Shown here: one piece after another, positions 1 to 64,000 of the stretch
How positions within the stretch are numbered: position 1 is the stretch's first letter
Layout of the letters: every line of letters starts with the position of its first letter
Assembly (NCBI RefSeq): GCF_000340215.1
Contig: NW_006921536.1
Location: 4,405,664-4,469,663, forward strand
Reading direction: 5' to 3'
Origin: Pseudocercospora fijiensis CIRAD86
Taxonomy: Eukaryota; Ascomycota; Dothideomycetes; Mycosphaerellales; Mycosphaerellaceae
Length of the DNA: 64,000 bases
Notes under the pieces: generated by a model
Seen by the model: only the letters and a program-made list of their open reading frames with translations
Databases searched by the model: none
Told to the model about the DNA's origin: nothing
Program-made: the position numbers and the translations under genes

Positions 1-964
1 AAGCGACCGACGCTATCGTTGGAAACTTAGGCTCTAACCGCTACTATATAGCGAGAATATCGTCTCCGAATTCGTCTAGAAGACCGGTAAGATCTAGAGA
101 TTATTAGCCCTCTTTCCGAGCCTACGGGTTTATACTTACTCGCGCGCCGATAGAGATCGAACTCTTCTTTATTTACTTTAGTAGTTGCTTCCTCTTCTGC
201 CTCTACTTCCTGCCTACGAAACAGGTATAATGTCGGAGCCTTCTAAACCTTCTTTTTCTTTATAGGAGCTGCATTTAGACTAGTTTCTTTCCGACGCTTA
301 TAGAACATCTTTTCTAGAATAGTCTAGTAATGCTTCGGCTATACCTCGTCCGCCTTCTATTCCGGCCTCTACTAGTATATATCCTTTTCTACCGGGTTAA
401 GCAAGCACGCAACGCTATAGATATCCCCGAACGAGTTAAAGGTAGCACTATAATATTTATACAACTTAGTATAGGAGGTGTCTATAGCTTTCGTTATAGC
501 TACTTTCTAGGGAACGCTCTTCCTAGCTAGCTTAGCTACGGTTTCCTCGAGCTCGTTAAAGAGCTAGTTGTAGTACGTAAAGATAAGGTAGATCGTCGGT
601 CCTCGGGTTCTTCTAATCGTAGCAGTAACCTTCGCGTAATACTTACTAATATCGACGAGATACTCTGCTTAGCGCTATTCGGCGGCAGTAAGGCCGAGCT
701 ACTCAATACCCTTAGAACTCTAATAGATCTTGAGAGCGGTACGTAAAGTACATCCCCTCGTAACTATATAGAAAGTCGAATCGAACCGGGTCTTAACGTC
801 TTAGGTAAAACGGAGTAGGCGCAAGGAGGCCGCTTTTGCTATCGCTTATTCTATACGATATTCTAGGCATCGGTTTTAGGGCGCTCGATTAGGTTCTTTT
901 AAATAGCCTCGAATCGGTTATATCTCTATAAGCTCGAGTTCGTATATATTGCTAGACGACGAAG

Positions 965-1033
965 CTAGAGAAAAAGAGTTAGAACTATACTAGGTTGCCG
1001 GCTATAGGTGCCGGCTACGGACAAAAGTTATAC
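965..1033 (-). repeat. Transposase intron with TAGCCGGC motifs
   Basis: The minus strand shows donor GTATAAC, two AGCCGGC units, a TTCTAAC branch-like site and acceptor TCTCTAG. It splits a region that otherwise reads as transposase. Copy B has the same intron near 25660-25730. Confidence 0.6.
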
Positions 1034-1967
1034 CTTATATAAAACGAGAGCGAGGCTCTCTGCCTTATCCCGTCTTATTACTATAATAAGTTTCTCGACT
1101 TTCGACTTTGCTTTATCCTTATCTAGGATCTTCTATTAGTCGTCGTTTAATAGTGCAATTTTAAGCGTCTTAAAGAGGGCTCGGATCGCGATTTAAACTA
1201 TATAAGCGAGGCAGGGAAACTTCTATAGGGATGCAACTAGCAACGACGTCGGCTCCGATTTAATAGGGCTAGGGCTATTAATAGGCTCCTCTTTATCGTT
1301 ATTATCGTGCGTATTGTCGTGCGTATCCGGAATCGTAGCGAGCTTAATATTCGGAAGATTAAGCTAGATTATAGACCTTATAATCTCCTCTACGCACTCG
1401 ACCCTATCGATACAATTAGTAATTTCAAAGATATATACGAGTAAATTGTATATACAACGCCTTATATAATGTTCGATTATTACTAGCGTTATCCGCAGTA
1501 ATCGAGATTAGTTTCGTTATTACGCTAACCCTGTCTATTGCCGTATAGACAAGCTTCGCTATATCCTTACTAGTATAGGAACCTAGAATTTCAGGGAATC
1601 CGATTATAAGTTCCTAGAGTTTCCAATCCGAATTGATAAAGTATAGCATAATCGAGAGGAAGGAGGCTCTTATAGTCCGGCTTAACTAGCCATCGATAGT
1701 AATAGCTACTTAGCGAGTATTACGGAGGATCTCCCGAATGTCGTCTAACGTAGCCTCTTTGTTCTTTTCGAATATAATACGCTAGGTTGTCGCGCCGAGA
1801 AATAGGGGAGGGTAGTTTATAAGACATAGGTATATCTTCTATATAGACTCCCTTTCGTAGAAGTCTTCCGGAAGACCGTTTGTAGCTAGTATTTCGTTTG
1901 CTAGTTACTTAAAGTCTTCGGGGGAGAAATCGGTAGCCTTCAATCCTAAAGCTTCTTTAAGCGCAGC

Positions 1968-2067
1968 CTATAATAATTAGCTAGATCTCTACGGTTGATT
2001 CAGGTAGCCGGAATCTGTAGCCGGCAGCTATAGCCGGTAGCTATAGCCGGCATTTTAGAAGACATAC
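1968..2067 (-). repeat. Transposase intron with TAGCCGGC motifs
   Basis: Donor GTATGT at 2067, several GCCGGC units with six-base spacers, a GCTAAT branch-like site and acceptor TATAG. In copy B the intron near 31573-31650 has fewer units, so the unit number varies between copies. Confidence 0.65.
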
Positions 2068-3405
2068 CTCTTTCTAGAACGCTGTATCTATATTAACTCT
2101 CCTCTCTCCTTAAGATTCCCGATACCGTTTAGAATAGAGATAGTTCGTAGGCGATAAGTTCCTATCCCCTAGTTTCGGGTATTTCAAGATTAAACCGTAG
2201 AAGTTACAGACAATTACTAGTTAACCTTTAAGTCGAGAAGTCGTATAACGGTGCAATGCCCCCTCTATAAAGAACTTCTAGAATGTGTCCGTTCGCTCCT
2301 TACTCCCCTATCGTATCGAGTACTTCCGGAGTTTATACTCCTTCGAACATAAGTATAAAGGGAACTATATCTTATAGACCTATTAATTAAACTGCTCTAT
2401 ATACTCGGGTTTCTAAAGATACGCCTAGCTAGCCTTTTCGAAGATTTCCGGGTTAATACTCGATGTTCTTATATCTCCGAACAACCTTCTGCTTAGACTC
2501 CGTAAAGGTAAGGACTAGGTAGTAGTACCCTATAATGAATTCCTACTACTAGGATTCGGAGAGGATGAATCTAGCCCTAATCGTAGTCTAGGACTCGATA
2601 GGCTCGAAGGTGAGTATACGACCTCCTCTCGACGTTGTCGCAATCTCGCTCGTATACTAGACTATTTCGACTATCGTCTCGTTGTTACCCTTCCTAGTAT
2701 AGCGCCTAGTGTATATACAATGTCGGTCGGCATATTTTGAGGTTTCGTACGGTAAGGTAAGGACTTAGGAGTAGTAGATGTGTACTAGTAGCTATAGAGA
2801 AACACCCTTTCTTTTATAGCATCGTATCGTTAGGAATAGCTAGGTAGTAAATAGCTAGCTACCTTTTTTTTTTGTTTCCTAGCTACCTAACTACTAGATT
2901 TTTTTTCCTAGCTACCCTAGCTAGCCTAACTACTAGAATTTCTTTCCTAGCTACCCTAACTACCTGAATTTTGCCTTCTATACGGCGGCTCTCTCTTACT
3001 AACGGAACCGAGCTACTATACCTAACGAATCTAAGCTCGTTTTTAGTCTCAATCTATCCTCTTTCGGTATAAGACACTCGATAAGCAAATGCTTAGGCCG
3101 AGTCTAACTACGAAACCTAAGACTAACTAATAGCTCTATCAACTAATCCTAATCCTCGAACTCCTTCCGCTTCTTAGTAAAGACCTTAAAGAGCGCTCGA
3201 GCTTCTTCGGGTACCTGCGGAGTAGTCGAGATAAAGCCGTATCGCTGAAATAGGTAATCCTTTAGAGGCTTATATAGAGATTTAGAGAATTCTAACGCTA
3301 ACCCATCCTACTAGTAGCTTAGATTCCGGATATAAGCCCTCTCTGCCTTAGTAAAGATTTTATATAGCAGTGGCACTCTGCCTTCGAGAAACGCTTTCTG
3401 TTTAA

Positions 3406-3463
3406 CTGTTAGTATCTGCCGGCTACGAACGCCGGCTATATATGCCGAGCATAGAATAATTAC
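3406..3463 (-). repeat. Transposase intron with TAGCCGGC motifs
   Basis: Donor GTAATT, a pair of TAGCCGGC units, a perfect fungal branch site (TACTAAC) and acceptor CAG. Copy B carries the same intron near 32990-33050. Confidence 0.65.
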
Positions 3464-3951
3464 CTGTACCCCTTCCTCCTATAGTAACACTTCTGCCGTC
3501 CCTAGATACCTAGCCCCGATCGCATTAATCGCAAGCTACTTTGCCTTTATAGACGCAAAGGCTTCGCTCTAATACTAATAAAGAAACTTCTACTCTATAT
3601 CGAGGATATAAAGACGACTAGTCTCGATTCTAATCCTTACTAGCTTTTTATAGTAGCTTTAACTATAATTTTCTAGATTAATAGGACTTATATCTTAGCC
3701 CTTTACTAGTATCTCGTCTCTTTAACTATGCTCGATCCACTCCTAGCGCTTATCGTCTATAGCGTTAGGCCCTAAGACTGTATCTGTTACTAGATCGACG
3801 TATAGTATCTCCTCGCTTTTTTCAGTTCCTTTATTCGTAGTATTAAGCTCTATCGCGGCATCCTAAACTCTAGTATTGTTATTCTCGGCTATCTAAACAT
3901 CTCCGTTACTATCGGTCGTATCGATAGAGGTAGCGACTATAGGTCTGAATG

Positions 3952-4038
3952 CTATTAGTTAACGTGTCAAAGAAAAATATGCCGGCTATAGCTGCCGGCT
4001 ATAGCTGCTAGCTACGGCCGCTAGCTAGATTAACTTAC
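3952..4038 (-). repeat. Transposase intron with TAGCCGGC motifs
   Basis: Donor GTAAGT at 4038, GCCGGC and GGCCG units separated by TATAGC/TAGCTA spacers, a TTAACTAATAG branch-acceptor block ending at 3952. Copy B shows it near 55880-55960. Confidence 0.65.
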
Positions 4039-4497
4039 GCTGCTAGAACTTTACGCTCGAAAACTAGCCGCAATTCTTTCCTCCTCTTAGCCTTCTCTTA
4101 GGTTATCTTCTTATTCTAACCTTTACTTTTTTCTATAGGCGCTAGCTATCGATAGAATGCCTTATTCCGCGCCTTTCTTCTCTTATCCTTAGCTCTTTTA
4201 TCCTTATCTATCTTGTCCTTTCTCTCGCGGTCTCGTACGGAATTCTTCTTCGTAGAGTACTCCTCTTTAGTCTTACGCTTTTTAGTTAGACGCTTAGGCA
4301 AAACAAACTCGCGGTCTTTAGTTCTATCTTCTGTTTAGCGCGCGGCGCGCTTCTCTCTTACTATTGTAAGGGAAAGGGGCGGGGGCGCAGCGTATAGTAG
4401 TTATTATCGGTATAGGTATAGAGGAAGAAGTTGAAAGTATAAGAATATCGCGAAGCCCTAATTGTTGCCGCCTACGTAACGTTATATAGGTAAGCTT

Positions 4498-4715
4498 TCG
4501 CAACTACGGCAACTACGCCCCGGCAATAGCAACTACGCCCTAGCAACGGCAACTACGCCCTAGCAACGGCAACTACGCCCTAGCAACGGTAATAAAGCGT
4601 AGTAAATACAACCTAGTAACTATTATAGCCGGCAATCGTAGCCGGCAGTCGAATAAGAGTGTCCTTGTAGCAAAACTACGCCCTAGCAACGGCAACTACG
4701 CCCTAGCAACGGTAA
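4498..4715. repeat. Subterminal tandem repeats of hAT copy A
   Basis: A unit of about 19 bp (GCAACGGCAACTACGCCCTA) is repeated several times at 4498-4590 and again at 4671-4715. The two blocks are separated by spacer containing TAGCCGGC. The same arrangement is found at 56426-56620 in copy B. Short repeats just inside the termini are typical transposase-binding sites of hAT elements; that role is inferred. Confidence 0.7.
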
Positions 4716-4948
4716 AAGAGCGTAGTAAATATAATAGAGTTACTATTATAGCCGGCAATCGTAGCCGGCAGTCGAATAAGAGTATCCTTGTAGTAAAACC
4801 AATACAGTCTCTAGTTCAAACTAGGAATCTATATAGTTCGAAAAAACTAAACCGGAACTAGGGAGCTAGTTCGCCGCTAAGAAACCAAACTATATACGTT
4901 TAGTAGTTCGGAAACCGAACCACTGCGGGGTCTAGACTCTACTACTCG

Positions 4949-7900
4949 AAGCGATACTAATAATCCGTTATATTGAACTTTGGCTTTATTACCTTATCGA
5001 GCAGGTGCTAGAAACGCCGAGCAATGTAAGCATCGGCGATATGCGGGTACTTACGAAGGTTCTCTCGTACTATCTTAACTCGCTCTAAAGGGCTCAGTTG
5101 CTTCTATCGATCGTATCTAGGCATAAGCCGAGCTAAAGAATCCTATTAAAGGTCCGTAGCGCTTATAGTATAGAAGAGTAACGGCTTGCTAAGCGTACGA
5201 ACGTAGGTTTCTAAATTAATACGGCGACTATTCTAGTATAGTCGAGTGCCTCGAATTTGCCTACCGACCTTAACGACAGAATTGATAAGCTTCTAGGCCT
5301 CTCTATCCTTTGGATTAGTAGTAAGTGCAGCCTCTAATGTCTCTATAGTAACTTCGGTGCTATCTTTCTAGTATCGATTAGCGAAGAAGGCGGCAGCATT
5401 AAGCATATAGTATCGTATACCCTTATTGAACACAAAGTATAGCTAGCGCTTATAAGAAGCAAATCGATTATCGTAGAACCGCATATAGTAGTCGATAGCC
5501 TATTAATAGGTTACAGCTCTCGGGCGTAGCTAGTTTAGATCTCCCTTCCCTTATAGAAGTAGGGCTAGAAATGCTATAGCTATTAAAGGATAGGAACGAT
5601 CGAGTTCGTTAATAGGAATCTTAGAGTAGTTAGGCTAAGTAATATGCGACAACTATAGAGGCTGCTAGGGTCCTTCTACTACTAGGCTATTGTTCTCTAC
5701 TCGTCTCTACCGAAGTCGATCTCGCAACTACTTAATAGCGCAGTGCTAAGGATAAAGGTTAGGCATAGTAGCATACTCGTAGCCGATATCCTCGTCCGGA
5801 TCTAGAATGCCTACGCCCTATATAAGACCTTAGTCGATACGATGCGTAACAACTAGTTATGCTTCTATCGTAGGAGCGGGCCGGGCGTATACGTAATCGA
5901 TACAGTTGTCGCGATTGCAAACACTACTGTTATTAAACTGCTAGATTAGTACTAACTATAGACCGTTTACTCTACTAATATAGGAGAATTGATTACGCGT
6001 ACTAATATAATCGCCGAAAACATAGTATCGCTGCTCTCGTACCTAGTTCGCGTCTAGAAGACTATTCTTACAATAGTAGCATTTAGTATAGCCGCGTGCT
6101 TGTATAGGACGCGGGTAATAACACCTAGCGTAGAGAAAGTACTTCGGAGGAGGCGGGTAATCGTTAGCGGGTATAGCGGTCTCGATATACTCCGCGGATT
6201 CGAGCTAGTCCTCGATAGTATTATTATCCGGCAATTGCGATAATGCTACCTAATCAATCGAAATTTCCCGATAGTATAGATTGTTCGCCTTAAGCTAGTC
6301 GAGCGTATTAAGAACCTTAGAACGCCGAATACGAAAGTCTTCTCGAAATTGGCGGCGCTTACGTTGTTTATCTTTAGCGCGAGCGCTAGTAGTGCCTATT
6401 GCCTCTGCCTCTGCCTCTGCCTCTTCCTTTTCCTCTATCGCTAGCTTAGCTTAGGCGCGTTGCCGCGGACGAAGCATAACTAGGTCCAACTCCTTTAGAA
6501 TACGTAGAAGCTTGTAGTATATAGTAACGATATCCTTCAAGAAGTTGCAGATATGCCTACGATATTGCTACTACTATCTACGTATATAGAAGACAGACAT
6601 CTATACGTAAACCCGGGCAATTAGCAACTCTTCTACCGTAGTAAGGCTAATTAACTCTTCTAGTACGCGACTAGGATGCATATTGTTGCTATCGCTAAAC
6701 AGGAATGGATCTTTAGGCTAAATATTCTTATCTCGGTTAACGTATCGACTGCAGATCCTACTATTCTACTCGATATTCAAACTAAACTAGCGCTCCGAGC
6801 AGCGGTTATAGCTTTCGAGAGTGTCTTCGTCTATTGCCCGATAGAAATCATACATTAAGTGTTTATCTTAGAAATCAAGTGCTTCGGTAATAGCTTGCTT
6901 ATTAACGGGTATAAAAGACAGTTTATAATGCGCTAGGAATCGATCCCGTCGATCTCGAAGTGTTCTCTTACTATAGGATAGAGCATCCCGTAGTTTACGG
7001 GTAGGCTATATACCCGACGAGAGATAGCTCTAAGAAGAAGTAGAATGCTAAGTGCTATCGAGGAGGGGAAAGTCGGATAGAGTAGATCCTAGAAGGAAAT
7101 TGCTACTAGCTCCCTCTCCGCCCTAACCTAGTATCGATAGAGTACGTGCTAAAGAGGCATTCTATCTAGGAAAGTGCTATAGACAGGACGTCTTGAGTTT
7201 AGGCAAAGGAGGTCGCTAGAAACTGAAACGATTGCTATTATGCTTCCCGTCGATACACTACTTGTTCTCGGCAATAGGGTCCTCGTCGAGAATATAACGC
7301 TTATACTAGAAATACTAATCTTCCTAGATGCCGCATTAATCTTCCTATAGCCGCGGGTAGCCGCATTCGACGCACATAAACCATAGTTATAGTAATTTAG
7401 TACCCTTAGGTTCCTAGGCCAGAGTTTGATATATCTTATTAGCCCTACTGCCCTTACTAACCTAACGAGCAGAGCGTGCCTTATACCGGGACTGCCGGCT
7501 ATTGACTATAGCTATATACTAAGCGTAGGAAGTCTGTAGGCTAGGCTAGCTTAACGGATAGTAAGGGCGAGGCGGTAGTGCTATAGGAGGAACGCTAATT
7601 CTAAGAGTACCTAGACTAGGTATAGCCGGTACGATAGGGCGATTTCCGCTTGCAGGTATAAGAGTGCGTAATAGACGAGATAATGTATCCGTATCGAAGT
7701 GTCTACTTACTATAGTAGCTGTGCGCTTTCTAAGCTTCTTAATCTCCTAATTGCCTTAATTATCCTTGCTAACAACTATGCCGCGACACGCGGCGTATCT
7801 CTCTACTAGTATACTACCCTTCTTCCTAGCATTAAGGAATTAGATACTATCCTTAACTTAAGCACAATCCTTATACTTTAAGGTCGGTACCTAAACGCGA

Positions 7901-8200
7901 TCGCTCGGAAAGGGTGTATTCGGTTCTAGCTAAGTAGACGGCGGTAGGACTAACGATAGCAGCGGTAATAACGACGATGCAGGTGTAGGCTGCTAACTAG
8001 GCGGTAGCGGCGTCTCTCTAAACCTACCGAGGCGTATAGCTTAAAGTCGTCTACCGCCTATAAAGCGTAGTAGATTAGGTATAGCGATGCGGGCAATAGG
8101 AATAGTGTCCTCTTAGTTTAGGTCCTTCGAGTCGGCGACAGGCCTACTATCCGATAACGAGCGCGGCTTCAAGGACATATTATCGGCTTATAAGTCGCTA
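4949..8200 (-). pseudogene. Helitron Rep/helicase N-terminal region, decayed, copy A
   Basis: The minus strand reads, with RIP stops, the Helitron-like N-terminal domain found before the rolling-circle nuclease. Visible pieces are NKGIRYYMLNAAAFFANR near 5390-5440, DSLARLMPRYDR near 5110-5150, KIVRENLRKYPHIADAYIAR near 5020-5080 and DKVIKPKFNITDY near 4970-5000. A cysteine-bearing segment (CNRDNCIDYVYARP) lies near 5880-5930. The protein would nick and unwind DNA for rolling-circle transposition. The HUH nuclease motif and helicase would follow but are cut off where hAT copy A begins. Upstream limits are not defined. Confidence 0.75.
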
Positions 8201-8503
8201 TTAACCGTATTTAGTTGTAATCGGATTGCTATATTATTATCTAAATTAGTAGGAACGAAAGATTAGCAAAGTGTGTATATAGATATAGGAAGGCGAAAGT
8301 TAGTCTACGAAAGGAAGTAGTCGCGAGCAGAAGGGACGACGTAACGCGTTTGCTAGTAAATGCAGCTATTCGCGTTGCTATCGGGTCCTACTGTTTCGTT
8401 TGCCTATATATAACGCCGCTCGCTATCTATCGGAAGCCCGCCTCGCAATACTATAAAACCTAACGAGCGCCCTACTTTGTATCTAAGTCTATTGCTAACG
8501 TTT

Positions 8504-9190
8504 GTCGCTTAGGGTAGGGGGGAATAGTCGTCGCGGGCTCCTCCTAAACCCCCCGTACCTACCGCTTTAGTATCTACATCATTTTTGCTAACGTTGTCGC
8601 TTAGGGTAGGGGGGAATAGTCGTCGTAGGCTCCTCCTAAACCCCCCGTACCTACCGCTTTAGTATCCGCATCGTTTTTGCTAACGTTATCGCTTAGAGTA
8701 GGGGGGATAGTCGTCGTAGGCTCCTCCTAAACCCCCCGTACCTACCGCTTTGGTATCCGTATTATCTTTCCTAGCGTTGTCGCTTAGAGGGAGGGGGATA
8801 AGCCCCTATCCCTTACCGCTTTAGTATTCGTATTATCTTTCCTAGCGTTATCGCTTAGAGGGAGGGGGACAAGCCCCCGTCCCTTACCGCTTTAGTATTC
8901 GTATTATCTTTCCTAACGTTGTCGCTTAGAGGGAGGGGGACAAGCCCCTATCTCTTACCGCTTTAGTATTCGTATTATCTTTCCTAGCGTTGTCGCTTAG
9001 AGGGAGGGGGACAAGCCCCCGTCCCTTACCGCTTTAGTATTCGCATTATCTTTCCTAACGTTGTCGCTTAGAGGGAGGGGGACAAGCCCCTATCCCTTAC
9101 CGCTTTAGTATTCGCATTATCTTTCCTAACGTTGTCGCTTAGAGGGAGGGGGGCAAGCCCCTATCCCTTACCGCTTTAGTATCCGTATAT
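8504..9190. repeat. Two-part tandem array with G-runs (about 92-bp then 71-bp units)
   Basis: Units begin with GTCGCTTAG (or ATCGCTTAG) at 8504, 8596, 8688, 8779, 8850, 8921, 8992, 9063 and 9134. The first three steps are 92, 92 and 91 bp; the later ones are all 71 bp. The short unit looks like the long one with an internal deletion. Each unit has a run of four to six G and a matching C-run. The array lies just upstream of the Rep coding region, a promoter-like position. Helitron B has its own 86-bp version. Confidence 0.9.
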
Positions 9191-10455
9191 TGCTAGCGAT
9201 CTCGCTTAAGGCGGATAGGGGAAGGGCATATGCCTACCGCTTTCGTATAACTGTGCGTACATTACGACTAGCTCGGCTAAGGGTGTATTAAGCGCAAGTC
9301 CTTTATTAATTGTACGTTGCCGGTACGTCTCGTAGCTTAAGCATTCCTATAATCTACTAAAAGCTGCGATACTATTCTGCTACTAGTAGCCGTAGCTAGT
9401 CTCCTAGCTTAGCGAAAGGTGTTCTCGGAGCCTAAGGCAGCCGTCGTTATCGTGTTGATCACTTTTGCTAGCGTAGTTTTACTAGGAATATACTCAATCG
9501 ACTTAACTCGGTCGGCTTTAGGTCCGGTATCGGTATAGCTTTAGTCTAGCTAGTACAGCATTAGTCTAACTGATTAATAGCAATATCGCGTCCTAGTAGG
9601 GAATTGAACCCTTAACTAGTATAGAAACCTTACCTCTCTACCTACTGCCTACCTTTCTAGCTTTTCTTCTAACTGCGCTATTACTATAGGCAGTAACAAT
9701 AAGGGTATATTGTACTACTGCAATTCATAACATCCGACTAATAACGAAGCGACGCCTAGCTACAACTAGGTATAGGAGTTGCAGTAATCCTTTGCGCCTA
9801 GTTATAGTCTCTCGAGGTCTTGTCCTATTCCCTTAGTAATAAGAACTATTCCTACTACGTACGGTCTACTCGGACTTCCCCTAATTAGCTTAGGGCGTAG
9901 TCGTAGCCGTAGGGTTCCGGGCCAATTCATTAGCTCTTTCCGAGGTTGCTAGGCCTAATAATCTAGTAGAAGCGACCGCTAATAGTCTAGGTTAGGCAGC
10001 CGTTAATTGTCACTAAAATCAGTCCGGCTAATTTTCTATAGCGGCACTTCACTTATAAAGTGTGTAAGGTCGAAGTCTAGTAGTTATGTTTACTTAGTCG
10101 ATTTGTAACGTATCTTAAAGGATTATAAGCTCGAGGTTCATATCGTATCCGTAAGAGTAATTCCGGGTATTGCCCGTCTATAGTTTTGCTTCCGGTCTTC
10201 TAGTCTATCTTTTTTTTAGCCTTAGATACTAGGCGACTAGACTGCTTCTTTACTAGTGCAATGCTGTCTTTAGGTATAGGTACTAGTCGAGTAGACTTCT
10301 TTTTCACTAGTATAACACTAGTTTCTTTACTAGTTTCTTTACTAATGCAATACTAGTTTTAGGTTGTCTATCTATCTATCTATAGCACTGTATATAGCTC
10401 TGTATCCTCGATTGCGTATAGGATAGGGTTTGTTTTGCTACCGAAGGTCGCTAAG
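9191..10455. other. Helitron A 5' non-coding region
   Basis: No coding region can be supported here. The stretch holds the tRNA-like relic (9591-9690) and a block at 9720-10200 that is unusually well conserved with 54830-55320 in Helitron B. A TATC microsatellite lies at about 10364-10384. Confidence 0.6.
9591..9690 (-). other. tRNA-like relic inside Helitron A
   Basis: The minus strand has an A-box-like AGCGCAGTTAGAAG (near 9667-9680) and, about 60 bp on, GGGTTCAATTCCC (9599-9611), a good T-arm or B-box. The acceptor stem does not pair convincingly and an extra segment sits between the arms, so it is not a working tRNA. Helitron B has the same structure at 54709-54797. A tRNA-derived insertion or polymerase III-type element is the likely origin. 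Confidence 0.45.
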
Positions 10456-10515
10456 GGTACAGTTTGCGGAGGTATAGTTTACGGAGGTATAGTTTACGGA
10501 GGTATAGTTTGCGGA
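10456..10515. repeat. 15-bp tandem repeat, four units
   Basis: GGTATAGTTTACGGA is repeated four times without gaps. Units differ only at CA/TA and TG/TA sites, as expected from RIP. A related but looser set of repeats is seen near 55430-55510 in Helitron B. Confidence 0.85.
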
Positions 10516-10805
10516 GGTACGCTTAGCGAGGGCTATGCATTTAGCTGTTAGCGCGTCGTAGCATTGTCGCATCGTAGTATTGTCGCATCGTAACGCTAGC
10601 GCATTGTATAAAGGGTAGGTAGTCTATAATGGCTTTGTTATTATTGTCCTTTAGCGTATAGAGGTGCAAGTAATGTTAGAATTGCTGCCTAAGGGTAACC
10701 CCGTAGGATTCAGCCAATCAGACAAACGGAATTGAGAAGTGCGGGGAGTCACGTGCTAGCTGAGTGCACCTAAGAGCGACTGGCGACCGAGACCGTTATA
10801 GTAGT

Positions 10806-10820
10806 GCGAGCTTCGCTCGC
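10806..10820. repeat. Helitron A terminal hairpin
   Basis: GCGAGC-TTC-GCTCGC is a perfect 6-bp stem with a 3-nt loop, followed by AAT and then unique DNA. The same hairpin closes Helitron B at 55783-55797, and its inverted version (one C to T change) lies near B's other end at 33491-33505. Confidence 0.8.
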
Positions 10821-10824
10821 AATC

Positions 10825-11442
10825 ATCTCAGATCCTTCTGCGACATGCTTTCGGCAAGTGCACAAAGATCCCGGGAACCCATGCGGACGAACCATGCGAA
10901 CTTCCGACGTGTTCACGTGCAGTATGCTTTTGAGGCTTCCACATTCGGTGTAGCCTGCATATCAAACCTTGAAACAGCGGTCTCATTATCATCAAGGTCC
11001 AGATGTCCGAATTCTCATCAAGGCATCGATGCAATCTGTGAGCAAAGTGGGTCCGCGAAAATTTCGGTGGCAGCAGTGCAACCAAGGTCTTGATCGTTTA
11101 CCGTTCACGAATCTCATCGTCTGGTTGATTCGGTGTGTACAAATTCTCGTCTAGATTTGACCTATCCAAGCAGGTCAGTCATTACATCTACAGTCGTTCA
11201 TGTGAATATGCCAAACACTTGGACTCCTCGCCCATATGCTCTTCGTGCCACATCTATGATCATCACCAGATCTCTAGCAATGTATACTCCACGCTCGCTG
11301 TAACGCTGATCAATGAAGCAGTTCGCACCCGCCAGCGAATGAATGCTGGCTGCTATGAGCTCGCATCCAGTGGCTTCTGTCCATAGACAATGTATCTGCG
11401 AGCAGTCAGCATTCATCTTATAAATTTGCTCGTGGTGGCATA
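10825..11442. other. Unique non-coding DNA 3' of the methyltransferase gene
   Basis: Normal CA/TG content marks this as non-repetitive, non-RIP DNA. Several overlapping short frames occur on both strands, but none has domain signal or consistent coding character. It probably holds the 3' UTR and flank of the minus-strand methyltransferase. Confidence 0.6.
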
Positions 11443-12606
11443 TTACAAAGGAGTGTAGCTGTGGATTGATTTCTTCTTCCATTCCCGCTTCACCTCCATC
11501 AGCAACACTTCCATTTCCTCCACGCTCCATCCGAGGCCCATGGTGAAGGTCCGTACGCTCAGCCCACTGACACCTTCCAGGAGACCCACGAGGTACAGTA
11601 GTCCTGCTTGCCGTAATCGCGGGTCCTTTGGCCAAGGTCCAACGGGAATTTTGAAAGCTTTGATGGCACAGTTGACGAAACCTGCGGCTTCCATCTTCTG
11701 CTTCATTTGCTCGGGGTAGCAGCGTCCTGTTAGGCCAAACTTGCCGACACCTTCGTTCCATAGATCTTCCCAACGCTGCACCGCGCCATCGGCTCTCATG
11801 GTGCCATCATCAGAGCCAAAGGCCAGATCAAATTCCTGGTTCTCCACCCAGCCTCCAGGTTGCAAAGAGATGAAGGCCTCGGAATAGAAGTGGTCCCAAG
11901 ACTTGATGGAGAAGCCGTTCATCAGGCGTGTATGGATGAAGTCGAATTTATTGGTGAAGTCCCATTCTTCGTCGGCATCCATGATCTGGAATTCCAGATT
12001 GGGAGGCACTGCGGTAGGCTGTATGGGTGATAAATCAATTCCGACCACTTGTGCAGAAGGGTTGTCGTCGGCTACGTCGAGTGCCCAGATACCTGTCCCT
12101 GTGCCTACGTCCAGCACATGCCGAGGACTCTCAAGCGGGCAGTGCCAATGTTTTTCTTCCAGCGTCAAGCGAAGCGCATGATACGTGATGTCCATGCGCT
12201 CCTGTTCCTGCTCGTCGTTAGGAAGGGCGTATTTCTTATCGCGCTGAAAGGCGTGGTAGGTCCGGCCATTTTCCTGCTCGTAGTCGAAAATGCTTGACGC
12301 AACAGACGCCGTGGAGAGATATCCGTCGTCGTATCCGGAATCGTCACTGAAAGAATCGGCATCTCGTGCCTCCACATTAACATTGCCGAGCTGTGCGCCG
12401 GCGGGTCCAGGATTGTCCATGTCGGTCACAGCTACCGACTTCTGCGACTCGTGGCGGGCCGCGAATGTGTCGAAAAGAAAGAAAGCGTGGCGGAGTTGGG
12501 CTAGAGTACAAAGACCTTTCGAATTTGGCTGCAGGTATACAGGGTGCAGAATACTGCAGTGACTGCACTTTGCGTCGAACTGCATATCGGGCCATGGCAA
12601 AGCCAC
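11443..12606 (-). CDS. LaeA-like SAM-dependent methyltransferase
   Basis: The single-exon frame gives up to 387 residues. Motif I is VLDVGTGTGIWALDVA (164-179), followed by VVGIDLSP (187-194), FDFIHTRLM (221-229) and the post-motif LQPGGWVENQEF (248-259). This order is typical of Methyltransf_23 proteins related to LaeA, which in fungi act as nuclear regulators of, or enzymes in, secondary metabolism. The substrate cannot be told. The true start is uncertain. The first Met (12606) lies about 20 bp from the repeat boundary and the first 62 residues look unlike the family; Met63 at 12420 gives a more usual 325-residue protein with an acidic, Ser-rich N-terminus. No internal stop or frameshift is seen, unlike the flanking DNA. 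Its promoter would be very short or lie within the repeats. Confidence 0.85.
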   Translation of the reverse strand: MALPWPDMQFDAKCSHCSILHPVYLQPNSKGLCTLAQLRHAFFLFDTFAARHESQKSVAVTDMDNPGPAGAQLGNVNVEARDADSFSDDSGYDDGYLSTASVASSIFDYEQENGRTYHAFQRDKKYALPNDEQEQERMDITYHALRLTLEEKHWHCPLESPRHVLDVGTGTGIWALDVADDNPSAQVVGIDLSPIQPTAVPPNLEFQIMDADEEWDFTNKFDFIHTRLMNGFSIKSWDHFYSEAFISLQPGGWVENQEFDLAFGSDDGTMRADGAVQRWEDLWNEGVGKFGLTGRCYPEQMKQKMEAAGFVNCAIKAFKIPVGPWPKDPRLRQAGLLYLVGLLEGVSGLSVRTFTMGLGWSVEEMEVLLMEVKREWKKKSIHSYTPL

Positions 12607-12774
12607 TCAAGTTAGGAAGCCGACGCCGCGATAGGGGCCTCTATCGTACTGCCTATACTTATAATAGCTAGAGTAGTAGTCTACGTTATCTTTAACGTAC
12701 TTATATCTCCTATAGGCCGTTTTATATATATAAACGTTCTCGTAGTACTAGTAGTAGTAGAATAGGCCTCCTCG
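12607..12774. other. Left boundary of the large RIP block
   Basis: Within about 30 bp the composition changes from normal to CpA-depleted. The segment contains TA-rich and (TAG)n-like sequence but nothing I can name. It has no counterpart beside the second copy of repeat R. Confidence 0.5.
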
Positions 12775-13178
12775 GCTTAGCCTACTATCTTATCGCTTTC
12801 TACTAGTTAATAGTAGCCTATCTAGCGGCCTATTTAATTAGCTTAGGTCTAGTAACCTTATACCGAGTCGTACGACTAAGCCGCTTATTAATCCGCTTAA
12901 GTAGCTCTAAGATATAGTAAGTAACTATCTTATTACTACTATAATCGCCCCTTAGTACTCGCTAGTACTTCTTAAATATACGAATAGTAATAATACCGGT
13001 TATAGACTCCTTAAGTACTAGTATCTAGTATATATAATTTAAGCTATAGACCCTCTAATAATACTAGGTATTATCGAATAGCCTATAGGCTATAATAGTA
13101 TAACTATAACTATTAGACTTCCGCTTCTTAGGCTTAGCGCGTACGAGAGCCCTTCGCTCGGCCGCTTTACGTAGAGTA
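12775..13178. repeat. Repeat R, left copy (unclassified)
   Basis: About 400 bp matching 59112-59521 in the same orientation. Both end in CGGCCGCTTTACGTAG. The minus strand reads as a basic protein fragment between stops (for example ITIRIFKKY and ELLKRINKRLSRTTR). I do not recognise a family. The two copies flank the entire 46-kb transposon block. Confidence 0.7.
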
Positions 13179-13188
13179 AAGGTACTAA

Positions 13189-13446
13189 TATAGCTAATAA
13201 CTTTAGCGTAGAATAGATCGCCTAAGAATACCGCTACTAGTCGTATAACTATAATCTTATAATAGGGGTTATATTAGTAGGTAGATAGGGTAGTAGTGCG
13301 TACAAGTAGTATTCGATAGAGATCTAGGAGGAGAAGGAAGAAGGCAGGCTAGTTAGCCTAACGCTAAGCGCTAAGCCCTACCTAAGGCACTAAGACCCTA
13401 GCTTTACTCGAGCTAGTTATATACTAATTACGTGTAACCTCTAATA
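13189..13446 (-). repeat. Gy2a 3' LTR
   Basis: Related to 58830-59110, clearly in the last 97 bp and more loosely in the first 160. The shared part recurs a third time at 56836-56932. On the minus strand the LTR is preceded by purine-rich AGAAGGGAAGCG, a fair polypurine tract. Ends are TA-type where TG/CA would be expected, consistent with RIP. Confidence 0.65.
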
Positions 13447-13449
13447 TAC

Positions 13450-16400
13450 GCTTCCCTTCTAAAGGCCGCGCCCTCGTAGCCTATCTATATTCTAATCTCG
13501 ACCTCCGTTGCCGCTAACTTAGCAGACTAACTAAGCTGTTTAGCCGCGCTAAATTAAACGCTTAACTACCTAATTATGTAACTATATTAAACCTTACCTT
13601 CTAATACAATGTTCAACTCTAACTACGCTATTCTTATATATAATAAAGTAATATATATCTACGAGAATTAAGGACTATCGACTAATTATAATACGAGCGC
13701 GTCTTCCCTACTATAATAGGTAGGCGTACGAGGTATTGTAGCACTACCTCTATTCTAAGTAATGTCGTACCGAGTTCTTTACGTCTACTCTAAAAGACCT
13801 AGAAATATCCGCTCTCGAAGGTTGTTCTTATTATTACAAGGGCTATTATTTACTATCGTAGTTTTACTAGCCCTAATTAGTTAGGTTTAGTAGCCTTTTA
13901 TTATTAATTAATCTTATCTTTTTAAAAACACAGTTCGTCTAGTTTCTATAGGCAAAGGCTACTACAAGTGTAATAGTTAAGGTTCGCCTTACTTAAAGGG
14001 TCGGAAAGATCGAGGAGTAACCTATTATCCGCAAGATCGACCCTAGCTAGCTTAGCTCTATATTTTTGCCCTTAGTTAGTCTATTAGTCGCTTAGCCTTT
14101 TTAGTCTCTAAGCCCTTCGAACGGTTTAATCCTTTTAACCTAGCGCCTTAGTCTTAGGCTATAGTATAGGTAAGGTTACTCTCGTAGGTATAGCGATAAT
14201 AGTAGGTAATATTAATAATAGCGGCGCTAGCCGTCTTAGTACTAACTTTACCTTATTCTTCCTTTCTTCCTTTAACTAGTAATATACTTAGCAATACCGT
14301 TACTAGTATAGCCGCGCGCTATCTTCTAATATACCGCTAGCTCGTACTACGACGCTATTATTATTATTATTATTACTATACGCGCGCGCGCCGTCCCCGC
14401 CGACTGCCTAGGCCTCGGAGCCTTAATAGGATAAAGGAATAAGAGGGGGCCTATAGGGTGCGCTAGTAAAGAGGTAGATTCCTTAAAAGCGTAGAGGATT
14501 AGTCGATAGTTATAGCGCGCTCGTTAATACTCGGTACGCGTTTACTATAGTAGTATAGTCTTATCTTTACTAACAATTGCTCGCCTCTAATTAGTTAGCT
14601 AATAGCACCCCGGGGGTAGTATTAATCCTAGGCCTTTCTAGTAATATTATAGGCCCTTAGCCTTCTTCTTGTTCTTTACGCTAGTTTAATACTCGTCTTA
14701 CAACTTAGCTATATCCTTAAAGGAGCCTTTAGCTTCCTACGAGTCCTATTTAGGTAAATAGCCTTACTATCTTAATAGGTACTCCTTCTTGCCCTTCCTA
14801 GTCCGATACTTTAGTATACGCTCTATAGACTATAGCTCTTTACTATCGGCTAAGACTTCTTCTAACTTAGTAGGCGCTTTATCGCCTTCGCGCTAATAGT
14901 ATAGTTTAAAGAGGGATATATAGAAGGTATTATAGATAGTATAATAAGGAGGAAGCTATAACTAGTAGGCCTATATGCCCTTAGCCTCTCGGATACGAAA
15001 TAGGCTAATGTATCTTAGTGCGAGCTTAGGCCTTGCTCTACTATTAGGTAATAGATATTTGCGGATACGGAGGTTCTTCGTGCTAAGTATAACTATATTG
15101 CCTTGTTTAAAGGTTATTAGTATATAGCGCTTATTGTAGTAGGTCTTTTAGTACTCTTAAGCCTTTGTTAGCTTCTTAGCTATCTTAGTATAGATTTCTC
15201 GTATCTTCTAGATACGTTCTATTATCGCTAGTGTTTCTAGTACTTAACGCGCTTCCCTTTCCTTACGCTCGGCCTCGAGCGAGGTAAATAGGTCTTATAG
15301 TAAGGCAACGTTTTAGCCTATTATAGCTATATAGGGTAAGACCTTAGTTAATAAGTATATACTGTTGTTATATACGAATTCCGTAGGTTATAGGAGGTTG
15401 ACCTAATCCTCGGGGTTCTTATTAATGTAGCTGCGTAGGTGCTACTATAGGGTAGCATTCTGCCTCTCGGTCTAGCTACCTATCTATAGATAGAACGCTA
15501 TAGATAGGCGATACTTTAGTCTTAGCTATAGGCATATTTCGCTCTAATAGTGTAATATTAGTATCGATCTACGATTAGACACTATCCCCTTAGGGGTTCC
15601 CTAATAGGTATAGAAGATGTTATTCTATAGCGCTTCTACTATATTAATAGCAGTCTAATCCTTCCGCGCCGGGATATATCGAGCGCCTTTAGTAAATCGA
15701 TCTACTATAATAAGGATAGTATTATATATATCCTTGCTACCCCTACGTTTAGTAGGCGGAAGGCCTATAATAAAGTCTATTATAAGCTCTATAAATAGTT
15801 TCTTTAAAATAGGAAGTAAAGACAACTCGCCGAATAGTAAGTGCTTTAGTGCTTTAACTCGCTAGCATACTATATAGGTCTGTATATATTCCTTTATATG
15901 CCGCTTACTATTTAGCTAGTAGTATATACGCGATAGTAGCTCGTACGACCTCTCTATACTATAGTAACTAGCAAGCTTACTATTATAGTGTCGCTTTAAA
16001 AGCTCTTATCTAATCGATTGTTTAGCGGGGATATAGTACCTACCCTTAAACTTTAAGTAACCCTTGTTATCGATCGACTAGTTACTCTTACTAAATCGAG
16101 TCGTTCGCCTACTTATAAGCTTATCGATACGTTTAGTAGTAAAGGCGTCCCTCTACTAAGTATATAACAGCTTATCTATAAACGATTAACTATCCCTATT
16201 TGCAAGGTTATTTAATAGTACCCTTGCTATCGAACGAGGTACGTATTATATATATCTAATAGTGCTAGCAGCCGGATTAACTATAGTAGTACCTTTATCG
16301 CTATTACTATATATAGCGATATCGACTAGGGAGTTATTATAGCTCTTCCTATCGGTATTATTAGCCCTTGCCTTAATACGTACTATTAATATAGTAAGAG

Positions 16401-18450
16401 CATTAATATGCTTTAAGCCGTTACGGAGTCCGGTAAGCCGCTTATCCTACGCTTGCTTATTAATAATATAGGCTATAGCAATCTTATACTATAGGGTTAG
16501 AAACAATGAATTAATATACTAAGTCTCGCTATTATAATTAGGTCGCCTCGATAGGCTATTAGTAGGGTTACTTACGCCTAGCCGATATAATATATTAAAA
16601 TCGAACCTAGCGAGGTAGACGGCCTATCTAGCCTATCGACCTATAACCCTAGTAACCTTCGTAATTCTACGAAGGTTGTTATAGTCCGTATAGACCTAAA
16701 TAGTATACTAAGCACTATCGAGATAGTAGCGCTAGTGCTTAAAGGCTTCTACGATTACTAAGAGCTCTTGCTCGTAGGTCTCGTACTAACGTTCTATATC
16801 GATTATCTCCTATAAAAAGAAGGCAATTAGGTACTAATAGTAGTCCTTATCTAACTGCTAGGACATTATAGCCAATATAGCGAACTGCGAAGCGTTAGTC
16901 TTAATACGAATCTGCTTATTTAGTGCGAAATAGTATAACAAGGGGACTTTAGTAAAGCGTTACTTCAAACCGTTAAAAGCGGCTTGTGCTTTGTTAGTCT
17001 ATTTAAACTCTCTAGTTAGGTTAGCCTTAGTTTTAGTAAGCTTAGTTAGCGGCATTATATACCGTAAATAGCCTATAATAAAGCGGCGATAGAAGTTAGC
17101 GAAGCTAAGGAACGACTATAGCTCCTTAATTAACGTAGGAATAGGCTATTTAGTAATAGTTTAGATATAGTTAGGGTCGGCCTTAACGCCCTTAGTTAAT
17201 ACGAGGAAGCTAAGGAAGGCTACCTCCTTAGTGGCAAAGGTATATTTAGAAGGCTTATAATATAGTCTATAGGTCTATAGGCGGTCGAGCACCTTGCGTA
17301 CTATAGCCTAGTACTCTGCAATATTAGGTAAATAGGTATAAACTAGGATATTATCTAGATAAACTATATAGAGATAGTCTAGTAGGCCTAACAAGGCCCG
17401 ATTAAAATAGGACTAGAATGTTATAGAGGCATTAGCTAGGCTAACTAGTATAACTAAATACTTAAAATAGCTATAGCGAGTACGGAAGGCTGTTTTCTAT
17501 TTATCGCCCTTACGAATACAGATATAATAGTACGTATCCTTAATGTCTAGTATAGTATAAAAGTAGGCGCTAGAAAGGCGATCGAGGGTCTCGTTAATAA
17601 GCGGAAGTAGATAGCGGTCCTTAATAGTAATAGCGTTAAGCCTATAGTAATTAACGTATAAACGTAGGCTACTATCCTTCTTAGGGACAAACAGGATTAG
17701 TGCACTAGTAGGGCTATTACTATACTAAATTCGACTATTAGCTAGGTTCTTATCTAGGTATTTACGTAGTATAGAGAGCTCGCGCTTACTAAGGTTATAG
17801 AGCGGCCTAAAAGGAACCTCCTTGCCCTATATAATATCGATCTTATAGTCCGTCTCTTTAAATATAGGCAACGTCGATACTAGGTAGTATTTAAATACAT
17901 TAATATAGGTTTCTCGAATAGGCTATAGTATACGAGCAAGCTAATTAGGATCTATACTATTAGGGGGTATAGGTTTATTATTATTACTACTAAGCAGGTT
18001 AGTAGTCGGATTAGCTAGGGTTAGGTTACTAATAAATAGGACCCTAATATCGTTAGGGCACTCGCTAACGTCGATATACTTAATATCCTCCTTTCTAGCG
18101 ATTCTAAATTGCTACTATTAGAGGCCTAAGTCTATAGCTATAGCGTAGTACTTAAGGATAGGATTGCTAATAATAATATCGGATAGAAGGCTATCTATAT
18201 CTACTATATAGGCAGTAAAGTCTAATAAACGCTTATTACCGAGGTCGTCTTTTAGAACTATAAGAATATAGTAGGTTCTATAGGTTAAGTACCGAGCGTT
18301 ATTAAACTAAGCAAGGGTTAGTAGGTTAGCTCTATTTAATTGTCGAAGGTCTAATTACTTAGCTAGGCGATAGCTAATAAGGGCGCTAACTGAATTTCCT
18401 AGATCTAGCGTAACCTTAGTTTTATAAGTAGTACTACAGGTGTCCTATAC
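13450..18450 (-). pseudogene. Gy2a pol polyprotein, decayed
   Basis: Reverse transcriptase: KTAFRTRYSYFKYLV near 17460-17510 and the catalytic YLDNILV near 17340-17365 (YLDD with the second Asp changed to Asn). RNase H end: AVYLARFDFNILYRLGVSNP near 16560-16640. Integrase core: IIVDRFTKGARYIPARKD near 15660-15710, then SQTERQNATL and YINKNPED near 15400-15500. Numerous TAG/TAA codons replace expected Trp and Gln. A chromodomain was not identified. Confidence 0.75.
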
Positions 18451-18559
18451 GAGACAGGTACGTATAATAGCTAGTATAATGTCGATAGTCTTACGCCGTA
18501 CGAGGCTAATAGTTAGTGCGGCGCTTATTCTTTTTTCGAAGGTTAGCCTATAGGGGTAG

Positions 18560-19880
18560 CGTTAGCTGCTAAGAGGTGCTTCTAGTACTTAGCGGTAGTA
18601 TAGTCGATTCGGGCCTAATCCCTAGGTTTGTCGTATTAGCCTAGTAGATAGCTAGTACTATTATAGTTAAAGCATTTTAATCTAGTAGGGAGGTTACTAT
18701 AGCTACTATTATTGTTATTAGTAGAGCGGTTAGCACTATAGGGATACGAGCCCCTTCTATAGCCCCTATTACGGCCTCCTCTATATAGCCGTCGGCTACG
18801 GCCTCTTCCTCGGTCGTTATTACTATTCCTATTATTAGCATTATTGTTCTAGTAGGAACCTTAGTTTCCTCCGCGGCTACGATAGATAGTTAGGCGTATC
18901 TTAGATTCTAACCGTTGCTAAAGCTATACTATACGCTCTATAGTTTCGACTTTAACTATAAATTAAATACGTATAAGGTTAGCTTATTTAAACATACGGC
19001 GGCCGTCTAATTTAAGGATAAGCTCCTATCTAAGCTTTAGGCGTATTTCCGAGATTTATATAGAATTAGCCTTAACCGGAAGGTCGTCTTTGAGGGTCTT
19101 TAAATAGGCTTTAAATAAGCGAGCCGATTAATCAATCTTTTGTTTAGCTCGAAGGTACTAGTCCTAAGCGTGTTGTTACCTTAGTATAGGGTTTCTAAGG
19201 GTGTCTAGTATAATAGTTTTGTAGGTTTGCTATTAAACAGCGGTCTAGTTATTAAGGGAGTTAAAATAGTTATCCTAGGTGCGTTTTAGGTCCCTATTAA
19301 TATACTATATAGTATAGACGACTAAGGAATAGTTATCTAGTAGCGCTCTCGGTATATTGCGCTAGTTAAGCTTATAGTTACGAATATAGTCGTTATATTA
19401 CTTTCGACTAGAGCTATTAAACACGGTATAGTCCTTAAGTTTAGTATCCTTCTTTTAAATAGTTAGTAAGGAAGGCCCTACTACTAGTCTAGTATTGGAT
19501 ATTAGGGACTCCTATAGGCGGCGAATCTCGAGAAGATTATCCTTTAGCTATTATTCTTAGCGCAGAGCAGTAAGTCTATTCTAGGTAGCTTCTTAAACTC
19601 TCGCTACTAGCTAGGGGCTAAAAGCTAGTCGGTCGTATCGACGATTAACAATGTTGCTAAGGATGTCGTTAATAGGCAACGATAGGTTATCCCCTTCGAC
19701 TATAGGTTCTTTAGTAGGCTCTTTAGCAGGCGCTTTAGTAGGTACTTTAGTAGGCACTATACTACTAGCGTTGTCGTTGCTAGCGCTACTAGCGGCGCCG
19801 CGATTGTTGTTACTTCGTAATAAGCCGGCTATTATAATAAGGGGTAGTACTAATAATATATCGTAGCTTCTTATAGTGCG
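18560..19880 (-). pseudogene. Gy2a gag, decayed
   Basis: The minus strand reads a capsid-like region ending in a zinc knuckle at 18630-18680, seen as KCFNYNSTSYLLG. The expected second Cys and the His are both Tyr, which TGC/CAC to TAC/TAT changes would give. The same knuckle recurs in Gy2b at about 57440-57490. The long plus-strand open frame within this region is a shadow. Confidence 0.65.
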
Positions 19881-20329
19881 GATATAGCGGAATTAGTAGA
19901 TATCGGCCTAGTATAATTAACTTAGTATAATAGGCCGTATAGAAGGCCTTGCTTAATAATTAGTACGGTTGTTTTAGTAGAGTAGTACGTATAGGTCCCG
20001 TACTTTAGGCGTAACCGTAGTGGTTCGGGTTGGTTTAGTTTAGTTTGCTAAGCCGAAGATCTAGTTTGGTTTAGGTTGGTTTGCTAAGCAACTATAGGAT
20101 TGGCTAGTTCGAACTATAGAATTTGTCGGTTTCTAAGAAGTGTAAGAATAGCTACGTAACTCGAAGCAAGCCCTTTATAAGATACGAGAGTGTAGCCGGT
20201 AGCGTAGCCGGCATTTTTTAGTTGTAGGAAGGTACTTATATAACCCTAAATCTATAGACAATTAGCTAAGGGCACTAACTAATTAAAAGTATATATATAT
20301 ATACAAGCTATTATAGTTCAGTTTAGAAA

Positions 20330-20890
20330 CTATACTTATTAGGTATAAATTTTATCCTTTCGCTCGCTATTCAATTCCCTAACTGCTTAGTAGAATATTA
20401 TTATCTAGATCTAGGTAGAACTTATCGATTTCCCTCGAAGCTCTCCTTAAGAAGTTCTAGCACTTTCCTACTAAACTATACTCTAATATTAAGTACTAGG
20501 ATAGCTCCTCCCTCGATATCGGTATAGTATACGAAACAGCTATAAGGCAGCTCTATAGGGCGTTCTACTAGTTACTCGCTATACTATAGCCGAATGCTAG
20601 TTCGTTCCTTAAAACTCTAGGTTATTTAGTAGATATTAAGGATAGGGCAGGTAGTAACTTAGTATTATATAAGGAAGTAGAGGCTACTATAGAGGAGTCC
20701 TTTAACCTATAGAAGATAGTAAAAGATATAGAGGCAGCTATAGGTCTAGGTACCTAGTTGAATTTCTAGTAGGTAGAGTATAAAGATATTTAGAGGGAGT
20801 ATTAGGTAGAGTTGCGAAAGCAGGTATATAATATAGTCTAGAGAATAGGGATAATGCCTATAACTATAAGTATTAGGTTCTTTAATCTTC
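20330..20890 (+). pseudogene. Unrecognised decayed ORF in hAT copy B
   Basis: A plus-strand frame with scattered TAG codons reads as protein between stops, for example LGYLVDIKDRAGSNLVLYKE and KDIEAAIGLGT. It lies near the left end of the element, convergent with the H3-like gene to its right. TAGCCGG motifs occur on both sides (20195-20215, 20985-21005) and none inside. I do not recognise the family and no function is proposed. Confidence 0.4.
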
Positions 20891-21232
20891 CTCCTTTTTT
20901 CCTTATTTTCTTTTTATAAAAATCCAAACTAATACAAATTAACTAGAATGTCTATCTTCTTTTAGTTCTTTATAAGACCTAGCAGCGTAGCCGGTAGCGT
21001 AGCCGGCCTTTTTACTCCTTAGAACTAACGGGATTTTCGAAGACTTCTATTCCGTACGGCTAATAAAGTATACTATACTATATATATATACTTAGAGAGT
21101 ATTTAGAGCGCGGTATATAGCGCCGTATAATAGCGGCTTATTTCGTATATAGAAAAGCTTATAGACGATACTACGAACATCCTTCCTATTAGTATATCTA
21201 TCCTATCTAGTACTATCTCGAATATAGACATT

Positions 21233-21905
21233 CTAGCCTTTTAGAATCTAATCGAGTGCTTTGAAATCCTTGTCTATAATCGTTATACGCTTCGCGTAGA
21301 TAGCTATAAGGTTAACCGCTAAAATAGTATTAGTATAGTCCGAAAAGAGGTAGAAGAGAAACATATATTCGAAGATACGAACTAGGTAGGCTTCTATAGC
21401 CTCTTAAAGGGCGCCTATTACAGAGGCTTAGAAGCGAAGGTCCGTTCTATAATCCTAGGTAATTTCGCGAATAAGTCGTTAGAAAGGAGCTTTGCGGATT
21501 AAGAGCTTAGAACTCTTCTAATACTGCCGAATCTTACGGAGGGCTACGGCTAAAGAAGGATTAGTAAAAAGATAGTAAGAATGCCGGCTACGCTACCGGC
21601 TACGCTACCGGCTACGCTACCGGCTATAAATAGGACTTACTTCCTAGGCGCTATCGACGCTTCGTACGATTGCTACTAGCAGTAGAAGCGCTAGTTGTCG
21701 TCTTACGTAGAGCCTTGCCCGCCGTTGTCTTACGCGGAGCCTTACTCGCGACGCCCTTTCTAGTACCGGAGCTAGCGGTAGTAGTAGTAGCCCTCTTACG
21801 TTAATATACTATACTCGTTCTATTATTTCCGGTCTTATTACGACCCGTAGAAGCAGCAGGTCCCTTCTTACTAGGCGTCGTAACTTAGTTAAGTAGACTC
21901 GCTAT
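21233..21905 (-). pseudogene. Histone H3-like gene (long-tailed H3), RIP-mutated, in a DNA transposon
   Basis: The minus strand reads a complete histone H3 fold over three exons. Exon 1 (21905-21641) starts at ATA, an expected ATG changed by RIP, and encodes a Ser/Thr/Lys-rich tail with ASKAPRKTTAGKALRKTT, clearly related to the H3 tail around K14-K27. Intron 1 (21640-21550) has a GTAAGT donor and TTTAG acceptor, and splits the Gly-Thr-Val codons of PGTVALR just as needed. Exon 2 has VALRKIRQY, KLLIRKAPF, RLIREIT, DYRTDLRF, VIGAL and EAIEAYLVRIFEY. Intron 2 ends at TACTAAT...TTTTAG (21319), donor unclear. Exon 3 has NLIAIYAKRITII and DKDFKALD. Total is about 178 residues against 135 for H3; about 44 extra residues precede PGT. 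Stops fall where Gln or Trp is expected. In the H3 family with high confidence; its role in the element is unknown. Confidence 0.8.
21550..21640 (-). repeat. Intron of the H3-like gene carrying TAGCCGG tandem units
   Basis: The intron holds four units of TAGCCGG(T/C)AGCG between a GTAAGT donor and a CTTTTTACTAATCC...TTTAG branch-acceptor. The motif is shared with the transposase introns, tying this gene to the same element. Confidence 0.7.
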
Positions 21906-22114
21906 TATAAAAGTCGTCGAATTGAGGAAAAAAGTACGTTACGAAGGTATACGAAGGCGCGCGCGGAGCGAGGGTATTACGGAGGTAGTAGATATAGAGC
22001 GTAGAGGTATAGGTATCGATACGAAGGTTAAATATAGCGAGAGAGATAGTGTCGCGGTATCGCTAGGCAATAGAGTAAGCTTCGCGTAAGCCTATATTAT
22101 AGTAACGTTAGAGT

Positions 22115-22180
22115 AAGGAAAGAAGGCAGGTACGGCTAAAAAAGGTAGGTACGGCTAAAAAAGGCAGGTACGGCAGACTT
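22115..22180. repeat. 19-bp tandem repeat upstream of the H3-like gene
   Basis: GGCAGGTACGGCTAAAAAA is repeated about three times. It lies 210-275 bp 5' of the presumed start codon, where promoter elements would be expected. A regulatory role is only a guess. Confidence 0.7.
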
Positions 22181-22449
22181 TAAAATATAGCCGGCATATA
22201 TAGCCGGTATAGTAATAGGCGAAAGCCTCCTTTTAATAAATAGCCGGCGTAATAATAGTATCCTACTATAGTATAGATATTCTTTAGTAATGCCTTTACT
22301 AGCTATAGTAATCTTATAAGTAACCTAGGCCTATTGCTAGTAAATATAAGAAATATTAGGTAGGCTATACTAAACAAGCTAGTTATTTAGTAGGAAAAGG
22401 CCTACTACCGTCTCTATATACTGGCTACGAGTGCCGGCTATCGCTCTAA

Positions 22450-23175
22450 ATTCAACTCCGCCCTATCTCGGAGGCTAAGGTACCGAGCGGAAACCCTATA
22501 GCTTATATTTACTCGGTTATCGCGGAGCGCTTATAGGTAAGGTATTAGAAAAGAGTATAAAAAGTACGAGAAGAGTATCCTAGGATATAGGTCGTAAGTA
22601 AATAAGAGTAGTACGCCTAGTTATTTATATAGTACGTTACTCTATACGACTAAGAGCCTATATTATCTTATACTTCGCTTATAAGACCTCGACTCTACTA
22701 GTATACTATCGATCTCCTCCTCGGTCGCTAATACGCTATCTTAATTCTTCTTCGAGTTGCCGGACTTAGTACGTATCTATAGCTATATAATAGCGCTACG
22801 TATTATAGAGAATTTCTCGTTAAAGTTTCTCTCTCGTAGGCTTGCTATCTGCCTCGTAGTATAGAGGATTAAAGTACTAATACTAAAGAATCTCCTTATA
22901 GTTAGGATACTAGGGCTCCTTAGGACCTTTATATTTTCGGTCTAAATAGAGACGTATTATAAACGTTCTATCGCCCTTTCGTAGGCTTGCTATCTACCTC
23001 GTAGTATAGAGGATTAAAGTACTAATACTAAAGAATCTCCTTATAGTTAGGATACTAGGGCTCCTTAGGACCTTTGTATTTTAGGTCTAAATAGAGACGT
23101 ATTATAAACGTTCTATCGCCCTTTCGCTTACTACCCGCTAGGTCGTAATATACGAAGAAACTAATCTAAATATAG
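22450..23175 (-). pseudogene. Unrecognised decayed ORF with internal 145-bp duplication
   Basis: The minus strand reads LDLKYKGPKEP, YPNYKEIL, YFNPLYYE and DSKPTREK, then VRQLEEELR and further charged, helical-looking sequence. The family is not recognised. It lies between the two H3-like genes. A 145-bp direct duplication (22835-22979 and 22980-23124) breaks the frame, as 145 is not a multiple of three. TAGCCGG motifs lie on both sides (22190-22250, 22430 and 23268-23290). Confidence 0.4.
22835..23124. repeat. Tandem duplication of 145 bp
   Basis: The two units are nearly identical; the differences I see are mostly CA/TA or TG/TA changes. The duplication probably arose before or during RIP and is specific to this ORF. 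Confidence 0.9.
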
Positions 23176-23348
23176 CTCGTCTCTATAATAGCCGGGTAAA
23201 TATAGAGCGCTAGGTTTCTACTTCGTACCTTAGATTTAGGGACGGCGCGGAGATAAAATCAGAAATATAGCCGGCACCTATAGCCGGCAAAAGGATGCAA
23301 AAATAGGCCTCCTCCTAGGTTAATCTAACGACTAAATACAATTTCTAA

Positions 23349-24130
23349 CTAATCCGCTATAAACCGACGCCGAATTTTAGCTAGAAGCTATATATCTTTA
23401 TTTTAAAGAGTAACCCGCTTCGTATAGATAGTAAGGAGGTTTAAAAGCTTAAGCTCGGTTACGAGAAATGCCTCCGTAGCTTCCTAAAGAGCACTAATCG
23501 CCTTAGCCGTAAATCGTATACTAGACCGAAAATCTAATATAATTTCTCGGACGAGTCGCTAGAAGAGAGTCTTAGGGATTAAAAGCTCGGTCCCTCTTTT
23601 GTTTTAGAAAAGCCGGATCTAGCGAAGGGTAATAGTACCTAGTTTAAAGCGCTGCTTCTTTATCGTCGAGTCCTATCTTATTCCCTTTTTTTTAATAGAA
23701 AGATAACTTTTCTTCGCGATAGTCTTCGTCCGCCTACTCTTTTTAGCCTTCTCCTATCTACCTAAAGCCTTCTTATTTTTCGGTACTATTTTCCGAAGAA
23801 CCCCCTTCCTTCGTATATACTACGGAGAGTCTTGCTCTTCCGATATCTCGTTCTCGCTACGGTCTCCCTATACTTAGCTTACTTTACCCTTACCCTTTAG
23901 CCTCTAAAGATATTTATCTACGCGTTTAGGCGACGAGGGTATATCGGTAGGACCTAGAAAATTAATAAGTATATAATCGTAAAGAGATATTAATACTTCT
24001 TACCTTCTAGAACAAATAGTCTTCTATTAAACCGCCTTAGTAGGTTATCGTTAGATTCGTATAAAGGATAGTAGCTTAAGGAAGGGGAGGTAGCCGGCTT
24101 AGGAAGGCCCGAAGAGCCGAATCCTTAAGG
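23349..24130 (-). pseudogene. Divergent histone H3-family gene with long basic N-terminal extension
   Basis: The minus strand reads a histone fold at 23350-23660: KLGTITLR, IRLFQNKRGTELLIPK (the Gln is TAG here), RLVREIILDF, IRFTAKAISAL, EATEAFLVTEFKLLNL and TKRVTLQNKDI, then LLAKIRR. Each piece lines up with H3, with two extra residues in the QKSTELL region. The frame continues upstream without length breaks through a Lys/Arg-rich tail (SRRTKTIAKKSYLSIKKKG) and an extension containing IPSSPKRVDKYL and RLKGKGKVS. A 50-bp intron with GTAAGA donor and TTTTCTAG acceptor sits at 23954-24003. Further upstream the frame reads SYYPLYESNDNLLRRFNRRL. RIP stops are frequent. A CENP-A-like or other H3 variant is possible; loop 1 has no CENP-A-type insertion that I can see. 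The start is not defined. Confidence 0.75.
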
Positions 24131-24329
24131 TGTATTTATCTTTAAGAATATAGGGAAAGGGAAGAAGGAGAGGAAGAGCGAATAGAGAATTAGAAATAGT
24201 CTATAGGTAAGCGGGGTCGGTTACTATAGCAACTAGTCTATTCAGGTCCTAGGAATTCGAAACACATTTCGGATATATACCGGCTATATACGCCGGCTAT
24301 ATTACCTTATATGTAAACGCTTCGTCTCC

Positions 24330-26134
24330 TTAAAGCTACTCTAAGCCTATATACGTTTCCGCTTCTCGACCCGGTATCGCCTTTTATTTCCGCCCTCCTC
24401 CTCTTTATTATCGCTAATTAGGGTTTCGCTTAGACTAAATTTCGTGTTCTCTTCGCGCTCCTAGGTTTCTTCGATCTTAAGGTTTTCTAATTCCTCGATT
24501 AACTCCTTTAGTATAATCTTTAGTAACCTACCTTAGCGACTCTAGTAGAGGAGATAGTATCGGAATACTATAATAGATTCGAAGGTAGTAGGCGATTATA
24601 TTCGATTAAAGCGGCCCTAGTAACGAGCGATACTAAAAGACCTCTTATAGCCTATACCTACGCTCGGGATAGCGAGGACGTCCCGAGCGACCGACGCTAT
24701 CGTTAGAAACTTAGGCTCTAACCGCTACTATATAGCGAGAATATCGTCTCCGAATTCGTCTAGAAGACCGATAAGATCTAGAGATTATTAGCCCTCTTTC
24801 CGAGCCTACGGGTTTATACTTACTCGCGCGCCGATAGAGATCGAACTCTTCTTTATTCCCTTTAGTAGTTACTTCCTCTTTTGCCTCTACTTCCTACCTA
24901 CGAAATAGGTATAATATTAGAGCCCTCTAAACCTTCTTTTTCTTTATAGGAGCTATATCTAGACTAGTTTCTTTCCGACGCTCGTAGAATATCTTTTCTA
25001 GAACAGTCTAGTAATGCTTTAGCTATACCTCGTCCGCCTTCTATTCCGGCCTCTACTAGTATATATCCTTTTCTACCGGGTTAAGTAAGCACGCAACGCT
25101 ATAGATATCCCCGAACGACTTAAAGGTAGTACTATAATATTTATACAACTTAGTATAGGAGCTGTCTATAGCTTTCGTTATAGCTACTTTCTAGGGAACG
25201 CTCTTCTTAGCTAGCTTAGCTACGGTTTCCTTAAGCTCGTTAAAGAGCTAGTTATAGTACGTAAAGATAAGGTAGATCGTCGGTCCTCGGGTTCTTCTAA
25301 TCGTAGTAGTAACCTTCGCGTAATGCTTACTAATATCGACGAGATACTCTACTTAGCGCTATTCGGCGGCGGTAAGGCCGAGCTACTTAATACCTTCGGA
25401 ACTCTAACAGATCTCGAGAGCAGTATATAAAGTATATCCCCTCGTAACTATATAGAAAGTCGAATCGAACTAGGTCTTAATATCTTAGGTAAAACGGAGT
25501 AGGCGCTAAGGGGCCGCTTTTACTATCGCTTATTCTATACGATATTTTAGGCATCGGTTTTAAGGCGCTCTATTAGGTTCTTTTAAATAGCCTCGAATCG
25601 GTTATATCTCTATAAGCTCGAGTTCGTATATATTGCTAGACGACGAAGCTAGAGAAAAAGAGTTAGAACTATACTAGGTTGCCGGCTATAGGTACCGGCT
25701 ACGGATAAAAGTTATACCTTATATAAAACGAGAGCGAGGCTCTCTGCCTTATCCTATCTTATTACTATAACGAGTTTCTCGACTTTCGACTTTACCTTAT
25801 CCTTATCTAGGATCTTCTATTAGTCGTCGTTTAATAGTGCAATTTTAAGCGTCTTAAAGAGGGCTCGGATCGCGATTTGAACTATATAAGCGAGGTAGGG
25901 AAACTTCTATAGGGATATAACTAGCAACGACGTCGGCTCCGATTTAATAAGGCTAGGGCTATTACTAGGCTCCTCTTTATCGTTATCGTCGTACGTATTA
26001 TCGTGCGTATTCGGAATCGTAGCGAGCTTAATATTCGGAAGATTAAGCTAGATTCTAGACCTTATAATCTCCTCTACGTACTCGACCCTATCGATATAAT
26101 TAGTAATTTTAAAGACATATATAAGTGAATTGTA
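24330..26134 (-). pseudogene. hAT transposase copy B, C-terminal segment
   Basis: Contains the hATC dimerisation domain: PTIASVARDVLAIPSVG (24620-24700) and SFSIARY, then an acidic and basic tail (KELIEELENLKIEE, NKEEEGGNKRRY). The segment repeats copy A base for base apart from RIP-type changes. It is interrupted at 26146 by LINE1 and continues at 31069. The intron matching 965-1033 of copy A is near 25660-25730. Confidence 0.75.
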
Positions 26135-26146
26135 TATATAACGCCT
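26135..26146. repeat. Target-site duplication of LINE1, left copy
   Basis: TATATAACGCCT is repeated at 31057-31068. The uninterrupted copy A (1451-1462) has one equivalent of this site, reading TATACAACGCCT. Confidence 0.9.
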
Positions 26147-26229
26147 AATACGGACGTCTAGTAGCAGAATAGTCCCGTAAAACGAGGAAAATAGCAGCGA
26201 ACAATCAGAGACGAAGGGAAGACAGTTAA

Positions 26230-29200
26230 GAAGGAAGGGAGGACGAATAGAAAGTACTATATACTAGGGCAGAGGAGGTGCTAAAGGCGGAAGATAGAAG
26301 AACCCCTAAGAGGGTATATAGGATAATAATCTTAGAACTCCTTAGAGGACTAAAAGCAATCTACAACTAGGCAAGCTACGTAATTATAAAGGTAGCTAAT
26401 ATAGTCGTAGTAAAGATTACGAAGAAACAATAGGAGACAAGCCTAAACTACCGCACCTAGGTAGCAGTAGCTAGTTAGGAGGCGCTAAAACCCCCGAGGA
26501 CAGTAGTTAGAGTCTATATTACGGACCTATAGGAGCAAAAGGAAATCTAAGGACTTATAGGGAAAGAGATTGTAGAAAGAATTATAGTTAAAGAGGTAAT
26601 TAGGGCTAGGAACGAAGGGAAAGGGGTAATTAAGCTATTTACAGTATAAGAATAGGACAAAAAGAAGCTAGAAACACAAAAAGAATAGACAACTAAGATA
26701 GGGAAAACAGCAAAGGTCTCCTAATAGCAGTTTATAATTATAGCCTATAGTATAATAAGAAGCTTTAAGGAAGAACGGGATATCGAGAGCCTATAGAGAC
26801 AAAACTAAGCTATATACCTAGGCCTAAAGATTACAAAAGTAGTATAGATTAAAAGGAAAATCGAAGAGACTAAGAAGCAGTCTTCCCTAATCATCTAGGT
26901 AGGGAGTATAGAGCAAGCTAATATAGTACTAGACTAGGGGTTATTCTAGGACTTTAAAAGATTAGAAACAGAGATATATAGAAGCAACTATAGGATAATG
27001 CAGTGCTTCAAATATTAACACTATAGACACTTAGCAGCTAAGTACATAAAGACGACTAACACTTGCTCCTATTGTATAGGGGATTACTAGGTTAAAGAAT
27101 GCAAAGTATATAAGGGAGAAGCAAGATGTATATACTATACTAAAAGACACCCCTCTTAGGCGAAGGAATGCCCGGTAAGAATATAGGTAGCTAGGAAGGC
27201 AAAGGAAGCTAGAATCAACACACTAAAAAGATATATAATAAGCTAGGGCAGCTAGGTATAGAAGCAACCTAGCTAAGTGCTATAAAAGAGGTCTAGGCAA
27301 GATAATAGGTTTATATTTAGGGCCTTACTAGCATAAGAGAGTCACTAGCAACTAGGGAGACTAAGATACCTTAACATTGCAGGAAAGGAAGCAGGGCAGA
27401 CAAAGCTTAGTCAAATATTAGTCTAAAGTAAGGGAAGACTAAAGGAAAACTTATAGGGAAATAATATAGATAAAACCTAATAAACATTGCAACATTACTA
27501 AACATTATATAGTACAATGTTAACAAGAGCAAAGACAAGGTATAGAGGAGCTTCCTTTAAGCACTAAACCTAAAAGAACATTACATTATTGCAATCTAAG
27601 AGCCCTAGCTTAACCTATATATAAAGAGACTAGCAACAGTTAAAGACCTAAGATACTACCTAATTATCTATAACTAGGGAGCCCTAAGGATATATATCTA
27701 TATTAGTAAGGAGATAGATATAGGAACCTAGCAGGCTATACTATAGGAGGATAGGGACCTAACATTAGTTCAAGTAGAGACATCCTAAGGTACACTCTAA
27801 GTCTACTATATATACAACCTACTACTAGACTTAAGAAGCAGTATCTAACTAAAAACCCTAGAAAGACTACCTAGAGTTATCTAGGGGAACACCTACTAAA
27901 TCCTACTTAGGGATTTCAACCTCTACTACCCCCTCTAGGGCTTAGACTTTACCCTAGCTTACTACTTCCTAGTAGGAAGACTAATTAATATATTAGAGAG
28001 GGAAGGAATAGAAATTGTTACCCTAAAGGGACTAATTACTTAGGAGGCAAGAGGAAGCAGTAGTATACTAGACCTATGCTTTATATTATATTAGATTAGG
28101 GATAGGATTACAAGATATAGGGTTAACTAGGAACTAGAAGAATTATTAGACCACTTCCCGGTATAGATTGAGCTAAATGTTTAAGCCAATTAGGAAAGGG
28201 AACTAGAGGAGAAGCTCAATTAGAAAGGTGCTAAATAGGGTAGGATTAGGGAGGAACTAGAAAGGGACCTAAAACTAGAGGAACTCTTAACAAAGCACCT
28301 ACTAAGGCTAGAGGATATTAACAAGGCAGTAGAAGAACTAATAGGAATCCTAAAATAGGTAGCTAGAAAGCATACCCTAGCAAAGAAACATTTACTATAC
28401 TAGCAACTATACTAGACTAGTAAGTGTATAAGGAAGGTTAAAGTAGCAAGGAAGGCTAGGAGGCAGTAGATACAAACCTATATCTAGGAAGCATAGGATA
28501 ACTATAATAAAGCCTACTAGGAAAAGAAGATCCAGATTAAGAAAGATAAGATACAAGAATAGAGATCTATAATAGGAATAATTACAAAGAAACTAGAGGA
28601 GATATAGAGGATAGCTAAATAGGCAAGGAGGCCTAAATAGGAAAAGAATATACTACTACAATTCTTAGATATTATAGACTAATAAGGATAAATGCAGACT
28701 ACAATAGAAGGGAAAGCAAGAGCCCTAGGCTAATACTTCTTCTATAGAAAAGTATAAGCAGACCTATTAGATATAAAGGAGGAAGAACAAGAGACCCTAC
28801 TGCTAGGCATACTAAGAGATACCTAGGTTAAACCCGAAACTATTAAGAGGATCCTAAAGAAAATTCTAGGCAATAAGGCACTAGGAGAAGACAAGATCTA
28901 CAACAAACTTCTAAAAGCATATAGGAAGGGGCTAGCCCTAGCACTAGCCAATATCTTTTTATAAAGCCTAGCACTAGGACACTACCTAAGACTATTTAGG
29001 AAGTCCCTAATAGTAGTACTAAGGAAGCCCTAGAAGGAAGACTATATATAGCTTAAGGCCTATAGACTAATAGCCCTACTTAATATAATAGGCAAGGTGC
29101 TAGAGAAAATTGTCGCTAAAAGGCTAATAACCTTTACCGAGGAAAGGAATATCCTTCCTAAAGGCTAGATAGGAGGAAGAAAGAAGAGGTTAACACTAAC

Positions 29201-30900
29201 AGCTATAGAACTAATTATAGAACAGATTAAGCATATCTAGCACTATAGTTAAAACTAGGTAGCAACCCTCCTCTCCCTTAACATCTTAGGAGCCTTTAAC
29301 AATATCTCCTATAAAAGACTCCTATATATACTTAAATAGAAAGCTATACTAAACTAGATAGTCTAATTTATCTAGTCCTTCCTATAGGAAAGATCGATAT
29401 AGCTCATTCTAGGCAAATTTAAATTAGACCTAATACTAACTAAAAAGGGAATCCCCTAAGGATTAACACTCTCCCTAATCCTCTTTCTTATCTTTATAGT
29501 AGACCTACTCCTACTCCTAGAATTAAAAAACACATTAGCATTAGGGTTTGTAGATAACACAAACATCCTAGCCTAGTCTAAGACAATAGAAACCAACTAC
29601 AAGATCCTAGAAGAGAAGTACTAGGAGTATAAAAAATAGGCAAAGAGGTATAGAGCAAAATTCGCCCTAGAAAAGTACTAGCTTATCCACTTTAGCAAGG
29701 CTAAATCAACCTATAATATAAAGCAATCAATTACTATCTAAGGCTTTGAAACCCAACTATTAGCAGAGCTTAGGGTACTAGGGATCTAGCTAGATCTAAA
29801 ACTGAATTAGGGACTATAAGTAAAGAAGGTAAAGCAGAGGGCAGATGCTAATATGCAATCTATTAATAGACTTATAGCCTCTATATAGGGGGCTATATTC
29901 GAGAAAGCTAAAGTTATATATAAAGCAATTGTTAAGCTAGCAATGCTATATAGAGCACAGATATAGACAGCCTAGGAGAAAACACTAAAGAGGATTAAGC
30001 AACTAGTTAGTAGGTCCTAAACCTAAAGCCTAAAGAAAATCCTAGGAGCATATAAAACTATACTAACAAGGGTAGTAGAAATGGAATTAGGGATCCTACT
30101 AGTTAAACAATACTTTAAGGGACTAAGACACTAATATACGGTAAAGATAATAGAATACCTAGTCTAATAGACTATCTAAAAGGCACTAGACAAGATAAAA
30201 GCCTAGTATATTAGGACTAGGAGGCGAGACAGACTACAAATAACTCCCTAGAAAGTTAAAGACCTAGAGCAATATAGAGTCTTAACAAGAGAAATGCTAG
30301 AGAAAAAGCTTTAGGGACTAAACATAAGGCCGAAGGAAGATAAGCTAAAGGGAGAGAAACAAAGCCTAGTAGAGTTAATTGCTAGATACCTATAGGAGTA
30401 GGAATAGAACAAAACATAGGTTAGACTAGGAACCCTAAAGGCACTAATTAAATTTAGTTAATATAACTACTAGCTCTATAAGGACCTAAATAGGGCCGAG
30501 GCAAGCCTAGCTATCTAAATCAGATCTGAACACATTAGACTTAGGTCTTACCTATTTAGAAGAAACGTCCTAGGAATTGAAAGCAGAGCGTACCAATATA
30601 GCTACTAATCTTAGAACCCTAAGTATATACTACTAGTCTGCCCTTAGTAGTTAGAAGGCAGAAGTAATTAGAGACTAAAAGCAATAGAAAGGGAATACGA
30701 CAAGCTAATCCAGAGTAAAGAAGACCTAAAGAGGATAGTAAAGTGGATTATTAAATAGGGATTTATACAACAATTCGCACTAGTAAGGGAAACTAAGGAG
30801 TAGATAAGAAGGAGGGAAGAAGAGGGGGAAAGAAGGGCAGGGTAGTAGGCAAGGTAGTTGGAGGGTAACAACTATAATACTAGTACACCCTAGAGGAAGG
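26230..30900 (+). pseudogene. LINE1 ORF1/ORF2, decayed
   Basis: Zinc knuckles at 27003-27175 (RHLAAKYIKTTNTCSYC, KECKVYKGEARC, AKECPV). Endonuclease at about 27490-28190 with GNTY-ILLRDFNLYYPLWG near 27890-27950, the Asn-bearing catalytic block; LDHFPV near 28148 fits its final His motif. Reverse transcriptase at about 28850-29640, with NKALGEDKIYNKLLKA near 28870-28920, GAFNNISYKRLLY near 29290-29330, GIP-GLTLS near 29450 and FVDNTNIL near 29548 (FVDD with Asp to Asn). C-terminal YLFRRNVLGIESRAYQY...YILLVCP near 30550-30650 is the Tad1-type zinc region. No RNase H was recognised. Stops are RIP-type. Confidence 0.8.
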
Positions 30901-31040
30901 AAAACAAGGAAACGAGGAAGACCAATACTTATAAATAGGACAGGAGGGAGGTTTTTACTAACTAAGTTGGTTTCCTACCCAAAACAATACATAGAAACAG
31001 ACCTACATAGGCCGAAAGGCACTACAACAGGCAAATGAAA

Positions 31041-31056
31041 TATCTATCTATCTATC
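31041..31056 (+). repeat. LINE1 3' tail (TATC)4
   Basis: Tetranucleotide tail in place of poly(A). LINE2 has (TATC)2 at 40601-40608, so the tail length varies between insertions. Confidence 0.85.
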
Positions 31057-31068
31057 TATATAACGCCT
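31057..31068. repeat. Target-site duplication of LINE1, right copy
   Basis: Identical to 26135-26146. hAT transposase sequence resumes here exactly as in copy A. Confidence 0.9.
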
Positions 31069-33453
31069 TATATAATGTTCGATTATTACTAGCGTTGTCC
31101 GTAGTAATCGAGATTAGTTTCGTTATTACGCTAACCCTATCTGTTACCGTATAGACAAGCTTCGCTATATCCTTACTAGTATAGGAACCTAGAATTTTAG
31201 GGAATCCGATTATAAGTTCCTAGAGTTTCTAATCCGAATTAATAAAGTATAGTATAATCGAGAGGAAGGAGGCTCTTATAGTCCGGCTTAACTAGCTATC
31301 GATAGTAATAGCTACTCGGCGAGTATTACGGAGGATCTCCCGAATATCGTCTAACGTAGCCTCTTTATTCTTTTCGAATATAATACGCTAGGTTGTCGCG
31401 CCGAGAAATAGGGGAGGGTAGTTTATAAGATATAGGTATATCTTCTATATAGACTCCCTTTCGTAGAAGTCTTCCGAAAGACCGTTTATAGCTAGCATTT
31501 CGTTTGCTAGTTGCTTAAAGTCTTCGGGGGAGAAATAGTAGCCTTTAATCCTAGAGCTTCCTTAAGCGTAGCCTATAATAATTAGCTAGATCTCTACGGT
31601 TAATTAAAGTAGCCGGAATCTATAGCCGGCATTTTAGAAGACGTACCTCTTTCTAGAACGCTATATCTATATTAACTCTCCTCTCTCCTTAAGATTCCCG
31701 ATACCGTTTAGAATAGAGATATTTCGTAGGCGATAAGTTCCTATCCCCTAGTTTCGGGTATTTTAAGATTGAACCGTAGAAGTTATAGACAATTACTAGT
31801 TAACCTTTAAGTCGAGAAGTCGTATAACGGTACAATACCCCCTCTATAAAGAACTTCTAGAATATATCCGTTCGCTCCTTACTCCCCTATCGCATCGAGT
31901 ACTTCCGGAGTTTATACTCCTTCGAACGTAAGTATAAAGGGAACTATATCTTATAGACCTATTAATTAAACTGCTCTATATACTCGGGTTTCTAAAGATA
32001 CGCCTAGCTAGCCTTTTCGAAGATTTCCGGGTTAATACTCGATATTCTTATATCTCCGAACAACCTTCTACTTAGACTCCGTAAAGGTAAGGACTAGGTA
32101 GTAGTACCCTATAATAAATTCCTACTACTAGGATTCGGAGAGGATAAATCTAGCCCTAATCGTCGTCTAGGACTCGATAGGCTCGAAGGTAAGTATATAA
32201 CCTCCTCTTAACGTTGTCGCAATCTCGCTCGTATACTAGACTATTTCGACTGTCGTCTCGTTATTACCCTTCCTAGTATAGCGCCTAGTATATATATAAT
32301 GTCGGTCGGTATGTTTTAAGGTTTCGTACGGTAAGGTAAGGACTTAGGAGTAGTAGATATATACTAGTAGCTATAGGGAAACACCCTTTCTTTTATAGTA
32401 TTGTATCGTTAGGAACAGCTAGGCAGTAAATAGCTAGCTACCTTTTTTTTCGTTTCCTAGCTACCTAACTACTAGATTTTTTTTCCTAGCTACCCTAGCT
32501 AGCCTAACTACTAGAATTTCTTTCCTAGCTACCCTAACTACCTAAATTTTGCCTTCTATACGGCGGCTCTCTCCTACTAACGGAACCGAGCTACTATACC
32601 TAACGAATCTAAGCTCGTTTTTAGTCTTAATCTATCCTCTTTCGGTATAAGACACTCGATAAGCAAATACTTAGGCCGAGTCTAACTGTAAAACCTAAGA
32701 CTAACTAATAGCTCTATTAACTAATCCTAATCCTCGAACTCCTTCCGCTTCTTAGTAAAGACTTTAAAGAGCGCTCGAGCTTCGTCGGGTACCTATAGAG
32801 TAGTCGAGATAAAGCCGTATCGCTAAAATAGGTAATCCTTCGGAGGCTTATATAGAGATTTAGAGAATTCTAACGCTAACCTATCCTACTAGGCGCTTAG
32901 ATTCCGGATATAAGCCCTCTCTACCTTAGTAAAGATTTTATATAGTAGTAGCACTCTACCCTTAAGAAACGCTTTCTATTTAACTATTAGTATCTGCCGG
33001 CTACGAACGCCGGCTATATATACCGAGTATAGAATAATTACCTATACCCCTTCCTCCTTTAGTAATACTTCTACCGTCTCTAGATACCTAGCCGCGATCG
33101 TATTAATCGCAAGCTACTTTGCCTTTATAGACGTAAAGGCTTCGCTCTAATACTAATAAAGAAACTTCTACTCTATATCGAGGATATAAAGACGACTAGT
33201 CTCGATTCTAATCCTTACTAGCTTTTTATAGTAGCTTTAACTATAATTTTCTAGATTGATAGGACTTATACCTTAGCCCTTTACTAGCATCTCGTCTCTT
33301 TAGCTATACTCGATCTACTCCTAGCGCTTATCGTCTATAGCGTTAGGCCCTAAGACTATACCTATTACTAGATCGACGTAGGGTATCTCCTCGCTTTTTT
33401 TAGTTCCTTTATTCTTAGTATTAAGCTCTGTCGCGGCATCCTAAACTCTAGTA
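31069..33453 (-). pseudogene. hAT transposase copy B, middle segment
   Basis: Matches 1463-3878 of copy A, including two introns with TAGCCGGC motifs (near 31573-31650 and 32990-33050). It stops at 33453, where Helitron B begins. The remaining N-terminal part is found at 55799-56270. Confidence 0.75.
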
Positions 33454-33490
33454 ATATATGCTCCTAGGCGGCTAGCGCGTACCTAGAAGT

Positions 33491-33505
33491 GCGAGCGAAG
33501 CTTGC
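33491..33505. repeat. Subterminal inverted hairpin of Helitron B
   Basis: GCGAGC-GAA-GCTTGC is the inverse of the right-end hairpin with a single C to T change. Following bases (GCCTTATA) also match the inverse of the right end. Confidence 0.7.
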
Positions 33506-33549
33506 GCCTTATAGCTAGAATAGCTAATTAGAAGCTATAGTCGTTATCG

Positions 33550-35530
33550 CGTTAATTACTTTTGCTAGCGTAATTTTCGTAGAAGTAGGCTTAATAGACT
33601 TAATTTATCGAAGGATGAAGGTAGAGCCTTTATTTCCTATCTCTACGTACGCCTTACTACTTATCGTCTATATCTATATCCGCGTCGCTATTACCTCCCT
33701 CGAAATTGAAATAATCTAAAGGAACCTCTATATCCGAACTAGAGCTAGACGAGGACACTACTTCCCTAGCCGCCTTTGTAGCCTCCTTAGCTAGGTACTG
33801 CTAGACCTGCTTATCTACCTCCGCTTTCTACTATACCTTAAGGCGCCGGTCTTCTATCTTATCGACGATCTACTAGTAATAGGCTATACTAAATGCGTTA
33901 GGCTAGATAGATAGAAGAAGAGGAATAGGGGCTATATCCTCCTATAGACGATACTACTAATTAATACTATTATATAGCGTATCGAGGTGCTTTATACGGA
34001 GATTAAGAGCAAAGGCTCGGAGGTGCTTATTATCGCCCTAGACCTACTAAGGATACTAGCCTTGCATTAGACTAACTATATTATTAATTGCAAGAGTGCT
34101 ATAGTTGTATATATTAGCCTAACGAGTAACCTAGTCGATTTCCTAATGCGTCTATTAATGCGTAGATAGCTAACTAGCGGACTAGGCGTCTAGAAAGAGC
34201 GAGAGGAGACAGGCAAACGTTAATACGAGACGAATACCGAGAGGGCTAATAGCTCGGTTTCCGTTGCTATAAAGGTCTAGCTAGGAGTTCTAAGTCTATA
34301 CTATTGCGATACGAGGATCGATTAGGGTAGTAATAAGATGCTTGTTAGACGAGTAGATAAATACGACTAATCGTAGCTTGTCATCTAAGGAGAAATAGAG
34401 GGAGCGTAGTATAGCAAGAAGATTATTAGTGTTTTGCTAGTATTAGTTAATGTCTTCGTTGCTAGTACTAGTCTACTATTAGTAATCGATAATCTTAGGA
34501 TTAATTGCAGATAGCTAGCTAAAGTTATTAACTGCTTTAATAGCGACATCTAGTATATCGATAACCTTACGCTCGCCGACCTTAGATAGGAACAAGAACG
34601 AGTAGGCCTCGTTAGGAGTAATAAGATCCCTACCTCGGATAAAAGAGTCTTTATATAAATAAAGGAGATCCGTTATAAGCTTCTCGTCGTACTAAGAGTA
34701 TAGTATCTTATTAGACATTAACTTAGGGGCAAGGTCTCGTAGGACGTAAGCTACCTTATCGAATAAGGTAAGGTCTCTCGGAGGAATACGAGTGTTAGCC
34801 TTTATATAGATGCGTGCGTTGCCTAGATTGACCTGTATACGACGGCCTACACTAGTAGCGACATTCTAGTAATTAAAGGCCAAGTCGATAAGTTAGACTA
34901 TCTAAGGATACGGGGCCCTACTATTAGGCAAATACTATTGCTTCCTAGTATTCTAAAGAATGCGAGACTCCGTAGTAGCGACCTCTAGTTTCGTAAGGAA
35001 TATACGACGGAATACCTACTAGAAGACTCTCTCGCCCTCGAAGTCTTATATAAAGCGTCTCTAGTATACCTTCTAAAGTAGACGTATAGCATCGATTAAC
35101 TCTTACTCGTAGTACTAGAAGATAGGTAGTAATACTAATTCGACCTTTACCTGCTTCCGGAAGTTGCGCTCTAGGTCTATATCGGCTAGCTATATAAAAG
35201 TAGGCGGTACGGTAGGAGATAGGATAAGAGTAGGTTGTTAAACTGCCTAGCGTAGTAAGTTAGCGGATATAGGGCCTTTACTAGCTATCGAGGACGTCGA
35301 TATCGTAGAAGATATCGAGATTGCGCGTTAGCGGCCGGAGACAGTAGATAGTCTATTACGGTACTATTAACGTAGTACTCGCTAAGCCCGACGCTTATTT
35401 TGTTAGACCTCCTCTACGAAAAGTAGACGATCGAGGTCTACGTCGACTTCGCGCGGTAGTAGACGACGCCGAGATAGTTTAGGGACAGGCTTATAAACCT
35501 AACCCGACGTAAGAGGGAAACCTTAACTCG
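33550..35530 (-). pseudogene. Helitron-borne ORF of unknown function, downstream of helicase
   Basis: The minus strand reads long stop-poor pieces such as RGRDLITPNEAYSFLFLSKV near 34560-34620, GERKVIDILDVAIKAVNNFS, IPPRDLTLFDKVAYVLRDLA and RIQVNLGNARIYIKANTR. It lies after the helicase in the element's reading direction. It could be a separate gene or a C-terminal extension. I do not recognise the family. Confidence 0.45.
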
Positions 35531-35709
35531 TAATTTCAAATTTAGCTATATTATAAGGCTCTAGCTCTAGGTCCGAATCTAGATCGAGCTTATACTAATA
35601 TTTATATATATCGTCGATATCTATATTATTACTTTTACCCGGTAATAGCAAGTTAGAGGGAGTCGTATAATTAAAATCGTCGTTACTATAGTTAGATAGT
35701 AGTAGCTAC

Positions 35710-35721
35710 TATATAAGAGCT
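35710..35721. repeat. Target-site duplication of LINE2, left copy
   Basis: TATATAAGAGCT, repeated at 40609-40620. Confidence 0.9.
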
Positions 35722-38700
35722 GTTATCCTATTTATTACTCGTAAGACGAAATAGTAGCGAACAACTAGAGACGAAGGGAAGACAGTTAAGAAGGAAGGGA
35801 GGACGAATAGAAAGCACTATATACTAGGGCAGAGGAGGTGCTAAAGGCGGAAGATAGAAGAACCCCTAAGAGGGCATATAGGATAATAATCTTAGAACTC
35901 CTTAGAGGACTGAAAGCAATCCACAACTAGGCAAGCTACGTAATTATAAAGGTAGCTAATACAGTCGTAGCAAAGATTACGAAGAAACAATAGGAGACAA
36001 GCCTAAACTACCGTACCTAGGTAGTAGTAGCTAGTTAGGAGGCGCTAAAACCCCCGAGGACAGTAGTTAGAGTCTATATTACGGACCTATAGGAGCAAAA
36101 GGAAATCTAAGGACTTATAGGGAAGGAGATTGTAGAAAGAATTGTAGTTAAAGAGGTAATTAGGGCTAGGAACGAAGGTAAAGGGGTAATTAAGCTGTTT
36201 ATAGTACAAGAGCAGGACAAAAAGAAGCTAGAAACACAAAAAGAATAGACAACTAAGATAGGAAAAACAGTAAAGGTCTCCTAATAGCAATTTATAATTA
36301 TAGCTTATAGTATAATAAGAAGCTTTAAGGAAGAATAGGATATTAGGAGCCTATAGAGACAAAACTAAGCTATATACCTAGGCCTAAAGATTATAAAAGT
36401 AGCATAGATTAAAAGGAAAATCGAAGAGACTAAGAAGCAGTCTTCCCTAATTATCTAGGTAGGGAGTATAGAGCAAGCTAATATAGTACTAGACTAGGGG
36501 CTATTCTAGAACTTTAAAAGATTAGAAATAGGGATATATAGAAGCAACTATAGGATAATATAGTGCTTCAAATGTCAACACTATAGACACTTAGTAGCTA
36601 AGTATATAAAGACAACTAACACCTGCTCCTATTATATAGGGGATTACTAGGTTAAAGAATATAAAGCATATAAGGGAGAAGCAAGATATACATACTACAC
36701 TAAAAGATACCCCTCTTAGGCGAAGGAATGCCTAGTAAGAATATAGGCAGCTAGGAAGGCAAAGGAAGCTAGAATTAATATACTAAAAAGATATATAACA
36801 AGCTAGGGCAGCTAGGTATAGAAGCAACCTAGCTAAGTGCTACAAAAGAGGTCTAGACAAGATAATAGGTTCACATTCAGGGCCTTACTAGCATAAGAGA
36901 GTTACTAGCAACTAGGGAGAATAAGATACCTTAATATTATAGGAAAGGAAGCAGGGTAGACAAAACTTAGTTAAATGTTAGTCCAAAGTAAGGGAAGACT
37001 AAAGGAAAGCTTATAGGGAAATAATATAGATAAAACCTAATAAACATTGCAACATTACTAAACATTATATAGTACAATGTTAACAAGAGTAAAGATAAGG
37101 TATAGAGGAGCTTCCTTCAAGCACTAAACCTAAAAGAACACTATATTATTGCAATCTAAGAGCCCTAGCTCAACCTATATATAAAGAGACTAGCAATAGT
37201 TAAAGACCTAAGATACTACCTAATTATCTATAACTAGGGAGCCCTAAGGATATACATCTACATTAGTAAGGAGATAGATATAGAAACCTAGCAGGCTATA
37301 CTATAGGAGGATAGGGACCTAACATTAGTTCAAGTAGAGACATCCTAAGGCATACTCTAAGTCTACTATATATATAACCTACTACTAGACTTAAGAAGCA
37401 GTACCTAACTAAAAACCCTAGAAAGACTACTAAGAGTTATCTAGGGGAACACCTACTAAATCCTACTTAGGGATTTCAACCTCTACTACCCCCTCTAGGG
37501 CTTAGACTTTACCCTAGCTTACTACTTCCTAGTAGGAAGACTAATTGATATATTAGAGAGGGAAGGAATAGAAATTGTTACCCTAAAGGGACTAATTACT
37601 TAGGAGGCAAGAGGAAGCAGTAGCACACTAGACCTATGCTTTATATTATATTAGATTAGGAATAGGATTACAAGATACAAGGTTAATTAGGAACTAGAAG
37701 AATTATTAGACCACTTCCCGGTTTAGATTAAGCTGAATGTTTAGGCTAATTAGGAAAGGGAACTAGAGGAGAAGCTCAACTAGAAAGGTACTAAATAGGA
37801 TAGGATTAGGGAGGAACTAGAAAGGGACCTAAAACTAGAGGAACTCTTAATAAAGCACCTACTAAGGCTAGAGGACATTAATAAGGCAGTAGAAGAACTA
37901 ATAGGAATCCTAAAATAGGTAGCTAGAAAGTATACCCTAGCAAAGAAACATTTACTATACTAGCAACTATACTAGACTAGTAAGTATATAAAGAAGGTTA
38001 AAGTAGCAAGGAAGGCTAGGAGGTAGTAGACATAAACCTACACCTAGGAAGCATAGGACAACTATAACAAAGCCTGCTAGGAAAAGAAGATCTAGATTAA
38101 GAAAGACAAAATACAAGAATAGAGATTTATAATAGGAATGATTATAAAGAAACTAGAGGAGATATAGAGGATAGCTAAATAGGCAAGGAGACCTAAACAG
38201 GATAAGGATATACTACTACAATTCCCGGACATTATAGACCAATAAGGACAAATGTAGACTATAATAGAAGGGAAAGTAAGAGCCCTAGGCCAATACTTCT
38301 TCTATAGAAGAGTATAAGCAGACCTATTAGACATAAAGGAGGAAGAACAAGAGACTCTACTACTAGGCACACTAAGAGATACCTAGGTTAAACCCGAAAC
38401 TATTAAAAGGATCCTGAAGAAAATTCTAGGCAATAAGGCACTAGGAGAAGACAAGATCTATAACAAACTTCTAAAAGTATATAGGAAGGGGCTAGCCCTA
38501 GCACTAGCTAATATCTTTTTATAAAGCCTAGCACTAGGATACTACCTAAGACTATTTAGGAAGTCCCTAATAGTTGTACTAAGGAAGCCCTAGAAGGAAG
38601 ACTATATATAGCTTAAAGCCTATAGACTAATAGCCCTACTTAATATAATAGGCAAGGTGCTAGAAAAAATTGTCGCTAAAAGGCTAACAACCTTTACCGA

Positions 38701-40608
38701 GGAAAGGAATATCCTTCCTAAAGGCTAGATAGGAGGAAGAAAGAAGAGGTTAACACTAATAGCTATAGAACTAATTACAGAACAGATTAAGCATATCTAG
38801 TACTATAGTTAAAACTAGGTAGCAACCCTCCTCTCCCTTAATATCTCGGGAGCCTTTAACAATATCTCCTATAAAAGGCTCCTATATATACTCAAACAGA
38901 AAGCTATACCAAACTAGATAGTCCAATTTATCTAGTCCTTCCTATAGGAAAGATTAACATAGCTTATTCTAGGCAAATTCAAATTAGACCTAATACTAAC
39001 TAAAAAGGGAATCCCCTAAGGATTAATACTCTCCCTAATCCTCTTCCTTATCTTTATAGTAGACCTACTCCTACTCGTAGAATTAAAAAACACATCAGCA
39101 TTAGGGTTTATAGATAACACAAACATCCTAGCCTAGTCTAAGACAACAGAAACTAACTGCAAGATCCTAGAAGAGAAGCACTAGGAGTATAAAAAATAGG
39201 TAAGGAAGCATAGAGCAAAATTCGCCCTAGAAAAGTACTAGCTTATCTACTTTAGTAAGGCTAAATCAACCTATAATATAAAGCAATTAATCACTATCTA
39301 AGGCTTTGAAACCTAACTATTAGCAGAGCTTAGGGTACTAGGGATCTAGCTAGATCCAAAACTGAATTAGGGACTATAAGTAAAGAAGGCAAAGTAGAGG
39401 GTAGATGCTAATATACAATCTATTAATAGGCTTATAGCCTCTATATAGGGGGCTATATTCGAGAAAGCTAAAGTTATATACAAAGCAATTATCAAACTAG
39501 CAATACTATATAGAGCACAGATATAGACAGCCTAAGAGAAAACACTAAAGAGGATTAAGCAACTAGTTAGTAGGTCCTAAACCTAAAGCCTAAAGAAAAT
39601 CCTAGGAGTATACAAAACTATACTAATAAGGGTAGTAGAAATAGAATCAGGGATCCTACTAGTCAAACAATACTTTAAGGGACTAAGACACTAATATATA
39701 GCAAAGACAATAGAATACCTAGCCTAATAGACTATCTAAAAGGCACTAGACAAGATAAAAGCCTAGTACGTTAGGACTCGGAGGCGAGACAGACTATAAA
39801 TAACTCCCTAGAAAGTCAAAGACCTAGAGCAATATAGAGTCTTAATAGGAGAAATGCTAGAGAAAGAGCTTTAGGGACTAAATACGAGGCTAAAGGAAGA
39901 TAGGCTAAAGAGAGAGAAACAAAGCCTAGTAGAATCAATTGCTAGATACCTATAGGAGTAGGAATAGAATAAAACATAAGTTAGACTAGGAACCCTAAAG
40001 GCACTAATCAAATTTGGTCAATACAACTACTAGCTCTATAAGGACCTAAATAGGGCCGAGGCAAGCCTAGCTATCTAAATTAGATCTAAACACATTAGGC
40101 TTAGATCTTACCTATTTAGAAGAAACGTCCTAGGAATTGAAAGCAGGGCTTACTAGTATAGCTACTAATCTCAGAACCCTAAGTATATACTGCTAGTCTG
40201 CCCTTAATAGTTAGAAGGTAGAAGTAATTAGAGACTAAAAGTAATAGAAAGGGAATACGACAAGCTAATCTAGAGCAAAGAAGACCTAAAGAGGATTATA
40301 AAGTAGATTATTAAATAGGGATTTGTATAACAATTCGTACTAGCAAGGGAAACTAAGGAGTAGATAAGAAGGAGGGAAGAAGAGGGGGAAAGAAGGGCAG
40401 GGCAGCAGGCAAGGTAGTTAGAGGGTAACAACTATAACACTAGTATACCCTAGAGGAAGGAAAACAATAAAACGAGGAAGATCAACACTTATAAATAGGA
40501 CAGGAGGGAGGTTTTTACTAACTAAGTTAGTTTCCTACCTAAAACAATATATAGAAACAGACCTGCATAGGCCGAAAGGCACTACAACAGGCAAATGAAA
40601 TATCTATC
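35722..40608 (+). mobile_element. Tad1-like LINE, copy 2, RIP-mutated
   Basis: Second copy of the same LINE, inserted within Helitron B and flanked by its own 12-bp target duplication. It aligns with copy 1 at an offset of about 9560 bp. The differences I checked are nearly all C/T or A/G changes at CA/TG sites. The tail is (TATC)2. Its target is TATATA-rich like that of copy 1. Confidence 0.9.
35790..40460 (+). pseudogene. LINE2 ORF1/ORF2, decayed
   Basis: Same domains as copy 1: zinc knuckles near 36563-36740, endonuclease near 37060-37750, reverse transcriptase near 38410-39190 with FIDNTNIL near 39106-39130, and the C-terminal cysteine region near 40110-40210. Some codons mutated in copy 1 are spared here and the reverse, so RIP acted on the copies separately. 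Confidence 0.75.
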
Positions 40609-40620
40609 TATATAAGAGCT
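40609..40620. repeat. Target-site duplication of LINE2, right copy
   Basis: TATATAAGAGCT, identical to 35710-35721. Helitron helicase sequence resumes here. Confidence 0.9.
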
Positions 40621-40624
40621 ATAC

Positions 40625-41616
40625 GGATGTTGTTAGACAAGGCGGCTATAGTACTACTAATACTACTAAAAGCTCGTAAAGATAGGATAGGCGTTACTAG
40701 TAGGTTAGGCAGATACTGTAATCGTTAACGCTGCTTATCCTTAAGTCGTATACGCTATACGCTACCTACAAGGTTGCGGATACGTTGTAGGTTAAATAGC
40801 TCTTTAACTATTAGGCTAGCGAATGTCTTAATACGGGAAAATGTAACGTATATTAAGCCGGCAGAGAAGTCTTTAGGACTAAGCTTTATAATAGCCTTCT
40901 CGAGAGTAATACCCTAAGCCTTATAGACAGTCAATATATAGGAGATAGTTAAAGGGAACTGCTCTCTCTAGTTATCGTCCTATCTATCGATATTACGGCG
41001 TATTCGGAAGATAGGAACAATCTTTCGAGGACCGACGGCAAAGAGCGCTAGTGCGTCTTCTTTAAGTCCCTCGAAGGCAATTAAGAGACAAAGCGGTAGC
41101 TCCTTTCTAAGATTCTTCTCTCGAGCGGACTCCGGCTAGATAGTATCGTATAGTATACCCTGTCTACTATTAACTATACTAAATTCGGTCTAGAGGTTAG
41201 TAAGTAGTATAACCTTATAACCGATAGAGACCTTAAGGGTACTTTTAAGGTTGAAAACGCTCTTAGACGGAACGGTAGCGGTATCTACTCGATTATAAGA
41301 AGCGGCGATAGGTAGGATAGCATTACCGATATCTCGAAGCTTCTAGTAATTAAGATTATTTACGTCGGCGTTAGTAAAGTAGATACGAGTCGTATCTTTA
41401 AAGCTACGGAGTTTAGCTAGGTCCGTAATATTAGCACGCCGCATTAGTGTTTGCTAGTATAGCATTTAAGCCGTGCCGGTACGAAGCGTAGAGAGGGCTT
41501 CTCGGAATGCGACCTAGTCTAGATTATTACCTTCTTAGCGCATATTAGCCTAGAGCGCGATCGACTTAGTAAACGAATAGTATATAGCTTGCCTAGAAAT
41601 CTTATAAGCGCTCTTA
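40625..41616 (-). pseudogene. Helitron B helicase, C-terminal half, decayed
   Basis: The minus strand reads the PIF1-like helicase of Helitrons: FKDTTRIYFTNADVNNLNY near 41345-41405, IGYKVILLTNL, NSRQGILYDTI, FPLTISYILTVYKA followed by GITLEKAIIKLSPKDFSAGL near 40845-40940, and FSRIKTFASLIV. The helical core continues across the Gy1 insertion at 48345-48870. Confidence 0.8.
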
Positions 41617-41621
41617 GGTAT
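41617..41621. repeat. Target-site duplication of Gy1, left copy
   Basis: GGTAT beside the left LTR; GATAT follows the right LTR at 48339-48343. One mismatch. Confidence 0.6.
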
Positions 41622-41808
41622 TGTAAAGGGCTACGCCCTAGGTAGAAAGCGCTAGCCTTAGGCATTCGGCCTACGCGACTCTAACCTACTACTTAGCGCT
41701 TAGCGCACCGCACAAAACTATTCGGATTCACGTAGATAGACTTAGCTCTTTATCGAACCTATTAAGTCTTATATCTAGCATCTACGTACGCGTTGCTTAC
41801 CCGTAATA
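41622..41808 (+). repeat. Gy1 5' LTR
   Basis: Begins TGTAAAGGGC and ends CCGTAATA, the last CA having become TA. 187 bp, matching 48152-48338. Confidence 0.95.
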
Positions 41809-41849
41809 TTAGGTTCGATCTTTAATATAGGAAACGCTAAGGTTTATTA

Positions 41850-44800
41850 GGAACCCGAGCAAGATAGCTAGGGGAACGCTGCCCCTACTATACTAGAGAT
41901 AACTAGGGACGAGATTTATCGTACCTTCGAGAGTCTCTATACTAGATAGTAGACGATAGAAGCCTAGCTGCAAGCTACTCGTTCCGCGCTCTAATACGCG
42001 GAAGCGTCTCGCTAGCCCGGGCCTCCCGAAGCTAGTTTAGTATAAGACTAGTCTACGAACGAGATCCTAAAGGGACTACTAGAAACTCTCTCGGCTTCCG
42101 GCTAAAACGTAACGGCATCCCGCGAGTAGAAACTACTATCGTAGGATAGGAAAGCCGAGTCGTTCCGGGACTACCTACTACGACTAAGAAGTTCGTACCG
42201 AGTTCGTTCCGGGCTAAAACCGAAGCTCTCCGAAGATTACTACTAGGATACCGTATACGATACCCTGCCGGTAAAGGAACGCGCTAGGATGCGCTACTTC
42301 TAGGAAAGAGGAAGCCTTACGAAAGGAAAGGACCCCGAAGCTTTCTTCTAGTAACTCGAGGACGTCTTCGCGGATAGCAACGAAGCTATAAAGGCGCTAG
42401 AGCAACTCTAAGCCCTAAGGCACTCCTAGGGACAACCTTAGTACGACTACTAGCTAGAATTCGACGGCCTCCTACTAAGCGTAGGCGGAGACCGTTAGAT
42501 AGACGATACGAAAATCGGTTATTTAAAGAATACCTTCTCGAACGCGGCTAAGACTTATACTACCGCCGTACTAAAGATTAAGGATTACTACCTCTATACG
42601 GAGGAGGTCGAGCGGATTATAACGAACCTCGAGTCGATAGATTAGTTTAAATAGGCTGCGAAACGCTAGTAAGAAAGGAAGAAAGAAGTAGCGAGTCCTA
42701 CGGTCGTTATTCCCCCCTATACGGCCCCTACGGCGAACCTAAAGGTCGACTCTAATAGAGACGTAGTTATAAATCCCGCTTAAACTAACGCTTCCTATAG
42801 AAAGAACCGCGGAGCCTAACAATCGACAGCGGGGAAACCTAGAGCTAAATAGGTCGACTCTATAGAAAGAGAGAAGCGTAAGGAGAAAAGACTCTACTTC
42901 CGCTACGGAGTAAGCGGACACCGTATTCGAGATTGCCCGTACGCCCCGCCGGCTTAGCCTACTAAGATTAGTGTCGCCTCCGTATAACCTATTCTAGAGG
43001 ATATAGAAGAATAGTCGGACTTAAGCAGTTCCGACTCGGGAAAAGAGTAACTCCTACTCGTAGTTAGGAGTCGGGAGTAGATAGAGTACGGGCAAAGAAA
43101 TAGGAAGAAGTTCAAAAGGATATAAACGGGAATCTTATATATACCGATATAGTCCTCGAAAATAACGTCGGAACTTCTACTCTTATCGACGAAGGATACT
43201 AGTATTACGCTACAATTAATATAGGCCTAGCTAAAGGCCTCGGACTTAGCTATATTAGCCGTAAGTCCCGAGAAGTAAAAGGAGCGTCGGCGGCAATATA
43301 AGACGCGAAAATTGTAGGAGTCGTCGCCTTCTAGATAGAAATTAATAGATTCTAATAAACGGTATACGCTTACGTCGTACCGGGATTAGCTTTTCCCCTT
43401 ATCCTAAGGAACCTATAGAAGGCATATAATAAGGTCCGGACTGCGCCTAAAAAACGACGGTACTACTACGGGAGGGCTCGGTATTAGATTAAAGAAAGGC
43501 GCTATTACCGCGAGGTCGATACGAACGGGAATATCGCTATAATTAACGCCGTAAGAAGCCTACTTACCGCGACAATTGCCGAGGACATTAAAAAGGCCCT
43601 AAAGACGAAGGAATATCCGACGATCGAGGAGCTAAAGAAGAAGCTATCCCCGGAGGTTCGCGATATAGCCGCGCTATTTTGTTAAAGGGAAGCCGATAAG
43701 TTAGCGCCCTATCGCCCTAGCATCGACTATACGATAGAACTCTAGGAGAAACTAGACGGATCCTAGCCTTTACTCCCTTAGGGTCCGCTCTATAGTATAT
43801 CGAAACAAGAACTCTTAGTCTTACGGAAGTCGCTAGACGAGCTCCTAAAGAAGGGGTTTATAAAACCGGCGAACTCCGAAGCGGCGGCGCCCGTACTATT
43901 CGTTAAGAAGCCCGGGGGAGGACTACGGTTCTACTACGACTATAGGGCGCTTAACGCTCTAACGAAGTAAGATAGATACCCCCTCCTACTAATCCCGGAC
44001 ACTATAAGGAACCTAACGGAGGCCCGGTAGTTAACTAAGGTTAACGTAGTCTCGGCCTTTTATAAGATTAGAATAGTAAAAGGACACGAGTATAAGACGG
44101 CCTTCCGGACGAGGCTAGGCTTATTTGAATAGCTAGTGTACCCGTTTAGTTTGTCTAGAGCCCCGGCTATATTTTAACGGCACACTAACACTCTCCTATA
44201 GGAGTATCTAGACGACTTCGCGTCGGTATATATAGACGACGTAGTTATCTACTCGAGCGGGTCGAGGGAAGACTATTTCCGTAAGGTAAGAGCGGTACTT
44301 AAGAAGCTTTAGGATAGAGGCCTTTACCTCGATATTAAAAAGAGCGAATTCGCCTAGAAAAAGATTAAGTACCTAGGATTTATCGTCTACGCCGACGAAG
44401 GAGGAGTGTTAGCCGACCCCGAAAAGGTAGAAGCCGTACGAAAATAGGTAGTACCTAAGACCTAAAAGGAAGTTCGTCGTTTCTTAGGATTTACGAACTA
44501 CTACCGTATATTCGTACCGAACTATTCTAAGATCTCCGCGCTATTAACTGCGCTTACTAGTAAGGGAACCCTGTTCGCCTAGGGAGAAGAATAGGACAAA
44601 GCGTTCGAGACGCTAAAGGATAAATTCTGCCGCGCCCCGGTACTTACCTAGTAGAACCCGTCCCTCCTTACCTTCCTTAAGACGGATTATAGCGGGTTCG
44701 CGATTAGGGGCGCCCTTATCTAAGAAAAGGCGGGAATCCGCCGACCGGTAGGCTTCTTTTCGAAGAAACTAAACAAGGCAGAGATTAATTACGACATCTA

Positions 44801-46838
44801 CGATAAGGAAATACTCGCAGTCGTATCTAGTATTAAGTTTTAGGACTCCGAGCTGAAATTATATAGCCCCTTTACGATTTAGACGGACTATAAGAACCTA
44901 GAATACTTTATAGTAAAGCGCTAACTATCCGAAAGACAGATCCGATAGTAGGAAGAACTAGCGAAGCACTAGTTTACCCTAGTCTACCGGCCGGGAATCG
45001 AAGCTATCCTACTAGATACCCTATCGAGGAGGGAATAAGATACGTTAGGCTAAGACGATAAGCTTTCGAGGTTCCGGAGATTCTTAGAGCTAGACCTTTC
45101 TCTAAACTAGCCGGAAAACGTCTAGATTTCTAGTACTACTATCCGTAGCTTCCCGCGTATAACGAAGGCGAGCCCGTTATCCCTACTCGCGAACGAAACG
45201 GAGCCCGCGTAGCCTTCGCCGGAAAGCGCTAAACTATTCTAGGACCTAGAGATAAACGATATATAGAAGAGCATTGTCGAGAAAGATACGGTATACTAGA
45301 CGGTAGTACGAAAAATCCGTAAGGGAGGCAGAATATTACAACCGGAAATCAAAGTAAAAATTCAGATCGGGGATTATATAATAGACCCTAAGGGGTTCCT
45401 TCGCTACCGCGGCAAGCTCTAGGTTCTAGGAGCCCTAGCGACGACGGAAACCGAATATAAAGATATAGGGGCCGAGGAACTATAGCAGGATATACTACGT
45501 ACGAAGATTATCTAGTCGATCTACGACTCGCCGCTCTACGGCTATCCCGGCCGGGATTCTACTACTTCTATACTAGGTCGCGACTTTTACTAGCCGCTAT
45601 AGTCGAAGCAGGTACGGCAATTCCTACGGAACTGCAACTATTGTAGACGCAATAAGGTATAGAGGGAATACAAACACGGCCTCCTAAAACCCCTACCGGT
45701 ACCCGACCGTTTCTTCTAGGAAATCTCGATAGACTTTATAACTAACCTACCGGAGTTAGATAGGAACCGGTATCTATAGGTAATTAAAGACCGCCTAAGT
45801 AAATAGATCGCCCTTATCGGTACTCCCTCTATAAAAGTAGAGGAATACGCGGTTTTGTTCCTAAAATACTAGGTTAGGCATTACGGACTTCCTCGTACTA
45901 TTACTAGCGATAGAGGTACGAATTAGACGAGCACTTTCTAAAGAGAGATATATCGACTACTCGGCGTAAAGTAGAGGTTAAGCTCCGCCTACTATCTACA
46001 AACCGACGGAGGTCCGGAGCGCGTAAACTAAGACGTATAGGCTTACCTACGGAACTATATTAACTAGATACAGTCCGATTAGAACTAATAGCTTCTTACG
46101 GTAGAACTAGCGTTTAACGGGAGACACTAAGCGGGGTTAGGAATAAGCTCTTTCTTCGCGACTTACGGTTACGAATCTACCTCCCCCGTTGCGTTAGAGG
46201 AGGACCTAGCTATCGATAGACGGCTAACTGCGGCGAAACGGGCGGAGGAGTTCGTAAATAAGATTAAGTAGATCTTAGATCTATACTAAGTACAGATAGC
46301 GGAAGCCGTATAGAAACAAGAGGACAGCGCGAACAAGACTAGAACTCTAGCGCCGGTATATCGTATCGGCGACAAGGTCTAGCTCGACCTAAGGAATTAC
46401 TAGACCGGTAGACTAAAGAAGAGCCTCGACTCGAAGTACGCTAAGTATACGGTAGAAGAGGTGTTGTCGCCTATCTTAGTATAACTCTCGGGGATACCTA
46501 GCAACATTTATCCGGTATTCTATACCGACCTTCTAAGACTTACGAGCCGGGACCCCCTCCTAGGGTAGGTAACCGACGACGAATAGCCGGACCCTATCTT
46601 AATCGAGACGTATAAAGAGTAGCAGGTCGAAGAAATCCTATACGCCCGAAAAAAGAAGCGGGGCCGAGGGCGAGAAGCACTCGTAAAATAGAGCGGGTAC
46701 TATAAACCTACGTAGGAACCCCTAGACTATATCGCGGATACCTCCGCGCTAGACGACTTCGAGGCGAAATATAGACAAATCGAGGAGAACGACGGGCCTC
46801 TAGGAGATTAGGAGAAGAGAGGAAAACGGAAGAAATAA
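41850..46838 (+). pseudogene. Gy1 gag-pol, decayed
   Basis: Gag ends with the zinc knuckle LYFRYGVSGHRIRDCPY near 42891-42942; the first two Cys are Tyr here. Protease: STLIDEGY near 43173. Reverse transcriptase: [14 protein letters not shown] near 43926-43970, [14 protein letters not shown] near 44090-44130 and intact YIDDVVIY near 44228-44252. RNase H: KTDYSGFAIRGALI near 44680-44720. Integrase: zinc-binding NCNYCRRNK near 45630-45655, IDFITNLPELD near 45731, SDRGTN near 45907 and SAYYLQTDGGPERVN near 45983-46028. A chromodomain follows at about 46590-46760 (VEEILYARKKKRGRGREALV, SGYYKPT, EPLDYIADTSALDD). A TAA near 46836 ends the frame. Chromodomains of this class bind modified H3 and direct integration to heterochromatin (known for the family). 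Confidence 0.85.
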
Positions 46839-46839
46839 C

Positions 46840-48151
46840 GCGGTAACCTAGAGTTTTTCCGCGGAATAACGGGTTTATAGATTCTAGGGACTTTTGCTAA
46901 CTTCTAGAGTTTGGATTTTCTTACTAACTTATTAGACTTGGAATTACTAGAACACTAGAGAAGGGAAGTATAATTTAGAGCTAGGAAGAATTTTATTTAG
47001 GTATTTATAAGTAAGTATCGGGTCTCCGCCCGAAATTAGAAGGTTACCTTAGGACTACAAAAAAAAAATAATATTACATCCGAAACTACCTAGAAACCCC
47101 TAGAAAACCTACGGAAACCTTTACTCCTCTAGCGGACCTAGACGATTGTTACTAAGACGGAGGGCGGTCGGAACGCTACTAAAAAAGAGAGGTTAGCGAG
47201 AGAAAGTCGAAGGGCAGCGAGGAACTTACGTCTAAGTCTATTAAGCTACGATATTAGCGACGGTATTTGTTACTTCCGAGGCGACAGCGCTAAAACAAAT
47301 AGTTAGCGAGGGTTTTATCGCGGGGAACGGAGAGTCTTACCTAGACAATAACCTCTACGGCTAGAGAGACTTAAGGGCTTTCTAGGCCTTAAGAACCTTA
47401 AGAAGCTCGGAGTACTTCTCGGCGATATTAGCGCGGGTCGCGCGGGTATAGCTAGCGTAGGCTACGTAGGCTATTTAAGGACTAAATAGTTAGCGAGAGA
47501 TTTAATACGGGAATCGCGATAACTTATAGTAGGGCGTAGGCAATTCTCTTACGAGCGCAATTAGCGCAAGCCCTCGAGCTAGCGGGCTTAAGAAAGGTTA
47601 GCGGACCCCGCGACAAATCGGATAGAAACCTTACAGATTAGTCGGCGCAGTCTTCGCCGGAGTTACAGTAGCTAACGCAGTGAATTTAACGAGCTATCTA
47701 GGACAAGTTAATTTTACGAAGGGAACCGAGGAGGAAGGGGAGGGACTTGCGGTATTAGTAATAGTAGTAGTAGTAGTAGTAGAGGTGTATATAAAGAAAA
47801 GAGGAAGAAGAAGAAGAAGAGGGAAATATTAATACTTATAGAAAGCGATACGGAAGTAAAGGTCGCGAAAGCAACGGAAGGCGCGAGTATAAGTAAGGCG
47901 CGTTTTAAGAAGGGGTAAACAGGTAAAAGAGCGCGGTTTAGTAGTCGCGAAGAAAGTTACAGCCCTTAAAGCCTAGGATACGGCAACCCCGACCGGAAAG
48001 TAGCGGAAACCCCGATCGCAAAGGAGGAAACTACGAGCGCGTTACTCTAGAGAAGCTTAGATAAGTGCAGATCTAACGGATAAAGTAATAGCGATAGAAA
48101 CTACGGAGGGCTTTCTGTCCCCGCTAAGGAAGGGGAGGAGGACGGGGGTAA
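46840..48151. other. Gy1 long 3' non-coding region
   Basis: About 1.3 kb between the chromodomain stop and the right LTR. No protein is recognised. It contains a (TAG)n tract near 47757-47785, a GAA tract near 47800-47822 and purine-rich DNA up to the polypurine tract. Confidence 0.65.
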
Positions 48152-48338
48152 TGTAAAGGGCTACGCCCTAGGTAGAAAGCGCTAGCCTTAGGCATTCGGC
48201 CTACGCGACTCTAACCTACTACTTAGCGCTTAGCGCACCGTACAAAACTATTCGGATTCACGTAGATAGACTTAGCTCTTTATCGAACCTATTAAGTCTT
48301 ATATCTAGCATCTGCGTACGCGTTACTTACCCGTAACA
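48152..48338 (+). repeat. Gy1 3' LTR
   Basis: Begins TGTAAAGGGC and ends CCGTAACA. It differs from the 5' LTR at four sites, each CA/TA or TG/TA. Confidence 0.95.
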
Positions 48339-48344
48339 GATATC

Positions 48345-48870
48345 GTATAAAACAATAGCTTTTAGAATACGGGTATTAATTAGCAGAAATCGCCGAAGAT
48401 AATAATATTAATCCCTCCGAATACAATATCGTAGTTAAGGCATTATCGAAGCCGCTAATTAAGCATCTAAAGCAAGGTTTAGCTAACTATAGACTTCTCG
48501 TCGACGATAATATATCGTATAGGGCGTAAGAGATTCTCTATACGAGTAAGTCGTATACCTGCTAGGTCTGTTATACCGTCCTTGCCGATGCGAATAGGCA
48601 ACTTAAAGGCAGAATAGAGCGTAGAACTATCGATATTAGTAGCGGCGGTACCTATAGGGGCTAGACGAATAACTAGGTTCCCTAGGTAGTTAGCTACTTT
48701 AGTATCCGATTGTAGACGTATACAGATTATCTTAATTAAGAAGGACTTACCGGTTCCGCCTACGCTATCGACGTTTAAAAGCAGCTAAGGCGGATTGTCT
48801 CTAGCTAGGACACTCCTAAAGTAATTAATAACCTCCTTAAATGCCTAGCGCTAGTAGCGATTAAGCTTGT
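48345..48870 (-). pseudogene. Helitron B helicase, N-terminal half with Walker motifs
   Basis: The minus strand reads LLLNVDSVGGTGKSFLI, with Walker A near 48738-48764, then APIGTAATNIDSSTLYSAFK near 48595-48660 and the Walker B-like YIIVDEK near 48489-48512. These are hallmarks of the PIF1-type helicase of Helitrons. The protein is split from its C-terminal half by Gy1. Confidence 0.85.
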
Positions 48871-50335
48871 CGAATTGTAAGGTTAACTATAACTAAACAT
48901 CGAGGTTAACTATACTATACGCAAGCTTCTATCGCTACTACTAGTCCTAGGTAGTATCGTAAATATTAGGATGCTTATTAAGATATTTGCTAATGCGTGT
49001 CTCTTAATAGGCGGCCCTATCTAGCTCTCGATTACTAAGATTGTTTAGGTCTTCGTTACGTATACTAGGGTTTAGTAAAGGTCTATAGAGAGCGTTAAAG
49101 TTAGCGGCCTTACCTAGATCCTATACCTATAGATTAATAAAGTTATCGTTATTCCTACGATTAATGTCCTATAAGTAGTCGTAAGGGTAAGTATAATTCT
49201 CTCGATAATAGCGCAGAGCCGCCTCCTATATATAGAATTCGAGGTTAGGCTTATCCGGGAAGTGATACGGCGTCTCCTAAGAACATTACGGTAGCTAACG
49301 GAACGGGTAGTAGTTCCAGATCTTTATACGTTAATAGTGGATATACCCTAGCTTAGCTAGATCGTCGGAATAGCGAGGAAAGTAGTTAATAAGCCGAGTA
49401 TCTCTGTTAACGTTAGTAAGACGTCGTAGTACAGTCTTAGCCTAAAGGTTCTAAGTCGTAATATAATCGAATAGAGACATATCCTTAGCTGCTTCCGGAC
49501 GCGCAAGGTACTTCTAAATTATAGTCCTACTAGATATACGCCTAGTAGAATTATTGTCTTTAGTATCTGCCTCATCGCCGCCTTAAACAACGTTATTATC
49601 CTCGTCCTCGTTAACCTAAACATTAACTAGTCCGGTTTGCTTAGCCTACGGTCGATAATCTAATATAATAACCGTTCGGCTTCCCTTTTATAGAGGGATA
49701 TAAAGGTTGAGGTAAGCTACTTCCTACGCAGGCCAATCTCGCTCTATAATTAAGGTATTTAGGAGCTTTGCAACTATAGATAGGAGTAGCTTATCCTAGT
49801 TAATTAGGGGTAGCAAACCCTTTATAATGTTATCGTACGAGCGGCTTTTAACTTCGGTCTTACTATAGTATTTTAGGATGTACTATATAATAGTATAGAG
49901 AGTAGTATAGGGGGTAATGTCGCAATTTGTACGCTAAGCTATTAATATAAGTCGATTGAAGTAATTAAGGAAGGAATTATTGCAGGCTATAGTAAATCCT
50001 AGGTAGCGATTGTTATACTTATAATTAATATCCGCTTCGGTACGATACTTGCGAGGGAAATAGAAGCGGTAGTATAGCTCTCCGTCTAAGTCGTCTTTGC
50101 GCTTTGCCTAGCAATAGTCGTTATATATATATCTCTAGACTCGATTAATAATATCGGTAAGGTCGGACTAGTTGTTTTTAAGCTTATTAGTATTAGCCTA
50201 AATAGTAGCGCCCTGTCCGAGATCTCTACCTAGCTTAGGATTTAGTGCGGTAATATATATACCCTATTACCGAGCGAAGGCTTCTCGAGCTTCCGTAGTA
50301 TCGATACTAGGCTTAGGAAGGTCGCACTATAAGAA
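48871..50335 (-). pseudogene. Helitron B segment between HUH nuclease and helicase, decayed
   Basis: Continuous with the flanking Rep and helicase frames in direction and composition, with RIP stops. I saw no further motif that I can name. Helitron proteins normally have a linker of this kind. Confidence 0.5.
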
Positions 50336-53300
50336 GAAGTAGATATAACAGCTCCTACGGTTCTGCTACTTATATCGATACTAATAATCTACGACATTAA
50401 ACTTTAGTTTTAGAACCTTTTCGAGAAGGTATCTAAAGCGACGAGCAACGTAGGTATTAGCAATATAAGGATGCTTACGTAGATTTTCTCGTACTATCTT
50501 AATACGCTCGTAAGGACCGAGTCGCTTCTACCGCTCGTATCCGGGCATTAAGCGCGCTAGCGAGTCCTATTGTAGGTCCGTAGCGCTTATAGTACAGAAT
50601 AGGTCCGGCTTGCCGAGTATACGAACGTAGGTCTTAAGGTTAATACGACGACTATTCTAATATAGACGAGTACTACGAATCTGCCCGCTAATACGAACGA
50701 TAGAGTTAACGAGGCGCTATGCCTCTTTGTCTCTACTGTCTACGGCTAAAGCGGCCTTAATAGTCTCTATAGTAACCTCTATACTATCTTTCTAGTACTT
50801 ATTAGAGAAGAACGTAGTAGCTTTTAGTATATAGTAACACATCCCCTTATTAAAGACAAAGTATAGCTAGCGCTTATAACTAGCAAAGCGACTATCCTTA
50901 TACCGTATATAATGCTCGATTGCCTAATTAAATATAATACTACGAGGGCGGGGTTAGTTTAGGTCGCCCTTACCTTATAGTAGCAATGTAGGGAATGCTA
51001 TAGCTATTAACGGGTAAGACCGATCGAGTTTATTAATAGGGATCTTGTCGTAGTCTAGTTGCGTAATATAAGAGAGCTAGGGCGGTTACTAAGGGACAAT
51101 AGGTAGAGGGTTATCTAAGGGACTAGCAACGCTCTTGCTAGTGCGGCGTCGACGGAGGCGATCCTATAATTAACTAAGTACGCGATACTATAGATAGAGA
51201 TTCGGTATAGCGGCGTAATCGTGTCTAAGGTCTTCGTCTATATCGGGCTCGCTAGCGCCTTAAGTAGGACCTACATCGAAGCTAGGATTAAATGCAGATA
51301 GTAGCGGTATAGGTATATAGGGCAGCGGAGTTAGCTAAGCACGAGCTATAGGAGGGACAGGTATCTAGATATAAGTAACACATTTAGCCTTATTGCAGAG
51401 AGCGGGATTGTACTAATTAATAGGCAGTAGAAGTCCGAGTATAGAGTAGGAAAACTAATTACGAGTAGTCTCGTAATTACTAGTAATACACTACTTTAGT
51501 TCTACTTCGTAGTTAAGGTCGACAATGCCGTATACGCACTATATACACTTATGCCAAATCTGCTAGTTAGGTAGGAGATTTAAATCGTAGTACGACCGCT
51601 ACTATACACTACGAGGAAAGCTATATCTAGAGCACGTAAACTAAGGGGCTCGAGGCGGTGCATTAGCAATAATAATGCCTCTAGCCTATATACCTGCTTA
51701 GACGCTATCTAGCTAGTATAGCGGATAATCTTTTATAGTCGGCTATTACTTATCGTATTCGGCGGATTTAAGCGCGTTCTCGATAGAATCGTCTTTAGGC
51801 AGCTAATTAAGAGCATCTTTATCGATTAGAATCTCTCTATAGTACGGGTTACATTACTTAAGCTAGTTAAGGGCGCTAAGAACCTTTCTACGTCGTATAC
51901 GGAAATCTTTATAGAATTAACGTCGCTTCCGCTCTTAATCGTTGCTCTATTCTTATTCGTTTATATCGCCTTCTTTATCTAGTAGAGGAGACAGCTAGGG
52001 TTTCTAACGTAGTCGCAGGACAACTAGATCTAGCTCCTATAGTATTCGTAGTAGCTTATAGTATACCGTAATTATATCTTTAAGAAAGTTGCAAATATAA
52101 CTACGATATTTCTACTATTGTCCTCGAATATAGAAGACCGACATCTATACGTAGACGCGAGCAATAAGTAGTTCTTTAGCCGTTAACAGACCGGAGAGTT
52201 CTTCTAGTACGCGACCTAGGTCTATATTGTTAGCATTACTAAATAGAAAGGGGTCCCTAGGCTACATCTTGCTTACGTAGTCGCGATTAACGCAACGACT
52301 ATAGATACCGTTATTCTTAGTAAGATTTATGCTAAACTACGTCTTATAGCATCGCGGATATATATCTAGGCTATCGTCGTCGATTGTATTATAGAACTTA
52401 GCGAGCAAGGATTTATTAAATGCATTAAGAGCCGGTATAGCCTACTGCTAATCTACATCGACTAATGCTAGCTCTTCGTAAGCGAGGAAACGGGCTCTAC
52501 GGTTAAGGCAGACTCGTACGTAGAGGGAGATAGTACGACGTAGTATATACGATTTAGAGGCTACTTATAAAGAACCTAGGGTCTATTACTAAGAGCTTAG
52601 TTGAGAAGAACTACTAAGTAGAGTAGAAACGTTCTCCTAAGTATCCTACTAGTACGAGCTTGTCGATAGTTACTAAGTCGGTATAGACGGCAAAGGGGCA
52701 GCGTTGCTCTAAAAGCTACTAGTAGTACCTATAGCATTACTAGCACTGCCTATACTACTAGTAGGGCTAGTAGGGCCGCCGGGAGTTGCGTAAAAGCTAG
52801 AGCTAGTATTAAATTTAGGCTAATAAGTATAACAACAGTTAAGCAGTTCTAGACTAGCGGGTCGAAGGAAGCTCTAGTAGTTACTATTATAGTTCTTAAA
52901 GATACACTACTTGTTCTTAGTGCGGAGGTCTTTATCGACTATTATTAGATCGTAATAGACGCACTAGTCCTCGATTTCTCCTCCCTAATCTTCCTAGGGT
53001 CGCGGATGCGAGTATTTAATATACTAGAACTAAGGCTTACTATCGATTTGCTAAGATCGAATACGCTACGTAGGAGTCTAAAGTGTCTAGATAGTGCTAC
53101 TACTCTACGGAGTTATAGAAGCAGTTGCTCCTACGGCTTGCTATATATACGGTCCTAGTATTTAGCGAGCATCGTGCCTAGCCTAACGTATAGCTACTAT
53201 CTATACCTACTAACGAGCTTAAGTATCGGGCGAAGGTTAGCTAAGTAGATAATATAGTCGCACGCTCTAAGCGATAGAAAGCCTAGAAGCCGGTAGAATC

Positions 53301-53500
53301 GTCCTAGGAGCTCGTAATAGGGAAGGCTCTAGCAAGGTAGCGGTGCTTGCCGTACGCTTATTAATCTTAGTAATCTGCTACTATCTATATATAACTTATA
53401 TACTATATCCTCGACACTCTATATACCGATTAACCGGCGGTCTATTCTTCTTCTTAATACCTATATACTAAATAGTATCCTTGTCGGTAAAGCAGTAGTC
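50336..53500 (-). pseudogene. Helitron B Rep N-terminal and HUH nuclease region, decayed
   Basis: Matches 4949-8200 of Helitron A. The segment near 50335-50385 reads QNRRSCYIYFFL. In Helitrons this place holds the metal-binding His-x-His of the HUH nuclease; CAT/CAC to TAT/TAC RIP changes would give the two Tyr seen. Other pieces match copy A closely, including the Helitron-like N-terminal domain at 50380-50960. Confidence 0.75.
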
Positions 53501-54060
53501 GTATCGCTAAGTAGGTAGCTACTTACGGTTTGTCGGAAAGGGCTATAGAGGCTGCTAGGAAGGCAGTAGCGGCGGCGGCATATTAGTAGGAAGGGGCGCC
53601 GGAATAGGCGGTATATTTAGCGGAAAGGGCGCTATACTGCTAAGAGGGCGCGCCTAGCTTAGAGGGCGCGCTTAGCTTAGTAGTAGGTTCGCTTAAGGCT
53701 AGTACGAGGTAGGTATGTTATTGTCTCCTAGCGCTATTACTATAAGGAAGACGATCGGGGATATATTAAATCGTTAGTATATAGCTCGAGGCGTATTAGG
53801 AACAGGTAGTATTTGTTTAAGGGAAGGCAAAGGAGAAGGAGAAGGAAAAGGAGAAGCGGAAGCGACGTAAGAACACAAGCGGAAGTAGCGAAGTAACGCA
53901 AGAACGGGGCCTACCGTAGGTATAAAAGTGAATATACCTACTTTTATATATACAGTCCCGTCGGTTACCGGCATCTACGCGTTTGTATATAGCAATAATA
54001 TAACCGGGGCAGGATAATCGTTCTATATAAGCGCTATTTAGATTCTATATGCCTTTGCTA
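53501..54060. other. Helitron B, region 5' of Rep
   Basis: Includes a purine-rich stretch (53820-53870) and short inverted tracts. The short open frames found here have no domain signal and are taken as chance. Confidence 0.45.
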
Positions 54061-54065
54061 ACGTT

Positions 54066-54409
54066 GTCGCTTAGGGTAGAGGGGATAGTCGGTACGCCTC
54101 CTAAACCCCCCGTACCTACCGCTTTAGTACCCTTATTACTTTGCTTACGTTATCGCTTAGGGTAGGGGGGATAGTCGGCACGCCTCCTAAACCCCCTATA
54201 CCTACTGCTTTAGTACCCTTATTACTTTGCTTACGTTGTCGCTTAGGGCAGAGGGGATAGTCGGCACGCCTCCTAAACCCCCTATGCCTACCGCTTTAGT
54301 ACCCTTATTACTTTGCTTACGTTATCGCTTAGAGTAGGGGAGATAGTCGGCACGCCTCCTAACCCCCCCCCCTCCCCTACCTACCGCTTTAGTCTTCGCA
54401 TCGGTGTTC
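54066..54409. repeat. 86-bp tandem array with G-runs, four units
   Basis: Units start with GTCGCTTAG/ATCGCTTAG at 54066, 54152, 54238 and 54324. They resemble the 92-bp units of Helitron A but have a shorter centre. The array holds the same position upstream of Rep. Confidence 0.9.
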
Positions 54410-55782
54410 GTAGGCTAACTTAGCGATAACTTAGCAAAGGGTATATCGGGGAGGTTATTATCTGCTAAAAGCTGCGATACTGTTCTCCTACTAATAGGCG
54501 TGCCCGGTCTTCTAGCTTAGCAAAAGGTATATAGGGGTAGCCTAAGGCCGGCGTCGTTATCGTATTAATTACTTTTGCTAGCGTGCTTTTACTAGAAATG
54601 CGCCTAATCGGCTTAACTAGGATAGATAAATTCAGAAGGTCCGAGATAGAAAGATAGCGATTCGTAGGCACACTATCGATACTAACTTAATATTAGTATT
54701 GTAACTTCTAGTCCGGGGAATTAAACACTTAATTACTATAGTATCTAAACCTTACCTATCTGCTTACGCTTTCCTTCTAACTAAGCTATTACCGTAGGCA
54801 GTAGCAATAAGGCTATATAATAGTACTATAAGTTACAGCCTTCGACTAATAACAATGCGTACACCTAGCTACAACTAGGTATAGGAGTTGTAGTAATCCT
54901 CTACGCTTAGTTATAGTGTCTCGAGGTCTTATCCTATTCCCTTAGTAATAAGAACTATTCCTACTACGTGCGGTCTACTCGGACTTCCCCTAATTAGCTT
55001 AGGGCGTAGTCGTAGCCGTAGGGTTCCGGGCTAATTTATTAGCTCTTTTTCCGAGGTTGCTAGGCCTAATAATCTAGTAGAAGCGACCGCTAATAGTCTC
55101 GGTTAGGCAGCCGTTAATTGTTACTAAAATCAGTCCGGCTAATTTTCTATAGCGGCACTTCACTTATAAAGTGTATAAGGTCGAAGTCTAGTAGTTATAT
55201 TTACTTAGTCGATTTGTAACGTGTCTTAAAGAGTTAGAAGCTCGAGGTCTATCTCGTGTCCGTAAGAGCGATTCTAGGTACTGCCCGTCTATAGTTTTAC
55301 TTCCGGTCTATCTTTTTTTTAGGCCTTAGTCGGTACTATATATTACAGGTAGTAGTAATAATGCTAGTCGAGTAGACTGTCTTTATCTGCTTAATTATTC
55401 TCTAATTGTTTTGCTACCGGAGGTCGCTATTCTAAGGGTATATTTTGCTAAGGGTGCATTTCGCTAAGGGTATAGTTTACTAAGGTCTATAGAGGTTTGC
55501 GGAGGTCGCGATAGTATACTTAGCGAATCTATTAGTAAAGGGGGGGGAATTGGCGCATCCTCGTAACGTTGTCGCATTATATAGATAGTAGGTAGTAGGC
55601 GCAGTGTTATTATTATCGCGCGTTAGAGGAAGTAACGTAAAAGTATAGCCTAAGGCTTCGAGGTCTCTACCTTGTAGAATCTAGCTAATTAGGTTGCGGG
55701 ATTTCTAAAATCCGGGGTTAGCTTAGCGGTTACGCGTAACAGGATAGGGGATTAGCGACTATAGTAGAGCTTGTTATATAAG
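54410..55782. other. Helitron B 5' non-coding region
   Basis: No coding region is supported. It contains the tRNA-like relic (54709-54797) and a conserved block (54830-55320) shared with Helitron A. Confidence 0.6.
54709..54797 (-). other. tRNA-like relic inside Helitron B
   Basis: The minus strand has TAGCTTAGTTAGAAGG (A-box-like) and GTGTTTAATTCCCC (a decayed T-arm). It corresponds to 9591-9690. Confidence 0.45.
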
Positions 55783-55797
55783 GCGAGCTTCGCTCGC
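55783..55797. repeat. Helitron B terminal hairpin
   Basis: GCGAGC-TTC-GCTCGC, identical to 10806-10820, followed by AAT and then the hAT sequence that continues copy A from about 3879. Confidence 0.85.
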
Positions 55798-55798
55798 A

Positions 55799-56270
55799 AT
55801 TATTGTTCTCGGCTATCTAAATATCTCCGTTACTATCGGTCGTATCGATAGAGGTAGCGGCTATAGGTCTAAATGCTATTAGTTAACGTCTTAAAGAAAA
55901 ATATACCGGCTATAGCTACCGGCTACGGCTACCGGCTACGGCCGCTAGCTAGATTAACTTACGCTACTAGAACTTTACGCTCGAAAACTAGCCGCAATTC
56001 TTTCCTCCTCTTAGCCTTCTCTTAGCTTGTCTTCTTATTCTAACCTTTACTTTTTTCTATAGGCGCTAGCTATCGATAGAATGCCTTATTCTACGCCTTT
56101 CTTCTCTTATCCTTAGCTCTTTTATCCTTATCTATCTTCTCCTTTCTCTCGCGGTCTCGTATGGAATTCTTTTTCGTAGAGTACTCCTTTTTAGTCTTAC
56201 GCTTTTTAGTTAGACGCTTAGGCAAAATAAACTCGCGGTCTTTAGTTCTATCTTCTATTTAGCGCGCGGC
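55799..56270 (-). pseudogene. hAT transposase copy B, N-terminal segment
   Basis: Matches about 3879-4340 of copy A. It holds the basic N-terminus (Lys/Arg-rich, near 55975-56260) and the intron with TAGCCGG units near 55880-55960. Confidence 0.7.
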
Positions 56271-56425
56271 GCGCTTCTCTCTTACTATTATAAGGAAAAG
56301 AGGTAGGGGCGTAGCGTATAGTAGTTATTGTCGGTATAGGTATAGAGGAAGAATTTAAAAGATATAAGAATATCGCGAAGCCCTAATTGTTGCCGCCTAT
56401 GTAACGTTATATAGGTAAGCTTTCG

Positions 56426-56625
56426 CAACTACGGTAACTACGCCCTAGCAACGGCAACTACGGCCTAGCAACGGCAACTACGCCCTAGCAACGGCAATAG
56501 AGCGTATTAAATATAACCTAGTAACTATTATAGCCGGTAGTCGTAGCCGGTAGTCGAATAAGAGTATCCTTGTAGTAAAACTACGCCCTAGCAACGGCAA
56601 CTACGCCCTAGCAACGGCAAAAGAG
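56426..56625. repeat. Subterminal tandem repeats of hAT copy B
   Basis: Same 19-bp unit as at 4498-4715 in copy A, again in two blocks (56426-56500 and 56579-56620). Confidence 0.7.
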
Positions 56626-57299
56626 CGTAGTAAATATAACATAGTTACTATTATAGCCGGCAATCGTAGCCGGCAGTCGAATAAGAGTGTCCTTATAGTA
56701 AAACTAATATAGTCTCTAGTTTAAACTAGGAATCTATATAGTTCGAAAAAACTAAACCGGAACTAGGGAGCTAGTTCGCCGCTAAGAAACCAAACTATAT
56801 ACGTTTAGTAGTTCGGAAACCGAACTACTGCGGGGTCTAAGTTAGCCTAACGCTAAGCGCTAAGCCCTACCTAAGGCACTAAGACCCTAGCTTTACTCGA
56901 GCTAGTTATATACTAATTACGTATAGCCTCTAATAGTCTATAGTTACTACGTAGTGCTTAAGGACAGGGTTACTAATAATAATATCGGATAGAAGGTTAT
57001 CTATATCTACTACGTAGGTAGTAAAGTCTAATAAGCGCTTATTGCCGAGGTCGTCTTTTAGAACTATAGGAATATAGTAGGCCCTATAGGTTAAGTGCCG
57101 AGCGTTATTAAACTAAGCAAGGATTAGTATATTAGTCCTATTTAGTTGTCGAAGGTCTAATTGTTTAGCTAGGCGATAGCTAATAAGGGTACTAACTAAG
57201 TTGCCTAGGTCTAGTATAATACTGCTTTTATAGTTAGTGCCCTAGGTGTCTTATATAAGGCAGGTGCGTATAATAGCTAGTATAATGTCGATAGTTTTA

Positions 57300-58720
57300 C
57301 GCCGTATAAGGCTAATAGTTAGTGCAGCGCTTATTCTTTTTTCGATTAATTAGAAGGTTAGCCTATAGGGATAGCGTTAGCTACTAAAAGGTGCCTTCTA
57401 TACTTAGCGGAAGTACGGTTAATACAGGCCTAGTCCTTAGGTTTGTTATATTAGCCTAGAAGATAGCTAGTGCTATTATAGTTAAAGCACTTTAATCCGG
57501 TTAGAACATTACCGTAGCTATTGTTACTATTAGTAGAGCGGTTAGTACTATAGGGATACGAGCCCCTTCTATAGCCCCTATCCTAGCCTCCTCTATATAG
57601 CTGCCGGCTACGGCTTCTTCTACGGTTATTGTTACTATTCCTATTATTAGTATTATTGTTTTAGTAGGAACCTTAGTTTCCTCCGCGGGTACTATAGTTG
57701 CCGTAGTTAGTACTAGCTAGTCGGATCCTCGATTCTAGCTGTTACTAAAGCTAAATAGCTCGTTCGGCTATTTCTACTTCAACTATAAATTAAATACGTA
57801 TTAGATTAGCCTGTTTAAATATACGGCAGCGGTCTAATTTAAGGACTAGTTCCTATCTTAGTTTAGGGCATATTTCGGAGATCTAGATAGGGTCGGTCTT
57901 AGCTAGCAAATCGTCCTTAAGGGTCCTTAAATAGGCCTCGAAGGATCGAGAAGATTAGTCGGCCTTTTGTTTAGTACGTAGGTATTAATCCTATATATAT
58001 TACTATCGTAATATAGGGTTGCTAAGGGTGTTTAGCATAATAGTCTTATAGTCCTACTACTAAATAGCGGTCTAATTATTAAGGGAGTTAAAATAGTCGT
58101 CCTAGGTACGCTCTAGGTCTCTATTAATATACTATATAGCATAGACGACTAACGAATAGTCGTCTAGAAGGGCCCTTAGTGCGTTTCGCTAATTAAGCTT
58201 ATAGTTACAAATATAGTCGTTATATTGCTTTTAACTAGAGCTATTAAATATAGTATAGTCCTTAAGTTTAGCATCCTTCTTTTAGACTAATAGTAAGGAA
58301 GGAATTGCTATCGGCTTAGTATTAGTTACTAGGGCTTCCTATAGGCGGTAAATTTCGAGGAGATTATCCTTTAGCTATTGTTCTTAACGTAAGGTAGTAA
58401 GTCTGTTCTAAGTAGCTTCTTAAAGTCTCGCTATTAGCTAGGGGCTAAAGGCTAGTTAGCTATATCGTCGATTAACAATATTATTAAGAATGTCGTTAAT
58501 AGGCAATTCTAGATTATTACCTAGAACTATAGGTTCTTTAGTAGGCCCTCTAGTAGGCTCTTTAGTAGGCACTATACTACTAGTATTGTTATTACTAGCG
58601 CTACTAGCGGTACCGCGATTGTTATTGCTTTGTAATAAGCCGGCTATTATAATAAGGGGTAGTACTAATAATGTATCGTAGGCCCCTATAGTACGGATAT
58701 AGCGGAATTAGTAGGTATCG
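57300..58720 (-). pseudogene. Gy2b gag, decayed
   Basis: Aligns with 18520-19880 of Gy2a, including the zinc knuckle near 57440-57490. RIP stops throughout. The plus-strand open frame at 58490-58681 is a shadow that recurs at the matching place in Gy2a. Confidence 0.65.
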
Positions 58721-58829
58721 GCCTAGTATAGTTAACTTAGTATAATAGGCCGTATAGAAGGCCTTAATTAATAATTAGTACGGTTATTTTAGTAGAATAG
58801 TACGTATAGGTCCCGTTCTTTAGGCGTAA

Positions 58830-59110
58830 TATAGTTAAATCGATAGTTTTTGTAGCTATACCGCTAAAAGCTTAAAATAAGGACTATCTAGCTACTAGTA
58901 TCCTTAAAGGGTAGATCGAATACTATATAAGAAGGATTATATTAGTAGGTAGATAGGATAGTAGTAGGTTAGTATAGTATTTAATAGAGATCTAGGAGGA
59001 GAAGGAGGAAGGTAGGCTAGTTAACCTAACGCTAAGCGCTAAGCCCTACCTAAGGTACTAAGACCCTAGCTTTACTCGGTCTAGCTATATACTAATTACG
59101 TATAGCCTCT
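58830..59110 (-). repeat. Gy2b LTR
   Basis: Begins TATAGTTAA on the plus strand, just after the leader end (TTTAGGCGTAA) shared with Gy2a. Its last 90 bp match 13348-13440 and 56836-56928. Confidence 0.6.
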
Positions 59111-59111
59111 T

Positions 59112-59521
59112 TAGCCCTAATACTTAGCCTATCTTATCGCTTCCTACTAGTTAATAGCAGCCTATCTAGCGGCCTATTTAGTAGCCTATTTAATTAGCTT
59201 AGGTCTAGTAGCCTTACGCCGAGTCGTACGACTAAGCCGCTTATTAATCCGCTTAAGTAGCTCTAAGGTACGGCAAGTTACGCCGTAAGTAGCTATCTCG
59301 TTACTACTATAATCGCTTCTTAGTACTCGCTAGTACTTCTTAAATATACGAATAGTAATAATACCGGTTATAGACTCCTTAAGTACTAGTATCTAGTATA
59401 TATAATTTAAGCTATAAACCCTCCGATAATACTAGGTATAATCTAATAGCCTATACTTATTAGACTTCCGCTTCTTAAGCTTAGCGCGTACGAGAGCCCT
59501 TCGCTCGGCCGCTTTACGTAG
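59112..59521. repeat. Repeat R, right copy (unclassified)
   Basis: Direct copy of 12775-13178. It ends sharply at ACGTAG (59521), where composition returns to normal. Confidence 0.7.
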
Positions 59522-59875
59522 ACCGAAACCGATTTGCTTTAGGCGGGAGGAACTCAACGGCCCATCCTATCCTGGCAGGACGTTGCATAGAATAGCGAGA
59601 GTTCCGTGCCGCATCGCCAAGCGGATTCAATCAATCCTAGCGCGTTGGCAGCATTCTATCTCCCGCTCGCTGCTTGCACAGCGCTTCCAGGATGTCTTCC
59701 TCATCACAGGTGATTGCACTGCCAGGCAAGAAGTTGTCGGGCCGGAAACTTGATATCAAAGCAGGCACCGAGTGAATGGTTCCGCAGCCAGGGTCGCCTA
59801 GAATATTTCTCGCCCTGATCATTGGGTTGGTGGGGTGTCGTTTGAAGTCAGAGAAACCAGAGTGATACCGACAGC
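59522..59875 (+). promoter_or_regulatory. Unique 5' flank of the P450 gene
   Basis: Normal CA/TG composition, non-coding as far as I can see. The P450 promoter and 5' UTR should lie here. No TATA box or named motif is convincing. The RIP boundary is about 350 bp from the start codon. Confidence 0.4.
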
Positions 59876-61517
59876 ATGGGCTCCGCGTCGGGCCTCTTGA
59901 TTCCTGCTGCTGTGCTCTTCTTCTCGTACTACTTCATCGGTGCCATCATCAGCTACCGACGCCTCAGTCAATTCAAAGGGCCGCCGCTCGCGAGCTTCTC
60001 TCGCTTCTGGCTGTTCTGGAAGGAGTGTGCAGGCCAGCTTCCCAGGTCGCAGGTGGCAGCTCTCGAGCAATATGGTAGGTAGTACATGCAGCTCACGCCC
60101 GAAAAGATGGGAGACGGCTCGACTGACGCGCGTGTAGGATCCCCGGCTCGTATTGGCCATGACCTCGTTGTCACCGATGATGCGGATCTGATCATGCGCA
60201 TGAATGCTCCCGCGTCAAAGTGGACAAGATCGGGCTGGTATGATGCCATGCGCATGGATCCGCGGAGGGACAGTGTGTTTTCCGCTCGTGATGAGAAGTT
60301 GCACGCCGAGCTGAAATCAAAGGAGGCGGGCGCAGTGAGGACAATCCGGAAAGCCTCGGCGATGGCGAATCGGTGACACTGACGCCTTGCAGTACAATGG
60401 ACGAGACATTGCAAGCCTCGAGCCTGACATGGAGGCCCGCATAGGAGATCTCATCGAGTTGCTCCGCAAACATGAAGGCACTTCGGTCGATTTCGCCTCG
60501 GTGGCAAGGTACTTCACGCTGGATGTGCTCAGTACGCTCGCGTTTGGCAGACCTTTCGGCTTCATGGCCGCCGACGAGGATCTCTGGGAATACAACAAGA
60601 CCTCGCGTGATTTCATGCTCATCCTCGGCTTGACAGCAAATCATAGCCCGATCAGGTGGCTGCTCTCGTTAGATTGGGTCCAAGCACTTGCGGCGCCCAA
60701 GCTGACCGACAAGACTGGTCTGGGGCCGGCCCTCGCCTTTGCCAGAAAAGCAGTGGCGGAAAGATTTGGTCCGGACGCCAAGGTGAAGAAAGACATGCTG
60801 GGATCTTTCGTAGAGCAGGGTCTTCCTCAGCTTCAGTGCGAGGCTGAATCCTTCTTGCAAATCATTGCTGGCTCGGACTCCACGACGACTGCGCTTCGGT
60901 CATGCATCTTTCTCCTTGCCGGCAGTCCACGAGTCTACTGCAAGCTCAGACACGAAGTCGATGCCGCTTCAAGTCAAGCTCCCACTGGCTCGGTGATCAA
61001 GTATGCTGCTGCCCAGAAGCTGCCGTACCTGAAGGCTGTGATTCAAGAGGCTCTGCGCTTGTTTCCCCCCTTGTTCGGCCTGAAGGAGAAGACGGCACCA
61101 CCGGGTGGCGAGGAGGTTGGAGGTATCTTCTTCCCCGAAGGCACGGGCGTCGCAATCTGCGATGATGCTGTCTGCCGCAAGAAGGACATCTTTGGCGAGG
61201 ACGCTCACATTTTCCGGCCGGAGCGATTTCTCGAGAAGGACGAGGCACTCAATGCCAAACGTTTCCGGACGGTTGACGTGATATTTGGGACTGGTCGATT
61301 CCAGTGCTTGGGCAAGCATATCGCTACCATGGAGTTGCACAAGTCCATCTTCGAGGTACGTGTCCTTTTAATGTCATCTCCACGCGACCACTGACGAGGA
61401 TAGATTATGCGACATTTCGACTTCGTGATGACAGATCCCATGAGGGGCATTGACAGCGTCTCTCACAACATTCATATGCAATCGAACATGAACTTGGTTA
61501 TGTACTCGCGGACATGA
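59876..61517 (+). CDS. Cytochrome P450 monooxygenase, four exons
   Basis: Exons 59876-60074, 60138-60334, 60393-61355 and 61404-61517 join to 490 residues; the introns (63, 58 and 48 bp) all have GT-AG borders. The N-terminus is a membrane anchor (LIPAAVLFFSYYFIGAII) followed by a Pro-bearing hinge (FKGPPLASFSRFW). Exon 2 has SKWTRSGWYDAMR, the C-helix Trp-Arg block. AGSDSTTT (291-298) is the oxygen-binding I-helix motif, EALR (351-354) the ExxR of the K-helix, FRPERF the PERF motif, and FGTGRFQCLG (430-439) the haem loop with Cys437 as iron ligand. All key residues are present, so the enzyme looks active at the ER. It resembles the pisatin-demethylase-like group of ascomycete P450s; the substrate is unknown. 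The nearest gene on the left is the methyltransferase, 47 kb away across transposons. Confidence 0.93.
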
Positions 61518-62359
61518 GGTATGAAGACATGAATGATTTTGCATTCGGCGTTGCTTATCAGAGATACCCTCCGAATGGAATCGTATGGTAGGAAAAGGAA
61601 CGAAGAATGAAGCGCACGAAAAGCGGCGTTGATATGGCTGTTGCTTTCATCTTGTGAGCTTTCCGCAACCACGAGACCATCCACCCTCCACCCTGGCATT
61701 TCGTCAGAGTTCAGGACCCCAACAACTCACCAAAGGCATTACGCCAAGTAGACGGCTGAGTTCCTTGCCAAAAGAGACGTGATAGCTTTGCGAGACACAT
61801 GCTATCCATTTCATTCCATTCTGCGCAGCTTCACTGATCTTTGGAAGAGGACAGGAGAAGTGCTAATTGTCTTCCCTCCAACTCTGTGCTTCTGGTCGCT
61901 CTTGCCGATAGAAGTGATGCATGGAAAGTGATTTTGAGGTTCAACTGCGTAGAAGGCAATACTCAAAGGATCGAGCGAGTGTCCTGCCTGGTCACAGTTC
62001 CTTGAGTGTAACGAGAAGCTTCGCGCTCTACAACTCCCCCTCGGTCTCCTACTGGGGCATTGATTGAATAAGAATCGCTTCGTTGGCTTCAACATCACCT
62101 TGCTCTGGACGCTGAGCTGCGGATCGCGTAGAGACTGATGGGATTGTTCACTCTCCATCAGGCTATGAGTCGGCTCGAGAGGCTCCAAGACCTCCGCACA
62201 GCAGCATCTAGGAGCTTCGCGGTTGCCTAGCAAGAGTGTGCACTTACATCGAAATGGCCGTGCAGTCGACTAGCCTGGGCCGCCCGCAGAAAGGCTGGTG
62301 TATCTCACATCGATGAAACCAAGTCGCGAAACAACACTGTCAAGTGACAGCATCCTGAC
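61518..62359. other. Intergenic region
   Basis: Unique DNA between the P450 stop and the next start. Small frames occur on the minus strand (for example 61811-62233), without homologous motifs or convincing codon use. I see no gene. Confidence 0.5.
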
Positions 62360-63271
62360 ATGGCGCAGCAAGACCCGGTTGATATAGCCATCGCGGCTTT
62401 GGAGGATGTACGGCAGCACGAAGAGAGTCTCCGCAAGAAAGCGGAAGGTCTTGAGTCGAAGCTTCTCGATCGTCGCAGCGAGTCTGATGCTCGGATCAAG
62501 CAGCTCGAAATGGAGCTCGAAGGCGAGCGCAGGATGCGGAAGGCAGCAGAAGACAAGCTGCGACTGCGACAGGGCGCAAGCAAGGCTGTGAACGTCGACG
62601 ACCTGGACGACTCACTCCGCCACGGCAATCTATCAAAGACACAATCTTCGCCAGTTCGACAGCTTCCGAAAACCAACAAGCGCCTACGAGCCACTGTAGA
62701 AGATGCAGAAGACGACGAGCCGCTGCTCAAGCGCCCCAAGCATAAAGACGCCGAGTATCTCATCGCTCCCTTACAACCTGTCGAGCCCAAGGCTCAGACC
62801 TATCCAAGTAAGTCACTTGCGATTACTCACGCACTATGACTAATCGCTCTAGAATTCCCTCATCCCACCAAACCCGCAAGAGACCTGAAAGCAGCAGTTG
62901 AGAACATATACGGACTACGAACTGGTCAAGCACAGCACAAGTCGACGGATCTGGTCAAAGTGTCTACCTTATCTGCAGCTCAGATCAAGATGATCGCAGA
63001 CACGTGGAAGAACATTACAAACGAGGCTGTCAATGAGTCTCGAAAGCGCCGCCTTCACTCGTGGTCGGCTGGCGAGATCGTCGGCTGCGCTTCCACTAGG
63101 GTGACGCTTGGCAAGAGGACACAGTGGCATGGCGAGCCTTGGGTGGCGTGTCAGCTCGGTCGCGATGCGACACAGCCTTGCTTTCGGAATGGTGCTGGGA
63201 TGAAGTATTTTGTGGTACTTCCTGGCAGTAAGAAGAAGGCTGAGAAAGGGGAAGAGTTCCATTACTTCTGA
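62360..63271 (+). CDS. Hypothetical coiled-coil nuclear-type protein, two exons
   Basis: Exons 62360-62807 and 62853-63271 join to 288 residues; the 45-bp intron has GTAAGT and CTCTAG borders and keeps the frame. Residues 10-80 are a strongly charged coiled coil rich in Glu, Arg and Lys (LRKKAEGLESKLLDRRSESD, IKQLEMELEGERRMRKAAED). A middle segment has basic clusters (NKRLR, LKRPKHKD) that could be nuclear localisation signals. The C-terminal half (from FPHPTKPARDLKAAVENIYG) has no domain I know, though SWSAGEIVGCASTRVTL and FRNGAGMKYFVVLPGSKKK look folded. The frame ends in FHYF-stop. Probably a real ascomycete gene of unknown function. Confidence 0.75.
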
Positions 63272-63850
63272 ATGAAGATTATAGGGAATTACTATAGTAG
63301 GCGAGGAGCATGCTGGGCTGAATCAGGGGTGCTGAATTTCTTACCCGGCTATACGTCGTTTGGTTGGAAAGTGACAGAGACGATGCATTGAGCTTGCATT
63401 GTGCATCCGTACAGAATGACAAGACGAGGATTCCCCCAGGTGCTCACTCGCACATCGAAGAGATTCCATCAAGTCGATATATCGCGGCTGCAGCGACGAA
63501 ATGAACGCGAAGTCGAGAAATCCGAATGTATGTGGTGTCTCCTTGGATTTGAAATCATTCTCTTCGTACCAGATGCTCATCGCTTCCTGAAGAATCCCTG
63601 GAAGGACATGATCAGTGGTTCGACATACACTAGGCGTCAGTCCACAGGATCGTCGCTCACATGAGCACGTGCTTCAATCGACTGAAAGCAGCTCTTCTCT
63701 GAGCGTGGAGATCTCGCTAGATCAGAATCAAGATGAGTCGCAGCAAGCATTATCCACCATATAGCCGCCTCCTCACCAGTGTCACAATCTCTTCCGCATT
63801 TCAGCCCCGATTCTTCGAATTTCGAGCAGAAACAAGACACTTGCTTTGAA
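63272..63850. other. Intergenic region
   Basis: Unique DNA. Open frames at 63401-63664 (plus) and 63637-63840 (minus) show no domain signal; they are not called as genes. Confidence 0.45.
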
Positions 63851-64000
63851 ATGCCTCCGCGAGCAAGGAGGCACAGAAACGAGCATCGAGAACGAGTCTA
63901 CATCTCAGAGTACCTCCTTAGGAAACCAAAACCAAAGAATTTTGACCGGGAGACCAAGCTCTTAATCAGTCTCGCTTTGCTCTGTGGTCTGATACTTGCC
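63851..64000 (+). CDS. Start of an unidentified gene (truncated by window end)
   Basis: An open frame of 50 codons from ATG at 63851 runs off the window. It starts with a basic segment (MPPRARRHRNEHRERVYI), continues with EYLLRKPKPKNFDRETK and reaches a hydrophobic stretch (LLISLALLCGLILA) that could be a membrane segment. The context GAAATG before CCT is acceptable. The product cannot be told from this fragment, and it could be chance. Confidence 0.35.
   Translation, partial: MPPRARRHRNEHRERVYISEYLLRKPKPKNFDRETKLLISLALLCGLILA

What the first reader, a model, noticed from the sequence alone, without database searches (positions are those of the whole stretch)
21233..21905. A histone H3 gene inside a fungal DNA transposon
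The sequence shows an H3 tail block (ASKAPRKTTAGKALRKTT), the alpha-N/alpha-1 block (VALRKIRQY, KLLIRKAPF, RLIREIT) and the alpha-2/alpha-3 blocks (EAIEAYLVRIFEY, AIYAKRITI), with an intron that splits the PGT-V-A-L-R segment in frame. It lies between the hAT left end and the transposase, and its intron carries the same TAGCCGG units as the transposase introns. Its tail is about 44 residues longer than in H3. H3 K9 methylation drives silencing linked to RIP in fungi, so an element-borne H3 could act as a decoy or mark. That role is inference; I know of no described example.
Basis: partly seen in the sequence, partly recalled or inferred. Interest (0 to 1): 0.88.

Follow-up and report, generated by a model that had tools for sequence, protein, structure and literature searches.

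The report
Two dead histone genes in a transposon
A jumping gene present in hundreds of copies in this fungal genome carries two different histone H3-like genes, both broken in every copy read here; what appears to be the same element was published in 2019, but the sequence suggests that these were likely long-standing, intron-bearing genes of the transposon rather than copies of the fungus's own histone message.

Summary
In detail: an H3-like gene lies on the minus strand at 21236-21905, inside a hAT element. 'An H3 gene inside a fungal DNA transposon' holds, but it is not new. Dhillon et al. 2019 (PMC6710886) describe this kind of element in Pseudocercospora fijiensis (9.5-9.9 kb, 20-bp TIRs, 8-bp TSDs, 784 RIP-mutated H3-like copies in 471 elements); Manning et al. 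2013 (PMC3538342) describe a hAT-borne H3 in Pyrenophora. The genome here fits P. fijiensis (inferred; unnamed).

What I add: the element carries two H3-like genes, H3-A (the finding) and H3-B (23352-24133). H3-A has two predicted introns; one is 48 nt, the length of the '16-amino-acid insertion' that the 2019 paper reads as a mutation. That weakens its conclusion that an intronless transcript was captured. Copies of three element subfamilies carry both genes, with exon indels only in multiples of three. In a small tree H3-B groups with long-tailed H3s of Drepanopeziza brunnea, and neither gene is sister to the host H3; the tests are weak, and tests for selection on the histones are not significant. 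A hATC-like block, not found in 2019, is visible. The K9 'decoy' idea has no support.

The parts
20015..26150 (-). Left part of the hAT element (gene orientation is minus); a left edge at 20015/20016 is shared by 18 of 20 fetched places
31057..33453 (-). Continuation of the same hAT element right of a nested insertion; five full copies run about 1.1 kb further to the right TIR, which the window copy lacks
26151..31056 (+). Nested insertion that splits the element; looks like a non-LTR (LINE-type) retrotransposon; label from reading the translation, not tested
21641..21905 (-). H3-A exon 1 (long tail)
21550..21640 (-). H3-A predicted intron 1, GTAAGT...CTAAT...TTTAG, holds four TAGCCGG units; GTAAGT and TTAG in 22 of 22 copies
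21367..21549 (-). H3-A exon 2 (alpha-N to alpha-2)
21319..21366 (-). H3-A predicted intron 2, 48 nt; 5' end GTATGT in 6 of 22 copies and a G-to-A variant of it in 16, TACTAATAC in the window copy, TTAG at the 3' end in 22 of 22
21236..21318 (-). H3-A exon 3 (alpha-3, read to ILKG)
24004..24133 (-). H3-B exon 1 (start of a long tail)
23954..24003 (-). H3-B predicted intron, GTAAGAAG...TTTTCTAG, 50 nt (5' end reads GTTAAG in the sub3 copy)
23352..23953 (-). H3-B exon 2, with the histone fold at 23361-23654
24551..24781 (-). hATC-like block of the transposase (LASVARDVLAIPSVGIGYKRSFSIAR-like)
   Evidence: (E = 0.033, below the curated cut-off)
24795..25496 (-). Middle block of the transposase
31058..31534 (-). 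Transposase block with ITTDNASNN, labelled DUF659-like from recall; Pfam gave no such match
32568..33371 (-). Transposase N-terminal block
20341..20883 (+). Possible third cargo frame, no family

Best explanation
This is a 9.6-kb hAT DNA transposon that carries two histone H3-like genes beside its transposase, both now broken by RIP-type mutations in every copy read here, and the two histones were likely working, element-owned H3 variants predicted to enter nucleosomes on or around the element while it was active. Shown: TIRs, 8-bp TSDs, both H3-like genes in copies of three subfamilies, stop codons. Predicted: splicing of the introns, translation. Inferred: that source copies made the proteins, that these paired with host H4 and replaced host H3 on new element copies, and that this gave the element some gain, such as chromatin that is easier to transcribe or to cut. 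The element and its H3 cargo are already published; I put near 0.97 on 'same kind of element as in PMC6710886' and about 0.4 on the working-variant mechanism.
For: Element: 20-bp TIR TAGACCCCGTAGTGGTTCGG identical at both ends of the C3 copy and an 8-bp TSD (read by eye) in 5 of 5 copies whose two ends I had. Genome counts within 2 mismatches: hATC tag 348, H3-A tag 379, H3-B tag 347, reversed-pattern control 0. Of 87 exact hATC tags on contigs C1-C4, 77 have an exact H3-B tag, 68 an exact H3-A tag, 82 at least one. Both genes occur in L043 and L042, one copy each of two further subfamilies. Exon gaps between the copies compared are 3, 6, 12, 21 or 27 bases, intron gaps 1, 13 or 34. The spacer between the two genes is largely unalignable between sub1 and sub3, while both genes align. 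Transversion ratios for the two folds pooled lie below one in all three pairs (0.52-0.83), near those of the transposase (0.47-0.62). A and B each form a 100/100 clade; B joins two Drepanopeziza H3s at 96/93.
Against: The constraint test is not significant for the pooled folds (P 0.087-0.78); A's fold alone gives 0.41-0.88 (P 0.021 in one of three pairs), B's fold alone 0.60-2.26 (P 0.35-1), while the transposase control reaches P 0.02-0.04. A cruder first count over whole genes gave ratios of 0.88-1.30 for A and 1.69-2.40 for B between subfamilies, none significant, that is, no sign of constraint. The pooled tails show none (1.1-1.7). The H3-A introns differ less than its exons between sub1 and sub3 (1 of 150 against 54 of 501 transversions, P = 7e-6), which a simple coding-constraint story does not predict. 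The transposase blocks also hold one 1-base gap. The tree rests on 96 columns with 6 of 21 inner branches well supported; by path length the row nearest to B outside its clade is the host H3 (1.19, Drepanopeziza 1.20). A+B as one clade (p 0.32) and B with host H3 (p 0.097) are not rejected. The protein search with H3-A lists ordinary H3s at the top, no clear long-lived relative. There are no transcripts.
Confidence: 0.45

Rival explanations
1. Transduplication of a host H3 transcript: the element picked up an intronless copy of the fungus's own H3 message, which duplicated inside it and was amplified as a passenger without function (the reading of PMC6710886).
For: PMC6710886 reports two H3-like copies in each full-length element, exon-exon junctions without introns, and RIP of all copies but the original. 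H3-B indeed has no intron at the PGT site. A+B as one clade is not rejected (p 0.32) and B with host H3 is not rejected (p 0.097). Constraint on the folds is not significant.
Against: H3-A has a predicted intron 3 bases from the host's second intron, in the same phase (host CCA G|GT ACC; H3-A GGA A|CC), with GTAAGT and TTAG in 22 of 22 copies; its lengths of 91, 103, 69 and 103 nt in the four copies compared cannot all be read through in frame. The 48-nt stretch, the length of the reported 16-residue insertion, has splice signals. A with host H3 has p 0.043.
Confidence: 0.33
2. A decoy or mark: the element's H3 soaks up or misplaces H3K9 methylation and so weakens silencing and RIP.
For: The residues aligned with K14, K18, K23 and K27 are still lysines in H3-A of sub1.
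Against: The K4-K9 block is not conserved, ARKS has become TRKG, and the tails show no constraint. The element was heavily RIPed: (CpA+TpG)/(ApC+GpT) 0.18 against 1.23 at the host H3 locus.
Confidence: 0.05
3. Centromere-type histones: H3-B is a CenH3 relative that once steered the element to centromeres.
For: Long tail and EAFLV as in the host CenH3 (L035); B with the CenH3 rows not rejected (p 0.168).
Against: H3-B lacks the longer loop before the RW motif and has RF there; it groups with Drepanopeziza H3s at 96/93. Copies lie at many places on each of the contigs listed, though centromeres were not mapped.
Confidence: 0.05
4. Chance neighbour: the H3 segment is a separate repeat that happens to lie beside hAT sequences.
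For: None found.
Against: A shared element edge in 18 of 20 fetched places and TIR plus TSD around both genes in 5 of 5; 82 of 87 transposase tags have an H3 tag beside them.
Confidence: 0.01

Closest known systems
H3-carrying hAT family of Pseudocercospora fijiensis (Dhillon et al. 2019, PMC6710886)
   Same: Element length (9.5-9.9 kb; here 9.6), 20-bp TIR, 8-bp TSD, two H3-like stretches per full element, a 16-residue length difference between them, heavy RIP, one intact H3 on scaffold/contig 6.
   Different: The paper reads the 16 residues as an insertion mutation, sees no introns, infers capture of a transcript, and did not find the hAT dimerisation domain. Here the 16 residues look like a 48-nt intron, H3-A has two predicted introns and H3-B one, the two genes look like separate lineages (weakly), and a hATC-like block is visible.
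H3L-carrying hAT of Pyrenophora tritici-repentis (Manning et al. 2013, PMC3538342)
   Same: hAT transposase, an H3-like gene and a further frame of unknown function between TIRs; amplified.
   Different: 5.6 kb, one H3L, mostly intact and with ESTs; according to PMC6710886 its sequence shows no similarity to the Mycosphaerellaceae elements. I did not compare sequences.
Long-tailed H3 proteins of Drepanopeziza brunnea (P0001, P0009, P0240 and others)
   Same: Join H3-B in the tree of 24 folds (96/93), long tails, several diverged paralogues on different contigs.
   Different: Annotated as genes, in another fungal class (class from recall); longer tails (the histone match starts at residue 261 of 383 in P0001); whether they sit in transposons was not testable here.
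Canonical fungal histone H3
   Same: Fold, and lysines aligned with K14, K18, K23 and K27 in H3-A.
   Different: 40 extra N-terminal residues in H3-A, a tail of about 143 residues in H3-B, N-terminal MARTKQTARKS not conserved, C-terminal helix diverged.

Membership tests
hAT superfamily | Terminal inverted repeats | tested here: met
   20 bp, identical at both ends of the C3 copy; similar by eye in the other 4 copies with both ends
hAT superfamily | 8-bp target-site duplication | tested here: met
   5 of 5 copies, read by eye
hAT superfamily | Transposase with hATC domain | tested here: inconclusive
   PF05699 E = 0.033, 14.4 bits against a cut-off of 21.4 on the RIPed window copy; motif clear by eye
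H3-carrying hAT of P. fijiensis (PMC6710886) | 9.5-9.9 kb with two H3-like stretches | tested here: met
   9.56-9.62 kb in 5 of 5 (the outer TAGACC included); H3-A and H3-B in the window, C3, L043 and L042 copies
H3-carrying hAT of P. fijiensis (PMC6710886) | 16-residue length difference between the two stretches | tested here: met
   48-nt stretch 21319-21366 in H3-A; reread here as an intron
H3-carrying hAT of P. fijiensis (PMC6710886) | Same sequence as the published consensus | not tested
H3-carrying hAT of P. fijiensis (PMC6710886) | Species is P. fijiensis | tested here: inconclusive
Histone H3 | H3 histone fold | tested here: met
   PF00125 E = 4.3e-31 (A) and 7.7e-22 (B), stops read as Q
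Histone H3 | MARTKQTARKS N-terminus | tested here: not met
   so these are H3-like, not canonical H3
CenH3 | Longer loop before the RW motif | tested here: not met
   4-residue gap in both genes against the host CenH3
Retrocopy of the host H3 | No introns | tested here: not met
   H3-A intron 1 at almost the host position; predicted, no RNA

The most novel reading that the evidence does not exclude
This hAT lineage owns a pair of old, intron-bearing H3 variants that are not copies of its present host's H3 transcript; H3-B belongs to a wider fungal family of long-tailed, mobile H3s that also reaches Drepanopeziza, so transposon-encoded histones are a standing kind of element gene that remodels chromatin for the element, not accidental passengers.
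Probability: 0.3. Interest if true: 0.75.

Novelty: already known. Interest (0 to 1): 0.4.

Why it matters
A transposon that makes its own nucleosome parts would have a direct way to shape the chromatin it lives in. The 2019 paper treats the H3 as a captured housekeeping transcript. If the intron evidence here holds, that origin story is wrong for at least one of the two genes, the '16-residue insertion' needs a new reading, and the question changes from 'how was H3 captured' to 'what does an element do with two H3 variants'. That is testable with RNA reads and with species in which such genes are open.

Tried and rejected
Chance neighbour: rejected. TAGCCGG as an element-specific link: rejected, the units are all over the window. 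CenH3 origin of H3-B: weakened, not excluded. Selection by transversions (RIP makes only transitions): the whole-gene count shows no constraint; the site-weighted count leans to constraint for the pooled folds but is not significant; the 'Acore' rows were in the wrong frame and are not used. Drepanopeziza paralogues as RIPed repeats: 909 of 1707 residue differences are transition-type; tails align poorly, so no conclusion. Third frame 20341-20883: no family (best E 0.009, below cut-off) and no coding signal. Literature: six searches; beyond PMC6710886 and PMC3538342 no title or abstract start listed was about transposon-borne H3; the other listed papers, PMC4994206 among them, were not opened. 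That the intron reading or the Drepanopeziza link is unpublished rests on these six searches only.

Full report
What is there. In the window its model is exon 1 21641-21905, intron 1 21550-21640, exon 2 21367-21549, intron 2 21319-21366, exon 3 21236-21318. The frame changes between exon 1 and exon 2, so intron 1 is required for an H3 protein. With stops read as Q the C3 copy's protein matches PF00125 at 4.3e-31 and solved H3 chains at 1.7e-41. With stops left as X it is identical to the genome's own H3 (L034) at 73 of 133 aligned positions.

It is cargo. The window lies in an unnamed 73.9-Mb assembly. The search with the 673-base segment scored 40 of 454 candidates and lists 40 near-full matches, the window included, plus 21 short ones. 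Of 20 fetched places, 18 share a left edge at 20015/20016; L011 and L013 do not. Five copies for which I had both ends are 9.56-9.62 kb, end in TAGACC... inverted repeats and have 8-bp direct repeats outside (AGAGGTAG, ATATAATC, CTAATAAC, TATATATA, GTAGTTCG, read by eye). In the window a LINE-type insertion (26151-31056) splits the element, the right end is missing after 33453, and the outermost bases of the left end are not intact. Tags within two mismatches occur 348 times (hATC), 379 times (H3-A) and 347 times (H3-B); the reversed-pattern controls give 0. Only the first 100 places of each are listed. Of the 87 exact hATC tags on contigs C1-C4, 77 have an exact H3-B tag within 0.5-3 kb and 68 an exact H3-A tag within 2-6 kb on the same strand, 82 at least one; only exact tags were used, so these are lower bounds.

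A second H3. The search of the genome for PF00125 had 772 candidates, 150 scored. Two have no stops: the intact H3 (C6, L034) and the intact CenH3 (C5, L035). The other 148 have stops; the six I fetched (L036-L041) and those that fall in fetched elements are another H3-like gene, H3-B. In the window it is exon 1 24004-24133, intron 23954-24003, exon 2 23352-23953. It has a tail of about 143 residues, no intron at the PGT site, and its fold matches PF00125 at 7.7e-22.

It is published. Dhillon et al. 2019 (PMC6710886; I read abstract, background, results, discussion and methods, no supplements) report in P. fijiensis 784 H3-like copies in 471 hAT repeats, a full length of 9.5-9.9 kb, a 20-bp TIR, an 8-bp TSD, one or two H3-like stretches per element, RIP of all but the original, and the same in five more species. 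Manning et al. 2013 (PMC3538342; passages) report a 5.6-kb hAT with an H3L that has ESTs in Pyrenophora and already ask whether it alters chromatin. So the central claim of the finding is known. That this genome is P. fijiensis is my inference.

Where the evidence departs from the paper. The paper says that the second H3-like stretch differs by an insertion of 16 residues, presumably a mutation, and that the absence of introns suggests capture of a transcript. In H3-A, removing exactly 48 nt (16 codons) gives an ungapped match to H3 around FE-NL-AI-AKR. This stretch begins GTATGT in 6 of 22 copies; the other 16 read ATATGT (10), ATATAT (5) or GTATAT (1), all explained by G-to-A changes after T, as RIP makes them. 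It ends TTAG in 22 of 22 and holds TACTAATAC in the window copy. Intron 1 begins GTAAGT and ends TTAG in 22 of 22. It is 91 nt in the window, 103 in C3, 69 in sub2 and 103 in sub3, and lies 3 bases from, and in the same phase as, the host's second intron. These are predictions without RNA. The paper also did not find the dimerisation domain; the block at 24551-24781 reads like one, though Pfam scores it below its cut-off.

Are they genes of the element? L043 and L042, one copy each of two further subfamilies (84-88% and 77-82% identical over the main aligned blocks), carry both H3-A and H3-B. Exon gaps between the copies compared are all multiples of three (3, 6, 12, 21, 27), intron gaps are not (1, 13, 34); the transposase blocks have gaps of 3 and 6 and one of 1. 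The spacer between the genes is largely unalignable between sub1 and sub3, while the genes align; replacement of the spacer could also do this. Since RIP makes only transitions, I counted transversions. A first count over whole genes (codon positions 1+2 against fourfold sites) gave ratios of 0.88-1.30 for A and 1.69-2.40 for B between subfamilies, none significant. A site-weighted count gave a nonsynonymous to synonymous ratio of 0.47-0.62 for the transposase (P 0.02-0.04), 0.52-0.83 for the two histone folds pooled (P 0.087-0.78), 0.41-0.88 for A's fold (P 0.021-0.75), 0.60-2.26 for B's fold (P 0.35-1) and 1.1-1.7 for the tails (P 0.17-1). So constraint on the histones is suggested by indels, not shown by substitutions. 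Against a simple story, the H3-A introns carry fewer transversions than its exons between sub1 and sub3 (1 of 150 against 54 of 501).

Relatives. The protein search with H3-A gave 185 hits, the best 120 listed, with ordinary H3s on top. The search with H3-B gave 1178, the best being a 383-residue H3 of Drepanopeziza brunnea (E 1.8e-25). In a tree of 24 folds over 96 columns, with stops as missing data, A is a clade (100/100), B is a clade (100/100), and B joins two D. brunnea H3s (96/93); 6 of 21 inner branches are well supported, and by path length the host H3 (1.19) is as near to B as D. brunnea (1.20). One candidate row, Cudoniella P0081, was dropped because the script did not find its fold start. 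Topology tests: A with host H3 p 0.043, A+B with host H3 p 0.044, B with host H3 p 0.097, B with CenH3 rows p 0.168, A+B with the D. brunnea rows p 0.226, A with B p 0.32. So separate origins are favoured, not shown. Their surroundings could not be read.

How it likely worked. Dead now where read: 9-11 stops in each of 22 H3-A copies, stops in all ten H3-B copies read, RIP index 0.18 over 20015-26150 against 1.23 at the host H3 locus. Before that, source copies likely expressed transposase and two H3 variants; from the fold they would pair with H4. That they replaced host H3 on the element, and what the element gained, is inference. The K9 decoy idea has little behind it: the K4-K9 block is not kept and the tails show no constraint.

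Verdict. A correct and sharp observation of a published thing. The new part is a correction: introns in H3-A, two H3-like genes that look like separate lineages, and a possible wider family.

Noticed in passing
window 21319-21366 and 21550-21640: The H3-A introns are more conserved between element subfamilies than the exons (1 of 150 against 54 of 501 transversions, sub1 against sub3). Unexplained; homogenised or functional introns are possible.
   Followed up: partly
window 998-1017, 2005-2050, 3419-4768, 55906-56673 and others: Pairs and short runs of TAGCCGG units 12-13 bases apart occur all over the window, in and outside this element (58 against 17 expected).
   Followed up: no
window 26151-31056 and from about 35740: Two copies of a LINE-type element; the first is less depleted of CpA/TpG (0.54) than the hAT (0.15-0.18), so perhaps younger or less RIPed.
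   Followed up: no
window 22831-23120: A 145-bp tandem duplication, 97% identical, in the spacer between H3-A and H3-B.
   Followed up: no
L035 (G000:C5:606000-607000): Intact host CenH3 gene with an intron after FSRL.
   Followed up: partly
window 20341-20883, plus strand: A frame free of TGA with 13 TAG/TAA codons, opposite in direction to the other genes; may be a third cargo gene like the central frame of the Pyrenophora element.
   Followed up: partly
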